From Blautia argi (lineage in GTDB: Bacteria > Bacillota > Clostridia > Lachnospirales > Lachnospiraceae): 64,000 nucleotides of DNA. Positions 1 to 64,000 of the stretch are shown one piece after another. The notes beneath the pieces were generated by a model. That model searched no databases. It was not told where the DNA came from and worked only from the letters and a program-made list of their open reading frames with translations. Position 1 is the stretch's first letter. Each line of letters starts with the position of its first letter. Where the stretch lies: positions 1,247,501 to 1,311,500 of the forward strand of contig NZ_CP030280.1 in assembly GCF_003287895.1 (NCBI RefSeq), given 5' to 3'. The position numbers were made by a program, and so were the translations under genes.

Positions 1-147
<147 letters not shown>

Positions 148-150
148 AAA

Positions 151-194
151 AAGACTGTAGTGTCAGGAAAAGTCTGATACTGCAGTCTTTTGTC
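151..194 (+). terminator. Rho-independent terminator after mnmA
   Basis: A 16-bp stem (151-166 paired with 174-189, including G-U pairs) with a 7-nt loop is followed by a T-rich run. It closes the mnmA transcript and faces the 3' end of the minus-strand phosphatase gene. Confidence 0.8.
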
Positions 195-210
195 TTATCA
201 AGCTGTATCC

Positions 211-1014
211 TTAGAGTTTTATAAATTCCGGTTTTCTTTTTCGGAAAATCGTATAATAGCGGAATCCACATGCCTTTAAAAGTTCGCCTGTCTTTAGAAA
301 GTCATAAGCCATATGTTCCGGTGCATGGCCGTCAGATCCCAGTGTTAAAAGTTCGCCTCCCAATTCCCGGTATCGCAGAAGGATATCTTCTGTGGTGGGT
401 TGGGGTGCCCCAGTCCGTATTTAAAGCCGGCGCTGTTGCACTCCAGCCCGATTCCCTTCTCAATCAGAGTTTTTAAAATCTCGTCCAGAATATCTGCATA
501 AGTCTGATAGGAATAGCCTTTGTTTTTCTCGGGACCGTAGCGAACCACATAGTCGATATGTCCGCAGGTATCAAAGCAGGAAAAGGTTCTCAGGTTTTCC
601 AGAACAACTTCAAAATATCGCTGATAGGCTTCTTTTTTGAGTCCTGTTTTCGTAAAATTCAGGATTGTATGGGTCAAGTCTGTCCACAATGTGAGTAGAG
701 CCTATGAGAAAATCAAAATTCTCTGAATCGGCGAGTGCAGGAATTTCTTTCTTTAAATGTGGCTGCAGACCCATTTCCAGACCAAAGAAAACAGAAATCA
801 AACCGGCATATTTTTCTTTTAATTCCAGGCAGGTTTTCTTATAAGCAGGCAAATTCACAAGAAAAGAAAAATTCCCCGGGGGAAAATCCAAATCCATGTG
901 TTCAGTAAAGCAGATTCCGGGAAGCCCCAGAGAAATACCCTGCAAAATCATACGTTCCATGGGCGCATTGCTGTCACTGGAAAAGGAGGTATGTAAATGA
1001 AAGTCGTAATACAT
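211..1014 (-). CDS. hisK: Histidinol-phosphatase, PHP family (frame broken twice as given)
   Basis: The reassembled product is about 268 residues. It begins MYYDFHLHTSFSSDS, where HLHT is the PHP metal-binding motif, then GICFTEHMD, GLEMGLQPH, IGSTHIVD, GHIDYVVRYGP and, in the last segment, TLGSDGHAPEHMA. These are the metal-ligand signatures of HisK-type histidinol phosphatases, which dephosphorylate histidinol phosphate in histidine synthesis. The ATG at 1012-1014 is preceded by AAAGGAG. The frame is broken by one extra base in the T run 633-638 and one missing base near 397-399; the two shifts cancel, so the distal end returns to frame and stops at 211. Either two sequencing errors or a recent pseudogene. 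No other his genes are nearby, so a different PHP phosphoesterase substrate remains possible. Confidence 0.75.
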
Positions 1015-1133
1015 GGCAAAACTCCTTTGCTGTAAAAAAAGATTTTTTTTCATTATAAATGCTTATGAGCAGGGGTTTCAAGTATTATTACAGGAAATTG
1101 CTATTTAAATAAACAGGAATTTTGAAAATGGGC

Positions 1134-1162
1134 TTGAATTTTTGGATAAAAACAGGTACAAT
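1134..1162 (+). promoter_or_regulatory. Sigma-A type promoter of gap
   Basis: TTGAAT at 1134-1139, 17-nt spacer, TACAAT at 1157-1162. Transcription would start near 1169, about 80 nt before the gap ATG. Confidence 0.6.
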
Positions 1163-1251
1163 ATGGACAAGGTTGATGTTTCTTTAACAAAGTTTTACGT
1201 TTGTTGAAGAACTCCCATATAAATCAATCACTTTTAGGAGGAATGAAAATC

Positions 1252-2271
1252 ATGGCAGTAAAAGTAGCAATTAATGGTTTTGGACGTATTGGACGTCTTG
1301 CATTCAGACAGATGTTCGGAGCAGAAGGATTTGAAATCGTAGCAATCAACGATTTAACATCTCCAGCTATGTTAGCTCACTTACTGAAATATGATTCTAC
1401 TCAGGGTAGATATGAATTAGCTGATAAAGTAACAGCAGGTGAAGATTCCATCACAGTTGACGGAAAAGAAATCAAAATTTACGCAAAAGCTAATGCAGCA
1501 GAACTTCCTTGGGGAGAAATCGGTGTAGACGTAGTTCTGGAATGTACAGGATTCTACACATCAAAAGAAAAAGCACAGGCTCATATCGATGCTGGTGCTA
1601 AGAAAGTTGTTATTTCCGCTCCGGCTGGAAACGACCTTCCTACAATCGTTTACAATGTAAACCACGAAACATTAACAGAAAATGACAACATCATTTCTGC
1701 AGCTTCCTGTACAACAAACTGCTTAGCTCCTATGGCAAAAGCATTAAATGACTTAGCTGAAATCCAGTCCGGTATTATGTGTACAATCCACGCTTACACA
1801 GGCGATCAGATGACACTGGACGGACCACAGAGAAAAGGTGATTTAAGAAGATCTCGTGCAGCAGCAGTAAACATTGTTCCAAACAGTACAGGTGCTGCAA
1901 AAGCTATCGGATTAGTTATTCCTGAATTAAACGGAAAATTAATCGGAGCTGCTCAGCGTGTACCAACACCTACAGGTTCTACAACAATCTTAACAGCAGT
2001 TGTAAAAGGAAACGTTACAAAAGAACAGATTAACGATGCTATGAAAGCAGCAGCTACAGAATCTTTCGGATACAACACAGATGAAATCGTATCCAGCGAT
2101 ATCGTTGGTATGAGATATGGTTCTCTGTTCGATGCTACACAGACAATGGTTCTTCCATTAGACAACGGCACAACAGAAGTTCAGGTTGTATCATGGTATG
2201 ACAACGAAAACTCTTACACAAGCCAGATGGTTAGAACAATCAAATACTTCGGAAAATTATTAAACAAATAA
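1252..2271 (+). CDS. gap: Glyceraldehyde-3-phosphate dehydrogenase (type I)
   Basis: This 339-residue protein oxidises glyceraldehyde 3-phosphate to 1,3-bisphosphoglycerate with NAD and phosphate in glycolysis. The N-terminus has the Rossmann motif INGFGRIGR. The catalytic cysteine is in [12 protein letters not shown] (about residue 153) and the base is the histidine in [10 protein letters not shown] (about residue 180). The start is the ATG at 1252, 10 nt after AGGAGG (1236-1241); an in-frame ATG at 1243 is too close to that site and a TTG at 1201 has none. Codon use is strongly biased (AAA, GAA, GTA, ACA), as expected of a very highly expressed gene. It is first in the gap-pgk-tpiA cluster, with a hairpin separating it from pgk. 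Confidence 0.97.
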
Positions 2272-2298
2272 TTTTAAGGTATTTATAAAGGCTCAGAA

Positions 2299-2340
2299 AG
2301 GGGTCCGGTCTATTGTGGACCGGGCTCTTTTCGTCTTTTC
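2299..2340 (+). terminator. Terminator or attenuator between gap and pgk
   Basis: A 12-bp stem pairs 2299-2310 with 2318-2329 and is followed by a T-rich tract. I see no strong separate promoter before pgk, so this may act as a partial terminator that makes gap message more abundant than pgk message. Confidence 0.7.
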
Positions 2341-2375
2341 AGAGCCGTAAAATAATGTAAAGGAGGCATTTTACA

Positions 2376-3569
2376 ATGCTCAATAAAAAATCAGTAGATG
2401 ATATTAATGTAAACGGAAAAAAAGTACTGGTTCGCTGTGATTTTAACGTACCATTACAGGAAGGTAAGATTACAGACGAAAACCGTCTGGTTGCAGCGCT
2501 TCCTACTATCAAAAAATTAATTGCTGACGGCGGAAAAGTAATTCTCTGTTCTCACCTTGGCAAGCCAAAGGGAGAAGCAAAACCGGAATTATCTCTTGCA
2601 CCTGTTGCGGTACGTCTGTCTGAATTATTAGGACAGGAAGTAAAATTTGCAGCAGATCCGGAAGTTGTAGGACCAAATGCAAAAGCAGCAGTAGAAGCTA
2701 TGAAGGACGGCGAAGTTATTTTACTGGAAAATACACGTTACAGAGCCGAAGAAACAAAGAACGGCGAAGCGTTCTCCAAAGAACTGGCTTCTCTTTGTGA
2801 TGTATTCGTAAACGATGCATTCGGTACCGCACACCGTGCACACTGCTCTAACGTAGGTGTTACACAGTTCGTAGACACAGCAGTTGTAGGATACTTAATG
2901 CAGAAAGAAATCGACTTCCTGGGAAATGCAGTAAACAACCCGGAAAGACCATTTGTTGCTATCCTTGGCGGAGCAAAGGTATCCAGCAAAATTTCCGTTA
3001 TCAATAACCTCCTTGACAAAGTAGATACTTTAATCATCGGCGGTGGAATGGCTTATACCTTCTCTAAAGCAGCAGGCGGAAATATCGGTATTTCCTTATG
3101 CGAAGATGATTATCTGGAATATGCATTGGAAATGAAAAAGAAAGCAGCAGAAAAAGGCGTAAAACTTCTTCTTCCTGTAGACCACAGAATCGGTGACGCA
3201 TTCTCCAATGACTGCAATATCCAGATTGTAAAGAGCGGTGAAATTCCGGAAGGCTGGGAAGGTATGGACATCGGACCTGAAACAGAGAAAATCTTCAGCG
3301 AAGCTGTAAAAGATGCAAAAACAGTTGTATGGAACGGACCAATGGGCTGCTTCGAAATGCCTAACTTTGCACATGGTACAGCAGCCGTTGCAAAAGCACT
3401 GGCTGATACAGATGCTACTACCATTATTGGCGGTGGTGATTCTGCAGCGGCAGTTAATATTCTGGGATATGGTGACAAAATGACTCACATTTCCACAGGC
3501 GGCGGCGCTTCCTTAGAATTCCTGGAAGGCAAAGAACTCCCAGGTGTTGCAGCAGCAAACGATAAGTAG
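2376..3569 (+). CDS. pgk: Phosphoglycerate kinase
   Basis: This 397-residue monomeric kinase transfers phosphate from 1,3-bisphosphoglycerate to ADP, the first ATP-yielding step of lower glycolysis. Visible signatures are RCDFNVPL near the N-terminus (substrate-binding arginine), ENTRYR, the hinge region [17 protein letters not shown] and the nucleotide-binding loop GGGDSAAAV near the C-terminus. The length matches bacterial Pgk. The ATG at 2376 follows AAAGGAGG by 8 nt. It lies downstream of gap, and is separated from tpiA by 172 bases that carry a duplicated 34-nt element. Confidence 0.97.
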
Positions 3570-3573
3570 GCCG

Positions 3574-3715
3574 AAAGCAACTTAGCGAAAGCGAGCCAAC
3601 GGCGAAGCTTGAGGTTAGTGCGAGGCCCTTCTCGAACCTTAGCGAGCATGTGTGCGAGCTTAGTTGAGAGAAGATACCCGTAAAGCAACTTAGCGAAAGC
3701 GAGCCAACGGCGAAG
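3574..3715. repeat. Pair of 34-nt direct repeats between pgk and tpiA
   Basis: An identical 34-nt unit beginning AAAGCAACTTAGCG and ending CCAACGGCGAAG occurs at 3574-3607 and 3682-3715. The spacer contains further AGCGA/GCGAG words and short self-complementary segments, for example CTTCTC at 3629-3634 against GAGAAG at 3668-3673. The element starts 5 nt after the pgk stop and ends 26 nt before the tpiA start, leaving both ribosome sites intact. It is GC-richer than its surroundings and resembles a dispersed intergenic repeat. Whether it recurs elsewhere in the genome cannot be seen here. Confidence 0.85.
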
Positions 3716-3741
3716 AAAATTGTAGAAAGAAGGATAAATCC

Positions 3742-4488
3742 ATGGCAAGAAGAAAAATTATTGCTGGTAACTGGAAGATGAACATGACTCCAAGTGAAGC
3801 AGTTGAATTAGTAAACACATTAAAGCCACTGGTGGCAAATGAAAATGTAGATGTAGTATTCTGTGTTCCTGCAATTGATATTGTACCTGTTGTAGAAGCT
3901 GTAAAAGGCAGCAACATTCAGGTTGGTGCAGAAAACATGTATTTTGAAGAAAAGGGCGCTTACACAGGCGAAATTTCTCCAAATATGTTAGTTGATGCCG
4001 GAGTAAAATATGTTATCTTAGGACATTCTGAAAGAAGAGAATATTTCGGAGAAACAAACGAAGATATCAACAAAAAAATGCACAAGGCATTTGAACACGG
4101 CTTAACTCCAATTATGTGCTGTGGCGAAACTCTGGAACAGAGAGAACAGGGCGTGACAATGGACTTTATCCGTCAGCAGGTAAAGGTTGGTTTCCAGGGA
4201 ATTACTGCAGAGCAGGCAAAAGAAGCAGTTATTGCTTACGAGCCAATCTGGGCTATCGGAACCGGCAAAACAGCTACTACTGAACAGGCTCAGGAAGTAT
4301 GCAAAGCGATTCGTGAATGTATTGCAGAAGTTTACGATGAAGCAACTGCAGAAGCAATCCGTATTCAGTACGGCGGTTCTGTAAATGCAAAGACAGCTCC
4401 GGACTTATTTGTTCAGCCGGATATTGACGGCGGACTGGTTGGCGGCGCTGCCCTGAAACCGGATTTCGGTTCTATTGTAAATTACTAA
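3742..4488 (+). CDS. tpiA: Triosephosphate isomerase
   Basis: This 248-residue TIM-barrel enzyme interconverts dihydroxyacetone phosphate and glyceraldehyde 3-phosphate. The three catalytic residues sit at canonical places: Lys12 in GNWKMN, His95 in ILGHSERR and Glu167 in [11 protein letters not shown]. The C-terminal phosphate-binding loops IQYGGSV and GGLVGGAAL are intact. The ATG at 3742 follows AGAAAGAAGG. It is third in gap-pgk-tpiA and is followed by a hairpin and T tract; the next gene downstream belongs to an AT-rich accessory block. Confidence 0.97.
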
Positions 4489-4514
4489 TTTTTAAATATG
4501 TCGTAGCGGAAAAA

Positions 4515-4568
4515 GCGGCTACCGTTTTGGCGATTGAAAAAATCGTAAAGCGGCAGCCGTTTTTGTTT
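4515..4568 (+). terminator. Rho-independent terminator after tpiA
   Basis: CGGCTACCG pairs with CGGCAGCCG (one mismatch), with an inner CGATT/AATCG stem, followed by a T-rich run at 4560-4568. It marks the end of the glycolytic cluster and the left border of the AT-rich island. Confidence 0.8.
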
Positions 4569-4667
4569 GCAAAAAATGTCATAATCATACAACGTATTCG
4601 GTTAACATATATTTACTGATTTCTCCATTAAAAAAAGAAAAGAAATGATATATATTTACATGAGTAG

Positions 4668-4686
4668 AGATACTGGAATAGTATCT
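4668..4686. promoter_or_regulatory. Inverted repeat upstream of the MFS gene (possible operator)
   Basis: AGATACT and AGTATCT form a perfect 7-bp inverted repeat with a 5-nt centre, 45 nt before the MFS start codon. The position fits a regulator site in the exporter promoter. No T tract follows, so it is not a terminator. Confidence 0.4.
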
Positions 4687-4730
4687 ATTATGATTGTTGT
4701 AAAAAAAATTCAGTAAGTGAGGCGGTTATC

Positions 4731-6017
4731 ATGAATACAATATTTAAGAATTATATCATATTTTGGGCAACACAATCTTTTTCGCAACTTGGAAGCGCAA
4801 TGACAAGTTTTGCCCTTATTATATGGACATATGAACAAACAGGAGCAGCCCTGAGTGTTTCTTTATTATCCTTGTTTACATATGTTCCATATATTATAGT
4901 TAGTATATTTGCCGGTACTTTTATTGACAGAGCAAATAAAAAGAGAATATTAGCTATTGCAGATACATGTGCAGCATGTTGTTCGGTAATTATTTTTGTA
5001 TTGTTTAGTTGTCATATGCTAAAGATTGAATATGTATATATACTCAACATGATTATTGGATTTATGAACGCATTTCAATCTCCGGCAGAATCTGTAGTGA
5101 TAGGACTTCTAATACCAAAAGATAAACTTAAACAAGCCAGTGGCTTAGATTCTTTTTCGTCTAATCTAATCACAATTGTATCTCCTATGTTGGCAACAGC
5201 TTTAGTTAGTATTTGGAACATTGGCATTGTAGTTGTGTTTGATTTACTTACATTTGCTTTTGCTATTTTTTCTTTGATTTTTATGGTTCATGTAACAGAG
5301 GATATAGAAGTTACAGAAGAAAGCGGAGCATTTCGAGGGTTTAAAGAAGGACTTTCCTTTTTACAAAAGCATAAAGAAATTTGGTGTATTATTATAACGA
5401 TGTCATTTATAAATTTTTTCTCAAGACTGACATACGAAAATATTTTGTCCCCTATGATATTAGCGCGAAGTGGAGGTTCAGAAATAAGCCTGGGAATTGT
5501 TAATGCAGCTATAGGAGGAGCTGGTATCATAGGGGGAATATTTGTTACGGCACTCACAAAAAAGATAGATGCTGTTTCTATGATTTATATTCCCATGATT
5601 TTTTCTTTTTTTTGCGGAGATTTATTAATGGGGATTGGAAATAATACAATAATATGGTGTATAGCAGGTATCGCCGCAAGTTTCCCTATTCCATTTATTT
5701 TTGCAGGTCAACGTATAATACTATATAGGGTGGTTCCCCGGAATATTCAAGGAAGAATTTTTGCTGTCAGAAATGCCATTCAATTTAGTAGTATTCCGAT
5801 TGGGATTTTACTTGGCGGTTTGTTAGCAGATTATATTTTTGAACCATTTATGCTTCAAAAAGGCATGATTGCTTCTGTATTAGGAAGTTTGGTAGGGAAT
5901 GAACAGGGAAGTGGAATGGCAGTAATGTTTTTATGTACAGGTATCTTGGGGGCAGTAGGGAGTATGATTGCTTTTCATCTACCAACAATTAAAAAAATGA
6001 AAAATAAATATTTTTGA
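4731..6017 (+). CDS. MFS efflux transporter, MFS_3/macrolide-efflux-like
   Basis: A 428-residue integral membrane protein with about 12 hydrophobic segments. The loop after the second segment reads GTFIDRANKKR, a form of MFS motif A. The N-terminus (FWATQSFSQLGSAMTSFALIIWTYEQTGA) and the organisation resemble MFS_3 exporters related to Mef-type macrolide pumps. The likely role is drug or small-molecule export; the substrate cannot be read from sequence. The start at 4731 follows a weak GAGGCGG site. The gene is visibly AT-richer than the neighbouring glycolytic genes and uses more rare A/T-ending codons, which suggests acquisition by transfer. It converges on the double-HTH regulator, which is the obvious candidate to control it. 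Confidence 0.8.
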   Translation: MNTIFKNYIIFWATQSFSQLGSAMTSFALIIWTYEQTGAALSVSLLSLFTYVPYIIVSIFAGTFIDRANKKRILAIADTCAACCSVIIFVLFSCHMLKIEYVYILNMIIGFMNAFQSPAESVVIGLLIPKDKLKQASGLDSFSSNLITIVSPMLATALVSIWNIGIVVVFDLLTFAFAIFSLIFMVHVTEDIEVTEESGAFRGFKEGLSFLQKHKEIWCIIITMSFINFFSRLTYENILSPMILARSGGSEISLGIVNAAIGGAGIIGGIFVTALTKKIDAVSMIYIPMIFSFFCGDLLMGIGNNTIIWCIAGIAASFPIPFIFAGQRIILYRVVPRNIQGRIFAVRNAIQFSSIPIGILLGGLLADYIFEPFMLQKGMIASVLGSLVGNEQGSGMAVMFLCTGILGAVGSMIAFHLPTIKKMKNKYF

Positions 6018-6040
6018 GTTCAAAAGGAGCAAAGCTAGAT

Positions 6041-6054
6041 AGTAAGCGCTTACT
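6041..6054. promoter_or_regulatory. Perfect 14-bp palindrome AGTAAGCGCTTACT
   Basis: It lies 24 nt after the MFS stop codon, between the convergent exporter and regulator genes. The core resembles operators of LacI-type regulators such as catabolite-response elements, though the outer TG/CA bases are missing. Its placement downstream of both genes is unusual for an operator. Confidence 0.4.
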
Positions 6055-6070
6055 GAAATTTTAAAGGTTC

Positions 6071-6118
6071 ATTCATTGACATTGTTCTTCAGTAATACCT
6101 GGAACGATGTCAATGAAT
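6071..6118. terminator. 17-bp inverted repeat between convergent MFS and regulator genes
   Basis: 6071-6087 pairs with 6102-6118 with one G-U pair and a 14-nt loop. No clear T tract follows on either strand, so terminator function is a guess. It could instead be the remnant of an insertion or a protein-binding site. Confidence 0.4.
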
Positions 6119-6153
6119 AGAGAGATGTTCAAAAGGCTGCTGGGGTAATCCTT

Positions 6154-7967
6154 TTAGGAGTTTATTTTGTCATAATAATTGCTGATAATTTCTAAGTTTT
6201 CTTTGCTCTCGGGATAGAGGCAACATAAATTGTAAGCAATTTGGATATACTTGATACCATGATTTTTTTCTTCTGTGCAGTGAGTGATTTTGTGTTTTTC
6301 AATATAATTCCAACCTATATTATATACAAAGTAGTAAAGATAATTTCCCTTGTTATGATTCATAAGCCAAGAGATACCTTGGCGGCTTATGTTAATACTT
6401 TCTTCATATTTTCCCGATTTTCCCAATAGATTAGAATAATTTAGTAAAAATAAATGATAGGATTTTGTGTAATTATGGATATCGTTTTCAAAGTATTCAT
6501 ACATATTGTAAAACAATCTATTTGAAGTTTCGAAGTCACCTGTTTCTTCATAAGCAATAGCGAGATTATTTAAAATAAGTAATTCATTTTCTGTAAAAAA
6601 AGGTTTTGAATGAAAACTTTCTGGAGAGTATTCTTTGAATGATAATTTTAATAAAGTTTCCAGTTTTAAAATATATTCCGATAAACTAAGACAACCATTT
6701 TCATAATCTATTGTGTATTGAACTCGATTTATAAATTGGCAGTTTTCAGCATATGTCAAGGGTAAAAGATTTTTGCTGATTATATTGTTTATTTCGGCTT
6801 GAGCTTTATCGTATAGTCGATTTTCGAAATAATAGAGTAACTTATCGTGTAGTGCTAAGGTTCCAATATCTTCTGTTTGATAATGAAAGATAATAGTATC
6901 TTCTGGTATTCCCAGCTTTTTCATGATTTTACTATAGTTTTCTTCAGAAGGATTTAGAGAGCCATTTTCATATCGAGTTAAGGTATAAGAATCACATATA
7001 TTTTCAGATAATTCTTCTTGAGTCATATTTTTTTTAATACGATAATAAGTGATTAATGAGGCTTTATTATAATCAGACATACTTACTGCATTAATATAAA
7101 GACAATGAGCATATTTTTTCTTCAAAAAATCTAAAATAGAAATTTGATTTTCATATTCTGATTGTTGTTCAGGAGTAATAGAAAATAGTTTTTCTTCCAG
7201 CTGCTTTTTTAAAGTAATTACTTCTTGCAAAGGATAAAAGAAATAATTTGCTATAAGCCCGTCAAAGGATTGTTGAATATAAGAATATGCTATACCAAAA
7301 TTATTTTGTGTATAGTTTATTAAAGCTAGTTTATATAATACATTTAAATAGATATATCGAATGCCTAAACAATTTGAAGATTCGTTCCTTATGGAAGAGT
7401 CCAGTTTTGTATAAAGAACATGTGCATTTTTCAGTTCAGCTTTTTCTTCATAGGAAACTGCCAGGTAATATATTATTTGCAATTCAGTTAATGACAGCAA
7501 ATTATGGTGGAATCCTTTATCGTCAATATATATTTTTGTTTTTTCTAATGATTGCAAAAAAAGGCTATTGCCTGTTCATGATTCCCCATATTTTTCATAA
7601 TTAAACCGTGGCTATATAGACAGAATTGTTCATGTATTTTAGGGGATTTAGAAGATTTTAATTTTTTATAGTCAGATATAGCATTCAGAGCGTCATCGTA
7701 TTTTTTGTTTTCAATAGAAGATGTAATAGTTGCCTGTAGCTGAGATAGTGTATATTCATCATTGTTGATAATCATTTCATATTGGTTTGAATCACACCCA
7801 AGTCTTTGTAATAAGTATGTTAATAAAAACTTATCAGGAATTCTTAAACCGTCTTCATATCTTGAGAGTGCCGTAATACTACACAGTCCGTTTGCCACTC
7901 TTTTTTTGGTATAATGTTTTGTAGTTCTTAATTGATATAAAAGTTCTCCTATTGAAAGTTCTAACAT
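6154..7967 (-). CDS. XRE-family regulator with two HTH domains and TPR-like repeats (frameshifted as given)
   Basis: Read as one gene this gives about 603 residues. The ATG at 7965-7967 is preceded by GGGGG. Residues 1-56 form an XRE-type HTH (IGELLYQLRTTKHYTKKRVA, then SRYEDGLRIPD). A helical region follows, then a second XRE HTH near residues 301-352 (YYRIKKNMTQEELSE, then TRYENGSLNPSE), then a C-terminal region with TPR-like helical pairs (LNNLAIAYEETGDFETSNRL). This is the plan of RRNPP/Rgg-type peptide-responsive regulators, but doubled. The frame breaks in a 7-base A run (plus strand 7556-7562); eight bases would join GNHEQAIAFF to LQSLEKTKIY. AT-rich, convergent with the MFS exporter, which it probably controls. 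No convincing pheromone ORF was found beside it. Confidence 0.7.
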
Positions 7968-8053
7968 GAATTTGTTCCCCCTGGAAAATAAGTTAATTGT
8001 CAATGGTTTGAATATTAGATGGTTTGTTAAGCCGATAAGTCCGATACAGTTCT

Positions 8054-8971
8054 TTATAATCCCTCCAGATGAAAGGAGGGCGTATAGCTGGATTTTGCGC
8101 TGGTTCGTTCCTGCATAAACCCGTTGGTAAGTCCAAGAGCAATGGCTTTGTCCACCACTTTCCGGTATTCATAGGTAGTAACGCGGCGGTTGATTTCAGG
8201 ATAATCGCTGCTTTTATAGGAGGGCGTATACTGGCTTAGCAGGCTGAGAAGAAAGCTGTTTTTGGGAAGGGATTCTTTTAGCCAGGTTAAAAGCTTAAAA
8301 GAATCTTCCTTGCAGCCTGGAAGCACCATATGACGTATCAGCACTCCCCTTTGCAGCATGCCTTCTTTGTCAAAGACAGGAGCAGGGCATTGCTGTACCA
8401 TGGTCTGAATCGCCCGGCTGGCAAAGGTAAAGTAATCTCTGGCTTTGGAATAGCGAAGAGAGAGGTCTGAGTCGTAATATTTTAAATCCGGCAGCCAGAT
8501 ATCTACATAGTCTTTTAATAAAGCAATGGTTTCCGGTTTTTCGTATCCGCTGCTATTGTATACCACAGGTATAGTCAGACGATTTTTTACAGCGTCCAGG
8601 GCAGGAAGAATCTGAGGGAGAAACTGGGTGGCAGTTACCAGATTCAGATTGTGTGCGCCCCGCTCCTGAAGAGAAAGGAAAATTTCACCGAGCTGCTGAG
8701 AAGAGAGTTCTTTTCCAACGCCACCTCTGCTGATGGTATGATTCTGGCAAAAGCAGCATTTTAAAGTACAACCGGAGAAAAAGATGGCGCCGCTTCCTCT
8801 GGTGCCGCTGATGCAAGGTTCTTCCCAAAAGTGCAGTGCAGCCCTGGCAGCCCGGATTGTGGAGAAACAGCCGCAATAGCCTGCAGTGAGGTTGCGGTTT
8901 ACTTTGCAGTTTCTGGGACAAAGCTGACAGGACGCAGTATCAGGAAGCGCGTATTCAGAATGATTTGTCAT
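8054..8971 (-). CDS. Radical SAM protein, PflA-like (COG1313 type)
   Basis: A 305-residue radical SAM protein. The cluster-binding motif CX3CX2C is in FSGCTLKCCFCQN (Cys68, Cys72, Cys75). The N-terminus adds five further cysteines (CQLCPRNC and YCGC), typical of the proteins annotated as putative pyruvate formate-lyase activating enzyme. Family knowledge points to a [4Fe-4S] cluster that cleaves S-adenosylmethionine, but the target of this subgroup is not established, and no glycyl radical enzyme gene is adjacent. The ATG at 8969-8971 is preceded by AAAGGAG. The gene lies between the AT-rich island and the transpeptidase gene and is transcribed away from the latter. Confidence 0.85.
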   Translation of the reverse strand: MTNHSEYALPDTASCQLCPRNCKVNRNLTAGYCGCFSTIRAARAALHFWEEPCISGTRGSGAIFFSGCTLKCCFCQNHTISRGGVGKELSSQQLGEIFLSLQERGAHNLNLVTATQFLPQILPALDAVKNRLTIPVVYNSSGYEKPETIALLKDYVDIWLPDLKYYDSDLSLRYSKARDYFTFASRAIQTMVQQCPAPVFDKEGMLQRGVLIRHMVLPGCKEDSFKLLTWLKESLPKNSFLLSLLSQYTPSYKSSDYPEINRRVTTYEYRKVVDKAIALGLTNGFMQERTSAKSSYTPSFHLEGL

Positions 8972-9147
8972 AAATGCAGATACTCCTTTCCATAGAAAAA
9001 TGTGTGGAATTTGCTCCTATCATATAAAAATTTTAGCGAGATTTCAAGAAAAAGCTGGAAAAGGCTTTCTTTTTGCCTTTTTTTGGGGTAAAATAGCATG
9101 TGTGTAACTTGAAGATTTGAAACGTAGGGAAAAGGAAGCTTAAATTC

Positions 9148-10647
9148 ATGTCAGAAAAAAAAGACAGTAAGAAAGAAAAACTGAAAAACCTGAAAAAAGC
9201 AGATGAGAGATTAAAAAAAGAGAGGAAACTCGGAGGAAAGAGAAAGAAGAAAAAGGGGTCTGGCAAGAGGATTGCCATAGGAGCAGCGGCAGCAGTTGCC
9301 GGTATCCTGGCAGTGGGCTATGTGGCGGGAGCCATCTACTATCAAAATAAATTTTATCCCGGTACAAAAATTAACGGGATATCCTGTAGTGGAAAAACAG
9401 TTGCAGAGATGAAAGAAGACATTAAAAAAACTTCAGAAACCTATACCCTTACCTTGCAGGGAAAGGAAAACAAACAGGAAACCATTAGCGGAGATGCCAT
9501 TGGTCTGACGTATCAAGATGATAAAAGTCTGGAGAAGACGAAAGAAAGGCAAAACTCCTGGCTTTGGCCGGTGCAGATATTTCAGGATAAGGAATATGAG
9601 GTCAGTATGAACAGTTCTTATGACGAGGCAAGTCTGGAGCAGGTGGTAGGACAGCTTGCCTGTATGCAGGACGCCAATACGACACAGCCTCAGAACGCCC
9701 AGATTCAGGATAACGGAACTTCTTATGTAATTGTCCCGGAAGTATTGGGAACGGCTTTAGATAAGGAGAAAACAAAGGCAGCTATTAAAGAGGCTGTGGA
9801 TACCAGAAAGGAAACGCTTTCCCTGGAGGAGGCAGACTGCTATCTGAAGCCTACGGTAGTGCAGACAGACGAGGCTTTAAAGAAGGAAGCAGACAGGTTA
9901 AATGCTTTGACTGGCGCGCAAATCAGCGTGAATTTTGGAAGCGGAAAAGAAACCATTACCAGAGATATGATGAAATCCTGGCTGAAAAAAGGAGAGGACG
10001 GGAACTATAGCTTTGATGAAGGACTGGTAAAAGCCACGGTGATTGGGTGGTCTGAAAAGTACAACACCTATGGAAAGCCAAGAGATTTTCAGACTTCAGG
10101 AGGTGCGACTGTGCATCTGACCGGAGGGGATTATGGCTGGAGAGTTTGGCAGGATAAAACCACAGAAGCCCTTATGCCAATTTTAAATGAAGGAAAGAGC
10201 CAGGAACTGGAAGCGACCTGGCTGTATAAGGGACAGAGCCATGGTGGAAATGATATTGACGGAACTTATGTGGAAATTTCTATCAGTGAACAGCGTATGT
10301 GGTTTTATAAAGACCATGCCTGTCTGGTGGATACCCCTGTAGTTACAGGAAATCCCAACAAGGGGAACGGAACTCCGGCAGGAGGCGTGTGGAGATTAAA
10401 GGATAAGGCAAGTCCCTTTACCCTAGTGGGTAAAAAGCCAGACGGAAGCATTGATTATGAAGAACCGGTCAATTACTGGCTGCCATTTAACGGCGGTGTC
10501 GGGATTCACGACCTGACCAAAAGAACTGCATTTGGCGGGGATATTTATCTATACAATGGTTCTCACGGCTGTATTAATACACCCCTTGACCAGGTGCGTG
10601 TGATTTACGAAAATATAGAAGTCAATACGCCTGTGGTGGTGTACTAA
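9148..10647 (+). CDS. Membrane-anchored L,D-transpeptidase (YkuD) with peptidoglycan-binding domains
   Basis: A 499-residue cell-wall enzyme. A very lysine-rich cytoplasmic N-terminus (residues 1-42) precedes one membrane segment (about 46-66), giving a type II anchor. The middle part resembles the PG_binding_4 repeats usual in clostridial L,D-transpeptidases. The C-terminal YkuD domain starts near YVEISISEQRMWFYKD and ends with the active-site motif SHGCINTP, Cys475 being the nucleophile. It would form 3-3 cross-links in peptidoglycan or attach proteins outside the membrane. The ATG at 9148 follows AAAGGAAG by about 10 nt. The gene appears monocistronic and ends at a strong terminator. Confidence 0.9.
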   Translation: MSEKKDSKKEKLKNLKKADERLKKERKLGGKRKKKKGSGKRIAIGAAAAVAGILAVGYVAGAIYYQNKFYPGTKINGISCSGKTVAEMKEDIKKTSETYTLTLQGKENKQETISGDAIGLTYQDDKSLEKTKERQNSWLWPVQIFQDKEYEVSMNSSYDEASLEQVVGQLACMQDANTTQPQNAQIQDNGTSYVIVPEVLGTALDKEKTKAAIKEAVDTRKETLSLEEADCYLKPTVVQTDEALKKEADRLNALTGAQISVNFGSGKETITRDMMKSWLKKGEDGNYSFDEGLVKATVIGWSEKYNTYGKPRDFQTSGGATVHLTGGDYGWRVWQDKTTEALMPILNEGKSQELEATWLYKGQSHGGNDIDGTYVEISISEQRMWFYKDHACLVDTPVVTGNPNKGNGTPAGGVWRLKDKASPFTLVGKKPDGSIDYEEPVNYWLPFNGGVGIHDLTKRTAFGGDIYLYNGSHGCINTPLDQVRVIYENIEVNTPVVVY

Positions 10648-10655
10648 TTTTAAAG

Positions 10656-10720
10656 AACTGCTGTACAACTGATATGTATATATTTCATATTACAGATTGG
10701 AAATGTACAGCAGTTTTTGT
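10656..10720 (+). terminator. Rho-independent terminator after the L,D-transpeptidase gene
   Basis: A perfect 12-bp stem (10656-10667 with 10704-10715) is followed by TTTTT. Confidence 0.85.
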
Positions 10721-10732
10721 TGTATTTTTTCC

Positions 10733-10761
10733 TTGCAAAATGAAAGAAAAGCTGATATAAT
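10733..10761 (+). promoter_or_regulatory. Sigma-A promoter of the amino-acid ABC transporter operon
   Basis: TTGCAA at 10733-10738, 17-nt spacer, TATAAT at 10756-10761. Transcription would begin near 10768, about 65 nt before the binding-protein start. Confidence 0.75.
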
Positions 10762-10832
10762 GCATAACAGTTGAATAAATATACATTATATACAGAATAA
10801 ATGAATAATGTATGAATAAAGGAGAGCGGATT

Positions 10833-11624
10833 ATGAAAAAGAAAATTTTAGTAATGGCACTTATGGCATCTGTTTTGGCAGCAGCAGGCTGTGGAGAGAA
10901 AAAAGCAGCAGAACCGGTAGAAATTTCTTCCAAAGAGGATTTAGCAGATTTAAAAATCGGTGTGCAGATTGGAACTACAGGGGACAGTCAGGCAAGTGAA
11001 GCGGTAAAAGAGGATAAGCAGGTAAACCGTTTTAACAAAGGTGCTGATGCCATTCAGGCATTAAAAAACGGTAAGATTGACTGCGTTGTCATTGATTCCC
11101 TTCCTGCTGAAAAGTTTGTAGAAGCAAACGATGACTTGAAAATCGTGGACGGTATTTTTGATAAGGAAGAGTATGCGATTTGTCTGAAAAAAGGAAATAC
11201 AGAATTAAAGGAAGAAATGAATCAGGCGCTTAAAGAGTTAAAAGAGGACGGAACCTTAGACCAGATTCAGAGCAATTACATTGGAGATGAAATTGGCAAG
11301 CACCCCTACGAATCTCCGGAAGATGCAGACCACTCTAAAGGAACTCTGACTATGGCAACCAATGCGGAGTTTGAACCATGGGAATATAAGGAAGGCGACG
11401 AAGTGGTTGGAATTGATGCCGATATTGCAAAGGCAGTTTGCGACAAAATGGGATATGAATTGAAAATCGAGGATATGGCTTTTGAGATGATTCTGGCTAC
11501 GGTAGATACCGGAAAGGCAGATTTCGGAGCAGCAGGCATGACAGTAAACGCAGAGCGTGAAAAGAGTGTAGATTTTACAGATACATACGCAGAAGCAACT
11601 CAGGTCGTGATTGTTAAGAAATAA
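10833..11624 (+). CDS. Amino-acid ABC transporter substrate-binding lipoprotein, circularly permuted
   Basis: A 263-residue lipoprotein (lipobox ending AAAGC, Cys20) of the SBP_bac_3 family, feeding the permease and ATPase that follow. The order of the family's segments is reversed. Residues about 35-155 carry what is normally the second half (DLADLKIGVQIGTTGD, ADAIQALKNGKIDCVVID, YAICLKKGN, LKEDGTLDQI). Residues about 175-263 carry the normal first half (GTLTMATNAEFEPWEYKEGD, VVGIDADIAKAV, KADFGAAGMTV, VDFTDTYAEATQVVIVKK). A linker with IGKHPYESPEDADHSKG joins the ancestral C- and N-termini. The break falls at the hinge between the lobes, so the fold could be kept. The ATG at 10833 follows AAAGGAG; an upstream in-frame ATG at 10812 lacks a ribosome site. 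Polar amino acids are the likely ligands. Confidence 0.92.
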   Translation: MKKKILVMALMASVLAAAGCGEKKAAEPVEISSKEDLADLKIGVQIGTTGDSQASEAVKEDKQVNRFNKGADAIQALKNGKIDCVVIDSLPAEKFVEANDDLKIVDGIFDKEEYAICLKKGNTELKEEMNQALKELKEDGTLDQIQSNYIGDEIGKHPYESPEDADHSKGTLTMATNAEFEPWEYKEGDEVVGIDADIAKAVCDKMGYELKIEDMAFEMILATVDTGKADFGAAGMTVNAEREKSVDFTDTYAEATQVVIVKK

Positions 11625-11638
11625 TAAGGAGAGAAAAA

Positions 11639-12331
11639 ATGTTGGAAAATTTACAGGCATGGTTTGAACGGTATTTCGTGGATAACGGCGCAACCTCCTG
11701 GTGGCTGGAGGGCTTGAAGACAACGGTACTGGTTACGCTTCTGGCTCTCTGCATTGGTGTGGTGTTGGGATTTCTTGTTGCAATTATCCGTACAACCCAT
11801 GAACAGACCGGAAAACTGAAAGTATTAAACCTGATTGCAAAGGTTTACCTGACAGTGATTCGCGGTACACCGTCCATGATTCAGATTTTGATTTTTTACT
11901 CCGTGGTTTTTGCCAGTGTGAACCTGAATAATATTATTATCGGCGGGATTGCCTTTGGTATTAATTCCGGCGCATATGTGGCAGAAATTGTCCGTTCCGG
12001 TATTATGTCCATTGATAAGGGGCAGACAGAGGCCGGAAGAAGTCTGGGACTTTCCGCAGTACAGACACTGTGGCTGATTATTATGCCCCAGGCATTTAAA
12101 AATGTGCTGCCTGCTTTAATTAATGAATTGATTGTATTATTAAAAGAAACAGCGATTATCGGTTATATCGGTACAACAGATATTACAAAAGCAGCAACGC
12201 TGGTACAGAGCCGTACCTACAGTGCCTTTGTGCCTCTGATTTCAGCGGCAGTTTTCTATCTGGTGCTGGTTATGCTGCTGACCCACTTTATGGGTAAGCT
12301 GGAAAGGAGGCTGCGTAAGAGTGAACACTAA
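11639..12331 (+). CDS. Polar amino-acid ABC transporter permease (HisM/GlnP type)
   Basis: A 230-residue membrane protein with about five hydrophobic segments. The EAA loop [20 protein letters not shown], which contacts the ATPase, is typical of the HEQRO amino-acid permeases. Only one permease gene is present, so the channel is probably a homodimer. The start at 11639 follows AAGGAGAG by 8 nt and lies 14 nt after the binding-protein gene. Its end overlaps the ATPase gene by 11 nt, suggesting coupled translation. Confidence 0.92.
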
Positions 12332-13064
12332 AGGAGAGGTTTTGATTCAGGTACAGAATCTTCAGAAATCCTTTGACGGACATGTGGTTTTGGACGGGAT
12401 TTCCACAGAAATTCACAAAGGAGAAGTTGTTGCTGTTATCGGTCCTTCTGGTTCCGGTAAATCTACATTTCTGCGTTCTCTGAATTTGATGGAAGAACCC
12501 ACAGACGGAAAAATTTTGTTTGAAAATGTAGATATTACAGATCCCAAGATAGACATTAACCGTCACCGACAGAAAATTGGTATGGTATTTCAGCAGTTTA
12601 ACCTGTTTCCACACAAGACTGTAAAGGAAAACATTATGCTGGCGCCGGTGACCTTAAAGCTGATGAGCCGGGAAGAGGCGTCCCAAAAGGCTGACGAGCT
12701 TTTGGAGAGAGTGGGACTGCCGGATAAAGCAAATGCATATCCGGGTCGTCTTTCCGGTGGACAGAAGCAGCGTATTGCTATTGCAAGGGCTCTGGCAATG
12801 AATCCGGACGTGATGCTGTTTGACGAGCCCACCTCAGCTCTTGACCCGGAGATGGTAGGAGAAGTTCTGGAGATTATGAAGGAACTGGCACATACAGGCA
12901 TGACTATGGTGGTTGTTACCCATGAAATGGGATTTGCAAGAGAGGTGGCCAATAGAGTTCTGTTTGTGGACGGCGGAAATATACAGGAAGACGCGGAACC
13001 CCAGGAGTTTTTCAGTAATCCGAAAAACCCGCGTTTAAAGGAATTTTTATCAAAAGTGTTGTAA
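12321..13064 (+). CDS. Polar amino-acid ABC transporter ATP-binding protein (GlnQ type)
   Basis: A 247-residue ATPase with Walker [11 protein letters not shown]-loop FQQFNLFPH, signature LSGGQKQR, Walker [13 protein letters not shown] and the H-loop histidine in VTHEMGF. It powers the transporter encoded by the two preceding genes. The start is uncertain: GTG at 12321 lies 10 nt after AGGAGG inside the permease gene, while an in-frame TTG at 12342 has AAAGGAG 5 nt upstream and would remove seven residues. A strong hairpin ends the operon at 13072-13118. Confidence 0.93.
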
Positions 13065-13071
13065 GAAAAGG

Positions 13072-13118
13072 AATCTGCTGCATCTGAAGTAATATGTGTT
13101 TCATGCAGCAGATTTTTT
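13072..13118 (+). terminator. Rho-independent terminator after the amino-acid transporter operon
   Basis: A perfect 12-bp stem AATCTGCTGCAT/ATGCAGCAGATT is followed by TTTTTT. Confidence 0.88.
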
Positions 13119-13164
13119 GTTTTACATAGAGTTTTATCCTTTTGTAAAAATGGAAATCTTGGGA

Positions 13165-13192
13165 TTGAAAAATCTGGGATTTCTGTTAAAAT
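13165..13192 (+). promoter_or_regulatory. Sigma-A promoter of gpmI
   Basis: TTGAAA at 13165-13170, 16-nt spacer, TAAAAT at 13187-13192, about 50 nt before the gpmI start. Confidence 0.6.
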
Positions 13193-13245
13193 ATAAACGA
13201 GTAAAGAGTTAATTCATTAAATTTTTATATAAAGGAGAAAATACC

Positions 13246-14787
13246 ATGAGTAAAAAACCAACCGTATTAATGATTCTGGACGGATATGGATTAAATGACA
13301 AGTGTGAAGCAAACGCTGTATGCGAAGGCAAAACACCGGTTATGGATCAGTTAAAAGCACAGTGCCCATTTGTAAAAGGTAATGCCAGCGGTATGGCAGT
13401 AGGACTTCCGGAAGGACAGATGGGAAACTCAGAAGTGGGACATCTGAATATGGGTGCAGGTCGTATTGTATATCAGGAACTGACAAGAATCACAAAAGAA
13501 ATTGAAGACGGAGATTTCTTTAAAAACGAGGCGTTGTTAAAGGCAGTAAGAAACGCAAAAGAACAGGACAGCGCACTGCACCTGTTTGGCTTAATGTCAG
13601 ACGGCGGTGTACACAGTCATCTGACTCATGTATTCGGTCTTCTGGAGCTGGCAAAAAGAGAAGGGCTTTCCAAGGTGTTTGTTCACTGCTTCTTAGACGG
13701 AAGAGATACTCCTCCTACTGGCGGAAAGGGCTATGTAGAGCAGCTTACTGCAAAAATGGAAGAATTAGGAGTAGGACAGGTTGCATCTGTTATGGGTCGC
13801 TACTATGCTATGGATCGTGATAACCGTTGGGATCGTGTAGAGCTGGCTTTCAATGCTATGACAAAGGGTGAAGGCGTACAGGCAGAATCTGCTGTAGATG
13901 CCATTCAGGCTTCCTATGATGAAGAAAAGACTGATGAGTTTGTTCTTCCTACAGTGATTGTAAAAGACGGCGCTCCGGTGGGAGCCATCAAAGATAAGGA
14001 CTCAGTTATCTTCTTTAACTTCCGTCCGGACCGTGCAAGAGAGATTACAAGAGCTTTCTGTGATGATGAATTTACAGGCTTTGCAAGAGAAAAAAGACTG
14101 GATTTGACCTATGTATGCTTTACAGAATACGACCCAACCATTCCAAACAAAGAGGTTGCTTTCCATAAAGTATCCATTACAAATACTTTTGGGGAATTTT
14201 TAGCAGCAAACGGCCTGAAACAGGCTCGTATTGCAGAAACAGAAAAATATGCACACGTTACATTTTTCTTTAACGGTGGTGTGGAAGAGCCAAACGAAGG
14301 AGAAGACAGAATTTTGGTTAAATCACCAAAGGTTGCAACCTATGATTTAAAACCGGAAATGAGTGCTTACGAAGTATGCGACAAGCTGGTAGAGGCAATC
14401 AAATCTGATAAATACGATGTGATTATCATTAACTTTGCAAACCCGGATATGGTCGGACATACAGGTGTGGAAGCAGCCGCTATCAAGGCAATTGAAGCTG
14501 TTGACGAATGTGTGGGAAAAGCAGTAGAAGCTTTAAAAGAAGTAGACGGACAGATGTTTATCTGTGCAGACCACGGAAATGCAGAGCAGTTAGTAGATTA
14601 TGAAACAGGCGCACCGTTTACTGCACATACCACAAATCCGGTTCCGTTTATCCTGGTAAATGCAGATCCTTCTTATGGTTTAAGAGAGGGAGGCTGCCTG
14701 GCAGATATTGCGCCGACACTCATTGAATTAATGGGAATGGAGCAGCCTGAAGAAATGACAGGTAAATCTCTGCTTATTAAAAAATAA
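13246..14787 (+). CDS. gpmI: 2,3-bisphosphoglycerate-independent phosphoglycerate mutase
   Basis: This 513-residue manganese-dependent enzyme converts 3-phosphoglycerate to 2-phosphoglycerate. It has the N-terminal metal motif MILDGYGL, the phosphorylated serine Ser62 in GNSEVGHLNMGAG, the substrate region CFLDGRDTPP, and the C-terminal metal sites NPDMVGHTG and CADHGNAEQ. Length matches the family. The ATG at 13246 follows AAAGGAGAAAATACC. It is a single gene with its own promoter and a weak terminator, although it belongs to the same pathway as gap-pgk-tpiA upstream and eno downstream. Confidence 0.97.
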   Translation: MSKKPTVLMILDGYGLNDKCEANAVCEGKTPVMDQLKAQCPFVKGNASGMAVGLPEGQMGNSEVGHLNMGAGRIVYQELTRITKEIEDGDFFKNEALLKAVRNAKEQDSALHLFGLMSDGGVHSHLTHVFGLLELAKREGLSKVFVHCFLDGRDTPPTGGKGYVEQLTAKMEELGVGQVASVMGRYYAMDRDNRWDRVELAFNAMTKGEGVQAESAVDAIQASYDEEKTDEFVLPTVIVKDGAPVGAIKDKDSVIFFNFRPDRAREITRAFCDDEFTGFAREKRLDLTYVCFTEYDPTIPNKEVAFHKVSITNTFGEFLAANGLKQARIAETEKYAHVTFFFNGGVEEPNEGEDRILVKSPKVATYDLKPEMSAYEVCDKLVEAIKSDKYDVIIINFANPDMVGHTGVEAAAIKAIEAVDECVGKAVEALKEVDGQMFICADHGNAEQLVDYETGAPFTAHTTNPVPFILVNADPSYGLREGGCLADIAPTLIELMGMEQPEEMTGKSLLIKK

Positions 14788-14798
14788 AAAAAGTAACC

Positions 14799-14833
14799 AA
14801 AATTTTCTCCGAGAGAATCGAGAAGATTTTGTA
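14799..14833 (+). terminator. Terminator after gpmI
   Basis: An 11-bp stem with one G-U pair (14799-14809 with 14820-14830) ends in TTTTGTAT. Confidence 0.55.
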
Positions 14834-14845
14834 TAGTATTCCGGG

Positions 14846-14874
14846 TTGTATTTTTACAACCCGGGTGCTATGAT
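14846..14874 (+). promoter_or_regulatory. Promoter of the surface-protein gene
   Basis: TTGTAT at 14846-14851, 17-nt spacer, TATGAT at 14869-14874. A perfect 10-bp inverted repeat (14841-14850 with 14855-14864) overlaps the -35 and spacer; it may be a second operator or part of a readthrough hairpin, and no T tract follows it. Confidence 0.55.
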
Positions 14875-14907
14875 AAAGTCACATTTCAAAAGAAATCTAA
14901 ATCATCA

Positions 14908-14921
14908 TGACCGGTCGGTCA
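14908..14921. promoter_or_regulatory. TetR-type operator-like inverted repeat TGACCGGTCGGTCA
   Basis: TGACCG and CGGTCA form a 6-bp inverted repeat around a central GT, about 34 nt after the -10 box of the surface-protein promoter. GC-rich palindromes of this form are typical targets of TetR/AcrR-family repressors. No TetR gene lies in the window, so the regulator would be encoded elsewhere. Confidence 0.5.
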
Positions 14922-15031
14922 GACAATCCAAAACAACAAAATTGAATATGGGGAAACGGACAGGGACAGTGGTTTTGTAGTGTCTGAATTGATGTATTTG
15001 TCCCTTCTGGATTTCCCGGAAAGGGGACATT

Positions 15032-18000
15032 ATGAGTAAAAACCGAAAACAAAAAGTGCGCCTATGGGGAGCAGTATTTGCCGTATTTTTATGTATGTGT
15101 GGTCTTATACAGGCAGCAGAACTTGGAAAGGTAACCATGGAGAGAGGAAGGTGGGTGGAATATCCTCGTTTTTGGGGCGCTCACGGAACTTATTTTTACA
15201 CAGCGCATACGAACCAGGGGGATTATACTGCCTATTGTCTGGAACCTGATAAAAATTTTGTGCCGCCGGGAGAGTATGAGCCTGAATTGCAGCCGGATAA
15301 CGATGGTCTGCGGGCAGCGCTTTACTATGGTTATGGAGGTCCGGGACAGGGGGAGTACATTGATAATTCTGCCTATGAAAATCTGGGAGAATGTCCTTTA
15401 GAGGACGCAAAGTATGTACGGACGCATTTGGCTGTTTCTTATTTTTTTGATAAGGAAAATGCTTTTCACAATATGGACGAAGGAGATGTGCAAAATTCCG
15501 GTGTATGGGAATTTATTGAATGGCTGCAGGGGAGAGAAATTCCAACGGTTTCCTCCCGGTTTTCAAAAGATGTTCTGACCGCGTATTACGAAAAAGGAGC
15601 AGATTATCAGAGAACGGAAAGTATACAATATCTTTCTGAAAATCAGGAAAACAGAATTTCCTTTACCTGTCCGGAAGGTGTGATATTGCATAACGAAACA
15701 ACAGGAGAGGAAAAGGCAGGAATTGTCAGTGTAAGGGCAGGAGAGAGCTTTTATTTTTCCGCACCTCTTGATATCAGTGTAAAGGCAGGAGAAATCTGGA
15801 AATCCGGAAAATTACAGGGGGAAAAAGACGGAAGATGGGAAGCCGTGGTGTTGCCGTCCAAAGGAGATGCTCAGACATCAGGATATGGCTGCTTTAGTGC
15901 TGAAAATACAGAGCCTGTAGAATTCCAGGTACAGTGGACAACCCTGGGAGATTTAGAAATACAGAAAACCGATGCAGAAACCCAGGAGGCGGCGCCTCAG
16001 GGGAATGGAAGTTTAAAAGGCGCTGTTTACAGTGTCTTCTGCGACGGACAGGAAGCGGGAACCATAGAAACAGATGAAAAGGGATACGGAAGATTAGAGA
16101 AGGTAAAGGCGGGAACATACACCATAAAAGAAACAAAAGCGCCGGCAGGTTATGAATTGGATACAGAAACCTATACTGTAACTGTGCCGGGGAAAGACGG
16201 AAGCACCTCTGTGAAAATTCTTTCTAAAGAGCAGCCCATAAAGGTGCGGATAAAGCTGCAGAAAATTGATGATGAAACAGGAAAGCCCCTGCCTCAGGGG
16301 AACGGGGTGTTAAAAGGCGCAGAATATACGGTTTATGCAGCCGAAAACATTGGCAGCATGAAAAAGGACAGCGCTGTGGGAATAATTGTAACAGATGAGC
16401 AGGGAAAGGGAACTCTGGAAAATCTTCTTCCAGGAAAATATTATATTAAGGAAACAAAGGCATCTGAGAAATATTTTTTAGATGATACCAGATATGAAGT
16501 GAGTTTTCCTCTAGACGGAGAGAAAAAAGAAGAACTGATCACCAGCAGAGAAAAACCGGTAAGGGGTCTGGTTGAGCTGCAGAAGCAGGACGCAGAAACA
16601 GGGGAAAAGAAACCACAGGTGACTGGTGCGGTTTTTAAAGGTGCTGTTTACGGTGTTTATGCACAGGAAGATATCGGAAATATGAAAAAAGGCGAAAAGG
16701 TTACAGAAATTGTAACAGACAGCAAAGGATACGGAAAAGCGGAAAATCTTTTCTGCGGCGCTTATCTGGTAAAAGAATTGTCTGCCCCGGAGGGGTATCT
16801 GACAGATGAAAAAGAATATAAGGTAGTAATCCCTGAGGCAGAGGAGGGCAGTACACAGCTGAAAATCCTCATTAACAGTAAGGAAAAGCCCATTCGGGGT
16901 GATGTGTCTATTACAAAGTTTTTAAAAGAAGAACAGGAGGACAGTAGTTTTAAAAAACCGGGAGAGGGAATTTCCTTTACATTTACGGAAAAGGGGAATG
17001 AAAAGAATCAGGTGACAATTACAACAGATAAAAACGGATATGCTTCTACAAAGGATAAAAAATATACGGAGGGAAGACTGCTTTATGGGACGTATGAGGT
17101 AAAAGAGTCCAATGTTCCGGAAGGCTACACGCCGGTGGCGCCTTTTGAGATTACGATTAAGGAAAAGCATCAAACCTTGTATTATATTCTGGAAAATGAT
17201 GCGATTCTGTGTCCGGTAAAAGTTGTAAAAACAGCGGCAGATACAGGAAAGGTCATTGCAAAGCAAGGAGCCAGATTTAAAATTCAGAAAAAAACAGAAA
17301 AGGGCTGGGAAGACCAGGAATTTTTGGTTTCCATGTATCCGCAGGAAACCAGACAGACAATTTTTGAAACAGATGAAAGCGGCAGTTTCCATTTGCCTCA
17401 GAAGCTGAAAGCAGGACAGTACCGGGTAGTCGAGGTAGAGCCGCCAAAGGGTTATGCGTTGAATCCGGTTCCTGTGGAATTTACTATAAAAAACGGTATG
17501 GATCAGGGGAAAAATCTGGAGATACTGTTTGCAGATAAGCCTCAGCAGGGAAAAATCCGCCTTGTAAAAAGGGACGGGGATACAGGAGAAGTTCTGGGGG
17601 CAGGTTTTGTATTTTCTGTGATAGCCGGGGAGGATATTTATACAGGAGATAAAACATTGCGCATGAAAAAAGGGGAAGAAGCCGCGCGGATTACCACAGG
17701 AGAGGACGGAACAGCAGAAACGGGACTTTTATATCCGGGGAAATATCTGGTGAAGGAAGAACAGGCTGGGGAGTATTATGCAGAAAGTCGGAAGATATAT
17801 GAGGCAAAAGTAGAGGCAGAGAGCAAGGAAGAGATTTTTCTGACAGAACTTGAGGCAGACAATAAAAAGACCAGAGTAGAAATAGTCAAGACAGAGGCAG
17901 GAGAAAAGGAAAAATTTTTAAAAGGCACAGAGTTTACCTTGTACAGAGAAGAACAGTTGACAAAGGAACAGATTACAGGAAGCCAAGAGTTGCCACAGGA

Positions 18001-19285
18001 AGGGGAACAGGTTTTAATTACAGATGAGAAGGGATTGTGTGATGCTGTGAATTTAAAGCACAATACCGTTTATTATCTGGCAGAAACAAAGGCGCCGGAG
18101 GGATATGCAAGAAGTAAAGAATTGTACAAGTTTGCAGTGGACGAAAAAGGATATATAGAAGGACAGGATACTTTCAGAGTGGAATTGGAAAATTATCCTA
18201 TTACTTTAGAGATATCCAAAAAAGGACAGAAGGAAAACACAGAACTGCAGGGTGCAGAATTGGTTCTTACAGAAGAAGACGGTACGAAAAAAGAATCCTG
18301 GACAACAAAAGAAAAGCCTCATGTCATAAAATATTTAAAGCCGGGCAACTATATATTAAGGGAAGAAAAAGCGCCGAAGGGATATAAAACGGCAGCAGAG
18401 ATGCGGCTGGAAATAAAAGATACTCCTGAGATTCAGAAAGAAGAAATGAAAGATGAATATTTAAAGGGAAATCTGCAGATTACCAAAAAAGACAAAGAAA
18501 ATAAGGAAACATTAGGCGCAGGATTTGTGTTTGTCCTGACAGCGGCAGAGGATATTTGTACACCGGAGGGAAAAACCGTATGGAAAAAGGGGGATTTCGT
18601 GCAGGAATTTTCTACAGATGAATCAGGAATTGCCTGTGCAAGAGATTTATTTCCAGGAAAATATCAGGTTTATGAAAAGATATCCGGGGAATATTATGCA
18701 GTAGAACAGGAAAAATACGATGCTGTTATACAAATAACCAAAGAAAATACAGGGAAAGACTGTGCGCTTACAATTTATAATGAAAAGACAAAGCTGATGC
18801 TGGAAAAGACGGATTCTGTGAAAAAAGCGCCCATGGAACAGGTGGAATTTGCCTTTGCGGAGGCAGATAGAACCCAAAAAGAAATGAGCAGGGAAGAGGT
18901 ACTGGAAAAAGGAATCCGAAGGACAACAGACAAGGAAGGAAAGATTTGTTTGTCAAAATTAAAGCATGGGAAAGCTTATTTTCTGACAGAGGTAAAAACA
19001 AGAGAAGGCTATATACTGGATAAAACCGTATATCGGGCAGAAGTAGATGAACAGGGACTTATTAACAAAGAAAAAAGAAAAGTTCTGAAGCTGGAGAATA
19101 AGCCTGCAGTGGCAAAGGAACAGCCAAAGACAGAGAAACCAAAACCGGAAAAAACGAAAACTGTAAAAACCGAAGACGAAAGCAGAAGTGTGCTGTTTTT
19201 GCTTTTGGGTGCAGGAGGCGCAGGTGTATTTCTGGCGGCAGCCAAGGGCAGAAAAAAGAAGGACAGTAGTAACAGAAAGCATTAA
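15032..19285 (+). CDS. Large surface protein: thioester-domain-like head and about ten SpaA/Cna-B repeats
   Basis: A 1417-residue exported protein. A basic signal peptide (about 1-29) precedes an N-terminal region like bacterial thioester adhesin heads: AYCLEP (Cys69) and [12 protein letters not shown] (His132 where such heads usually have Gln in TQxA). From about residue 310 to 1350 come ten SpaA/Cna-B-like modules, each with a [13 protein letters not shown] motif; several are degenerate ([16 protein letters not shown]). The modules begin with lysines such as [10 protein letters not shown] that could form isopeptide bonds with the motif glutamate. The C-terminus has a KPKPEKTK spacer, a hydrophobic segment ([18 protein letters not shown]) and basic residues, but no LPxTG. 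Likely a stalk-like adhesin or pilin-like protein. The start has a GGAAAGGGG site. eno follows after only 19 nt. Confidence 0.85.
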
Positions 19286-19304
19286 AAGTCAGGAGGTATT
19301 TACT

Positions 19305-20633
19305 ATGAACCGTTATTTGCCTGTCAGAAAGGTTTACGCAAGAGAAGTGTTGGATTCCAGAGGCAATCCAACTGTGGAAGCAGAGGTTACTGTGGGAGAA
19401 GGAATTGTGGGAAAAGAGGGATATACCGGAAGGGCGATTGTGCCTTCCGGTGCCTCTACCGGAAAATTTGAAGCGCTGGAGTTGCGGGACAAAGAAGAAC
19501 GCTATCAGGGAATGGGAGTAAAAAAGGCAGTAGAACATGTAAACACTCACCTGGCAGACGCAGTGCTGGGAGAAAATGCCCTTTGCCAGAACCGGATTGA
19601 CAGACTTCTTCTGGAAGCAGACGGTACAGAAACAAAGGAGCGTATGGGCGCCAATGCCATACTGGCAGTATCTCTGGCAGTAGCAGATGCAGCGGCAAAG
19701 GCAATGCGTCTGCCTCTCTATCAGTATCTGGGCGGCTGTAATGCAGTGACCATGCCGGTTCCCATGATGAATATTTTAAATGGCGGAAAGCATGCGGAGA
19801 ATACAGTGGATTTCCAGGAATTTATGATTTTGCCGGTAGGCGCCTGCTGCTTTAAAGAAGGGCTTCGTATGGGAACAGAGGTTTACCATTGTTTAAGAAA
19901 GATTTTAAAGGACAGAAAATTGTCTGTGGCAGTGGGAGATGAAGGCGGTTTTGCACCGAATCTGAAAAGTGCAGGAGAGGTTCTTGCCATGATGACAGAG
20001 GCAGTTCAGGCAGCAGGTCTGCAGCCCGGGAAAGATATCTGCTTTGCCATTGATGCGGCAGCAAGCGAATTGTATCAGGAAGAAAAACAGGGATATTATT
20101 TTCCGGGGGAATCCTTTATGACAGGGACAGAGGTACTGCGTACAGCAGAGGAGATGATTTCTTATTATGAAGAACTGGTAAAAGAATTTCCTGTGGTATC
20201 CATTGAGGACGGGTTGGATCAGGAGGATTGGACAGGCTGGAGTCTTCTGACAAAGAGGCTGGGAAATAAGGTACAACTGGTGGGAGATGATTTGTTTGTA
20301 ACGAATACCGAACGGATAGCAAAGGGAATAGAAGAAAAAGCCGGCAATGCAGTGTTGATAAAAGTAAATCAGATAGGAAGTCTGACAGAAGCGCGTCAGG
20401 CAGTGGAACTGGCGCACAGGGCAGGATATCGAACCATTCTTTCTCATCGTTCAGGAGAGAGTGAGGATACGTTTCTGGCAGACCTGGCAGTGGCATCAGG
20501 CAGCGGACAGATAAAGGCAGGCGCTCCCTGCAGAGGAGAACGTACGGCAAAGTATAACAGGCTTCTTGCTATTGAAGACCAGTTGGGAGAAACAGCTGTC
20601 TACAGGTGGCAGGGAATAAATGGCAATCTCTAA
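19305..20633 (+). CDS. eno: Enolase
   Basis: This 442-residue lyase converts 2-phosphoglycerate to phosphoenolpyruvate. It shows [14 protein letters not shown] at the N-terminus, [21 protein letters not shown] with the catalytic glutamate, the magnesium ligand in [11 protein letters not shown], the catalytic lysine in LIKVNQIGS, and [10 protein letters not shown] small deviation is [15 protein letters not shown] where KTGAPSRSER is more usual. The ATG at 19305 is 8 nt after AGGAGG; the longer open frame upstream only overlaps the surface-protein gene. The 19-nt gap and absence of a terminator or visible promoter suggest that some eno transcription comes from the surface-protein promoter, though a promoter inside that gene cannot be excluded. 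Confidence 0.95.
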
Positions 20634-20642
20634 AAATAACAG

Positions 20643-20671
20643 TTGAAATCAAGGCACTCCTGTGTTAAACT
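20643..20671 (+). promoter_or_regulatory. Sigma-A promoter of secG
   Basis: TTGAAA at 20643-20648, 17-nt spacer, TAAACT at 20666-20671, just after the eno stop. Confidence 0.55.
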
Positions 20672-20701
20672 TTAGTTGTTTAGCAATTAGGAGGTGTGAA
20701 G

Positions 20702-20938
20702 GTGGAAATTTTAAGAACTGTATTAACCGTACTTTTCGTTATAGATTGTATAGGATTATCTGTTATTATTCTGATGCAGGAGGGAAAGTCCCAGGGACTG
20801 GGAAGTATTGCCGGAATGGCAGATACTTACTGGGGAAAAAATAAGGGACGCTCCATGGAAGGCGCATTGGTAAGAGCAACCAAGATAATGGGTGTTTTAT
20901 TTTTTGTGCTGGCATTGGTATTAAATCTGAACTTTTAA
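20702..20938 (+). CDS. secG: Preprotein translocase subunit SecG
   Basis: A 78-residue membrane protein with two hydrophobic segments (about 5-24 and 56-76), joined by a loop containing MQEGKSQGLGSIAG and TYWGKNKGRS. This is the usual SecG layout; SecG assists SecYE and SecA in protein export. GTG at 20702 is preferred because AGGAGG (20689-20694) lies 7 nt upstream; the other in-frame GTG at 20696 is only one base from that site. It lies between eno and rnr, a conserved order in Firmicutes, and is followed by a strong hairpin. Confidence 0.9.
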   Translation: MEILRTVLTVLFVIDCIGLSVIILMQEGKSQGLGSIAGMADTYWGKNKGRSMEGALVRATKIMGVLFFVLALVLNLNF

Positions 20939-20940
20939 TT

Positions 20941-20975
20941 ATGACACTCTTGCTTTGCAAGGGTGTCATCTTTTT
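20941..20975 (+). terminator. Rho-independent terminator after secG
   Basis: A 13-bp stem with a 3-nt loop (20941-20953 with 20957-20969), followed by a T run. It probably limits readthrough into rnr. Confidence 0.85.
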
Positions 20976-21005
20976 AATCAATGAATCACAGGAAAAGGAG
21001 AAACT

Positions 21006-23229
21006 TTGAAGAAAAATCAGCAGCTTAAAAAAAGAAAGAAAATTTTATACGAACTGATGTGCTGTAAAGAATATGAACCCATGAGAGCCAGGGATCTGGC
21101 AGTGCTTTTGCAGATTCCTTCGGGAAAGAGGGAGGAACTGCACAAAATTCTGGATTTGCTTCTTGCAGAAGGAAAAATCACCATCAGCAAACGCGGAAAA
21201 TATGAGGCAGTGAGAAATCCTGAGAAAAAGCAGGAGAGAAGTCACGAAAAGAGAGAGAAGGAGCTTAAGGAAAAAGGTTATAAGGGCTATAAAAAGGGAC
21301 ATAGCTATACAGGCACTTTTATCAGCCACCCCAGAGGCTTCGGCTTTGTGGAAATACCGGGAGAAGAGGAGAAACAGGATATTTTTATTCCTGAGGATCA
21401 GGTCGGCAGGGCGCTTCATGGAGATACTGTGCAGGTCACGGTGCAGAGAGAGGAAAAAGAAGGCCGCCGTTGCGAGGGAATGATTACCAGAGTTTTGGAA
21501 CACGGCATTGAAGAAATGGTAGGTACTTATGAGCAGTCTGCCGGCTTTGGTTTGTGGTGCCGGATAATCAGCGGTTTTCCAGAGATATTTTTATACCTCA
21601 GGGAAAAGCCATGGACGCGGAAGACGGGGATAAGGTACTGGTTAAGATTAAAGATTACGGACGAGGCGGAAAATCTCCGGAAGGAAAGATAACTGAAATT
21701 CTGGGAAAACCGGGAGAAAGGGGTGTGGACGTCCTCTGTGTGGCAAAAAGCTATGACCTGCCAATGGAATTTCCAGAAAAGGTGGCAAATCAGGCAGAGC
21801 GTGTAAAGGAAACCTTGAATGAAGGGGATTTTTACGGAAGAGAGGATTTAAGAGATGTGGTGATGGTGACTATTGATGGAGAGGACGCCAAGGATTTGGA
21901 CGATGCAGTTTCTCTCATAAAGGAAAATGGCATCTATCATCTGGGCGTACACATTGCAGATGTAAGCAACTATGTACAGTACAGCAGTGCTTTGGATAAG
22001 GAGGCATTAAAAAGAGGCACCAGTGTTTATCTGGTAGACCGGGTAATTCCCATGTTGCCCAAAAAGCTTTCCAATGGAGTCTGCTCTTTGAATGCAAAAG
22101 AGGACAGATTGGCATTGAGCTGTCTTATGGATATCAATGAGAAAGGAAAGATTATTTCTCATCGCATTACAGAATCGGTTATCTGCGTAAATGAAAGAAT
22201 GACCTACACAGACGTGAAGAAAATTCTTTTAAAAGAGGACGAAGAGGTGCTGGAAAGATATAAAGAACTGGTTTCCTATGTTTCTGGAAATGGGAGAGCT
22301 TTCTGTACTGCTTCGCAAACGAAGAAAGAAAAGAGGAGCCATTGACTTTGACTTTCCGGAAAGTAAAATCCGTCTGGACGAAAATGGGAAGCCGGTGGAT
22401 ATTTATCCTTATGAGCAGAATGTGGCAACCCGGCTCATTGAAGACTTTATGCTGGCTGCCAATGAAACCGTGGCTGAAGAATATGCCCTTATGGGGCTGC
22501 CTTTTGTGTATCGAACCCATGATACTCCGGATATGGAAAAAATGGAGGGTGTACTGGAGCTGGTACATCAGGCAGGCATAAAAGTGAAAAAAGCAAAACA
22601 AGAAATCAGTCCAAAGGAAGTGCAGAAAATCTTAAAAGAGCTGGAGGGCATGGAATGTGAGCCTTTCTTTGCCCGTCTGATTCTGCGTTCCATGAAGCAG
22701 GCAAAATATACGACCCAGTGCAGTGGGCATTTTGGTCTTGCAGCAAAATACTACTGCCATTTTACCTCCCCTATCCGCAGATATCCGGATTTGCAGATTC
22801 ACAGAATTATCAAGGAACATCTGCGGGGCAGAATGACAGAGGCAAAAATCCGCCATTATACAGAAATACTGGAAGAAGTAGCAGGGCAGTCCAGCACCAT
22901 GGAACGAAGAGCCGAAGAGGTGGAGCGGGAAACCGTAAAAATGAAAAAAGCAGAATTTATGAAACAGCACATTGGTGGAGGTGATGGAAGGAACCATTTC
23001 CGGTGTGACGGAGTGGGGACTTTATGTGGAGCTTCCCAATACCGTGGAGGGTCTGGTACATGTGAATTCCATGCGGGACGATTACTATACCTATGACAGA
23101 GAACATTACCGGTTTGTGGGCGATATGACCAAAAAGGTCTATGCTATGGGGCAGAAGGTAAGAGTCAGAGTAGAGCAGGCAGATATTGCTGCAAAGACCG
23201 TGGATTTCAGTTTGGAAAAGGAGGATTAA
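21006..23229 (+). CDS. rnr: Ribonuclease R (frame broken three times as given)
   Basis: Joined, the pieces give about 740 residues, matching RNase R, a 3'-5' exoribonuclease that degrades structured RNA and helps clear mRNA after trans-translation. Domains in order: N-terminal winged helix (about 1-75), cold-shock domain ([19 protein letters not shown]), a second cold-shock segment ([13 protein letters not shown]), the RNB catalytic domain with the metal-binding run [12 protein letters not shown], the [20 protein letters not shown] segment, and an S1 domain ([15 protein letters not shown]). Breaks: one base missing near 21549, one extra T at 22272-22274, and one extra base near 22974-22980. 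The start is TTG at 21006 after AAAAGGAG. All domains survive, so sequencing error is the simplest explanation. smpB follows 4 nt after the stop. Confidence 0.9.
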
Positions 23230-23233
23230 GTTC

Positions 23234-23704
23234 ATGGCAAAAGAATCAGGGATTCGTCTGATTGCGAACAACAAAAAAGCATACCATGATTATTTTATTG
23301 AAGATACCTATGAGGCAGGAATTGAACTGGCGGGAACAGAGGTAAAATCTCTGCGTATGGGAAAGTGCAGCATTAAGGAGTCTTTTATTCAAATCGAGAG
23401 AGGAGAGGTGTTCATCTATGGTATGCACATCAGTCCTTATGAGAGAGGAAATATTTTTAACAAAGACCCTTTAAGAGTGCGGAAACTTTTGCTGCATACC
23501 TACGAAATTCGGAAAATAGAGGGAAAAATCAGGGAAAAGGGATATACGTTGGTGCCGTTAAAGGTCTATTTCAAAGGTAGCCTGGTAAAGGTAGAAATGG
23601 GCGTGGCAAAAGGGAAAAAGCTCTATGACAAACGGCAGGATATTGCCAAAAAGGACCAGAGAAGAGAAACAGAGAGGGAATTTAAAGTAAAAAACCTGTA
23701 TTAG
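23234..23704 (+). CDS. smpB: SsrA-binding protein SmpB
   Basis: A 156-residue RNA-binding protein that delivers tmRNA to stalled ribosomes. It shows the conserved stretches [51 protein letters not shown] and the C-terminal basic tail [14 protein letters not shown]. The ATG at 23234 is preceded by AAAAGGAGGA, which overlaps the end of rnr, so the two are probably translated from one message. Its RNA partner ssrA lies 8 kb downstream instead of next door. Confidence 0.96.
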
Positions 23705-23730
23705 AGCAGGGAGAAAAGGAGAAAAGCCAT

Positions 23731-25407
23731 ATGATGAAATTCAAAGACATGCCGTATGAAAGAATTGACTTTGTACAGGTAAAGGAACAGCTAAAAGGAT
23801 TAATGACAGAGCTTTCAGAGGCAAAAAGCGGAGAGGAGCAGTTTGAGATTCACAGAAAGTTTTACAAACTGAACGATCGGGTACAGACCCAGGTTACTCT
23901 TTGTTCCATTCGTCATACCATTGATACTACAGATGGATTTTATGAAAAAGAACAGAATTATTATGATGAGCAGGTGCCGGAATATTCCAATCTGTGTGTG
24001 GAATACCAGAAGCTGCTGTTTGCATCTCCCTACAGAAAGGTACTGGAAGAAAAAATCGGATCAGTGGCTTTTAAAAACATGGAAATTGCCATGAAAGCAG
24101 TATCTGAAGAAGTAATTCCTCTGATGCAGGAGGAAAACGCTCTGGTGACAGAATACGAAAAACTTCTCGCCAGCGCAAAGATTGACTGGGAAGGGGAAAT
24201 TTTGAATCTGTCCCTTCTGACTCCTTATTTAAAGAGCAAAGACCCGGAAGTGAGAAGAAAAGCTGCCGAGAAGCAGAATGCATTTTTTGACAGTATTGCA
24301 GACCAGTTAGACGAGTTGTATGACAAGCTGGTAAAGAATCGGACGGAACAGGCGAAAAAGCTGGGATTTGAAACCTATACGCCTCTGGGCTATCTGCGTA
24401 TGCAGAGAAACTGTTATGGCAGGAAGGAAATAGAAAATTTAAGACGTCAGGTCAAAGAAGTGTGGGTACCCTTTGCAGAGAGCATCTTTGAAAAGAGAAA
24501 AGAGCGTCTGGGACTTGAAACCCTCACCTATACAGATGAGCAGGTGTACGGATCGGAGGGAAATCCCCAGCCGGAAGGAACCCCGGAAGAAATCCTGGCA
24601 GCGGGACAGAAAATGTATGAAGAACTCTCCCCGGAAACGAAAGAGTTTTTTGACTTTATGATGGAAAATGAGCTTTTGGACGTATTTGGAAGAAAGACAA
24701 AGGCAGTAGGGGGCTATATGACTTATTTGCCGGACTATAAGGCGCCGTTTATTTTTGCCAACTTTAACGGTACCAGCGGAGATGTGGACGTTATGACTCA
24801 TGAGTGTGGACATGCATTTCAGGGATATCTGGCAGCCGAGGACCCCATTCGGGAACATGCGGATATAGGGATGGAAACAGCAGAAATCCATTCTATGTCA
24901 ATGGAATTTTTTACAGAACCCTGGTATGGGCTGTTCTTTGGCGAAGAAAAGACAGCAGCTTATACGGATATGCATCTGGAAGACGCTGTGATTTTCGTAC
25001 CATATGGCTGTATGGTGGACGAATTTCAGCATGAGGTTTATGACCGTCCGGATATGACTCCTATGGAGCGAAAAGAGATGTGGAAAAAGTTGGAGAAAGA
25101 ATATAAGCCGCACATGGATTATGCAGGCCTGGATTTCTTTGAACGCGGCTGTTTTTGGCAAAAGCAGCATCATATTTACAGTTTCCCACTGTACTATATT
25201 GATTATGTCATTGCCCAGCTCTGTGCCTTTGAATATAAGATCTGGATGGATAAAGACCGTCAATCTGCATGGGAAAGCTATTTAAAATTATGCAGGATTT
25301 CCGCTTCTGAGTTTCATACTGATTTGTTACAGCAAAGTGGCATAGAGTCTCCCTTTAAGGACGGAGTTATCAGTAAAATTGTGGAAAATCTCAAAAAAAT
25401 AGCTTAA
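23731..25407 (+). CDS. M3-family oligoendopeptidase (PepF-like)
   Basis: A 558-residue cytoplasmic zinc metallopeptidase. The HExxH motif reads MTHECGHAFQGY (His357 first), with the third ligand glutamate in the following helix (ETAEIHSMSME). The family cleaves short peptides of roughly 6-20 residues. It sits directly upstream of a full oligopeptide importer, so it probably trims imported peptides; that link is inference from position. The ATG at 23731 is 10 nt after a GGAGAAAAGGAG region. A consensus promoter before oppA makes the transporter separately transcribed. Confidence 0.9.
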   Translation: MMKFKDMPYERIDFVQVKEQLKGLMTELSEAKSGEEQFEIHRKFYKLNDRVQTQVTLCSIRHTIDTTDGFYEKEQNYYDEQVPEYSNLCVEYQKLLFASPYRKVLEEKIGSVAFKNMEIAMKAVSEEVIPLMQEENALVTEYEKLLASAKIDWEGEILNLSLLTPYLKSKDPEVRRKAAEKQNAFFDSIADQLDELYDKLVKNRTEQAKKLGFETYTPLGYLRMQRNCYGRKEIENLRRQVKEVWVPFAESIFEKRKERLGLETLTYTDEQVYGSEGNPQPEGTPEEILAAGQKMYEELSPETKEFFDFMMENELLDVFGRKTKAVGGYMTYLPDYKAPFIFANFNGTSGDVDVMTHECGHAFQGYLAAEDPIREHADIGMETAEIHSMSMEFFTEPWYGLFFGEEKTAAYTDMHLEDAVIFVPYGCMVDEFQHEVYDRPDMTPMERKEMWKKLEKEYKPHMDYAGLDFFERGCFWQKQHHIYSFPLYYIDYVIAQLCAFEYKIWMDKDRQSAWESYLKLCRISASEFHTDLLQQSGIESPFKDGVISKIVENLKKIA

Positions 25408-25476
25408 AAAGTTTCAGGCAGAAAGATATTTGTCTTTGTGAAAAAAACACAAATGCGAGAATTTTGCCAGAAACAG

Positions 25477-25504
25477 TTGACAAAACTTCATAATTTATTA
25501 TAAT
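25477..25504 (+). promoter_or_regulatory. Consensus sigma-A promoter of the opp operon
   Basis: TTGACA at 25477-25482, 16-nt spacer, TATAAT at 25499-25504: both boxes match the consensus exactly. The leader to the oppA start is about 76 nt. Confidence 0.85.
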
Positions 25505-25586
25505 AAAGAAGATTGATTCACAACATTAAGAAAACAAAGCATTAAAGTTTTCGAGATGAAATTCTAACGAGAGGAAGGAAATCAAT

Positions 25587-27275
25587 ATGAAGATGAAGAA
25601 AGTATTGGCACTGGCGCTTGCCGGAGCAATGGTTCTGTCTTTAGGCGCGTGTGGAGGTTCCGGTAATGCAGACACTGCAAAAGGTACTTCTGATGACGGC
25701 ACTAAAACAGAAGCAACAGGAACAAGTTATCCGGGAACTCCTGATGACAACATGGTAACTGTAGACTTGAGAGCGGAACCGCCTGAATTAAACTCTATGA
25801 AGACAACAGACGTTGCTTCAGGAGATATTCTTCGTGAGGTGATTTCAGGTCTTTACAAGCTGGATGAAAACGATGTTCCACAGCCGGATCTGGCAGAGGA
25901 TACACAGGTAAGCGAAGATGGACGTACTTATACTTTAAAACTTCGTCAGGATGCAAAGTGGTCTAACGGAGAACCTGTAACAGCAAAAGACTTCGTATAT
26001 TCCTATCAGATGATCTGTAACCCTGAAACAGCATCTACTTATGCATTTATTGTATATGATAACCTGGTAAATGGTAAAGAAGTATATGATGGAACAAAAG
26101 ATCCGTCTGAATTGGGTGTAAAGGCAATTGATGATTATACTCTGGAAGTTACCTTCATCAACCCGATTCCATATGCAAAACACTTATTCTCTTTTGCATC
26201 TTACTATCCGGTAAACCAGAAAGCATACGAAGAAATCGGTGCTGACAGCTATGCAAAAGACGCAGATAAGATTGTAGTAAACGGTCCTTACACAATTTCC
26301 GAATGGGTACATGATGATCACATCACACTGGAAAAGAATCCGGACTACTACAATGCAGATGATATTAAGATTGAAAAAATCAAATATGTCATGATGAAAG
26401 ATACAAACGCTCGTATGAACGCATTCAAAGGCGGCGAAGTTGACTGTATCGAATTAGACGGAGATCAGGTCAAACAGTTAGAAGCAGAAGGCGTAAAAAC
26501 AAGCTCTTATGTGGATAATGGAAACTGGTACTTCCAGTACAACACAAAGACAAAAGGTCTTGACAACGCAAAAATCCGCCGTGCTTTAGGTATGGCAATT
26601 GACCTGAACAGCTTATGTGAAAACGTTCGTAAAGATGGTTCTGTTCCGGCAACTGGCGTTGTTCCGACAGGAATCAGCGGTGCAAACGATGCAAAATATC
26701 GTGATGCAGCGGGCGAATTGGTAGAGTACAACGTAGAAGAAGCAAAGAAGCTTTTCGACGAAGGATTAAAAGAATCTGGATTAAAAGCAAGCGATGTAAA
26801 ATGGACTCTGCTTATGGACGATACAACAGCGGCTCAGAAAGAAGCAGCGTTCTATCAGGAACAGTGGAAACAGGCTTTAGGTATCCAGGTAGAAATTACA
26901 CCAATGCCATTTAAAGCTCGTCTGCAGGCAATGCAGGACGGAAACTTTGACATTGTATTTGCAGGCTGGTCACCAGACTACAACGATGCAATGACCTATC
27001 TTGACTTATTTACTTCCACAAATGGAAACAACTACGGTAAATATGAAAGTGCAGAATACGACAAACTGATTGCAGATGCTATGAAAGAAGTAGACCCTGC
27101 AAAACGTCAGGACTTACTGATTCAGGCAGAAACACTTCTGGTTAAAACAGATGCACCGGTATTCCCGCTGTACTTCAGTGCAAAGGCATATGTTGCGTCT
27201 GGAAAACTTCAGGGCATGACTCGTACTGGTTTCCAGGAATTCGACTTCACAGACGGAGCTGAAATCGTAAAATAA
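25587..27275 (+). CDS. oppA: Oligopeptide ABC transporter substrate-binding lipoprotein OppA
   Basis: A 562-residue SBP_bac_5 protein. The signal peptide ends in the lipobox LSLGAC (Cys22), so it is anchored to the outer face of the membrane. Family signatures include TYTLKLRQDAKWSNGEPVTA, VNGPYTISEW and NPDYYNADDI. It captures peptides for the OppBCDF importer. The ATG at 25587 follows a GAGAGGAAGGAA site. Codon use is biased towards abundant tRNAs, as expected of a highly expressed binding protein. A hairpin after the gene should give more OppA than permease. Confidence 0.93.
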   Translation: MKMKKVLALALAGAMVLSLGACGGSGNADTAKGTSDDGTKTEATGTSYPGTPDDNMVTVDLRAEPPELNSMKTTDVASGDILREVISGLYKLDENDVPQPDLAEDTQVSEDGRTYTLKLRQDAKWSNGEPVTAKDFVYSYQMICNPETASTYAFIVYDNLVNGKEVYDGTKDPSELGVKAIDDYTLEVTFINPIPYAKHLFSFASYYPVNQKAYEEIGADSYAKDADKIVVNGPYTISEWVHDDHITLEKNPDYYNADDIKIEKIKYVMMKDTNARMNAFKGGEVDCIELDGDQVKQLEAEGVKTSSYVDNGNWYFQYNTKTKGLDNAKIRRALGMAIDLNSLCENVRKDGSVPATGVVPTGISGANDAKYRDAAGELVEYNVEEAKKLFDEGLKESGLKASDVKWTLLMDDTTAAQKEAAFYQEQWKQALGIQVEITPMPFKARLQAMQDGNFDIVFAGWSPDYNDAMTYLDLFTSTNGNNYGKYESAEYDKLIADAMKEVDPAKRQDLLIQAETLLVKTDAPVFPLYFSAKAYVASGKLQGMTRTGFQEFDFTDGAEIVK

Positions 27276-27322
27276 TGTTGTAACAATACCTGTTATTTGC
27301 GATAAGACAGGAGCAGAAAGCA

Positions 27323-27358
27323 GCCTCTGTCGGTTTATACCGGCAGAGACTTCTTTTG
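27323..27358 (+). terminator. Attenuating hairpin between oppA and oppB
   Basis: CTCTGTCGGT pairs with ACCGGCAGAG around TTAT and is followed by ACTTCTTTTGTTT. Such partial terminators are common after binding-protein genes. Confidence 0.7.
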
Positions 27359-27485
27359 TTTGCTGATGTAAATCGCAAAGTTAAAACTGTAAAGTTATTA
27401 CACATAAAAGTGCAGGTTTCTAATTTTGCGCTTTACATAAGCAATGGAAAAGAGAAAGAAATAAAAATACAAAGGAGTGAAAAAA

Positions 27486-28441
27486 TTGTCTAATCAATTG
27501 AAATACATTCTGAAACGAATCGTATATATTCTGTCATTACAATTTTTCTGTTAATTGCCATCACTTTTACACTGATGCACATGCTGCCGGGTAACCCTTT
27601 CTCAGGCGGTAAGGCAATTCCGGAAGCAACTATGGAGGCATTAAATGCCAAATACGGTCTGGACAAGCCGATTATGGAACAGTTCTTCATCTATATCGGA
27701 AACGTATTAAGAGGTGACTTGGGTGTATCTGTACCGGACGGACGTCAGATTACCGATATTATTGCCCAGGCATTTCCTGTTTCTCTGGAATTAGGTGTCA
27801 GAGCTCTTATTTTTGCCTTTATTATGGGTATTCTTTTGGGGGTTCTGGCTGCTATTAAGAGAGGAACTGTATGGGACAGTGCAGCTATGTTCTTTGCATT
27901 AATCGGTGTATCCGTACCTTCCTTTATCATTGGTTCCCTTTTGCAGTATTTTCTGGGACTGAAGTTGTATCAGGCGACCGGTACACAGGTTTTTGCTATT
28001 ATGGGCTGGAACGGCGCAAATGCAAAAATTTTACCGGCATTCGCTCTTGCTTTTGGTTCCATGGCAACCATCAGCCGTTTGATGAGAACCAGTATGCTGG
28101 ACGTTTTGGGACAGGATTACATTAAGACAGCAAAAGCAAAAGGCTTAAGTCAGAAAGCCATTATCTGGAAGCATGCAGTAAGAAATGCCATTATGCCGGT
28201 TGTTACCGTTATGGGACCTTTGGTTGCCGCTGTTCTTACAGGCGCTTTCGTAGTAGAAAATATTTTCTCTATTCCTGGTATGGGTAAATACTTTGTACAG
28301 TCTGTACAGGCTAATAACTACTCTGTTATCGCCGGAACTACCATTTTCTATGGTACCTTTTTAATTCTTGCCAACCTGGTTGTAGACCTGATTTACGGCT
28401 TGATTGACCCAAGAGTAAAACTGACTGGTGGAAAGGAGTAG
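27486..28441 (+). CDS. oppB: Oligopeptide ABC transporter permease OppB (frameshifted near its start as given)
   Basis: Restored, this is about 318 residues with six hydrophobic segments and the binding-protein-dependent permease signature (EAA loop near TAKAKGLSQKAIIWKHAVRN). TTG at 27486 follows AAAGGAG and reads MSNQLKYILKRIVYIL before the frame breaks near 27534, where one base seems to be missing; the continuing frame reads ITIFLLIAITFTLMHMLPGN, the normal first segment. As given, the longest uninterrupted frame starts only at 27575 and would lack that segment. It forms the membrane channel with OppC. Confidence 0.9.
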
Positions 28442-28445
28442 AAAA

Positions 28446-29444
28446 ATGTTCAGTAAGAAAGCAAAGAAAAGTGCAGTAAGAGAAAAGAAGCCTGCATATG
28501 ACGTAAGCGGACATATCAGTGCAGACGCATTTGAAATAGTAGGTACAGATGAGTCCAGCATGGAATCTATTGTACGTCCTTCCATCAGCTTCGGAAGGGA
28601 CGCATTTAATCGTATCAAAAAAAGTAAAGTAGCAGTAATCTGTATGATTTTTCTGGGACTTTTGGTCATCGGTGCAATCTTTATTCCGATGTTCAGCCCT
28701 TTTAATTATTCCGATCAGAACGTGGCTTATACACATCAGCCTATGTTCTTTAAAGACCCGGTAAGCGGAGCCGTTCATATTTTCGGTACGGACGAACTGG
28801 GACGTGACATTTTTGTCCGTATGTGGTGTGGCGCCAGAGTTTCTCTGACCGTAGCCATTGTGGTTGCGCTCATTGATTGTCTGGTAGGTGTTGTTTACGG
28901 TGGTATTTCCGGATACTTCGGCGGTATTGTGGACAATATCATGATGCGTATTGTAGAAATCATCAGCGGTATTCCATACCTGATTATCGTTATCCTTCTG
29001 ATGACTGTATTAGAGAGAGGTATCGGTACCATTATCGTGGCTTATTCCCTCACCGGATGGACCGGTATGGCGCGTCTTGTCCGCGGACAGGTTGTGGCTT
29101 TAAATGAACAGGAATTCGTTATTGCTGCAAAATCCATGGGTGCAAAGCCATCCCGCATTATCGGACTGCATCTTGTACCAAATGTATTAAGTGTTATTAT
29201 TGTCAACATTACACTGGATATTCCAAACGTTATTTTTACAGAAGCGTTCTTATCCATGTTAGGACTTGGTATTGCGCCGCCAAAGGCGTCCTGGGGTATT
29301 CTGGCAAACTCCGGTATTGCCGTGTTCCAGAGTTATCCAACAGAACTTGTTATTCCGGCATTGTTTATCTGTATCACTATGTTGTCCTTTAACCTGTTAG
29401 GTGACCAGCTCCGTGATGCGTTTGACCCGAAATTAAGGAGGTAA
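28446..29444 (+). CDS. oppC: Oligopeptide ABC transporter permease OppC
   Basis: A 332-residue membrane protein with a long hydrophilic N-terminus (about 1-60) and six hydrophobic segments. FGTDELGRDIFVRM is the conserved OppC/DppC motif and AAKSMGAKPSRIIGLHLVPN is the EAA loop. The ATG at 28446 follows AAAGGAG, which overlaps the oppB stop; translation is probably coupled. OppC pairs with OppB to form the peptide channel. Confidence 0.94.
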   Translation: MFSKKAKKSAVREKKPAYDVSGHISADAFEIVGTDESSMESIVRPSISFGRDAFNRIKKSKVAVICMIFLGLLVIGAIFIPMFSPFNYSDQNVAYTHQPMFFKDPVSGAVHIFGTDELGRDIFVRMWCGARVSLTVAIVVALIDCLVGVVYGGISGYFGGIVDNIMMRIVEIISGIPYLIIVILLMTVLERGIGTIIVAYSLTGWTGMARLVRGQVVALNEQEFVIAAKSMGAKPSRIIGLHLVPNVLSVIIVNITLDIPNVIFTEAFLSMLGLGIAPPKASWGILANSGIAVFQSYPTELVIPALFICITMLSFNLLGDQLRDAFDPKLRR

Positions 29445-29451
29445 GAAAGCG

Positions 29452-30447
29452 ATGGAAGAAGTTTTAAAAATTGAAAATCTCCATGTTTCCTTCGACAGCT
29501 ATGCAGGAGAGGTACATGCAGTTCGTGGTGTTACATTAGATGTAAAAGAGGGCGAGGTTCTTGCCATTGTAGGAGAATCCGGCTGCGGAAAGAGTGTTAC
29601 CGCTCAGACGATTATGAAGTTGAATCCCATGCCGCCTGCAAGAATTAAAGAAGGAAGCATCACTCTTTGCGGAAGAGATATTGTAGCTGCAAGCGAAAAG
29701 GAAATGCAGGATATCCGTGGACAGGAAGTCAGCATGATTTTCCAGGATCCTATGACCTGTATGAACCCTACCATGCGTGTGGGTAAACAGCTTACAGAAA
29801 CTCTGGTAAAGAAGAAAAAAATTAGCAGAGCAGAGGCTGAAAAGGAAGCTGTCCGCCTTTTGAAAATGGTTCAGATTCCAAATGCAGAACAGAGGGCAAA
29901 GCAGTATCCTCATGAGTTTTCCGGTGGTATGCGTCAGAGAGCCATGATTGCCATGGCTTTGGCCTGCAATCCAAAGCTTTTGATTGCCGACGAGCCGACT
30001 ACTGCCCTTGATGTAACTATTCAGGCACAGATTATTCAGCTTATGGGAAAAATCAAGGACGAAACAAAGACAGCTATTATCCTGATTACCCATGATCTGG
30101 GCGTAGTGGCAAATCTGGCGGATAAGGTAGCTGTTATGTATGCCGGCAAAGTTGTGGAAAAAGGTACTGCAAGAGATATTTTCTACAAACCGGGACACCC
30201 ATATACAAAGGCGCTCTTAAAGAGTCTGCCTACTATTGATACAAAGAAGGAAGAACAGCTTGTGTCTATTCCAGGTACTCCTCCGGATTTGTATGCTCCG
30301 CCTCAGGGCTGTGGTTTTGCCAGCAGATGTGAGCATTGTATGAAAATCTGTCAGGTAAATCAGCCGCCGGTATTTGAAGTGGGCGAAGGACATACAGCTT
30401 CCTGTTGGAGATTACACCCTGATTTCCCGGGAAAGAAGGAGGACTAG
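29452..30447 (+). CDS. oppD: Oligopeptide ABC transporter ATPase OppD
   Basis: A 331-residue ATPase with Walker [12 protein letters not shown], signature FSGGMRQR, Walker B LLIADEPTTALD and a C-terminal oligopeptide-transporter extension with the cysteine pattern CGFASRCEHCMKIC, which in several Opp/Dpp ATPases binds an iron-sulfur cluster. The start at 29452 follows GGAGGTAAG, with 7 nt separating it from oppC. It works as a heterodimer with OppF. Confidence 0.94.
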   Translation: MEEVLKIENLHVSFDSYAGEVHAVRGVTLDVKEGEVLAIVGESGCGKSVTAQTIMKLNPMPPARIKEGSITLCGRDIVAASEKEMQDIRGQEVSMIFQDPMTCMNPTMRVGKQLTETLVKKKKISRAEAEKEAVRLLKMVQIPNAEQRAKQYPHEFSGGMRQRAMIAMALACNPKLLIADEPTTALDVTIQAQIIQLMGKIKDETKTAIILITHDLGVVANLADKVAVMYAGKVVEKGTARDIFYKPGHPYTKALLKSLPTIDTKKEEQLVSIPGTPPDLYAPPQGCGFASRCEHCMKICQVNQPPVFEVGEGHTASCWRLHPDFPGKKED

Positions 30448-30451
30448 GCAG

Positions 30452-31405
30452 ATGGATAAACTGATTACTTTGGATCATGTGTCAAAACATTTCCATGTGG
30501 GAAAAAACCAGACACTGGTAGCAGTAAATGATGTAACATTAGATATATACAAAGGTGAAACATTAGGTGTGGTTGGAGAGTCCGGCTGTGGAAAGTCTAC
30601 ATTGGGACGTATGGTTATGGGTATTTACAATACCACCAAGGGAACTATGAAATATAACGGCAAGGTTGTGAGCTTAAAGCACACCAAAGACCGTTATGAA
30701 TATTCCAGAAAAGCACAGATTATTTTCCAGGATCCGTATGCATCTTTGAATCCCCGTATGACTGTGGGAAGCATTATTGCAGAGGGTATGGAAATTCATA
30801 ATATGTATGACAAGGAAAAACGTATGCAGCGTGTATACGAGCTTCTGGAAACAGTTGGATTGAACAAAGAGCATGCGAACCGTTTTCCTCATGAGTTTTC
30901 CGGCGGACAGCGTCAGCGTATCGGAATCGCCCGTGCTCTGGCAGTAGAACCGGAATTTATTGTGTGTGATGAGCCGATTTCTGCTCTTGATGTATCCATT
31001 CAGAGCCAGATTATCAATCTGTTAAAAGATTTGCAGGCAGAACATGGATTTACCTATATGTTCATTGCTCATGACTTAAATATTGTCAAATATATTTCAG
31101 ATCGTATTGCAGTTATGTATCTGGGAAATCTGGTTGAGTTGGCAGACAGTGATGAAATTTATGCACATACTCTGCACCCATACAGCCAGGCACTTCTGGC
31201 ATCTGTGCCGATTCCGGATCCGGATAAGGAAGCCCAGAAAGAAGCAAGTGTACTTTCAGGAGATGTGCCAAGCCCGATTAATCCAAAACCAGGCTGTCCG
31301 TTTGCAAATCGCTGCAAGCATGCAACAGAGCGATGCAAAACAGAATCTCCAAAGCTTAAAGAGGTTCGTCCGGGACATTTTGTTGCCTGTCATTTGCATA
31401 AATAA
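30452..31405 (+). CDS. oppF: Oligopeptide ABC transporter ATPase OppF
   Basis: A 317-residue ATPase with Walker [13 protein letters not shown], signature [10 protein letters not shown], Walker [13 protein letters not shown] and a C-terminal cysteine pattern ([14 protein letters not shown]) like that of OppD. The ATG at 30452 has AGGAGG upstream; the longer open frame only overlaps the end of oppD. It is the last gene of oppABCDF and is followed by a hairpin terminator. Confidence 0.94.
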
Positions 31406-31430
31406 TTTTATATAGGAAAACAAAAGATAA

Positions 31431-31500
31431 AAAAGACGGCAGAACTGTTTTGCGGGGAAGTCCTGTTTCCCTGAGAAAAGACAGCATTGCCGTCTTTTCC
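31431..31500 (+). terminator. Rho-independent terminator after oppF
   Basis: AAAAGACGGCA (31431-31441) pairs with TGCCGTCTTTT (31488-31498) around a loop that contains a smaller hairpin; the right arm ends in TTTT. Confidence 0.75.
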
Positions 31501-31521
31501 CTGCAATTTTTAAAGAAGCCC

Positions 31522-31550
31522 TTGACAAAAATGACAGGAGCGTATAAGAT
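31522..31550 (+). promoter_or_regulatory. Promoter of ssrA
   Basis: TTGACA at 31522-31527, 17-nt spacer, TAAGAT at 31545-31550. Transcription from about 31557 would leave an 80-90 nt 5' leader on pre-tmRNA, to be removed by processing. Confidence 0.65.
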
Positions 31551-31640
31551 AAAGAAAGTTTCCGGATTTCACTGTTTTAGTAAAACCCGGGAAACGTGAA
31601 ACTCGTTCGTTTGTGCACCATGCAGAACTTATGTGTATAA

Positions 31641-31987
31641 GGGCTTGTACTGGTTTCGACGGGGGTTTTGAAGTTGAGGAAGCCATCTGCAGACTCCGGG
31701 ACTGCATACCAACCTGGAAACTAAATATAAACGCAAACGATAACGTAGCGTTAGCTGCCTAATTGCAGCTTGTCAGCCTCAGGTCACCCGCTGCCTGAGA
31801 ATCTGGCATCGACCTTGCGGGGCACTTCGTTTTCAAAGCTTTGAGAAAATGGAAGATTTTATGAAGCTACTAAGTACAGAAGCCTGTTATTCGGCGTCTG
31901 TGTAAGGGAATGTCAAAAGAATAACTGTGATGGGAGATGCCGCAAGGGATAGACTTTCGGACAGGGGTTCGATTCCCCTCAGGTCCA
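31641..31987 (+). ncRNA. ssrA: Transfer-messenger RNA (tmRNA)
   Basis: The 5' end GGGCTTGTACTGGTTTCGAC and the 3' end with the T-arm GGTTCGATTCC and CAGGTCC are diagnostic. The 7-bp acceptor stem pairs 31641-31647 with 31980-31986; A31987 is the discriminator and the CCA end is not encoded. The tag frame at 31733-31762 encodes ANDNVALAA followed by TAA, so with the charged alanine the degradation tag ends in the usual ALAA. It rescues ribosomes stalled on broken mRNA together with SmpB. It has its own promoter and terminator. Confidence 0.97.
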
Positions 31988-31992
31988 TAGAG

Positions 31993-32043
31993 AAAGGAGT
32001 TCGTTCTAAGTGATTAGTGCGAATTCCTTTTTTACTTTATAGG
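31993..32043 (+). terminator. Rho-independent terminator after ssrA
   Basis: AAAGGAGTTCG (31993-32003) pairs with CGAATTCCTTT (32030-32040) with one G-U pair, followed by further T residues. Confidence 0.8.
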
Positions 32044-32063
32044 AAACTGATAAATTCACATTT

Positions 32064-32091
32064 TTGACAAATTTATTTGCTATATTAGATA
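32064..32091 (+). promoter_or_regulatory. Likely promoter of the two-component system
   Basis: TTGACA at 32064-32069, 16-nt spacer, TAGATA at 32086-32091, 23 nt before the response-regulator start. The -10 box is a modest match. Confidence 0.45.
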
Positions 32092-32114
32092 CACAACAAA
32101 AGGAGGAGAACAAA

Positions 32115-32795
32115 ATGGAAAAATGCAGAATACTGGTTGTAGATGATGAGAGCAGAATGAGAAAGCTGGTACGGGACTTCCTCGTAAAGCAGAATTTTGA
32201 GGTGCTGGAAGCACAGGACGGGGAAGAGGCTCTTGATATATTTTATGCAAACAGGGATATTTCCCTGTTGATTCTGGACGTTATGATGCCCAAGATGGAC
32301 GGCTGGGAAGTCTGCCGGGCCATTCGGAAGGATTCTAAGGTACCGATTATTATGCTGACAGCCAGAGGGGACGAGAGAGATGAGCTTTTGGGCTTTGAGC
32401 TGGGAGTGGACGAATATATTTCCAAGCCTTTCAGTCCCAAAATTCTGGTTGCCAGAGTGGAGGCAATTTTACGGCGTACCAGTTCCATTGGCGTAGATGA
32501 GCTTTTAAGCGCCGGAGGAATTGAAATCAACAAAACCGCCCATATTGCTACTATTGATGGGGAACTCATGGAACTGAGCTATAAGGAGTTTGAGCTGCTC
32601 AGCTATTTTCTGGAAAATCAGGGCATTGCCCTTTCCAGAGAAAAGATTCTCAATTCGGTTTGGAATTATGATTATTTTGGGGACGCCAGAACCATTGACA
32701 CCCATGTGAAAAAGCTGAGGAGCAAAATGGGAAAAAAGGGAGAGTATATTAAAACTATCTGGGGTATGGGATATAAATTTGAGGTGTCTGAATGA
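32115..32795 (+). CDS. OmpR/PhoB-family response regulator
   Basis: A 226-residue DNA-binding regulator. The receiver domain (about 1-120) has the acidic pair in VVDDE, the phospho-acceptor Asp55 in LLILDVMMP, and the conserved Thr and Lys in MLTARGDE and YISKPF. The C-terminal winged helix (about 130-224) reads YKEFELLSYFLENQG to TIDTHVKKLRSKMG. The ATG at 32115 follows AGGAGGAGAACAAA; the longer frame from 32064 has no ribosome site. Its last codons overlap the kinase gene by 4 nt. The stimulus and target genes cannot be inferred; the following ung and spoVB-like genes may be cotranscribed. Confidence 0.93.
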   Translation: MEKCRILVVDDESRMRKLVRDFLVKQNFEVLEAQDGEEALDIFYANRDISLLILDVMMPKMDGWEVCRAIRKDSKVPIIMLTARGDERDELLGFELGVDEYISKPFSPKILVARVEAILRRTSSIGVDELLSAGGIEINKTAHIATIDGELMELSYKEFELLSYFLENQGIALSREKILNSVWNYDYFGDARTIDTHVKKLRSKMGKKGEYIKTIWGMGYKFEVSE

Positions 32796-34279
32796 AAAAA
32801 TCAATTAAAATCAGACTGGCAGTGACTTATATTGGGATTATGTGTATTTCTCTGGCTGCCATGCTGGCAATGAATTCCCTGTTTCTGGAAAAATATTATG
32901 TGGAAAGAAAGAAAGAAAGTTTGAAAAAAGTATATGAGGCATTAAATAATGTAGACGGATATCAATACAGTGCCTTGAATGAAGACAGTGGCTTTAAGAA
33001 ATATCTGGCAGAGAAAAATTTCCTCTTGATTGTAGTAGACCCCTTTGGAAACCGTTACAGTACCACAAAGGACGAAGGAGAAATGCTGGCATATATGCAG
33101 TTTGAAGCTCAGTTCTCCAGAGGACAGCGGGAGATTATGGAGGAAAAAGACAATTATGTAGTGACAAAAATCACAGGTGATGCCAACACCATGGACGTGG
33201 TGTGCATGTATGGAACGCTGGATGACAGAAGTAGCTTTATGGTTCGTACGCCTATTCAGAGTATTCGGGACAGCGCACAGATTTCCAATCTTTTTTATCT
33301 TTATATCGGACTTGCCACAATTTTGATAAGTTCAATTCTTATCTGGATTATGTCCCGACGTATTACAAAGCCGTTACAGACTCTCAGCAATATTTCCAGG
33401 GAAATGGCAGATTTAAATTTTGATGTAAAATATGAAAGTGCGGGACAGGACGAAATCAGCGTTTTAGGGAATAATCTGAATAAACTTTCTGAGGATTTGG
33501 AAAAGACCATTTCAGAATTAAAGACAGCTAACAATGAGCTGCAGCAGGATATTGCCAAAAAAGAGGAAATTGATGAAATGCGTAAGGAATTTCTGGCAAA
33601 TGTGTCTCATGAACTGAAGACCCCGATTGCATTGATTCAGGGATATGCAGAAGGGCTGCAGGAATGCATTAATGACGATGCCCAGAGCCGGGAGTTTTAC
33701 TGTGACGTTATTATAGACGAGGCGGGAAAAATGAACAACATGGTGAAAAAGCTACTGACTTTAAACCAATTGGAATTCGGCAATGATACCATAACCATGG
33801 AACGCTTTGATTTGACAGAGCTGGTCAGAGGCGTGGTGCAGTCTGTGCAGCTTCTGGCAGACCAGAAGGAGGCAAAGCTTCATTTTGCTCTCACAGAACC
33901 AGTTTATGTATGGGGAGATGAGTTTAAAATTGAGGAAGTGGTGACCAATTATGTGTCCAATGCCTTAAATCATGTGGATTATGAAAAAAAAATTGAAATT
34001 AAGACAGAAATCCGTAATGATGTGGTAAGAATTTCGGTCTTTAATACAGGAGATACTATACCAGAGGCTGATTTGGATAAAGTGTGGGTGAAGTTTTACA
34101 AGGTGGACAAGGCCAGAACCAGAGAATATGGCGGCAGTGGCATTGGTCTTTCCATTGTCAAGGCGATTATGGACAGCATGCATCAGAAATGTGGAGTGAA
34201 AAACTACAGCAATGGTGTGGAGTTCTGGTTTGAGCTTTCCCTGGCAGAGGGGAAGAAAACAGAATGTCAGAAAATGTAA
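32792..34279 (+). CDS. Membrane sensor histidine kinase
   Basis: A 495-residue kinase partnered with the preceding regulator (4-nt ATGA overlap). A membrane segment near residues 8-28, an extracytoplasmic domain of about 140 residues and a second segment near 170-190 are followed by a HAMP linker (RRITKPLQTLSNIS), a short coiled coil, the HisKA domain with phospho-acceptor His273 in NVSHELKTPIALIQGYAEGL, and an ATPase domain with the N box NYVSNALNH and glycine-rich GGSGIGLSIVK. The sensor domain is not one I recognise, so the ligand is unknown. Confidence 0.92.
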   Translation: MKKSIKIRLAVTYIGIMCISLAAMLAMNSLFLEKYYVERKKESLKKVYEALNNVDGYQYSALNEDSGFKKYLAEKNFLLIVVDPFGNRYSTTKDEGEMLAYMQFEAQFSRGQREIMEEKDNYVVTKITGDANTMDVVCMYGTLDDRSSFMVRTPIQSIRDSAQISNLFYLYIGLATILISSILIWIMSRRITKPLQTLSNISREMADLNFDVKYESAGQDEISVLGNNLNKLSEDLEKTISELKTANNELQQDIAKKEEIDEMRKEFLANVSHELKTPIALIQGYAEGLQECINDDAQSREFYCDVIIDEAGKMNNMVKKLLTLNQLEFGNDTITMERFDLTELVRGVVQSVQLLADQKEAKLHFALTEPVYVWGDEFKIEEVVTNYVSNALNHVDYEKKIEIKTEIRNDVVRISVFNTGDTIPEADLDKVWVKFYKVDKARTREYGGSGIGLSIVKAIMDSMHQKCGVKNYSNGVEFWFELSLAEGKKTECQKM

Positions 34280-34359
34280 AAATTGCTGACATAGATTTGC
34301 ATTTTAAAAAGTATTCTGATAAACTAAAAAGATGTAGAAAAAACAAAGGAGGAATACAG

Positions 34360-35052
34360 ATGCCGCCTTTACAGGGACAATGGCTTGAGGCTTTAAAGCC
34401 GGAATTTAAGAAAGCCTATTATAAAGAATTATTTGACAAAGTAGGGCAGGAGTATAAGACAAGAAAAATTTTTCCTGCACCAGATGATATTTTCAATGCC
34501 TTTCATTTTACACCGCTGGACCAGGTGAAAGTTGTGATTTTAGGACAGGATCCTTATCACAACGACGGACAGGCACACGGTCTTTGCTTTTCCGTAAAGC
34601 CGGAGGTGGATATCCCCCCCTCTCTGGTAAATATTTATCAGGAGCTTCATGAGGACTGTGGGTGTTTTATTCCGGACAATGGATATCTGGAAAAATGGGC
34701 GCGCCAGGGTGTGCTGCTTTTAAATACGGTTCTTACGGTTCGCGCCCACCAGGCAAATTCGCATAGAGGGATTGGCTGGGAGGAGTTTACAGATGCTGCT
34801 ATTCGGGTGTTGAATGAGCAGGACAGACCTATTGTTTTTCTTTTGTGGGGACGTCCGGCACAGATGAAGCGCAGTATGCTCACAAATCCGGCACACCTGA
34901 TTTTGGAAGCGCCGCACCCCAGTCCTTTGTCAGCCTACAGAGGCTTTTTCGGGTGCAGACATTTCAGCAAAACCAATGAATTTTTAGTCAGCAAAGGCTT
35001 AGAACCCATTGACTGGCAAATAGAAAACAGGCAGGGGACAGAGAACAGATGA
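34360..35052 (+). CDS. ung: Uracil-DNA glycosylase, family 1
   Basis: A 230-residue DNA-repair enzyme that removes uracil from DNA. The water-activating loop is GQDPYHNDGQAHG with Asp64, and the DNA-intercalation and catalytic-histidine loop is HPSPLSAYRGF. The ATG at 34360 follows AAAGGAGGAATACAG; the open frame extends upstream to 34264, overlapping the kinase gene, but that start has no ribosome site. It overlaps the next gene by 4 nt. Confidence 0.95.
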   Translation: MPPLQGQWLEALKPEFKKAYYKELFDKVGQEYKTRKIFPAPDDIFNAFHFTPLDQVKVVILGQDPYHNDGQAHGLCFSVKPEVDIPPSLVNIYQELHEDCGCFIPDNGYLEKWARQGVLLLNTVLTVRAHQANSHRGIGWEEFTDAAIRVLNEQDRPIVFLLWGRPAQMKRSMLTNPAHLILEAPHPSPLSAYRGFFGCRHFSKTNEFLVSKGLEPIDWQIENRQGTENR

Positions 35053-36676
35053 GCAAAAAGAATGATAATACTTTAGTAAAAAATGCTTCCTTTCTGATGA
35101 TTGCAGCCCTGATTTCCAAGATTATCGGACTGATTTACAAAAGTCCTCTTTCCAATACCATGGGAAAGGAGAGCTTTGGCTGCTTTCAGTTTGCACAGAA
35201 TGTATATTTTATTTTATTGATGATAGCTTCTTTCAGCATTCCCCAGGCAGTGTCCAAGATTATGGCAGAGCGTTTGGCATTTAAAAGATATCGAGATGCC
35301 CAGAGAATTTTTAAAGGCGCTCTTTTGTATGCAGTCGTAGTAGGAGGGGCGATTTCAATTTTCTGTGTTGCAGGTGCGCCGATTCTGGTGCCGGAGCGTA
35401 TGTCAAATGCAAGGCTTGCTCTGCAGTTTCTGGCGCCTACCATTTTTCTTTCAGGAATTTTGGGTGTGTTCAGAGGATATTTTCAGGCATATCGAAACAT
35501 GTTGCCAACCTCTATTTCCCAGATTGTAGAGCAGATAGCTGTTGCGGTGGTAGCGCTCGTTATGGCCAATTTTATGGTACATCACTTTGCTGATGCGCCG
35601 GAAGATACACTGCGCAGTTGGAGTGCGGCAGGAGCTACGATTGGTACCGGAGCAGGTGTGTTTACCGCTCTTTTATTTATGGTGTTTGTCTATCAGGTGA
35701 ACCGGAAGCGGATTCAGAAGAAGATTGCCAGGGATAAAGTGTCTGTAAACGAAAGTTACCGCCATGTAATGAAAATTATTATTTTGATTGTAGCGCCTAT
35801 TCTGCTCAGCGCATTTTTATACAATGTAAATGGGTATATCAACAGTATGATTTACACCACAGTTTCCGGAGTAAAGGGAATAAAAAATAGTGTGGTGGAA
35901 GGGCTTTATGCAGAATGTGGTTTTTTCCTCACCATTATCAATATCCCTCTGACTCTTTCCAGTACAGCGCCTACATCCATGATGCCGGAGGTATCCGGAG
36001 CCTATGCAATGGGAAATATTGCTGTGGGTAAAGGAGAAAATTAACAAGGCAACCTGGCTCAGTATGTTTATTTCCATTCCCTGTAGTGTGGGACTTTTTG
36101 CTCTGGCAGGTCCGATTACAAGGTTGCTGTTTTCCACAACAGACGGAACCGCAGGGTATTTGATGATGTTGGGTGTTATTACTGTAATTATGAATGGTAT
36201 GTCCAACATTTCCAATGGCGTGCTGCAGAGTATTGGAAAGGCAAACTTGCCCATGCTTCACGCAGCCATTGCACTGATAGTTGATATTATCACTGTGACG
36301 GTGCTGATGTTTGCAACCGATTTCGGTATCTACAATGTGGTAATCGCTATGATTGTCTATGCCCTGGTTATGTGTGTGCTGAATCATCGTGCCATGAAGC
36401 GGGAATTGGGGTATAAAAATCCCTGGAGAGATGCATATTTGCCGCCGCTTCTGGCTTCTATTCCTATGGGAATGGTGGCATTTATAGTGTACCGGATGCT
36501 GTACGCAGTGCTGAAGTCCAATTTCCTTGCGTTGATTCCAGCCATTGTATTGGCAGCAGGGGTGTAATTTTATGGTATATCTTATAGCGGCAAAGCCAAA
36601 AGCGCAGACTTTGGCAGGCTTACCGGGAGGAAGTCATCTGGTAAAGGTCAGCCGAAAGCTGCATTTGATGAAATAG
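35049..36676 (+). CDS. SpoVB/MurJ-like polysaccharide flippase, MATE-type fold (frameshifted twice as given)
   Basis: Joined, this gives about 540 residues with roughly 14 hydrophobic segments. The N-terminus (NASFLMIAALISKIIGLIYK) and internal PEVSGAYAMGN resemble the SpoVB/PST group of lipid-linked polysaccharide flippases. The frame breaks at 36026-36028, where one G seems extra (GNIAV then VKEKINKATW), and at about 36566, where one A seems extra (AAGVY then FMVYLIAAKPKA); the final segment ends ARKLHLM-like as VSRKLHLMK at 36676. It is probably a cell-envelope precursor exporter; a sporulation role is only one possibility. The start overlaps ung. It converges on the activase gene across a 22-bp hairpin. 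Confidence 0.8.
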
Positions 36677-36683
36677 AAGAAAG

Positions 36684-36740
36684 AAAAAGCTGCTGGGGCA
36701 TGAAATGATGTATGTTTCATGTCCCAGCAGCTTTTTGTAT
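36684..36740. terminator. Bidirectional terminator between convergent genes
   Basis: A 22-bp stem (36684-36705 with 36715-36736, one G-U pair) has an A run on the left and a T run on the right, so it can end transcription from both sides. Confidence 0.88.
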
Positions 36741-36764
36741 ATAATAGGAAGCTTTGTTTTATAT

Positions 36765-39700
36765 TTACGAAAGTTTTTTAAACGCAGTAGAAAGCATAAG
36801 CTTAATACGGTTTAACTGGTTGACTTCGCTGGCGCCGGGGTCATAGTCCACTGCTACAATATTGGCATCCGGATAATCCTTACGAATGGCCTTGATGACA
36901 CCTTTTCCTACAATGTGGTTTGGCAAACAGCCGAAGGGCTGAATGCATACAATGTTCGGAACATTCCCGTGAATCAGTTCCATCATTTCTCCGGTTAAAA
37001 ACCAGCCCTCACCTGTCTGGTTTCCAAGGGAAACAATAGGTTCTGCCATTTTTGCCAAATCTTCAATTTTGGCAGAAGGGGTAAAGTGCCGGCTCTTTTC
37101 AAATTCCCTATTGGCAGCGCTGCGGATAAACTCAATGGCGGAAATCCCCAGGTTTCCTTTTTTGGCCAGGGACTTTTTAAAGCCCAGGTAGTCGGATTTG
37201 AAATTCAGGTTGTAAAAGCAGTAGCACATAAAGTCAATCAAATCCGGGCATACCGGTTCAGCACCCTCTGCCTCCAGAAGTTCTGCCAGATGATTGTTGG
37301 CAGCAGGCAGGAATTTCACCAGAATTTCTCCTACAATTCCAACACGCGGCTTCTTTTCATCGGTAATAGGCAGAGCGTCAAACTCCTGAATCATTTCCCG
37401 GCAGATGCGGTTAAAGGAAGCGAACCCGGTGTGTCTGCCTGTCAGGAAGGAAATGCAGCGTTTTTCCCATTTGCGGTGCAGAGCATTGGCAGAGCCTTTC
37501 ACAACCTCATAGGGACGCATACGGTAAATACATTTCATCAGGATATCCCCGAATACCGCGCCATATGCCAGGCGTGTGGCAAGTTTTGGTGTAATCTTAA
37601 AGCCCGGATTACTCTCCAGACCGCTCAGGTTAATGGAGATAACCGGAATATAGGACATATCTGCCTTGGCAAGCGCCCGGCGGATAAAGCCGATATAATT
37701 AGAAGCCCGGCAGCCGCCGCCTGTCTGTGACATAATGATTGCCACCTTATGTAAGTCGTATTTTCCGGATAAAAGCGCCTGCATAATCTGTCCTACCACC
37801 ATAAGAGAAGGGTAGCAGGCATCGTTATTTACATATTTCAGCCCTACGTCCACGGCTTCTTTGTTGTCATTTGGCAGCACTTCCAGATTGTATCCGCTGG
37901 CGCCAAAGGCTGCCTGAAGAATGTTAAAATGAATCGGAGAGAGCTGTGGACATAAAATTGTGTAATTTTTCCGCATTTCCTCTGTAAAGACAACTCTCTG
38001 TATAGAGGAAGGAACAATGTTTCTCTGTATGTTCTGCTGTTCCTTTACCTTAATTGCAGCAATGAGAGAGCGTACACGGATACGGGCAGCCCCCAGGTTG
38101 TTTACTTCGTCGATTTTCAGACAAGTATAGATTTTTCCGCTGTGGGAAAGAATTTCATTTACCTGGTCTGTGGTTACCGCGTCCAGACCGCAGCCAAAGG
38201 AATTTAGTTGAATCAGATCCAGATTCTCCTGTTTTTTTACAAAGTTGGCAGCAGCATAAAGCCGTGTATGATAAGTCCACTGGTCATTTACCCGGAGAGG
38301 CCGCTCAATAGGCGCCAGATGGGAAACAGAATCCTCTGTCAGTACCGCAAGTCCGTAGGAAGTAATCAAATCCGGGATACCGTGGTGGATTTCCGGGTCA
38401 ATGTGATAAGGCCGACCTGCCAGGACAATTCCACGGCGTCCGGTGTTTTCCAGATACGCCAGAGTTTCCTCTCCTTTTCGTTTGATATCTTCCCGGCATG
38501 CGTTCAGCTCTTCCCAGGCAAGGTGAGCTGCTTTCTGCACTTCTGCGGAAGGAATGTCCGGGAATTCTTGCACCAGTCTTTCGGTTACAATTTCCTCACT
38601 GGTAAGAGATAGGAAAGGATTGTGAAACCGGACAGACGGGTCTTTTAGCTCATCTACATTGTTTTTAATATTCTCTGCATAAGAGGTTACAATCGGGCAG
38701 TTGAAATGGTTTACGGAATCCGGGAACTCCTGTCTTTCATAAGGAATACAGGGATAAAAAATGTATTTCACGCCCTGCTTTAACAGCCAGGAAACGTGTC
38801 CGTGAGCCAGCTTTGCAGGATAACATTCGGATTCGCTGGGAATGGACTCAATGCCCAGTTCATAAATCTTTCTGGTAGAGGTGGGGGACAGGACAACCTG
38901 ATACCCTAAATTGGTAAAAAAGGTATACCAGAAAGGATAGTTTTCAAACATGTTCAGGACACGGGGGATTCCCACCTGTCCTCTGGGAGCTTTGTCAGGG
39001 GTAAGGGGCACATAGGAAAACAGCTTTTTATACTTGTATTCGTATAAATTGGGGATATGGTCCTTGTTTTTCTCCTTTCCAATGCCCCTTTCGCAGCGAT
39101 TGCCGGAAATATACTGGCGTCCGCCGGAAAATTTATTAATGGTCAGACGGCAGTTGTTGGTACAGCCCTTACAGTTTGCCATAGTGGTTTTGTATTCCAG
39201 GGTATTGATTTTCTCAATGGGCAGCATGGTAGAGGTTTTATCCTTATCATACCGTTCCCTTGCAATCAAGGCAGCGCCGAAAGCCCCCATAATGCCGGCA
39301 ATATCCGGACGGATTGCTTCACAGTCTGCAATTTTTTCAAAGCTGCGCAAAACCGCGTCATTGTAAAAGGTACCACCCTGTACCACAATGTGTTTTCCAA
39401 GTTCAGAGGCGTCAGAAACCTTAATAACCTTGTAAAGGGCGTTTTTAATAACAGAGTAAGCCAGTCCGGCGGAAATGTCTGCCACAGAAGCGCCTTCCTT
39501 TTGCGCCTGTTTTACCTTGGAGTTCATAAACACGGTACAGCGGGTGCCAAGGTCAATAGGGTGTTCGGCAAACAGCGCGGCTTTTGCAAAGTCCTGCACA
39601 CTGTAATTTAAGGATTTTGCAAAAGTTTCAATAAAGGATCCGCAGCCGGAAGAGCAGGCTTCATTTAACTGTACGCTGTCCACGGTCTGGTCTTTGATTT

Positions 39701-41013
39701 TAATACATTTCATATCCTGACCGCCGATGTCCAGGATACAGTCTACCTCAGGGTCAAAGAAGGCTGCCGCATAGTAATGGGAAACAGTTTCTACCTCGCC
39801 ATCGTCCAGCAGCAGGGCAGCCTTTATCAGAGCCTCGCCGTATCCGGTGGAACAGGAATAGGCAATTCTGGCTCCCTTTGGAAGCTGTTCATAAATTTCC
39901 TGGATTGCCCGGATAGAGGTGGCAAGGGGATTTCCGTTGTTGTTGCTGTAAAACGAATACAAAAGAGAACCGTCTTCCCCTACCAGCGCAGCTTTTGTGG
40001 TGGTTGAGCCTGCGTCAATGCCCAGATAGCAGTTGCCACGGTAGGAGGAAAGCTCTCCTGTTCTTACATTATATTGGCTTTGACGTTCGTGAAAGGCACG
40101 ATAATCTTTTTTCGATGCAAAGAGGGGTTCCATACGGTCTACTTCAAATTCCATCTGGATAGCAGCGCGAAGCCGGTCGCGCATGGAGATTAAGTCCACA
40201 GGCTCTGCCTCTTTTTTTGCATTTAAGGCAGAACCAATAGCTGCAAAAAGATGAGAATTTTCAGGAACAATGGTGTGTTCCTCGTCCAGCTTCAGGGTAC
40301 GGATAAAGGCTGCCTTTAATTCGGACAGAAAGTGCAAAGGACCGCCCAAAAAGGCTACATGTCCGCGAATGGGTTTTCCGCAGGCAAGACCGCTGATGGT
40401 TTGGTTTACTACTGCCTGAAAAATAGAAGCGGACAGGTCTTCCTTTGTGGCGCCTTCATTAATCAGGGGCTGAATATCAGTTTTGGCAAATACACCGCAT
40501 CTGGCAGCAATGGGATAGAGCGCCTTGTAGTTTTTTGCATATTCATTTAGACCCGGCGCATCGGTCTGCAAAAGAGAAGCCATCTGGTCAATAAAAGAAC
40601 CGGTTCCTCCGGCACAAATGCCATTCATACGCTGTTCGACATTTCCCCCCTCAAAGTAAATGATTTTCGCATCTTCTCCACCCAGCTCAATGGCAACGTC
40701 TGTTTTGGGAGCCAGCTCTTCAAGAGATGTGGAAACAGCAATGACCTCCTGGACAAAAGGAATCTCCAGGTGGTTGGCAAGGGTCAGTCCTCCGGAACCG
40801 GTAATCACAGGAAGTACAGAAATTTTCCCAAGGGAGTGGGACGCCTCATCTAAAAGGTCTGCCAGCGTATTCTGAATATCTGCAAAATGACGCTTATAAT
40901 CCGAAAACAGTAAGTGATGTTCCCGGTCTAAAATGGCAATTTTGACAGTGGTAGAGCCAATGTCAATGCCCAGAAGGTATTGGGGTGTCTGTAATATTTT
41001 TTTGCTCTGACAT
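36765..41013 (-). CDS. Giant 2-hydroxyacyl-CoA dehydratase activase-related protein (frameshifted near its start as given)
   Basis: About 1416 residues once one base is removed from the 7-T run at 40997-41003; the restored N-terminus reads [17 protein letters not shown]. It contains two ASKHA-type ATPase (BcrAD_BadFG) domains, the second starting [20 protein letters not shown], with GGTGSFIDQ and [11 protein letters not shown], where HgdC-type activators bind a shared [4Fe-4S] cluster. A cysteine motif [12 protein letters not shown] and a DUF2229/HgdB-like C-terminal half follow ([27 protein letters not shown]). Family proteins use ATP to drive low-potential electrons into dehydratases; the substrate of these long fused versions is not established. 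No dehydratase genes flank it. The ATG at 41011-41013 follows AAGGAGG. Confidence 0.87.
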
Positions 41014-41081
41014 AGTCAGAAACCTCCTTCTTTATAGGTATCTCTACTTATTTATTATATGTTCATAAAAAATCAAGCTAC

Positions 41082-41110
41082 ATTATACGACAAAAAATCG
41101 AAAAAAACAA
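41082..41110 (-). promoter_or_regulatory. Promoter of the activase gene
   Basis: On the minus strand TTGTTT, 17-nt spacer, TATAAT; the -10 box is complementary to 41082-41087 and the -35 box to 41105-41110. Confidence 0.55.
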
Positions 41111-41129
41111 TTACTAATATTTTTGTGGA

Positions 41130-41158
41130 TTGCGTTTAAACAGGCAATATGATAAAAT
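41130..41158 (+). promoter_or_regulatory. Promoter of tgt
   Basis: TTGCGT at 41130-41135, 17-nt spacer, TAAAAT at 41153-41158. It is divergent from the activase promoter and would give tgt a leader of about 115 nt. Confidence 0.55.
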
Positions 41159-41279
41159 AATCTTCGTAGCCAAAAAGAAATATGACTATTTTTGGTCAGA
41201 TTCCATAAAAAGAGAAACAACATTCTCTTGTATCATGTAAAACATAGAGAAAAGACAGGAAGAAGAGGAAAATAAATTT

Positions 41280-42416
41280 ATGTATACCGTACTGAAGCAG
41301 GAAGGCAGGGCGAAGAGAGCCCGTCTGGAAACCGTACACGGAACCATTGAAACTCCCGTGTTTATGAACGTAGGTACAGCAGCCGCTATTAAAGGGGCTG
41401 TAGCGACCACGGATTTGCATGAAATTAAAACCCAGGTGGAATTATCCAATACCTATCATCTCCATGTGCGCCCCGGCGACCACATTGTGAAACAACTGGG
41501 AGGACTGCACAAATTTATGAACTGGGACCGTCCGATTTTAACAGATTCCGGCGGCTTTCAGGTATTTTCTCTGTCAAAGCTGAGAAAAATAAAAGAAGAG
41601 GGCGTGTATTTTAACTCTCATGTGGACGGAAGAAAAATTTTCATGGGACCGGAAGAGAGTATGCAGATTCAGTCCAATCTGGGCTCCACCATTGCCATGG
41701 CTTTTGATGAATGTCCGTCCAGTGTAGCCAGCAGGGAATATGTACAGAACTCTGTAGACCGTACCACCAGATGGCTCCAGAGATGTAAAGATGAAATGGC
41801 AAGACTGAACAGTCTTCCCGATACCGTAAATCCCCATCAGCTTTTGTTTGGCATTAATCAGGGCGCTATTTATGACGATATCCGCATTGCTCATGCAGAA
41901 ACCATTTCCAAAATGGATCTGGACGGATATGCAGTGGGCGGTCTGGCTGTGGGGGAAACCCATGAAGAGATGTATCGCATTTTAGACAGCGTAGTACCTC
42001 ACCTGCCGGTGAATAAGCCAACGTATCTTATGGGGGTAGGAACTCCTGCCAATATTCTGGAGGCAGTGTCAAGAGGCGTGGATTTCTTTGACTGTGTATA
42101 TCCAAGCCGAAACGGACGCCATGGACATGTATACACCAATTTTGGAAAAATAAATCTTTTCAATGCAAAATATGAGCTGGATTCCAGACCAATTGAAGAG
42201 GGCTGTCAGTGTCCGGCGTGCCGTCATTACAGCAGAGCTTATATCCGCCATCTTTTAAAGGCAAAAGAAATGCTGGGTATGCGCCTCTGTGTGCTGCACA
42301 ACCTGTATTTCTACAACACTATGATGGAAGAAATCAGAGATGCTCTGGACAAGGGTTGCTATGAGGAATATAAGGCAAAGAAGCTGGAGAGCATGGCATC
42401 AGGCGCGCAGAAGTAG
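41280..42416 (+). CDS. tgt: tRNA-guanine transglycosylase
   Basis: A 378-residue TIM-barrel enzyme that exchanges guanine-34 for a 7-deazaguanine (preQ1 in bacteria) in tRNAs with GUN anticodons. It shows the catalytic base aspartate in LTDSGGFQVFS, the nucleophile region DFFDCVYPSRNGRHGH and the zinc site CQCPACRHYSRAYIRHL. The start at 41280 has only a weak GAAGAGG site. No queA is visible beside it, although yajC follows, which is a common Tgt neighbour. Confidence 0.96.
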   Translation: MYTVLKQEGRAKRARLETVHGTIETPVFMNVGTAAAIKGAVATTDLHEIKTQVELSNTYHLHVRPGDHIVKQLGGLHKFMNWDRPILTDSGGFQVFSLSKLRKIKEEGVYFNSHVDGRKIFMGPEESMQIQSNLGSTIAMAFDECPSSVASREYVQNSVDRTTRWLQRCKDEMARLNSLPDTVNPHQLLFGINQGAIYDDIRIAHAETISKMDLDGYAVGGLAVGETHEEMYRILDSVVPHLPVNKPTYLMGVGTPANILEAVSRGVDFFDCVYPSRNGRHGHVYTNFGKINLFNAKYELDSRPIEEGCQCPACRHYSRAYIRHLLKAKEMLGMRLCVLHNLYFYNTMMEEIRDALDKGCYEEYKAKKLESMASGAQK

Positions 42417-42465
42417 AAAATACTCATAAAAAATCTATTAAATTTGAAAAAACCGGAGAAAATAC

Positions 42466-42494
42466 TTGAAGAAACCGGAAAAATTGTGTATTAT
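42466..42494 (+). promoter_or_regulatory. Promoter of yajC
   Basis: TTGAAG at 42466-42471, 17-nt spacer, TATTAT at 42489-42494. The inverted repeat TGTCTG-A-CAGACA at 42511-42523 lies in the expected early transcribed region and could bind a repressor. Confidence 0.5.
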
Positions 42495-42549
42495 GACAAT
42501 AATGTCTATCTGTCTGACAGACAAAGTTTAAGTTTCAGGAGGAAGCAAG

Positions 42550-42864
42550 ATGTTATTATCAACAGCAGCAAGCGGTGCAGGAAGTATGATTACTTTATTT
42601 TTACCGCTGGTCGTATTTTTTCTGTTAATGTATTTTATGATTATGCGTCCGCAGAAAAAAGAGCAGCAGAGAGTAAAAGCGATGCTGGCAGCCATGGAGG
42701 TTGGGGACAGCGTTGTTACAACAAGCGGTTTCTACGGTATCTTAATTGATATTACAGAAGAAGATGTCATTGTAGAATTTGGAAACAACAGAAACTGCAG
42801 AATTCCTATGAGAAAAAGCGCCATTGCTGAAGTAGAAAAAGCAAGTGACGGAGCTGCAGAATAA
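42550..42864 (+). CDS. yajC: Preprotein translocase accessory subunit YajC
   Basis: A 104-residue protein with a single N-terminal membrane segment (about 13-33) ending in the conserved MIMRPQKKEQQR, followed by GDSVVTTSGFYGIL and a small soluble domain. YajC associates with SecDF and the translocon. The ATG at 42550 follows AGGAGGAAGCAAG. It lies just after tgt, has its own promoter and ends at a strong terminator. Confidence 0.93.
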   Translation: MLLSTAASGAGSMITLFLPLVVFFLLMYFMIMRPQKKEQQRVKAMLAAMEVGDSVVTTSGFYGILIDITEEDVIVEFGNNRNCRIPMRKSAIAEVEKASDGAAE

Positions 42865-42873
42865 GATGAGGAT

Positions 42874-42908
42874 AAAAGGGACTGTTAGTGCGACAGTCCC
42901 TTTTCTTC
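42874..42908 (+). terminator. Rho-independent terminator after yajC
   Basis: AAAAGGGACTGT pairs with ACAGTCCCTTTT around a 7-nt loop, with a further T-rich stretch. Confidence 0.88.
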
Positions 42909-42955
42909 TCTTTTATAAAAAATATGGAATAAAAGAATAAGATAAGGAGATAGAG

Positions 42956-43627
42956 ATGGCAGGTATCAGTTTATTTGAAGTAATCGGACCGAATATGGTG
43001 GGACCCTCCAGTTCTCATACGGCAGGCGCAGCGTCTATGGCATTGCTGGCAAGAAGGCTGTTTCCCGGCAGAATTCAGAGAGTGGATTTTACGTTGTACG
43101 GCTCCTTTGCCAGAACTTATCGGGGACATGGCACCGACAGGGCGCTTCTGGGCGGGATTATGGGCTTTGAAACCGATGATTTACGCATTCGGGATTCCCT
43201 TACTTTGGCAAAGGAGGAAGGGATTTCATATCGCTTTTCAACAGCGGAAAAAGAGCCGGACGATATACACCCTAATACAGCGGACATGGATATTTACGGG
43301 ACAAAAGGAGAGCATCTTTTTGTCCGGGGCGTTTCTTTAGGGGGAGGTAAGGTTAAGATTGTGAAGCTGAATCAGATAGAGGTAGACTTTACGGGAGAAT
43401 ACAGCACCTTGATTGTCAGTCAGACCGATAAGCCCGGCGTAGTGGCGCATATTACCAGAATTTTAAGTGAAGAAGGGGTAAACATTGCTTTTATGCGGCT
43501 GTTCCGGGAAGAGAAAGGCGCGGCAGCGTATACCATTGTAGAGTCTGATGAAAAAATCCCTCAAAAGGTACTGGGAAAAATCAGAGAAAACCCGCTGGTA
43601 TCAGATATTATGCTGGTACAGCTTTAA
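42956..43627 (+). CDS. sdaAB: L-serine dehydratase, iron-sulfur-dependent, beta subunit
   Basis: A 223-residue subunit of the two-component serine ammonia-lyase that turns L-serine into pyruvate and ammonia. The N-terminal domain carries the signature MVGPSSSHTAGAASMA; the C-terminal part (about 148-220) is an ACT domain (LIVSQTDKPGVVAHITRILS) that may sense amino acids. The ATG at 42956 follows AAGGAGATAG. The alpha subunit gene starts 24 nt downstream. Confidence 0.94.
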   Translation: MAGISLFEVIGPNMVGPSSSHTAGAASMALLARRLFPGRIQRVDFTLYGSFARTYRGHGTDRALLGGIMGFETDDLRIRDSLTLAKEEGISYRFSTAEKEPDDIHPNTADMDIYGTKGEHLFVRGVSLGGGKVKIVKLNQIEVDFTGEYSTLIVSQTDKPGVVAHITRILSEEGVNIAFMRLFREEKGAAAYTIVESDEKIPQKVLGKIRENPLVSDIMLVQL

Positions 43628-43651
43628 ATACAGGTACAGGAGGACGAAAAG

Positions 43652-44536
43652 ATGGATTTTAATCACGCAGCAGAGCTTTTAAAGCTGTGTAAGGAACAGG
43701 AACTTTCCATATCCCAGGTGATGAAAAAGCGGGAAGCAGAACTTTTTCAAACAACAGAACAGGAAGTAGAGGATAAGATGAAAAAGGCTCTGAAAATTAT
43801 GAAAAATTCCGTGAAAGAGCCTTTAATCCAGCCTGTGAAATCTGTAGGCGGTTTAATCGGAGGAGAGGCAAAAAAACTGGAAGAACATCGCCGTATGGGA
43901 AAATCTATATGCGGAACCATGCTTTCAAAGGCAATGACCTATGCTATGGCGGTTTTAGAAGTCAATGCCTCTATGGGGGTCATTGTGGCAGCGCCTACTG
44001 CCGGCTCCTCCGGTGTGGTTCCCGGCGTGTTGCTGGCACTGCAGGAGGAATACGAACTGGACGACGGGCGTATTTTAAACGGGCTCTATACAGCAGGGGC
44101 AGTGGGCTATCTGCTTATGCGAAACGCTTCTGTGGCAGGGGCGGAAGCGGGCTGCCAGGCAGAGGTAGGGGCAGCTTCCGCTATGGCGGCAGCAGCAGCT
44201 GTGGAAGTGATGGGCGGAACTCCGGATATGTGTTTAAACGCAGCGGCAACAGCGCTTTCCAACCTCCTGGGGCTGGTGTGCGACCCGGTGGCAGGGCTGG
44301 TGGAAGCGCCCTGTCAGACCAGAAATTCCATGGGAGCAGCCAATGCTCTTGTGTGTGCAGAGCAGGCCCTTGCAGGGATTGTCCACATGATTCCCTTTGA
44401 TGAAATGGCGGGCGCCATGTACCATGTGGGAAGAAGCCTTCCCTTTGAACTTAGAGAAAGTGCCCTTGGCGGCTGTGCGGGGACTGCGTCTGCGTGTAAA
44501 CGAACCTGTGAAATTTTCGGAGGAAAAGAAGCGTGA
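43652..44536 (+). CDS. sdaAA: L-serine dehydratase, iron-sulfur-dependent, alpha subunit
   Basis: A 294-residue catalytic subunit with cysteines in GAEAGCQAEVG, ALSNLLGLVCDPVAG and VEAPCQTRN that hold the oxygen-sensitive [4Fe-4S] cluster at which serine is dehydrated. AAPTAGSSGVVPG is another family signature. With SdaAB it feeds serine carbon into pyruvate. The ATG at 43652 follows AGGAGGACGAAAAG. The stop overlaps the GTG start of the next gene. Confidence 0.95.
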   Translation: MDFNHAAELLKLCKEQELSISQVMKKREAELFQTTEQEVEDKMKKALKIMKNSVKEPLIQPVKSVGGLIGGEAKKLEEHRRMGKSICGTMLSKAMTYAMAVLEVNASMGVIVAAPTAGSSGVVPGVLLALQEEYELDDGRILNGLYTAGAVGYLLMRNASVAGAEAGCQAEVGAASAMAAAAAVEVMGGTPDMCLNAAATALSNLLGLVCDPVAGLVEAPCQTRNSMGAANALVCAEQALAGIVHMIPFDEMAGAMYHVGRSLPFELRESALGGCAGTASACKRTCEIFGGKEA

Positions 44537-45405
44537 GAAAGACACAACGAGAGAAAAGATATCGTTCTTATTTACTGATTATACTGGGAACGGGCATTAT
44601 GTCCCTTGCCATTAATTCTATTTACGATGCCATGCAGATGGTGACCGGAGGATTTTCCGGTCTGGGCATTGTGATAAAAAGTCTGAGTCAGGTCTGGATA
44701 GAGGGCGGAATTCCTCTTTGGATCACCAATATGGTATTGAATATTCCGCTGTTTTTGCTGGGAATCTGGATAAAGGGCTGGGAATTTACAAAAAAATCTG
44801 TGTTTGGCGCACTGTGCCTTTCCTTTTGGCTTTATCTGATTCCGCCGGTGCCATTGATTCAGGACGACATGCTGCTGGCAGCTCTTGCTGCCGGCGTGAT
44901 TATGGGCGTGGGCATTGGCTGTATTTTTCTGGGACAGGGAACCACCGGAGGTACGGATATGGCGGCTGCCCTGATTCAGCATAAGCTGCGGTGTTATTCC
45001 ATTCCTCAGATTCTGCAGTTTATAGACGGCAGCATTGTGCTTTTGGGTGTATTAGTCTTTGGAATCCATAAGGCATTGTACGCTGTGGTCGCAATTTTTA
45101 TTACTTCCTGGACAGCGGACCGCTTTATGGAGGGTCTGCATTTTGCAAAGGGTGCATATGTGATTACAGATAAAGAGGACCTGGTTTCCAAAAAGATTAT
45201 GCAGGAATTGAACCGGGGACTTACGGGAATCTATTCTCAGGGTATTTATTCCCAAAAGGACAGAAAAATGCTGTTCTGCGTGGTTGGAAAAAAGGAGATT
45301 GTGAAGCTGAAAGAGCTTGTGGAGGAAACAGACCCGGAAGCATTTGTTATTGTGACGGACGTAAGGGAAGTGCTGGGAAAAGGGTTTACAAGAGAAAAGG
45401 TATAG
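44533..45405 (+). CDS. YitT-family membrane protein (DUF2179 C-terminal domain)
   Basis: A 290-residue membrane protein with five or six hydrophobic segments in its first 200 residues (GTGIMSLAINSIYDAMQMV, QGTTGGTDMAA) and a cytoplasmic C-terminal DUF2179 domain (GIYSQKDRKMLFCVVGKKEI, then TDVREVLGKGF). Function in the family is not firmly known; an uptake or export role is usually assumed. GTG at 44533 overlaps the sdaAA stop and is preceded by GGAGGAAAAG, so it is probably cotranslated with the serine dehydratase; a link to serine handling is inference only. Confidence 0.88.
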   Translation: MRKTQREKRYRSYLLIILGTGIMSLAINSIYDAMQMVTGGFSGLGIVIKSLSQVWIEGGIPLWITNMVLNIPLFLLGIWIKGWEFTKKSVFGALCLSFWLYLIPPVPLIQDDMLLAALAAGVIMGVGIGCIFLGQGTTGGTDMAAALIQHKLRCYSIPQILQFIDGSIVLLGVLVFGIHKALYAVVAIFITSWTADRFMEGLHFAKGAYVITDKEDLVSKKIMQELNRGLTGIYSQGIYSQKDRKMLFCVVGKKEIVKLKELVEETDPEAFVIVTDVREVLGKGFTREKV

Positions 45406-45406
45406 G

Positions 45407-45459
45407 AAAAGAGGCTGTTGTATTCTGGTGTATATCAGGAAATGCAACAGCCTCTTTTT
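45407..45459 (+). terminator. Rho-independent terminator after the sda-yitT operon
   Basis: A perfect 14-bp stem (45407-45420 with 45445-45458) ends in TTTTT. The 160 nt from here to leuB hold no convincing T-box or leader peptide. Confidence 0.87.
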
Positions 45460-45619
45460 AAAGGAAAGATTTCAGGGAATGGAAACCATAACGAAAAGAT
45501 ATAGTACGGGAGGGATTATTGCTTGAATTATGGAAGGAAAAGGATTATCATATTACTAATTACATTCCATGAATGATAAAAGAATGACAAAATAAAAAGA
45601 CTGGGGAAAGGGTGACAGT

Positions 45620-46705
45620 ATGAAAAGAAAAATAGCATTAATTCCCGGCGACGGAATCGGTCCGGAAATTGTAAAAGAGGCAAAAAAGGTTCTGGATAAG
45701 GTCTGTGAGGTATACGGACATGAATTTGTATATGAAGAGCTGCTTTTAGGGGGCGCTTCTATTGACGCACACGGCGTTCCGCTGACGCAGGAAACCATAG
45801 AAAAGGCAAAGTCTTCTGATGCAGTGCTGATGGGCTCTATCGGAGGAGATGCAAAGACCTCTTCGTGGTATCAGCTGGAGCCGTCCAAAAGACCGGAAGC
45901 AGGTCTTCTGGGTATCCGAAAGGCTCTGAACCTTTTTGCCAATTTAAGACCTGCTTATTTGTATGAGGAATTAAAGGCTGCCTGTCCTTTAAAGGAAGAG
46001 GTCATTGGGGACGGCTTTGATCTGATTATTGTCAGAGAATTAACAGGAGGTCTGTACTTCGGAGAACGCAGAACCACAGAGGAAAACGGGATTCGGACAG
46101 CTGTGGACACCCTTTCTTATAATGAAGAGGAGATTCGCAGAATTGCCATTCAGGCTTTTGAGATTGCAAAAAAGAGAAGGAAAAAGGTTACCAGTGTAGA
46201 TAAGGCAAATGTGCTGGATTCTTCCAGACTCTGGAGAAGCGTGGTGGAAGAGGTGGCAGCAGACTATCCGGATATTATTTTGGAGCATATGTTGGTAGAC
46301 AACTGCGCCATGCAGCTGGTACATAATCCGGGACAGTTTGATGTAATTCTTACGGAAAACATGTTTGGAGATATCTTGTCTGATGAGGCAAGCATGGTGA
46401 CCGGTTCTATTGGCATGTTGTCCTCTGCCAGTTTAAACGAAACAGGTTTCGGGTTGTATGAGCCAAGTCACGGCTCTGCCCCGGATATTGCGGGAAAGGG
46501 CATTGCAAATCCCATTGCCACCATTTTGTCCGCTGCCATGCTTCTGAGATTCTCTCTGGATCTGGACAAAGAGGCAGACGCAGTGGAAAAAGCTGTAGCA
46601 GAGGTGTTAAAAGAGGGCTTCCGTACCCCGGATATTTTCTCAGATGGTATGAAAAAGGCAGGAACTGAAGAAATGGGAACCCTTATTGCGGAAAAAATCA
46701 GATAA
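45620..46705 (+). CDS. leuB: 3-isopropylmalate dehydrogenase
   Basis: A 361-residue NAD-dependent oxidative decarboxylase of leucine synthesis. It shows [16 protein letters not shown], the substrate arginines in [35 protein letters not shown], and the cofactor loop [19 protein letters not shown]. The first gene of leuB-ilvD-ilvB-serC-serA. The start at 45620 has a GGGGAAAGGGTGACAGT region as ribosome site. leuA and leuCD are not in the window. Confidence 0.95.
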
Positions 46706-46743
46706 AAGGTTTATAGAAAACGAAAGGTCAAAGGTAAAAATAC

Positions 46744-48411
46744 ATGAAAAGTGATGCAGTAAAAAAAGGAATGCAACAGGCGCCTCACCGCTCCCTGTTT
46801 CATGCCCTTGGTATGACAAAGGAAGAAATGGATAAACCGCTGGTGGGAATTGTCAGCTCTTATAATGAAATTGTGCCGGGGCATATGAACCTGGATAAAA
46901 TCGTAAATGCCGTAAAATTAGGAGTTGCCATGGCAGGAGGAACTCCGGTGGTATTTCCGGCTATCGCAGTCTGCGACGGTATTGCCATGGGACATGTAGG
47001 TATGAAATATTCCCTTGTTACCAGAGATTTGATTGCAGATTCCACAGAGGCTATGGCTATGGCACATCAGTTTGACGCTCTGGTTATGGTGCCAAACTGT
47101 GATAAAAATGTACCGGGACTTTTAATGGCAGCAGCCAGAATCAATGTCCCCACAGTTTTTGTCAGCGGCGGCCCCATGCTGGCGGGAAAGGTGCACGGAC
47201 AGAAAAGAAGTCTGTCTTCCATGTTTGAGGCAGTGGGCTCCTACAGTGCCGGAACCATGACAGAAGAAGACGTGGAAGAATTTGAAAACAATGTATGTCC
47301 TACCTGCGGTTCCTGTTCCGGTATGTATACAGCAAACAGCATGAACTGCCTGACCGAGGTGCTGGGTATGGGATTAAGAGGCAACGGAACCATTCCTGCG
47401 GTATATTCTGAGCGTATTAAGCTGGCAAAACATGCGGGCATGCAGGTTATGGAAATGTACAGAAGAAATATCCGTCCAAGAGATATTATGACAAAGGACG
47501 CTTTAATGAATGCTCTGACTGTGGACATGGCTCTTGGCTGCTCTACCAACAGTATGCTTCATCTTCCTGCCATTGCACATGAAATCGGCTGGGACTTTGA
47601 TATTACTTTTGCAAATGAAATCAGTGCAAGAACTCCCAATCTGTGTCATCTGGCGCCGGCAGGTCCAACTTATATGGAGGACTTAAATGAGGCAGGCGGC
47701 GTGTGGGCAGTGATGAAGGAGCTGACAAAGAAAGACCTTCTGAATCTGGACTGCATGACCGTTACCGGAAAGACCGTGGGAGAGAACATTGCAAACTGCG
47801 TCAATAAAAATCCTGAAGTTATCCGTCCGCTGGAGAATCCATACAGCCAGACAGGAGGGCTTGCAGTGCTTACCGGAAATCTGGCACCGGACGGCGGCGT
47901 GGTAAAGAGAAGCGCTGTGTGTGAGGAAATGATGGTGCATGAAGGCCCGGCAAGAGTCTTTGACTGCGAGGAGGACGCCATTGCAGCTATTAAAGGCGGC
48001 AAAATCGTGGCAGGCGATGTGGTAGTAATTCGTTACGAAGGACCAAAAGGCGGTCCGGGTATGAGAGAGATGTTAAACCCGACTTCTGCCATTGCAGGTA
48101 TGGGTCTTGGTTCCAGTGTGGCGCTGATTACGGACGGACGTTTCTCAGGCGCTTCCAGAGGGGCTTCCATTGGACATATTTCACCGGAGGCTGCAGTAGG
48201 CGGTCCCATTGCCCTGGTAGAAGAAGGAGATATCATTCGCATTAACATTCCGGAAACAAAGCTGGAGCTGGCAGTATCTGAGGAAGAGCTGGAAAAGAGA
48301 AGAGCAAAGTGGCAGCCCAGAGAGGCAAAAGTGACTACCGGATATCTGGCAAGATATGCGTCTATGGTAACCAGCGGAAACAGAGGAGCTGTACTGGAAA
48401 TCCAAAAATAA
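46744..48411 (+). CDS. ilvD: Dihydroxy-acid dehydratase
   Basis: A 555-residue iron-sulfur enzyme producing the 2-keto acids of valine and isoleucine synthesis. Cluster cysteines are in [10 protein letters not shown] and [17 protein letters not shown]; the magnesium and catalytic regions [20 protein letters not shown] and [12 protein letters not shown] are intact. It begins 38 nt after leuB with an AAAGGTCAAAGG region upstream, and ilvB starts 18 nt later. Confidence 0.96.
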
Positions 48412-48429
48412 ACAGAGGGGGATTGGTCT

Positions 48430-50115
48430 ATGGAACTGACAGGCGCGCAGATTGTTATTGAATGTCTGAAAGAACAGGGTGTTGATACAGTGTTCGGTTA
48501 TCCGGGCGGTACAATACTGAATATATATGATGAGTTATACAAGCATCAGGAGGAAATTCACCATGTGCTGACTTCCCATGAACAGGGAGCAGCCCATGCA
48601 GCAGACGGCTATGCCCGTTCTACGGGAAAGGTAGGAGTCTGTCTGGCAACCAGCGGTCCGGGGGCAACAAACCTGGTCACAGGAATCGCTACAGCTCATA
48701 TGGATTCCATTCCCATTGTGGCAATTACCTGTAACGTGGGTCTGCCTCTTCTTGGAAAGGACAGCTTCCAGGAGGTGGATATTGCGGGCGTGGTGATGCC
48801 CATTACAAAGCACAGTTTTATTGTGAAAGATGTGACAAAATTGGCGAAAACCATTCGCCGTGCTTTTGTGATTGCCAAAAGCGGCAGACCGGGGCCTGTG
48901 CTTGTGGATATTACAAAGGACGTAACTGCCAATAAGACAGAGTTTACGCCCTATGTGCCAAAGCCTGTAAAACCATATACAGAGGAAATTGAGCAGAAAA
49001 GTCTGGAAAAGGCGGCGCAGATGATTCAGGAAGCCAAACGTCCTTTTATCTTTGTAGGTGGCGGCGCTGTGGCAGCCAATGCCTGGGAAGAGGTGCGGGA
49101 ACTGGCACATAAGATTCAGAGTCCGGTGACGGATTCCCTTATGGGAAAAGGTGTATTTTCCGGCACAGACCCTTACTATACAGGTATGTTGGGTATGCAC
49201 GGAACAAAGGCCTCTAATCTTGGGGTGACAAAGTGCGACCTTTTGATTGCCATTGGATCCAGATTTTCTGACCGTGTCATTGGAAATGCCAGAAATTTTG
49301 CAAGAAATGCAAGGATTCTTCATATAGATGTAGATGCAGCAGAGATTAATAAAAATGTGCTGGTGGACTGTAGTATAATCGGGGATGCTAAAGAAGTGTT
49401 AAAGAAGCTGAATCAGATGATACCAGAAACAGAACACAGGGAATGGATGGAAACCATAGAAGAACTGAAAGCCAAATATCCGCTGGCGTACCATCAGGAA
49501 GGGCTTACAGGACCTGCTATTATTGAAGAACTGTACAGACAGACGGACGGAGAGGCGATTATTGTAACAGAGGTAGGACAGCATCAGATGTGGGCGGCTC
49601 AGTATTATAAATATACTATGCCCCGTACCTTTTTGTCCTCTGGTGGTCTTGGAACCATGGGATATGGACTTGGGGCTGCCATTGGGGCAAAAATGGGAAA
49701 TCCTGACAAGGTAGTTATCAATGTGGCAGGGGATGGCTGTTTCCGCATGAATATGAATGAGATTGCCACAGCTACCAGAAACAATCTGCCTCTGATTCAG
49801 GTGGTGGTAAATAATCAGGTGCTGGGAATGGTTCGGCAGTGGCAGACTTTGTTCTACGAAAGCAGGTATTCTAATACAGTGTTAAGAGATAAGGTGGATT
49901 TCGTAAAGCTGGCAGAGGCCATGGGCGCTGTGGGAATTCGGGTTACAAAAAAGGAAGACTTGCCGGGAGCCATTCAGGAGGCCATTCGTTTAAATACCAC
50001 AGTGGTTCTGGACTGTATCATTGACAGCGACGATAAGGTATTCCCAATGGTTCCGGCAGGAGCCAATATTGAGGACGCCTTTGACGAGGCAGATTTGGCA
50101 AAAAAGCAAAAATAA
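48430..50115 (+). CDS. ilvB: Acetolactate synthase, large (catalytic) subunit
   Basis: A 561-residue thiamine-diphosphate enzyme condensing pyruvate with pyruvate or 2-oxobutyrate. N-terminal VFGYPGGTILNIYDEL and the catalytic glutamate in SHEQGAAHAADGYARS are present, as is the cofactor-binding run GDGCFRMNMNEIATA. No ilvN regulatory subunit gene adjoins it, so the small subunit, if used, is encoded elsewhere. It starts after an AGAGGGGG site. Confidence 0.95.
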   Translation: MELTGAQIVIECLKEQGVDTVFGYPGGTILNIYDELYKHQEEIHHVLTSHEQGAAHAADGYARSTGKVGVCLATSGPGATNLVTGIATAHMDSIPIVAITCNVGLPLLGKDSFQEVDIAGVVMPITKHSFIVKDVTKLAKTIRRAFVIAKSGRPGPVLVDITKDVTANKTEFTPYVPKPVKPYTEEIEQKSLEKAAQMIQEAKRPFIFVGGGAVAANAWEEVRELAHKIQSPVTDSLMGKGVFSGTDPYYTGMLGMHGTKASNLGVTKCDLLIAIGSRFSDRVIGNARNFARNARILHIDVDAAEINKNVLVDCSIIGDAKEVLKKLNQMIPETEHREWMETIEELKAKYPLAYHQEGLTGPAIIEELYRQTDGEAIIVTEVGQHQMWAAQYYKYTMPRTFLSSGGLGTMGYGLGAAIGAKMGNPDKVVINVAGDGCFRMNMNEIATATRNNLPLIQVVVNNQVLGMVRQWQTLFYESRYSNTVLRDKVDFVKLAEAMGAVGIRVTKKEDLPGAIQEAIRLNTTVVLDCIIDSDDKVFPMVPAGANIEDAFDEADLAKKQK

Positions 50116-50137
50116 CAAAATCAGAGGAGGAAGCATC

Positions 50138-51220
50138 ATGAGCAGAGTTTACAATTTTTCAGCAGGTCCGGCAGTGCTGCCGGAGGAAGTGTTAAAAGAA
50201 GCAGCAGAAGAAATGTTAGATTACAGAGGCTGTGGAATGTCCGTTATGGAGATGAGTCACCGATCCGGTATGTTCGAAACAATTATAAACGAGGCAGAGG
50301 AGGATTTGCGGGATTTGCTGCAGATACCTGAAAACTATAAGGTGCTTTTTCTTCAGGGCGGCGCCAGTCAGCAGTTTGCCATGATTCCTATGAATCTGAT
50401 GAAAAACCGGGAGGCAGACTATATTGTTACTGGGCAGTGGGCAAAAAAAGCATGGCAGGAAGCACAGAAATATGGAAAAGCAAATAAGATAGCCTCTTCT
50501 GAGGATAAGACCTTTTCCTATATACCGGATTGCTCAGATTTGGATATCAGTCCAAATGCGGATTATGTATATATTTGCGAAAATAATACGATTTACGGAA
50601 CGAAATTCAGGGAACTGCCAAACACCAAGGGAAAGACTCTGGTGGCAGACGTATCCTCCTGTTTTCTGTCTGAACCTGTGGATGTAAGCAAATACGGAGT
50701 CCTTTACGGCGGTGTGCAGAAAAACATCGGACCTGCAGGTATGGTAATTTCCATTATCCGGGAGGATTTGATTACCGGTGACGTGCTGGAGGGAACACCT
50801 ACCATGCTGAATTTTAAAACCCATGCAGACGCCGGTTCACTTTATAACACTCCGAACAGCTACTGTATTTATATGTGCGGCAAGGTGTTTAAGTGGCTGA
50901 AGAACATGGGCGGTTTGTCTGTGATGAAGGAAAGAAATGAGAAAAAGGCAGCCCTTTTATATGATTTTCTTGACAAAAGCCATTTGTTTAAAGGCACGGT
51001 TGTGCCAAAAGACCGTTCTCTTATGAATGTGCCTTTTGTCACCGGAAATCCGGAACTGGACGCTAAATTTGTGAAAGAGGCAAAAGAAGCAGGACTTGAA
51101 AATCTGAAGGGACACAGAAGTGTAGGCGGTATGAGAGCCAGCATTTACAATGCCATGCCGGTAGAGGGCGTGGAGGCGCTGGTGGCATTTATGAAGAAAT
51201 TTGAGAAGGAGAATGTCTGA
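50138..51220 (+). CDS. serC: Phosphoserine aminotransferase
   Basis: A 360-residue PLP enzyme that converts 3-phosphohydroxypyruvate to phosphoserine. It opens YNFSAGPAVLPEEVL; the PLP lysine is Lys195 in YGGVQKNIGPAGM; the C-terminus carries GHRSVGGMRASIYNAMP. The ATG at 50138 follows AGAGGAGGAAGCATC; the longer open frame upstream overlaps ilvB and has no ribosome site. serA begins immediately after its stop. Confidence 0.95.
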   Translation: MSRVYNFSAGPAVLPEEVLKEAAEEMLDYRGCGMSVMEMSHRSGMFETIINEAEEDLRDLLQIPENYKVLFLQGGASQQFAMIPMNLMKNREADYIVTGQWAKKAWQEAQKYGKANKIASSEDKTFSYIPDCSDLDISPNADYVYICENNTIYGTKFRELPNTKGKTLVADVSSCFLSEPVDVSKYGVLYGGVQKNIGPAGMVISIIREDLITGDVLEGTPTMLNFKTHADAGSLYNTPNSYCIYMCGKVFKWLKNMGGLSVMKERNEKKAALLYDFLDKSHLFKGTVVPKDRSLMNVPFVTGNPELDAKFVKEAKEAGLENLKGHRSVGGMRASIYNAMPVEGVEALVAFMKKFEKENV

Positions 51221-51221
51221 T

Positions 51222-52385
51222 ATGTATGGTTATTATTGTCTGAATCCTATTTCTCAGGTGGGATTGAAAGAGTTTTCAAAGAAATATGAACAAGCGGAGC
51301 TGGCGGAGAAAGCAGATGCCATACTGGTAAGAAGCGCAGATATGCATCAGACAGAGCTGGCGCCGGGGGTAGCAGCAGTGGCAAGAGCCGGAGCCGGGGT
51401 AAATAACATTCCCCTGGAACAACTGGCGAAAAAAGGTGTAGTGGTGTTTAATACGCCGGGTGCCAATGCCAATGGCGTAAAGGAAATGGTGCTGGCTGGT
51501 ATGCTGCTTGCTTCCAGAGATATTGTGGGAGGCATTGAATGGCTGAAGAGCCAGGAGCCGGCAGAGGATCTTGCGAAAAAGGCAGAAAAGGAAAAGAAAA
51601 AATTTGCAGGCTGTGAAATCAGCGGTAAAAAGCTGGGAATTATCGGTCTTGGAGCCATTGGGGTTAAGGTAGCAAATGCTGCTGTGCATCTGGGTATGGA
51701 AGTTTATGGATATGATCCCTTTATTTCCGTAGATGCTGCATGGAATCTCTCCAGAAGCATTCATCATATCAATGATATTGCAGAAATTTATCGGGACTGT
51801 GATTATATTACGATTCACGTGCCGCTTCTGAAAACTACGAAAAAGATGATTGGAAAAGAAGAAATCTCTCACATGAAGGACGGCGTGGTGCTTTTAAACT
51901 TTGCCAGAGATTTGCTGGTAGATGAGGAAGCTCTGTGTGAAGCCCTGGAAACAGGCAAGGTGAAGAAGTATGTGACAGATTTTGCCAATCCCGTAGTAGC
52001 AAAAGCGCCGAATACACTGGTAACGCCCCATCTGGGAGCATCTACAGAGGAATCTGAAGATAACTGTGCTGTTATGGCAGTAAAGCAGATTATGGATTAT
52101 CTGGAGAATGGAAACATTAAAAATTCTGTGAATTATCCGGATTGTGATGCAGGCAAATGTGTGGACGCAGGCAGAATTACCATTAACCATAAAAATGTGC
52201 CCAATATGATTTCTCAGTTTACCAAAACGCTGGGTGATGCAGGGGTGAACATTGCAAACATGACCAACAAAAGTAAGGGAGATTATGCCTATACCATGCT
52301 GGACGTAACCTCTCCTATTGACAGCCAGGTGGCAGAGGCGTTAAGAAATATTGAGCATGTTTACAGAGTCCGGGTTGTAAAATAA
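51222..52385 (+). CDS. serA: D-3-phosphoglycerate dehydrogenase
   Basis: A 387-residue NAD-dependent enzyme opening serine synthesis from the glycolytic intermediate 3-phosphoglycerate. It has the Rossmann motif LGIIGLGAIGVKVANAA, the catalytic arginine in LLNFARDLLVDE and histidine in TPHLGASTEES, and a C-terminal ACT domain (about 315-387) that probably mediates serine feedback. The ATG at 51222 follows AAGGAG by 10 nt; an in-frame ATG at 51213 is too close to that site. It is the last clear gene of the biosynthetic operon. Confidence 0.94.
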   Translation: MYGYYCLNPISQVGLKEFSKKYEQAELAEKADAILVRSADMHQTELAPGVAAVARAGAGVNNIPLEQLAKKGVVVFNTPGANANGVKEMVLAGMLLASRDIVGGIEWLKSQEPAEDLAKKAEKEKKKFAGCEISGKKLGIIGLGAIGVKVANAAVHLGMEVYGYDPFISVDAAWNLSRSIHHINDIAEIYRDCDYITIHVPLLKTTKKMIGKEEISHMKDGVVLLNFARDLLVDEEALCEALETGKVKKYVTDFANPVVAKAPNTLVTPHLGASTEESEDNCAVMAVKQIMDYLENGNIKNSVNYPDCDAGKCVDAGRITINHKNVPNMISQFTKTLGDAGVNIANMTNKSKGDYAYTMLDVTSPIDSQVAEALRNIEHVYRVRVVK

Positions 52386-52398
52386 CAGGAAGAAGCAT

Positions 52399-52539
52399 AT
52401 GAGCAGGAAAAGAAAAGCAAGAATCTGGAAGAAGAGGCTGTATGCAGTCCGAAAGATAAGGAGGCTGGCTTCTTCATTGAAAAGAAACCGCAGAAGGATT
52501 TTCGGGCTTGCACAGCAGATAAGCAGGAAATTCTCATGA
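52399..52539 (+). CDS. Possible 46-residue, highly basic small protein
   Basis: An ATG with an AGGAAG site 7 nt upstream opens a frame that fills most of the serA to binding-protein gap. Roughly 20 of 46 residues are Lys or Arg (SRKRKARIWKKRLYAVRKIR, then LKRNRRRIF). I do not recognise it; nucleic-acid binding would fit the composition. Another frame across the same bases is also open, so this may be chance. Confidence 0.3.
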   Translation: MSRKRKARIWKKRLYAVRKIRRLASSLKRNRRRIFGLAQQISRKFS

Positions 52540-52555
52540 GAAAGGAAAGACAGAC

Positions 52556-53626
52556 ATGAAGAGGAAAGCAGCAGCGCTGTTTCTGGCAGTGACTATGGCA
52601 GTTGTATCTATAGCCGGATGTGGTAGCAGGGAAGAGGCAAAGAAAGGGCAAAAAGAGGTTATTCAGGAAGAACAGGAAACAGCTGAGAAAGCAAAAAGCG
52701 AATCTGAGGAGAATTCAGAGCCTGTAGATATGAATATTACAGCTTTAAAGGGCCCAACTGCTATGGGTATGGTGCAGTTCATGGATCAGGCAGAGCAGGG
52801 TGCACTCACAGATGAAAACTATCATTTTTCCATTTCTGCCTCTGCCGATGAGGTGACGCCAAAGCTGGTGCAGGGAAAAACAGACGTTGCAGCAGTTCCG
52901 GCAAATTTGGCCTCTGTGCTGTACAATAAAACCAATGGTCAGGTACAGGTTCTGGCAGTTAATACGCTAGGCGTGTTGTATCTGGTGGAAAACGGGAACA
53001 GTGTACAGTCAGCGGCAGACTTAAAGGGAAAAACTATTTATGCCAGCGGCAAAGGTTCTACCCCGGAATATGCGCTGGATTATATTCTTCGGCAAAACAA
53101 CATTGACCCGGAAAAAGATGTGACTATTGAATGGAAGAGTGAACATTCAGAATGTGTAGCAGCAATTCTGACAGGGGAAAATAGTATTGCCATGTTGCCG
53201 CAGCCTTTTGTTACCACAGTTCAGACAAAAAATCCATCTATTCGTATAGCTCTGGATTTGACAGAGGAGTGGGAAAAGGTACAGGAAAAGGAAGAGAAAA
53301 AAAGCAGTATGATTACCGGTGTAGTGGTAGCTCGTACAGATTTTGTAAAGGAAAATCCTGAGGCGGTGGAGCATTTTTTGGAGCATTATGAGGACTCAGT
53401 AGAGTATGTAAACGGAAATACAGAGGAGGCAGCTCAGTTGGTAGGAAAGTATGACATTGTACCACCGCAGATTGCACAAAAAGCGCTGCCGGAATGTAAC
53501 ATTGTATACATAGATGGAGAAGATATGAAAGAACAACTTTCCGGTTATCTGGAGGTGCTGAAAAATCAGAATCCACAGGCAGTAGGAGGCGTAGTGCCGC
53601 AAGATGATTTCTATTACACAGAATAA
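52556..53626 (+). CDS. NitT/TauT-like ABC transporter substrate-binding lipoprotein
   Basis: A 356-residue lipoprotein (lipobox SIAGC, Cys22) with an NMT1/SsuA-like fold: ALKGPTAMGMVQFMDQAEQG, then KLVQGKTDVAAVPANLASVLYN and DLKGKTIYASGKGSTPEYAL. Such proteins bind sulfonates, nitrate, pyrimidine precursors or related small molecules; the ligand is not evident here. The ATG at 52556 follows AAAGGAAAGACAGAC. It overlaps the permease gene and forms a three-gene importer. Confidence 0.87.
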   Translation: MKRKAAALFLAVTMAVVSIAGCGSREEAKKGQKEVIQEEQETAEKAKSESEENSEPVDMNITALKGPTAMGMVQFMDQAEQGALTDENYHFSISASADEVTPKLVQGKTDVAAVPANLASVLYNKTNGQVQVLAVNTLGVLYLVENGNSVQSAADLKGKTIYASGKGSTPEYALDYILRQNNIDPEKDVTIEWKSEHSECVAAILTGENSIAMLPQPFVTTVQTKNPSIRIALDLTEEWEKVQEKEEKKSSMITGVVVARTDFVKENPEAVEHFLEHYEDSVEYVNGNTEEAAQLVGKYDIVPPQIAQKALPECNIVYIDGEDMKEQLSGYLEVLKNQNPQAVGGVVPQDDFYYTE

Positions 53627-54369
53627 AAAGAAAAGAAAAATCAGGTTTTGGGCAGTAGCCTTCTGGCTCCTGGTATGGCAGGTGGCAAGTATGGCAATCG
53701 GGCAGGAGATACTTCTGGTATCTCCTGTTGCTGTTTTACAAAGGCTGGGGGAATTGATTTGGAAAAAGGAATTTTGGGCTTCAGTGGGATTTTCTCTTTC
53801 CCGCATAGCCGGCGGTTTTTTATTAGGTATGGGATTCGGCGTTCTTTTGGGTGGAATTTCAGCAGGTTTTGACAGAATAAAAAGAACTTTTTGCACCTCT
53901 GGTGTTGACTATGAAATCCATTCCGGTAGCGTCTTTTGTCATTTTGGCGCTTATTTGGATACCTTCTGAGAATCTGTCCGTTTTTATTTCCTTTTTTATG
54001 GTGTTTCCTGTGGTTTATACCAATGTACAACAAGGTATGGAGCGTGTGGACCAAAATCTACTGGAAATGGCACAGGTGTTTCAGGTGACAGGAATCAGAA
54101 GGATTCGGTATATTTATTTATCTCAGGTGCTGCCTTTTTTCCGCTCCGGCTGTTCTGTGGCATTGGGACTTTGCTGGAAGGCAGGGGTGGCGGCAGAAGT
54201 TATCGGAATACCAAAAGGTTCTATTGGAGAGCATTTGTACCAGTCAAAAGTGTATTTGGAAACTCCAGATTTATTTGCCTGGACAGTAGTGATTATTGTT
54301 ATCAGCCTGTTTTTTGAAAAAATCTTTTTAAGTGTCATAGATTGGGTTGTGAAGAGGCTGGAGAGGTGA
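53604..54369 (+). CDS. NitT/TauT-like ABC transporter permease (frameshifted as given)
   Basis: About 254 residues when one A is removed from the five-base run at 53879-53883, which joins GFDRIK to ELFAPLVLTMKSIPVASFVI. It has about six hydrophobic segments and an EAA loop (EMAQVFQVTGIRRIRYIYLSQ, broken here for length) typical of SsuC/TauC-type permeases. It works with the preceding binding protein and the following ATPase. The ATG at 53604 overlaps the previous gene by 23 nt, with AGGAGG 13-14 nt upstream. Confidence 0.85.
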
Positions 54370-54374
54370 CAGAT

Positions 54375-54962
54375 ATGGGAATTCAAATAAGAAATTTATG
54401 CAAGACATACAACGGACAGAAGGTGCTGGATCACTTTTGCGCAGAAATTCCGGAAGGGGTGACAACCTGTATTATGGCTCCTTCGGGAAAAGGAAAAACC
54501 ACGCTTTTCAGAATCCTTCTGGGCTTGGAAGAAGCAGACAGCGGAGTAATAAAAGGACTTGAAAACCGTCAGCTTCGGGCTGTTTTTCAAGAGGATAGGT
54601 TGTGCGAAAATCTCACTGCAGAAGCCAATATCCGTCTTGTTCAGAAGGGAAAAAAGGGTAAAAGTCAGGAGTTTTTACAACAGGTAGAAGAAGGACTTTT
54701 GGCAGTGGGACTTAAGGACTGTGGGAAGCGTCAGGTAAAGGAGCTGTCTGGAGGTATGAAGCGGCGGGTGGCACTTTTGAGAGCCATATATGCAGACTGG
54801 GACGTGCTGCTTTTAGATGAACCCTTTAAGGGATTGGACAGGGAAACCAGGGAGTGTGTGCTGGCCTTTGTGCAGGAAAGATTCAGGGAAAAGACTGTGC
54901 TTTGCATTACCCACGAAAGAGAAGAAGCAGAAGCCCTTGGGGCAAAAATTATAGCATTGTGA
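54375..54962 (+). CDS. ABC transporter ATP-binding protein (NitT/TauT type)
   Basis: A 195-residue ATPase, shorter than the usual 240-260. Walker A reads APSGKGKTTLF, the signature LSGGMKRRVALLRAI, Walker B VLLLDEPFKGLD and the switch histidine is in CITHEREEAEALG. The core is complete; only the C-terminal part after the H-loop is short. The ATG at 54375 lies 6 nt after the permease stop. It ends the three-gene importer and is followed by a bidirectional hairpin facing hydA. Confidence 0.88.
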   Translation: MGIQIRNLCKTYNGQKVLDHFCAEIPEGVTTCIMAPSGKGKTTLFRILLGLEEADSGVIKGLENRQLRAVFQEDRLCENLTAEANIRLVQKGKKGKSQEFLQQVEEGLLAVGLKDCGKRQVKELSGGMKRRVALLRAIYADWDVLLLDEPFKGLDRETRECVLAFVQERFREKTVLCITHEREEAEALGAKIIAL

Positions 54963-54983
54963 TAAAAGCGTCTAAAAGATAGG

Positions 54984-55046
54984 AAATGGATACATTTCTC
55001 CACAACAGTGGTTTTAACTGCTATGGAAATGTATCCATTTTCTTTT
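54984..55046. terminator. Terminator between the ABC operon and hydA
   Basis: A perfect 15-bp stem (54984-54998 with 55026-55040) is followed by TTTTCTTTT on the plus strand; the convergent hydA message ends beside it. Confidence 0.8.
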
Positions 55047-55079
55047 ATCCATTATACGTTATACCATTTTCTGCCTGGC

Positions 55080-56768
55080 TTAATATTCATCTACATGCAG
55101 CAGCTCATGTACTTTTCCCTTCAGAAGTCCGTCATAAAGAGATACAATCAATGGATTTTCATCAGCCTTCCGGATACTGGTTACACTGTCTGCCTGGTAA
55201 AGTCCTTCTGTTCTGGCTGTCTTGGTACGGTTGCCTGCTCTTGGCGGCTGTCCTCCTCCCATGATGCAGCCTCTGCGGCATGCCATAACTTCTACAATGT
55301 GGTATTGTTTTTTTCCTCTCTTGATATTTTCCATAACCGTATGTGCATTGGCAAGTCCACTGACAACACAGACGTTTAATGGAGTCCCCTTATAAGTAAC
55401 AGTAAATTCTTTAATGCCCGCCTCGCCTCTTGCGCCGGCTTCTGCAACACTGTCCATGGTTGCCTTGTCATGGCGGTCTGCAAAGCGGCGCAGCATAGCC
55501 TCTGTTACACCGCCGGTTACGCCAAAGATAACGCCGGCACCTGAACCAAAGCCAAAGGGCATGTCACAGGCCTCTGTAGCCAGAGTGGAAAATTCAATAC
55601 CGGAGTTACGAATCATACGGATAAGCTCTGTGGTGGTGATAACCACGTCCGTATCCTGTTCTCCTTTGGTAAAGCTGTTGGGGCGGAGAATTTCCATTTT
55701 CTTTGCCGTACATGGCATAATAGATACCACAAAAGTTTTTTTACCCTGGTTTTTCTCCGGGTCACGGTAATATTCCTTCATAACAGCAGAGAACATACCC
55801 TGAGGAGAACGGCAGGTAGAAAGATTATCTTTATATTCAGGATACTGGTCGCAGAGATATTTTACCCATGCAGGACAGCAAGAGGTAAAGAGCGGCAGCT
55901 TTTCGCCTTTTTCTACCCGGTCTAAAAATTCTTTGGATTCTTCCATAATGGTAAGGTCTGCGGCAAAGGCGGTATCATATACCTCATCAAAGCCCATGCG
56001 ATGCAGAACGGCAACTAATTTGCCCATTACGCTGTGTCCCTTTGTCAGACCAAAGGCATCGCCTACTGCAACCCGGACAGCAGGAGCTACTTGTGCTACA
56101 ACGCGGGTATTTGGGTCTGCAATGGCGTCCCATACCTCGTCCATATGAGTTTTGATGCTGATTGCGCCTGTTGGGCAGAAGACACGGCACTGACCGCAGC
56201 TTACGCAGTCTGTAGCAGATAAAGGCTTGTCAAAGGCAGGCATAACCATAGCGTCAGTACCTCTGTGAGCAAAGCCCAGTACACCAAGCCCCTGAAGCTC
56301 ACTGCAGGCGCGGACACAATCGCCACAGAGAATGCATTTGTTCGGGTCGCGGACAAGAGCAGGAGAACTGGTATCCAGAGGTCTTTCTTCTCTGGTGTTC
56401 TGGAAGCGCACAGAAGTAATATTCATGCGGTGCGCTAAATCCTGCAGTACACATTCGCCGCTCTTCACGCAGGTGGTACAGTCGCGGCAGTGAGCAGAGA
56501 GCAGAAGCTCTACAATCATTTTTCGGTATTTTTTAATTTTCCCGGAATTGGTGTAAATCACCATGCCGTCCCTTGGTTCCTCAGAGCAGGAGGCAAAAGT
56601 GCGGCCCCGGTCATCTTCCACGGTACACAAACGACAGGCACCGAAAACAGATAATTCCGAATGGTAGCAAAGTGTTGGCAAATCAATACCAGCATTGCGG
56701 ATAACAGAAAGGACATTTTTTTCATCGGTAAATTCTACCTTTCTGCCGTCTATTGTCATAAATCCCAT
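55080..56768 (-). CDS. hydA: [FeFe] hydrogenase catalytic subunit of a NAD-linked complex
   Basis: A 562-residue catalytic subunit. An N-terminal [2Fe-2S] ferredoxin domain (ACRLCTVEDD), a His-Cys3 cluster site (HCRDCTTCVKSGEC) and two [4Fe-4S] sites (CILCGDCVRAC and CVSCGQCRVFCPTG) precede the H-cluster domain with the three hallmark motifs: TSCCPAWV, MPCTAKKME and EVMACRRGCIMGGGQP. Together with HydB and HydC it should make or use H2 with NADH and ferredoxin, probably by electron bifurcation. It is the last gene of hydCBA, with an 11-nt gap after hydB. Confidence 0.94.
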   Translation of the reverse strand: MGFMTIDGRKVEFTDEKNVLSVIRNAGIDLPTLCYHSELSVFGACRLCTVEDDRGRTFASCSEEPRDGMVIYTNSGKIKKYRKMIVELLLSAHCRDCTTCVKSGECVLQDLAHRMNITSVRFQNTREERPLDTSSPALVRDPNKCILCGDCVRACSELQGLGVLGFAHRGTDAMVMPAFDKPLSATDCVSCGQCRVFCPTGAISIKTHMDEVWDAIADPNTRVVAQVAPAVRVAVGDAFGLTKGHSVMGKLVAVLHRMGFDEVYDTAFAADLTIMEESKEFLDRVEKGEKLPLFTSCCPAWVKYLCDQYPEYKDNLSTCRSPQGMFSAVMKEYYRDPEKNQGKKTFVVSIMPCTAKKMEILRPNSFTKGEQDTDVVITTTELIRMIRNSGIEFSTLATEACDMPFGFGSGAGVIFGVTGGVTEAMLRRFADRHDKATMDSVAEAGARGEAGIKEFTVTYKGTPLNVCVVSGLANAHTVMENIKRGKKQYHIVEVMACRRGCIMGGGQPPRAGNRTKTARTEGLYQADSVTSIRKADENPLIVSLYDGLLKGKVHELLHVDEY

Positions 56769-56779
56769 AATTGTCCCTC

Positions 56780-58656
56780 CTAATATTCAACATAAACTGC
56801 ATCAAATGCACAGTTTTCCCGACAGGAATCACACTTGATACAAAGATCCGGATTAATGCTGTAGGCTTCCTTACGGACACCGGTAATAGCACCCACAGGA
56901 CAGTTTTTCGCACATTTTCCGCAGCCCTTACAGAATTCAGGGTTGATGACATAGCGTCGCATAGCGGTACAGTTTTTCGCAACGCATTTATGCTCTGTAA
57001 TATGTTCCTCATATTCCTTGCGGAAGGTCTTTAAAGTACTGATTACAGGCAGAGGTGCACTCTTTCCAAGACCGCAAAGTGCCATGCTTTTTACCATGGC
57101 AGCCAGCTCTTCCAGAGTATCCAAATCCTCCAGTTTGCCTTCTCCGTTTACAATGCGTTCCAGAATTTCCAGCATACGCTTGGTACCTTCCCGACAGGGA
57201 ACACACTTTCCGCAGGATTCTCTCTGTGTAAAGCTCATAAAGAAACGGGCAACCTCTACCATACAGGTATTTTCGTCCATAACAACCAGACCCCCGGAGC
57301 CCATAATGGCATTGTATTTTTTTACACTGTCAAAATCCAGTCCAACGTCTAATTGTTCACTGGTCAGACAGCCGCCGGAGGGACCACCGATCTGAATAGC
57401 TTTAAAATCTCCGCCGCCCTTAATGCCCGCCGCCGATATCGTAGATGATTTCCCTTAAAGTTGTTCCCATTGGAACTTCAATCAGGCCGGTATTTTCAAT
57501 CGCGCCGGTGATGGAAAAGGTTTTTGTTCCAGGGCTTCCCTCTGTGCCAATGGTTTTAAACCACTGAGCACCCTTTAAAATAATGCCGGGAACGTTGGCA
57601 AAGGTTTCTACATTGTTTAATACCGTAGGTTTTGCCCACAGACCCTGGTCAACAGTTCTCGGAGGTTTGGTTCTTGGCATACCTCTGTCCCCTTCAATAG
57701 AAGCAGTCAGGGCAGAACCTTCACCGCATACAAATGCGCCTGCGCCCCGGTTAATGTGCATATGGAAGGAGAAATCCGTCCCCAGAATGTGTTCGCCTAA
57801 AAGTCCCTTTTCCTCTGCCTGGCGGATTGCGTGGCGCAGACGGGCAACAGAGAGAGGGTACTCTGCACGAACATAGATATAACCGTTCTGTGCGCCGGTT
57901 GCATAAGCGGCAATGGTCATACCTTCAATCAGACGATAAGGGTCACCTTCCATCACACTGCCGTCCATAAATGCACCCGGGTCGCCTTCATCACCGTTAC
58001 ATACTACAAAATGTTCCGGCACTTCTTTGTGTGCAGCCACCTGTTTCCACTTTCTTCCGGCAGGGAAGCCGCCGCCTCCTCTTCCGCGAAGCTTGGACTG
58101 GTCTACTTCTTCTAATACATCTTCCGGTGTCATGTCAAAAAGAGCCTTGGCAAGGGCATCGTAGCCTCCGGAAGCTATGTATTCATCCAGGGATTCCGCA
58201 TCGAATTTTCCGCAGTTTTTCCAAGACGATTCTGGTTTGTTTTGCAATAAAAGGAATTTCATCGGGAGTTGCGTAGGATTCACCGCTTTTCTTATAGAAC
58301 AGCCGTTCTACAGGTTCGGCATTTAAAACGGTACGCTGGAAAATTTCCTGACAGTCCTCCTCCTGAACCTTTACATACTGATAATGGTAAGGCTCGATTC
58401 TTACCAGAGGTCCCAGTTCGCAGATACCCTGACACCCGGTTTTGACAGTGCCCACATGAGGAACGTCTTTTTGAAATTCTACGGTTACACCCTCTAAATC
58501 ATGGCACAGTTCCAACATTTTGTTGTATATTTTTTCAGAGCCGGAGGCAACGCAGCCGGTTCCGGCACATACGAGAATCCTGCATTTGTAAGAGTCGATT
58601 TCTTTTTTGGCAATTTCTCGTTCTTTTAATAAGGCATCTCTGTTTTCAATCATCAT
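56780..58656 (-). CDS. hydB: NuoF-like hydrogenase subunit HydB (frameshifted twice as given)
   Basis: About 625 residues once repaired. A thioredoxin-like [2Fe-2S] domain (CAGTGCVASGS, then TGCQGICELGP) is followed by the NADH/FMN domain (LRGRGGGGFPAGRKW and CGEGSALTASIEGDRGMPR), a [4Fe-4S] region (SCGKCVPCREGTKRM) and a C-terminal two-cluster ferredoxin (CKGCGKCAKNCPVGAI and CIKCDSCRENCAFDA). This is the standard HydB layout that passes electrons between NADH and HydA. The frame breaks in the T run 58216-58220 (one extra base; IVLEN then CGKFDAESLD) and near 57425-57428 (one extra; DIGGG then IKGGGDFKAIQIGG). It overlaps hydC by 4 nt. Confidence 0.92.
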
Positions 58657-59132
58657 ACATTATCACCTCGCAGCTTGGCAATTAATTCCAGCGCCTTTTC
58701 CGGCGTCATAGATGGGTAGACTTCGTTGTTGACTGTCATGGTAGGCGCAAGTCCACAGGCGCCAAGACAGGATACCGTTTCCACGGTAAAGAGCATGTCG
58801 TCAGTGGTGTGTTTTTTCTTGCTGAGTCCCAGTTCTTTCTGGAGCGCTTCCAGAATAGGAATGGATTTGCGGACATGACAGGCAGTTCCATCGCAGACCT
58901 TTATGATATATTTTCCCTTTGGTTCAAAAGAAAAGTTTTCATAAAAAGTGGCTACGCTGTAAGCCTTAGCCTCACGAACCCCGATTTCTTTTGCCACATA
59001 AGTCAGTAATTCACCGGGAAGATAACGGTATTCTGCCTGGATATCCTGCATAATGGGAATTAAAGAACTTGCTTTTCGGCCATAGAATTCAATGATCTCG
59101 TCAGTTTTTTCATAGTAGCTTTGGTCGAGCAT
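58653..59132 (-). CDS. hydC: NuoE-like hydrogenase subunit HydC
   Basis: A 159-residue subunit with a thioredoxin-like [2Fe-2S] fold. Cluster cysteines are in CDGTACHVRKS and VSCLGACGLAP. YLPGELLTYVAKEIGV is a typical NuoE stretch. It is an electron-transfer partner of HydB in NAD-dependent hydrogenases. The ATG at 59130-59132 follows AGGAGG; the slightly longer GTG start at 59150 would place that site inside the coding region. First gene of hydCBA. Confidence 0.94.
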   Translation of the reverse strand: MLDQSYYEKTDEIIEFYGRKASSLIPIMQDIQAEYRYLPGELLTYVAKEIGVREAKAYSVATFYENFSFEPKGKYIIKVCDGTACHVRKSIPILEALQKELGLSKKKHTTDDMLFTVETVSCLGACGLAPTMTVNNEVYPSMTPEKALELIAKLRGDNV

Positions 59133-59194
59133 GATTACATACCTCCTCACACATAGTCAATACACCGCCAAAATATATAAGCGAAGTTATTTGT

Positions 59195-59223
59195 ATTATA
59201 TCTTATATGTGAAAAATGTACAA
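59195..59223 (-). promoter_or_regulatory. Promoter of hydCBA
   Basis: On the minus strand TTGTAC, 17-nt spacer, TATAAT; the -10 box is complementary to 59195-59200 and the -35 box to 59218-59223. The leader is about 55 nt. I did not see a clear Rex operator. Confidence 0.65.
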
Positions 59224-59267
59224 TCATTTTTCGGCAAAAAATAAAAAATTATGCACTATTCTTAAAC

Positions 59268-59296
59268 TTTACAAGGGAATGGTTTGATGATAAAAT
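59268..59296 (+). promoter_or_regulatory. Promoter of glgB
   Basis: TTTACA at 59268-59273, 17-nt spacer, TAAAAT at 59291-59296. The start codon follows 20 nt later, so the leader is very short. Confidence 0.6.
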
Positions 59297-59316
59297 AAAA
59301 AAAAGGAGGGCGGCAT

Positions 59317-61974
59317 ATGTCTGAAAAATTATATGATATGATGGATTGGCCGGAAATAGAGGCTGTAGTATATTCAGAAGAAAGTGAACCAAAGAATATT
59401 TTAGGACCCAGAAAAACAGAGGAAGGAATTCTGATCCAGTGCTTTTTGCCTGGAGCAAAACAGGTGAAGGTGCTTCTGGGAAGAGGAAAGCCGGAGTATG
59501 AAATGGAACTGCAGGACGAGGCAGGATTTTTTTCTGTGCTGATTCCGGGCAGCAAGATACCAAAATATAAGTATGAAGCTGTGTATGGGGACGGAAAAAG
59601 GAAAAAATTTTATGACCCGTACGCTTTTGAAAAACAGATTAGTGTAGAGCAGGAGCAGCAGTTTGCAGCAGGAATTTGCTATGATATTTACGAAAAGCTG
59701 GGAGCACACCCCATGACACTTCACGGTGTAGAGGGCGTATATTTTGCCGTATGGGCGCCAAATGCCATGCGCGTCAGTGTTGTGGGAGATTTCAATAAAT
59801 GGGATGGCAGAGTACATCAGATGAACCGTTTGAATGTATCTGGAATCTTTGAACTCTTTATTCCGGGACTGAAGCCAGGGGCATTATATAAATACGAAAT
59901 CAAGGCAAAAGGCTCTCTGGTATATTTAAAGGCAGATCCTTATGGGAATCAGGCAGAGCTGCGCCCGAAAACGGCTTCTGTTGTGGCGGATTTAAGCCAG
60001 TACACCTGGCAGGACAGCCAGTGGTTAAAGGAGAGAAAGCAGATAAACAGGCAGGACAGACCTCTTGCTGTCTATGAAATGCATCTGGGATCCTGGAGAA
60101 AGCCTGAGGAAGAGGGCAGACTGTTTTACAGCTACAGAGAACTGGCACCCATGGTGGCAGAGTATGTAAAAGAGATGGGTTATACTCATGTGGAACTGAT
60201 GCCGGTGATGGAACACCCTTTAGATGAATCCTGGGGTTATCAGGTAACCGGATATTATGCGCCTACCAGCCGATATGGAAGCTGTGAGGACTTCATGTAT
60301 TTTGTAGATTATTTGCATCAGCAGGGGATTGGTGTGATTTTGGACTGGGTGCCGGCTCATTTTCCCAAGGATACCTTTGGAATGTCTAATTTTGATGGAA
60401 CCTGCCTTTATGAGCATCTGGATCCAAGACAGGGTATGCACCCACACTGGGGAACCCTTATCTACAACTACGGACGGCCTCAGGTGAAGAATTTCCTGAT
60501 TGCAAATGCGCTGTTTTGGGCAGAAAAATATCATGCAGACGGAATCCGCATGGATGCAGTGGCTTCCATGTTGTATCTGGATTATGGAAAGAATGACGGG
60601 GAATGGATTGCAAATATATACGGCGGCAATGAAAATCTGGAAGCTGTGGAATTTTTGAAGCACTTGAATTCCATTTTTAAGAAAAAACACCCGGACGTAC
60701 TGCTGATTGCAGAGGAATCTACTGCCTGGCCGCAGATCACTGGAAAGGTAGAAGCGGACGGACTGGGATTTGATTACAAATGGAACATGGGCTGGATGAA
60801 CGACTTTATCGATTATATGCAGAAGGATCCGATTTTCAGAGCCGGAGTCCATGATGAGCTGACATTTAGTATGGTTTATGCTTACAGCGAGAAATTTCTG
60901 TTAAGCCTTTCTCATGACGAGGTGGTGCATGGAAAAGGTTCTCTCCTAAATAAAATGCCAGGAGATAAGGAAAAGAAGCTGGCAAATCTCCGGGCAGCCT
61001 ATGGCTTTATGCTGGTACATCCAGGCAAAAAACTCCTCTTTATGGGACAGGAATTTGCACAGGAGAGAGAATGGTCGGAGCAAAGAGAACTGGATTGGAG
61101 CCTGTTGGAGGAAAAAGAGCATAAGCAGATGCAGGATTATGTAAAAGCCCTTTGGAAATTGTATAAAGAACAGCCTGCTTTGTATGAAGAGGATTATGAA
61201 CCAGAAGGATTTTCCTGGATTAATCATATGGACTCTGAGAGAAATATGCTGACCCTTATCCGAAAAGGAAAGAAAAAGGAGGATACGCTGGTAGTTGTAT
61301 GCAATTTTTCTGCACTGGATTATGATAAATATCAAATGGGTGTACCGTATCCGGGCAAATACAAGGAAATTTTTAACAGTGACGCAGAAGCTTACGGAGG
61401 CAGCGATGTACGCAATTCAAGAGTAAAAACTGCAAAAAAGGCAGAATGTGATGAACGGGAACACTCCATTGTGATTCATGTAGCGCCTCTGGCAGTACAG
61501 ATTTTCTCCTATACAAAGCCGGAACCGAAAAAAGCAGGGAAAAAGACAGAAGCTGTGAAAAAAGTACCGGTGTCCAAGGTGCAGAAAAAGCTCCAGAAGG
61601 TAATGGAGGAGGAATGGGAGAAAGCCGACGCAGCCGGAAAGCAGATAACAGAAGAGGTGAAGCCTGATGCAACAAAGAAAAGTGCAGAAGCCCCCAAATT
61701 AGAAACCACAAAGAAGGAACCGTTAAAGCTGGAAACAGATAAGAAAGAATCCCTAAAACTGGAAACTGCAAAGACGGAGCCGTTAAAGCTGAATACAGAG
61801 AAAAAGGAAGCCCTAAAATTAGAAACTGCAAAGACAGAGCCGTTAAAACTAAAGACAGACAAAACGGAAGCTCTAAAGCTGGAAACGACAAAGACAGAGG
61901 TGCCAAAGCTGGAAACAGCAGATAGGGACTTGGCAAAACCAGCTTCTAAAAGAAAGAAGAAAACGAAAAAATAA
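59317..61974 (+). CDS. glgB: 1,4-alpha-glucan branching enzyme with a repeat-rich basic C-terminal tail
   Basis: An 885-residue protein, longer than the usual 630-730. Two CBM48-like modules (GILIQCFLPGAKQVKVLLG; VEGVYFAVWAPNAMRVSVV) precede the GH13 barrel with catalytic Asp413 in GIRMDAVASMLYLDYG, Glu466 in LLIAEESTAWP and the third acid in SLSHDEVVHGKGS. It makes alpha-1,6 branches in glycogen. After about residue 740 comes a lysine/glutamate-rich tail with eight decapeptide units of type LKLETAKTEP (about 793-872) ending in KRKKKTKK. The tail is not part of known GlgB catalysis. The ATG at 59317 follows AAAGGAGGGCGGCAT. No other glg genes adjoin. Confidence 0.93.
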   Translation: MSEKLYDMMDWPEIEAVVYSEESEPKNILGPRKTEEGILIQCFLPGAKQVKVLLGRGKPEYEMELQDEAGFFSVLIPGSKIPKYKYEAVYGDGKRKKFYDPYAFEKQISVEQEQQFAAGICYDIYEKLGAHPMTLHGVEGVYFAVWAPNAMRVSVVGDFNKWDGRVHQMNRLNVSGIFELFIPGLKPGALYKYEIKAKGSLVYLKADPYGNQAELRPKTASVVADLSQYTWQDSQWLKERKQINRQDRPLAVYEMHLGSWRKPEEEGRLFYSYRELAPMVAEYVKEMGYTHVELMPVMEHPLDESWGYQVTGYYAPTSRYGSCEDFMYFVDYLHQQGIGVILDWVPAHFPKDTFGMSNFDGTCLYEHLDPRQGMHPHWGTLIYNYGRPQVKNFLIANALFWAEKYHADGIRMDAVASMLYLDYGKNDGEWIANIYGGNENLEAVEFLKHLNSIFKKKHPDVLLIAEESTAWPQITGKVEADGLGFDYKWNMGWMNDFIDYMQKDPIFRAGVHDELTFSMVYAYSEKFLLSLSHDEVVHGKGSLLNKMPGDKEKKLANLRAAYGFMLVHPGKKLLFMGQEFAQEREWSEQRELDWSLLEEKEHKQMQDYVKALWKLYKEQPALYEEDYEPEGFSWINHMDSERNMLTLIRKGKKKEDTLVVVCNFSALDYDKYQMGVPYPGKYKEIFNSDAEAYGGSDVRNSRVKTAKKAECDEREHSIVIHVAPLAVQIFSYTKPEPKKAGKKTEAVKKVPVSKVQKKLQKVMEEEWEKADAAGKQITEEVKPDATKKSAEAPKLETTKKEPLKLETDKKESLKLETAKTEPLKLNTEKKEALKLETAKTEPLKLKTDKTEALKLETTKTEVPKLETADRDLAKPASKRKKKTKK
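61693..61932 (+). repeat. Eight tandem 30-nt coding repeats in the glgB tail
   Basis: The units encode PKLETTKKEP, LKLETDKKES, LKLETAKTEP, LKLNTEKKEA, LKLETAKTEP, LKLKTDKTEA, LKLETTKTEV and PKLETADRDL. The in-register degeneracy keeps a hydrophobic pair at positions 1 and 3 and charges elsewhere, suggesting selection for an amphipathic or extended charged tail. Unit number may vary between strains. Confidence 0.85.
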
Positions 61975-61982
61975 AAGGCAGA

Positions 61983-62048
61983 GCTGCCACATGAAGCGAG
62001 TATTGGAAGCAGAGGATTTCCGGTTTTCCAAGGTTTTCATGGGGCAGC
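61983..62048 (+). other. Hairpin between glgB and mscS
   Basis: GCTGCCACATGAA (61983-61995) pairs with TTCATGGGGCAGC (62036-62048) with one mismatch, and GGAA/TTCC words lie inside. No T tract follows, so it is not a typical terminator; it may be a processing or attenuation structure ahead of the mscS ribosome site. Confidence 0.4.
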
Positions 62049-62079
62049 CCTGCTGCAATATACAAAAAAGGTGGAATGT

Positions 62080-62970
62080 ATGAAAATATTTTTAGCAGAT
62101 GCATTGACAGAGCCTCTGGAAATTCAAAGTCTGGAAGCTTTTTTTAAGCAATATCTGACCTGGGATTACTGGGAGAAAAAGCTGCCCCTGATTGGAAACT
62201 TTGCAGGGCGGGTACTTTTGGCAATTCTGGTCTATATTATTGCAAGTAAGCTGATTCATAAAATATGCAGGCTGATTGTAGCGTCTATGAACCGTGCCAA
62301 TGCGGACACCGGCGTCATACAGTTTGTGTCTTCCTTTGTAAAGGCGGCGTTGTATTTTCTTTTAATTGTCAGTATCGCCACCAGCTTTGGGGTGAAAGAA
62401 TCGTCCATTGCCGCACTTTTGGCTTCCAGTGGTGTTGCCATTGGTCTTGCATTGCAGGGCGGTCTTTCCAACCTGGCAGGCGGCGTGATTATTTTGATTC
62501 TGCGTCCCTTTACCATTGGAGATTATATTATTGAAAATTCAGGAAATCAGGAAGGTACGGTTGTAAAAATTGACTTGTTTTACACAACGCTGTCCACAGT
62601 GGATAACCGGAGAATTACAGTCCCGAACGGAACGCTTACCAATTCCAGTATTGTAAATGTAACAGCAAAGGACAACAGAAAACTGGAAATTAAAGTAGGA
62701 ATTTCCTATCAGGCAGATTTGAAGAGGGCAAAGCAGATTTTACAGGATTTGCTCCATGAGGATAAAAGCATTATGTCTGATGAGGAGATGCAGGTATTTG
62801 TAGATGAGCTGGCAGCAGACAGCGTGATTCTGGGGTTGCGCGCCTGGGTGAAGACCGAGGAATACTGGGCAACAAAGTGGCGTCTGAACGAAGAAATCAA
62901 GCTGGCATTTGATGAGGCGGGCGTGGAAATTCCCTTTCCACAGCTGGACGTGCATATTAAAGAGCAATGA
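62080..62970 (+). CDS. mscS: Small-conductance mechanosensitive channel, MscS family
   Basis: A 296-residue channel that opens on membrane tension to release solutes in hypo-osmotic shock. Three hydrophobic segments lie between about 40 and 155; the pore helix is the Gly/Ala-rich VAIGLALQGGLSNLAGG, followed by the beta domain (RPFTIGDYIIE, ITVPNGTLTNSSIVN) and the cytoplasmic cage. The ATG at 62080 follows AAGGTGG; an in-frame GTG at 62071 lies in that site and is less likely. Confidence 0.92.
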   Translation: MKIFLADALTEPLEIQSLEAFFKQYLTWDYWEKKLPLIGNFAGRVLLAILVYIIASKLIHKICRLIVASMNRANADTGVIQFVSSFVKAALYFLLIVSIATSFGVKESSIAALLASSGVAIGLALQGGLSNLAGGVIILILRPFTIGDYIIENSGNQEGTVVKIDLFYTTLSTVDNRRITVPNGTLTNSSIVNVTAKDNRKLEIKVGISYQADLKRAKQILQDLLHEDKSIMSDEEMQVFVDELAADSVILGLRAWVKTEEYWATKWRLNEEIKLAFDEAGVEIPFPQLDVHIKEQ

Positions 62971-63069
62971 TTTTATAGAGTCTTTAGAAAATTTAAGAAT
63001 CAAGAAATATTTTTTCCATTGGTTTAGTGCTACAATAACACTATAACAGAAATGGAAGGACTGATGGAG

Positions 63070-63603
63070 ATGAAAACCCAGGTGTTGTACAAAAGCAGAA
63101 CCGGAAATACGGAAAAGCTGGCAAAAGCGATTTTTGAAGCCATTCCCGGACAGTGTAAGGATATTACCCCTTTAGACGGGCAAACGGACTATGATATGGG
63201 AGATGTTTATTTTATTGGCTTCTGGACAGACAGGGGCAGCGCCAGTGTGGAGGTTCTAGATTATCTGGGAAGTCTGCAGGGAAAGAAAATTGCTCTTTTT
63301 GGAACCTGCGGTATGGGAAATAACCCTGAATATTACAGGAAAATTGAAGAAAATATCAAAGTTTTTATTGAAGATGATAATGAATACCTGGGTGCTTATC
63401 TGTGCCAGGGAAAGATGCCCATATCTGTAAGAGATAAATACAGTCGTATGAAAAATGCAGAGAATGAAAAAATGGTAAATGCCATGATACGAAATTTTGA
63501 TATGGCAATGCTGCACCCGGACAATGAGGATTTGCAGGGAGCCAAAAGCTTTGTGAAAGAAATTTATGAAAGACTGGAGAGGGAAGCGCAAGATGATGAA
63601 TAA
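63070..63603 (+). CDS. Flavodoxin-family protein
   Basis: A 177-residue protein with the FMN phosphate-binding loop KSRTGNTEKLAKAI near the N-terminus and the isoalloxazine-side loops (YFIGFWTDRGSAS; LFGTCGMGN). It is somewhat longer than short-chain flavodoxins and has an acidic tail. Low-potential electron carriage is expected; the partner is unknown. The ATG at 63070 lies 9 nt after GGAAGGA; in-frame ATGs at 63052 and 63064 are possible but less well spaced. The next gene overlaps its end. Confidence 0.85.
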   Translation: MKTQVLYKSRTGNTEKLAKAIFEAIPGQCKDITPLDGQTDYDMGDVYFIGFWTDRGSASVEVLDYLGSLQGKKIALFGTCGMGNNPEYYRKIEENIKVFIEDDNEYLGAYLCQGKMPISVRDKYSRMKNAENEKMVNAMIRNFDMAMLHPDNEDLQGAKSFVKEIYERLEREAQDDE

Positions 63604-64000
63604 ATTAAGAGAAAAGCTGGCAAAATTTATGTATGGCAGATATGGAAGCGATAAGCTGAATATGTTTTTGCTGGTGATATTGCTGGTATGTGCGGGAATC
63701 AATCTTTTTTTGCGAAACGGCTATTTCAGCATGCTGTTAAGTTCCTGGGAGTTACTTCTGATTATTCTGATTTATTACCGTATGTTTTCCAGAAATATTC
63801 AGAAGCGTTATGCAGAGAATCAGAAATACCTGAATCTGGAAAATAAAGTAAAACGTTTTTTCGGGAAAAGGAAATACATACAGGAGCAGAGAAAAGATTT
63901 TCATATTTATACCTGTCCTCAGTGCAAACAGAAGATTCGAATTCCAAAAGGAAAGGGGAAAATCAGTGTCCGCTGTCCGAAGTGTGGTGCTGAGTTTGTG
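63593..64000 (+). CDS. Membrane protein with C-terminal zinc ribbon (cut by window end)
   Basis: The frame opens with two ATG codons at 63593 and 63596, overlapping the flavodoxin gene by about 10 nt, and runs off the window after 136 codons. Two hydrophobic segments (MFLLVILLVCAGINLFL and LLSSWELLLIILIYY) form a hairpin anchor. A basic stretch then leads to CPQCKQKIRIPKGKGK and CPKCGAEF, a CxxC...CxxC zinc ribbon. I do not know a function for this arrangement; coupled translation with the flavodoxin gene is likely. Confidence 0.75.
   Translation, partial: MMNKLREKLAKFMYGRYGSDKLNMFLLVILLVCAGINLFLRNGYFSMLLSSWELLLIILIYYRMFSRNIQKRYAENQKYLNLENKVKRFFGKRKYIQEQRKDFHIYTCPQCKQKIRIPKGKGKISVRCPKCGAEFV

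Follow-up and report, generated by a model that had tools for sequence, protein, structure and literature searches.

An operon for an amino-acid importer in Blautia argi raises the question of whether a whole substrate-binding domain can be circularly permuted in a transporter that still works. We analyzed a stretch of 64,000 nucleotides from this organism (the window; contig NZ_CP030280.1, positions 1,247,501 to 1,311,500), in which the first gene of the operon had been read, in a preliminary description made from the sequence alone, as a lipoprotein whose second half precedes its first.

Order of the halves in the window protein

The window gene encodes an SBP_bac_3 lipoprotein of 263 amino acids, with an ATG at 10833 and a stop codon at 11622-11624. 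Both were read from the sequence and agree with the coordinates given earlier, 10833-11624; a further in-frame ATG upstream, at 10812, is the start in the program-made ORF list. The signal peptide ends in LAAAGC, which we take to be the lipobox, with Cys20 (10890-10892) as the expected lipid site. Behind it follow the second half of the family domain (B, residues 29-150), a linker, and the first half (A, residues 169-263). The permease gene starts 14 bases after the stop codon and is itself overlapped by the ATPase gene. The features are as follows.

10733..10761, + strand: promoter-like TTGCAA-17-TATAAT with TG before the -10 element (consensus scan)
10833..11624, + strand: circularly permuted SBP_bac_3 lipoprotein of type I, order B-linker-A, 263 amino acids (profile and structure-chain alignments, doubling test)
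10833..10892, + strand: signal peptide with presumed lipobox LAAAGC (read from sequence)
10917..11159, + strand: B1, lobe 2 minus its first strand, residues 29-109, about GlnBP 99-180 (alignment)
11094..11096, + strand: Asp88, equivalent of GlnBP Asp157, lobe 2 ligand contact (alignment)
11160..11174, + strand: second hinge strand, residues 110-114, GlnBP 181-185 (alignment)
11175..11282, + strand: B2, ancestral C-terminal part of lobe 1, residues 115-150 (alignment)
11283..11336, + strand: linker from ancestral C-terminus to ancestral N-terminus, residues 151-168 (doubling test, linker comparison)
11337..11585, + strand: A, ancestral N-terminal part of lobe 1, residues 169-251 (Pfam, alignment)
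11556..11558, + strand: Arg242, equivalent of GlnBP Arg75, which contacts the ligand alpha group (alignment)
11586..11600, + strand: first hinge strand, residues 252-256, GlnBP 85-89 (alignment)
11601..11624, + strand: last strand QVVIVKK and stop, lobe 2, GlnBP 90 to about 97, the new C-terminus (sequence, alignment)
11639..12331, + strand: permease, BPD_transp_1 / HEQRo_perm_3TM (Pfam, NCBIfam)
12321..13064, + strand: ATPase, GlnQ/TcyN-like polar amino-acid ABC subunit (Pfam, NCBIfam)

The promoter had been called good. The consensus scan found 8 such elements where 6.3 are expected in shuffles, which is no better than chance for the region; the TTGCAA-17-TATAAT element with its TG at 10733-10761 is a reasonable candidate promoter.

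We compared the window protein to family profiles and to solved structures. It belongs to SBP_bac_3 by homology, with a PF00497 match of 121.9 bits (curated cut-off 26.4, E 1.9e-35). This match comes in two stretches, the best of which aligns protein residues 172-263 with profile positions 1-92, and thus the start of the family with the end of the protein. Several NCBIfam models likewise match in two stretches (the best one of TIGR01096 places residues 32-150 on profile positions 124-250), and all four solved chains whose alignments were inspected are reversed relative to the window protein. In the AncQR structure 4zv1, for example, residues 31-151 correspond to chain residues 109-232 and residues 166-263 to chain residues 6-104. 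Alignment of the halves to the SBP_bac_3 profile, the check proposed in the preliminary description, thus returned two matches in reversed order, and the single collinear Pfam or NCBIfam match named there as contrary evidence was not obtained.

We also wrote each protein twice in succession and scored the doubled sequence, as its best single domain, with a profile of 13 unpermuted relatives (L022-L034). The window protein rises from 153.3 bits in its native form to 315.2 bits when doubled (model positions 3-219 of 221), and none of 42 unpermuted ORFs, the 13 seeds included, shows a gain (-3.0 to -1.4 bits), so that the signal far exceeds what chance would give. The median gain is 142.0 bits for 125 ORFs with the same cut as the window gene (type I), 43.7 bits for 59 ORFs of a second layout described below (type II), and -2.3 bits for the 42 unpermuted ORFs. 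These numbers include repeats of one gene; at 99.9% identity there are 119 distinct type I, 55 type II and 43 unpermuted sequences, with three L085 repeats added to the last. Pfam, NCBIfam, the solved chains and the doubling test together confirm the order second half, linker, first half. The window protein is therefore a permuted derivative of SBP_bac_3 and not a canonical member, whose form is one collinear match with A ahead of B, and its sequence supports a natural, whole-domain circular permutation.

Lobes were assigned by alignment to E. coli GlnH (locus L244) together with published domain limits for GlnBP, given in the part of the source used here as 5-84 and 186-224 for the large domain, 90-180 for the small domain, and 85-89 and 181-185 for the hinge (PMC7400645). 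In the alignment to GlnH, the new C-terminus falls at about GlnBP 97 and the new domain start at about GlnBP 98-101. By the published limits, the termini of the window protein lie in lobe 2, one short strand past the hinge. They had been described as being at the hinge; they are indeed near it, but not at it, since they map to about GlnBP 96-101, 7-12 residues beyond the hinge strand 85-89 and inside lobe 2. The related proposal that the lipid tether has moved to lobe 2 agrees with this alignment and is probably correct. Between the old termini, both in lobe 1, 105 of the 125 type I ORFs have 13-15 bridging residues outside the family ends.

In the Blautia argi genome (G000) there is one PF00497 match over the cut-off besides the window gene (L003, G000:C1:2666909-2667322). 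It is collinear (profile 1-131), so that one of the two recognised SBP_bac_3 proteins of this genome is permuted. A weak PF00497 match near window position 26860 (L005) was set aside, as it lies inside a 571-residue frame that reads by eye like an oligopeptide-binding protein. Elsewhere in the window, positions 15032-19285 hold a 1417-residue ORF with repeated segments, which to us resemble Cna-B/SpaA-like surface protein repeats.

Permuted relatives, cut points and fused arrays

We searched related genomes for the same order, as had been suggested. Among 30 named loci, 16 are permuted (15 complete; L020 is cut by a contig end) and 14 unpermuted (13 complete; L035 is frameshifted). The permuted ones come from Blautia, Fusicatenibacter, Oliverpabstia and others, the unpermuted ones from Lacrimispora, Clostridium, Hungatella and others, and the closest named loci, at 93%, are those of 'Candidatus Blautia stercoravium' and Blautia hansenii. 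In the family of the window, 397 genomes were counted from searches with the window protein and with a type II protein, taking the best few candidates per genome and leaving out G167 (cut by a contig end) and G209 (broken frame). At least 85 of these genomes carry type I and at least 41 type II, which together amount to at least 125 genomes, or about a third of those sampled. Both types occur together in a single genome, where about nine would be expected if they were independent (Fisher p 0.0005, a value that ignores kinship). A class-wide search of 391 genomes, 379 of them new, adds at least 24 type I and at least 14 type II genomes among the matches retrieved, and a phylum-wide search of 299 genomes, 289 of them new, adds at least 8 type I genomes, with no type II among the matches listed. 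In a plasmid search, 500 records match, all below 60% identity, and each of the 8 matches listed is in two pieces. The case had been judged unusual. The permutation is real, but it is not singular: the window gene belongs to a widespread permuted group, in a family permuted more than once and at four cut points.

Two further loci of the type I group are worth recording. One has two neighbouring type I genes ahead of a single permease and ATPase (L116:2024-2821 and 2969-3784), and in another a B-A-permease gene is split into two frames (L095:1592-3185).

In type II the protein begins immediately ahead of the second hinge strand and continues with B2 (the C-terminal helices of lobe 1), a linker, A and B1; its cut is at model positions 163-172, about GlnBP 164-175. 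Type III, found in three loci of family f152 (L248, L254, L256), is cut at about model position 128, about GlnBP 129. In five loci of family f97 (L268-L272) the C-terminus extends to include ..GPEDLK, or some variant of this motif, and the next strand is where the domain begins, with a cut near GlnBP 108 as read in three of the five sequences (L268, L270, L271). All four cut points (GlnBP about 96-101, 108, 129 and 164-175) thus lie in lobe 2, so that the anchored N-terminus shifts from lobe 1 to lobe 2. A lobe-1 cut in an intact ORF was not seen by eye among the matches listed from the family, class and phylum searches; one apparent case, G167, ends at a contig end (L100). L278, an ORF called type III by rule, was excluded from the counts; on reading, it is a type I-permease fusion that has diverged, with a match that continues further. 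If cuts fell evenly, four of four would lie in lobe 2 with a probability of about 0.03 ((91/220)^4); the search is biased in that it began from a permuted protein, lobe-1 cuts may thus be under-sampled, and we regard the clustering as a hint only.

An unpermuted relative or a tandem duplicate had been named as something to look for, and both were found. In genus g389, three genomes share a locus with matching permease, ATPase and two divergent upstream genes. The binding protein is unpermuted in L282 and of type II in L283 and L284. Compared with the corresponding pieces of L283 and L284, L282 is 78-80% identical over A-B1 and 58-61% identical over B2. L153 and L240 represent the genes of L283 and L282, respectively. 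In the type II L153 the linker ends in TTVEEGKLIMATN, and in the unpermuted L240 the N-terminal tether reads MTVEEGKLVVATN. The linker thus matches the tether, as expected if it is the old N-terminus of a second copy.

Tandem domains fused to a permease occur in the normal register, as AB-AB-AB-permease in L085 and AB-AB-permease in L277, and in a shifted register, as B-AB-A-permease in L219, L220, L222 and L262 and B-AB-AB-A-permease in L224. The first of these is a protein of 973 amino acids with three tandem unpermuted SBP_bac_3 domains and a permease (L085:2413-5331, G195:C2). The 1000-residue L224 protein (L224:606-3605) is ambiguous in register and can be read as permuted units or as normal inner domains with a split outer one. 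As these arrays demonstrate, in-frame duplication takes place, and both registers are tolerated. Proteins of about 394 amino acids with three halves (such as P0004-P0014) were considered as frozen intermediates and rejected, as on reading they are likely metagenome assembly chimeras joined at the conserved word ATNAEF.

A misassembly of adjacent normal genes, or a B-A slice of a tandem A-B-A-B gene, might be suspected from the L085 and L277 arrays, from these chimeras, and from the collinear run of the type I profile through 6h30, a 460-residue glutamine ABC permease/binding-protein chain, but the window gene has one copy of each half between lipobox and stop with the permease directly behind it, and its arrangement recurs in 15 complete named loci (L006-L019, L021), in more than 100 further genomes, in at least 85 of the 397 genomes of the family, and in one-contig genomes such as G000 and G271, which makes this reading untenable, so that we consider it already refuted and give it next to no credence.

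Ligand site, operon partners and constraint

We investigated whether the window protein has kept the features of a binding protein. GlnBP Ala67, Gly68, Thr70, Arg75 and Asp157 are retained as A234, G235, T237, R242 and D88, and thus the four contact residues used to judge membership (the equivalents of Gly68, Thr70, Arg75 and Asp157) are all present. Four contact positions are changed, Asp10 to N177, Lys115 to Q45, Gly119 to T49 and His156 to I87, and the Asn, Gln and Thr at the first three are also found in nearly all unpermuted relatives. Among the distinct sequences, all 55 of type II, all 43 unpermuted ones and 118 of 119 of type I have Arg and Asp at the equivalents of Arg75 and Asp157, respectively. 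Aligned with 64 of the 100 listed ORFs, the window protein shares 11 invariant columns with them. Against L006 and L007, the mature part has a dN of 0.037-0.038 and a dS of 1.6-1.9, giving dN/dS values of 0.023 and 0.020. The resulting value of about 0.02 points to strong purifying selection but is rough because synonymous sites are near saturation, and it is limited to these two relatives, as dS is saturated against L021, L011 and L015.

The adjoining permease scores 67.9 bits with HEQRo_perm_3TM (cut-off 42.2), and the ATPase 323.1 bits with TcyN and 321.8 bits with GlnQ, below their equivalog cut-offs (406 and 379) and thus too low for a substrate to be assigned. A 3TM-type permease and a GlnQ-like ATPase adjoin the gene on its downstream side, as in a GlnHPQ-like ABC importer. 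A permease, either fused or at most 700 bp downstream, accompanies 133 of 140 type I ORFs; the figures are 60 of 62 for type II and 58 of 61 for unpermuted ORFs, counting repeats of one gene. The earlier view of the gene as the first of a working-looking three-gene importer is thus in keeping with the permease and ATPase that follow, the kept ligand positions and the low dN/dS. These three lines of evidence make it most likely that the window protein functions as a normal subunit of an amino-acid importer.

That the protein is permuted yet non-functional, or re-purposed, for instance as a sensor without transport, appears improbable to us. Its ligand cannot be named from sequence, which is consistent with such a role, but its ligand positions are as in unpermuted relatives, its dN/dS is low, nearly all type I genes have a permease beside them, and in 35 genomes type I and permease are covalently fused in one ORF. 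No riboswitch that could name the ligand was found in the window, where the only Rfam match above the gathering score is a tmRNA gene (31641-31990, RF00023, 151 bits).

For a working importer subunit, we envisage that the chain would fold into the usual two lobes, with the linker bridging the old termini on lobe 1, the lipid anchor leaving lobe 2 beside the hinge, and the last strand completing lobe 2. By analogy with GlnBP-like members of the family, the lobes would close on an amino acid and the protein would dock on the adjacent permease in its homodimeric form. ATP-driven uptake would then proceed as in an ordinary polar-amino-acid importer, from which only topology and tether would differ.

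Origins and known systems

We next consider how often the permutation arose. A careful tree holds 77 rotated sequences out of 229, after twelve loci with long or poorly covered rows were dropped and the rest thinned; types III and f97 were left out of all trees. It requires 7 changes among unpermuted, type I and type II forms, and none of 200 bootstrap trees, from a bootstrap that had not settled, recovers type I or type II as one clade. A quick tree of 149 rows also gives 7 changes, with its starred branches alone forcing at most one change for type I. A single type II clade is rejected (p 0.000858, for the 10 type II rows of the thinned 77-row tree), and rejection of all type I as one clade is borderline (p 0.042). 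The data do not reject one clade for the main and second type I groups combined (p 0.39), which were grouped only once the tree had been seen, and the two have linker wording in common, such as YESPAD; type II linkers are of three unlike kinds. We read this as one or two origins for type I, two or three for type II, one for type III and probably one for the f97 form, the number of events being soft. Reversion, gene conversion or recombination between paralogues could also produce the mixed tree with fewer gains. Ranked by their similarity to A and to B of the window protein, the 45 unpermuted rows come in different orders (Spearman 0.17; mean identity 0.64 for A and 0.52 for B) and the type I rows in similar ones (Spearman 0.80 over 124), and the window gene could conceivably have begun as a fusion of halves from two paralogues.

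Duplication and trimming is the route suggested by the presence of fused arrays in both registers: a tandem in-frame duplication would give A-B-A-B, from which the outer pieces would then be lost. As none of the arrays is placed on the line to the window gene, we infer this route rather than observe it. The permuted C-terminus in turn offers lobe 2 as a point of attachment for the permease. The gap between the end of the SBP model and the permease match is 5-16 residues in 30 of 37 type I fusion ORFs, against 46 in L085 and 26 in L277, where part of the larger gap arises because the permease match starts about 20 residues in.

We put at about an even chance that these rearrangements reflect neutral drift by way of tandem duplication, with the loops of lobe 2 merely tolerating cuts and the position of the tether being irrelevant. 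Arrays in both registers indicate that this route is open. The placing of four different cuts within the 91 of about 220 positions that make up lobe 2, the persistence of permuted genes with low dN/dS, and the type I-permease fusions speak against drift but do not exclude it. We propose tentatively that, in the phylum of the window, selection may instead have favoured SBP_bac_3 lipoproteins with termini in lobe 2 rather than lobe 1, which would also shift the lipid anchor and the site of permease fusion. Duplication followed by trimming, wherever a lobe-2 loop permits, would have brought this about repeatedly. If so, with at least four topologies and covalent fusions of permuted binding proteins to permeases, circular permutation would be an adaptation that working transporters have reached time and again. 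The window gene very probably encodes a genuine, working, circularly permuted polar-amino-acid-binding lipoprotein, from a family permuted more than once and with the new termini in lobe 2 in every case found.

We compared the window protein to known systems. It shares its blocks, the corresponding ligand positions and the same kind of operon partners with canonical SBP_bac_3, or cluster F, proteins (E. coli GlnH, AncQR 4zv1, 6svf), and its nearest unpermuted relative, L165, is 61% identical in rotated register. It differs from them in that its halves are rotated, its termini and lipid anchor are placed in lobe 2, and its ancestral termini are joined by a linker. Such cases can hide under ordinary protein names: among 120 listed relatives, the two for which a source name is given are called 'transporter substrate-binding domain-containing protein' (P0024, P0069). 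Among the best 60 of 75 solved chains matched by the type I profile, 6h30 alone has a best stretch that covers both halves (residues 98-326, collinear); this chain presumably contains two normal tandem binding domains. In such GlnPQ-type proteins (6h30 and others), SBP_bac_3 domains are part of a binding-protein/permease polypeptide, and each fused domain is unpermuted, whereas the permuted group has single B-A units, B-A-permease fusions and shifted-register arrays.

No report of a natural permuted amino-acid-binding protein was found among the matches listed from the open-access literature, where the sole natural permutation of a whole binding protein that we found belongs to a sugar-binding family. 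The family described here is a textbook amino-acid family, permuted at several cut points, with an unpermuted/permuted pair in one genus and duplicated arrays as possible intermediates. It thereby becomes testable by what route whole-domain permutations appear and become widespread, and whether transport depends on where a binding protein is tethered to the membrane.

Permuted pieces of a periplasmic binding protein are also known from the halves of a Thermotoga ribose-binding protein, used, according to the part of the source consulted, for a study of fold evolution (PMC9815098). The nearest precedent, from the part of the report available to us, is TpMglB-2 (Tp0684) of Treponema pallidum, a permuted glucose-binding ABC lipoprotein proposed as 'cluster Bc', for which a crystal structure, ligand binding and a conformational change establish the behaviour of a binding protein (PMC4990184). 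There, the permutation adds a fourth crossover and the permuted part is poorly similar (13%), and its authors raised a need for anchoring as a possible origin of the topology (PMC4990184). No sugar-binding cluster B family is found among the Pfam and NCBIfam matches of the window protein at E <= 0.001. The two proteins, as far as that part of the report describes TpMglB-2, are alike only in being natural circular permutations of a tethered binding protein. TpMglB-2 belongs to the sugar-binding cluster B, whereas the window protein is of an amino-acid family with both parts clearly homologous, and here there are four cut points, recurrence, and a before/after pair within a genus.
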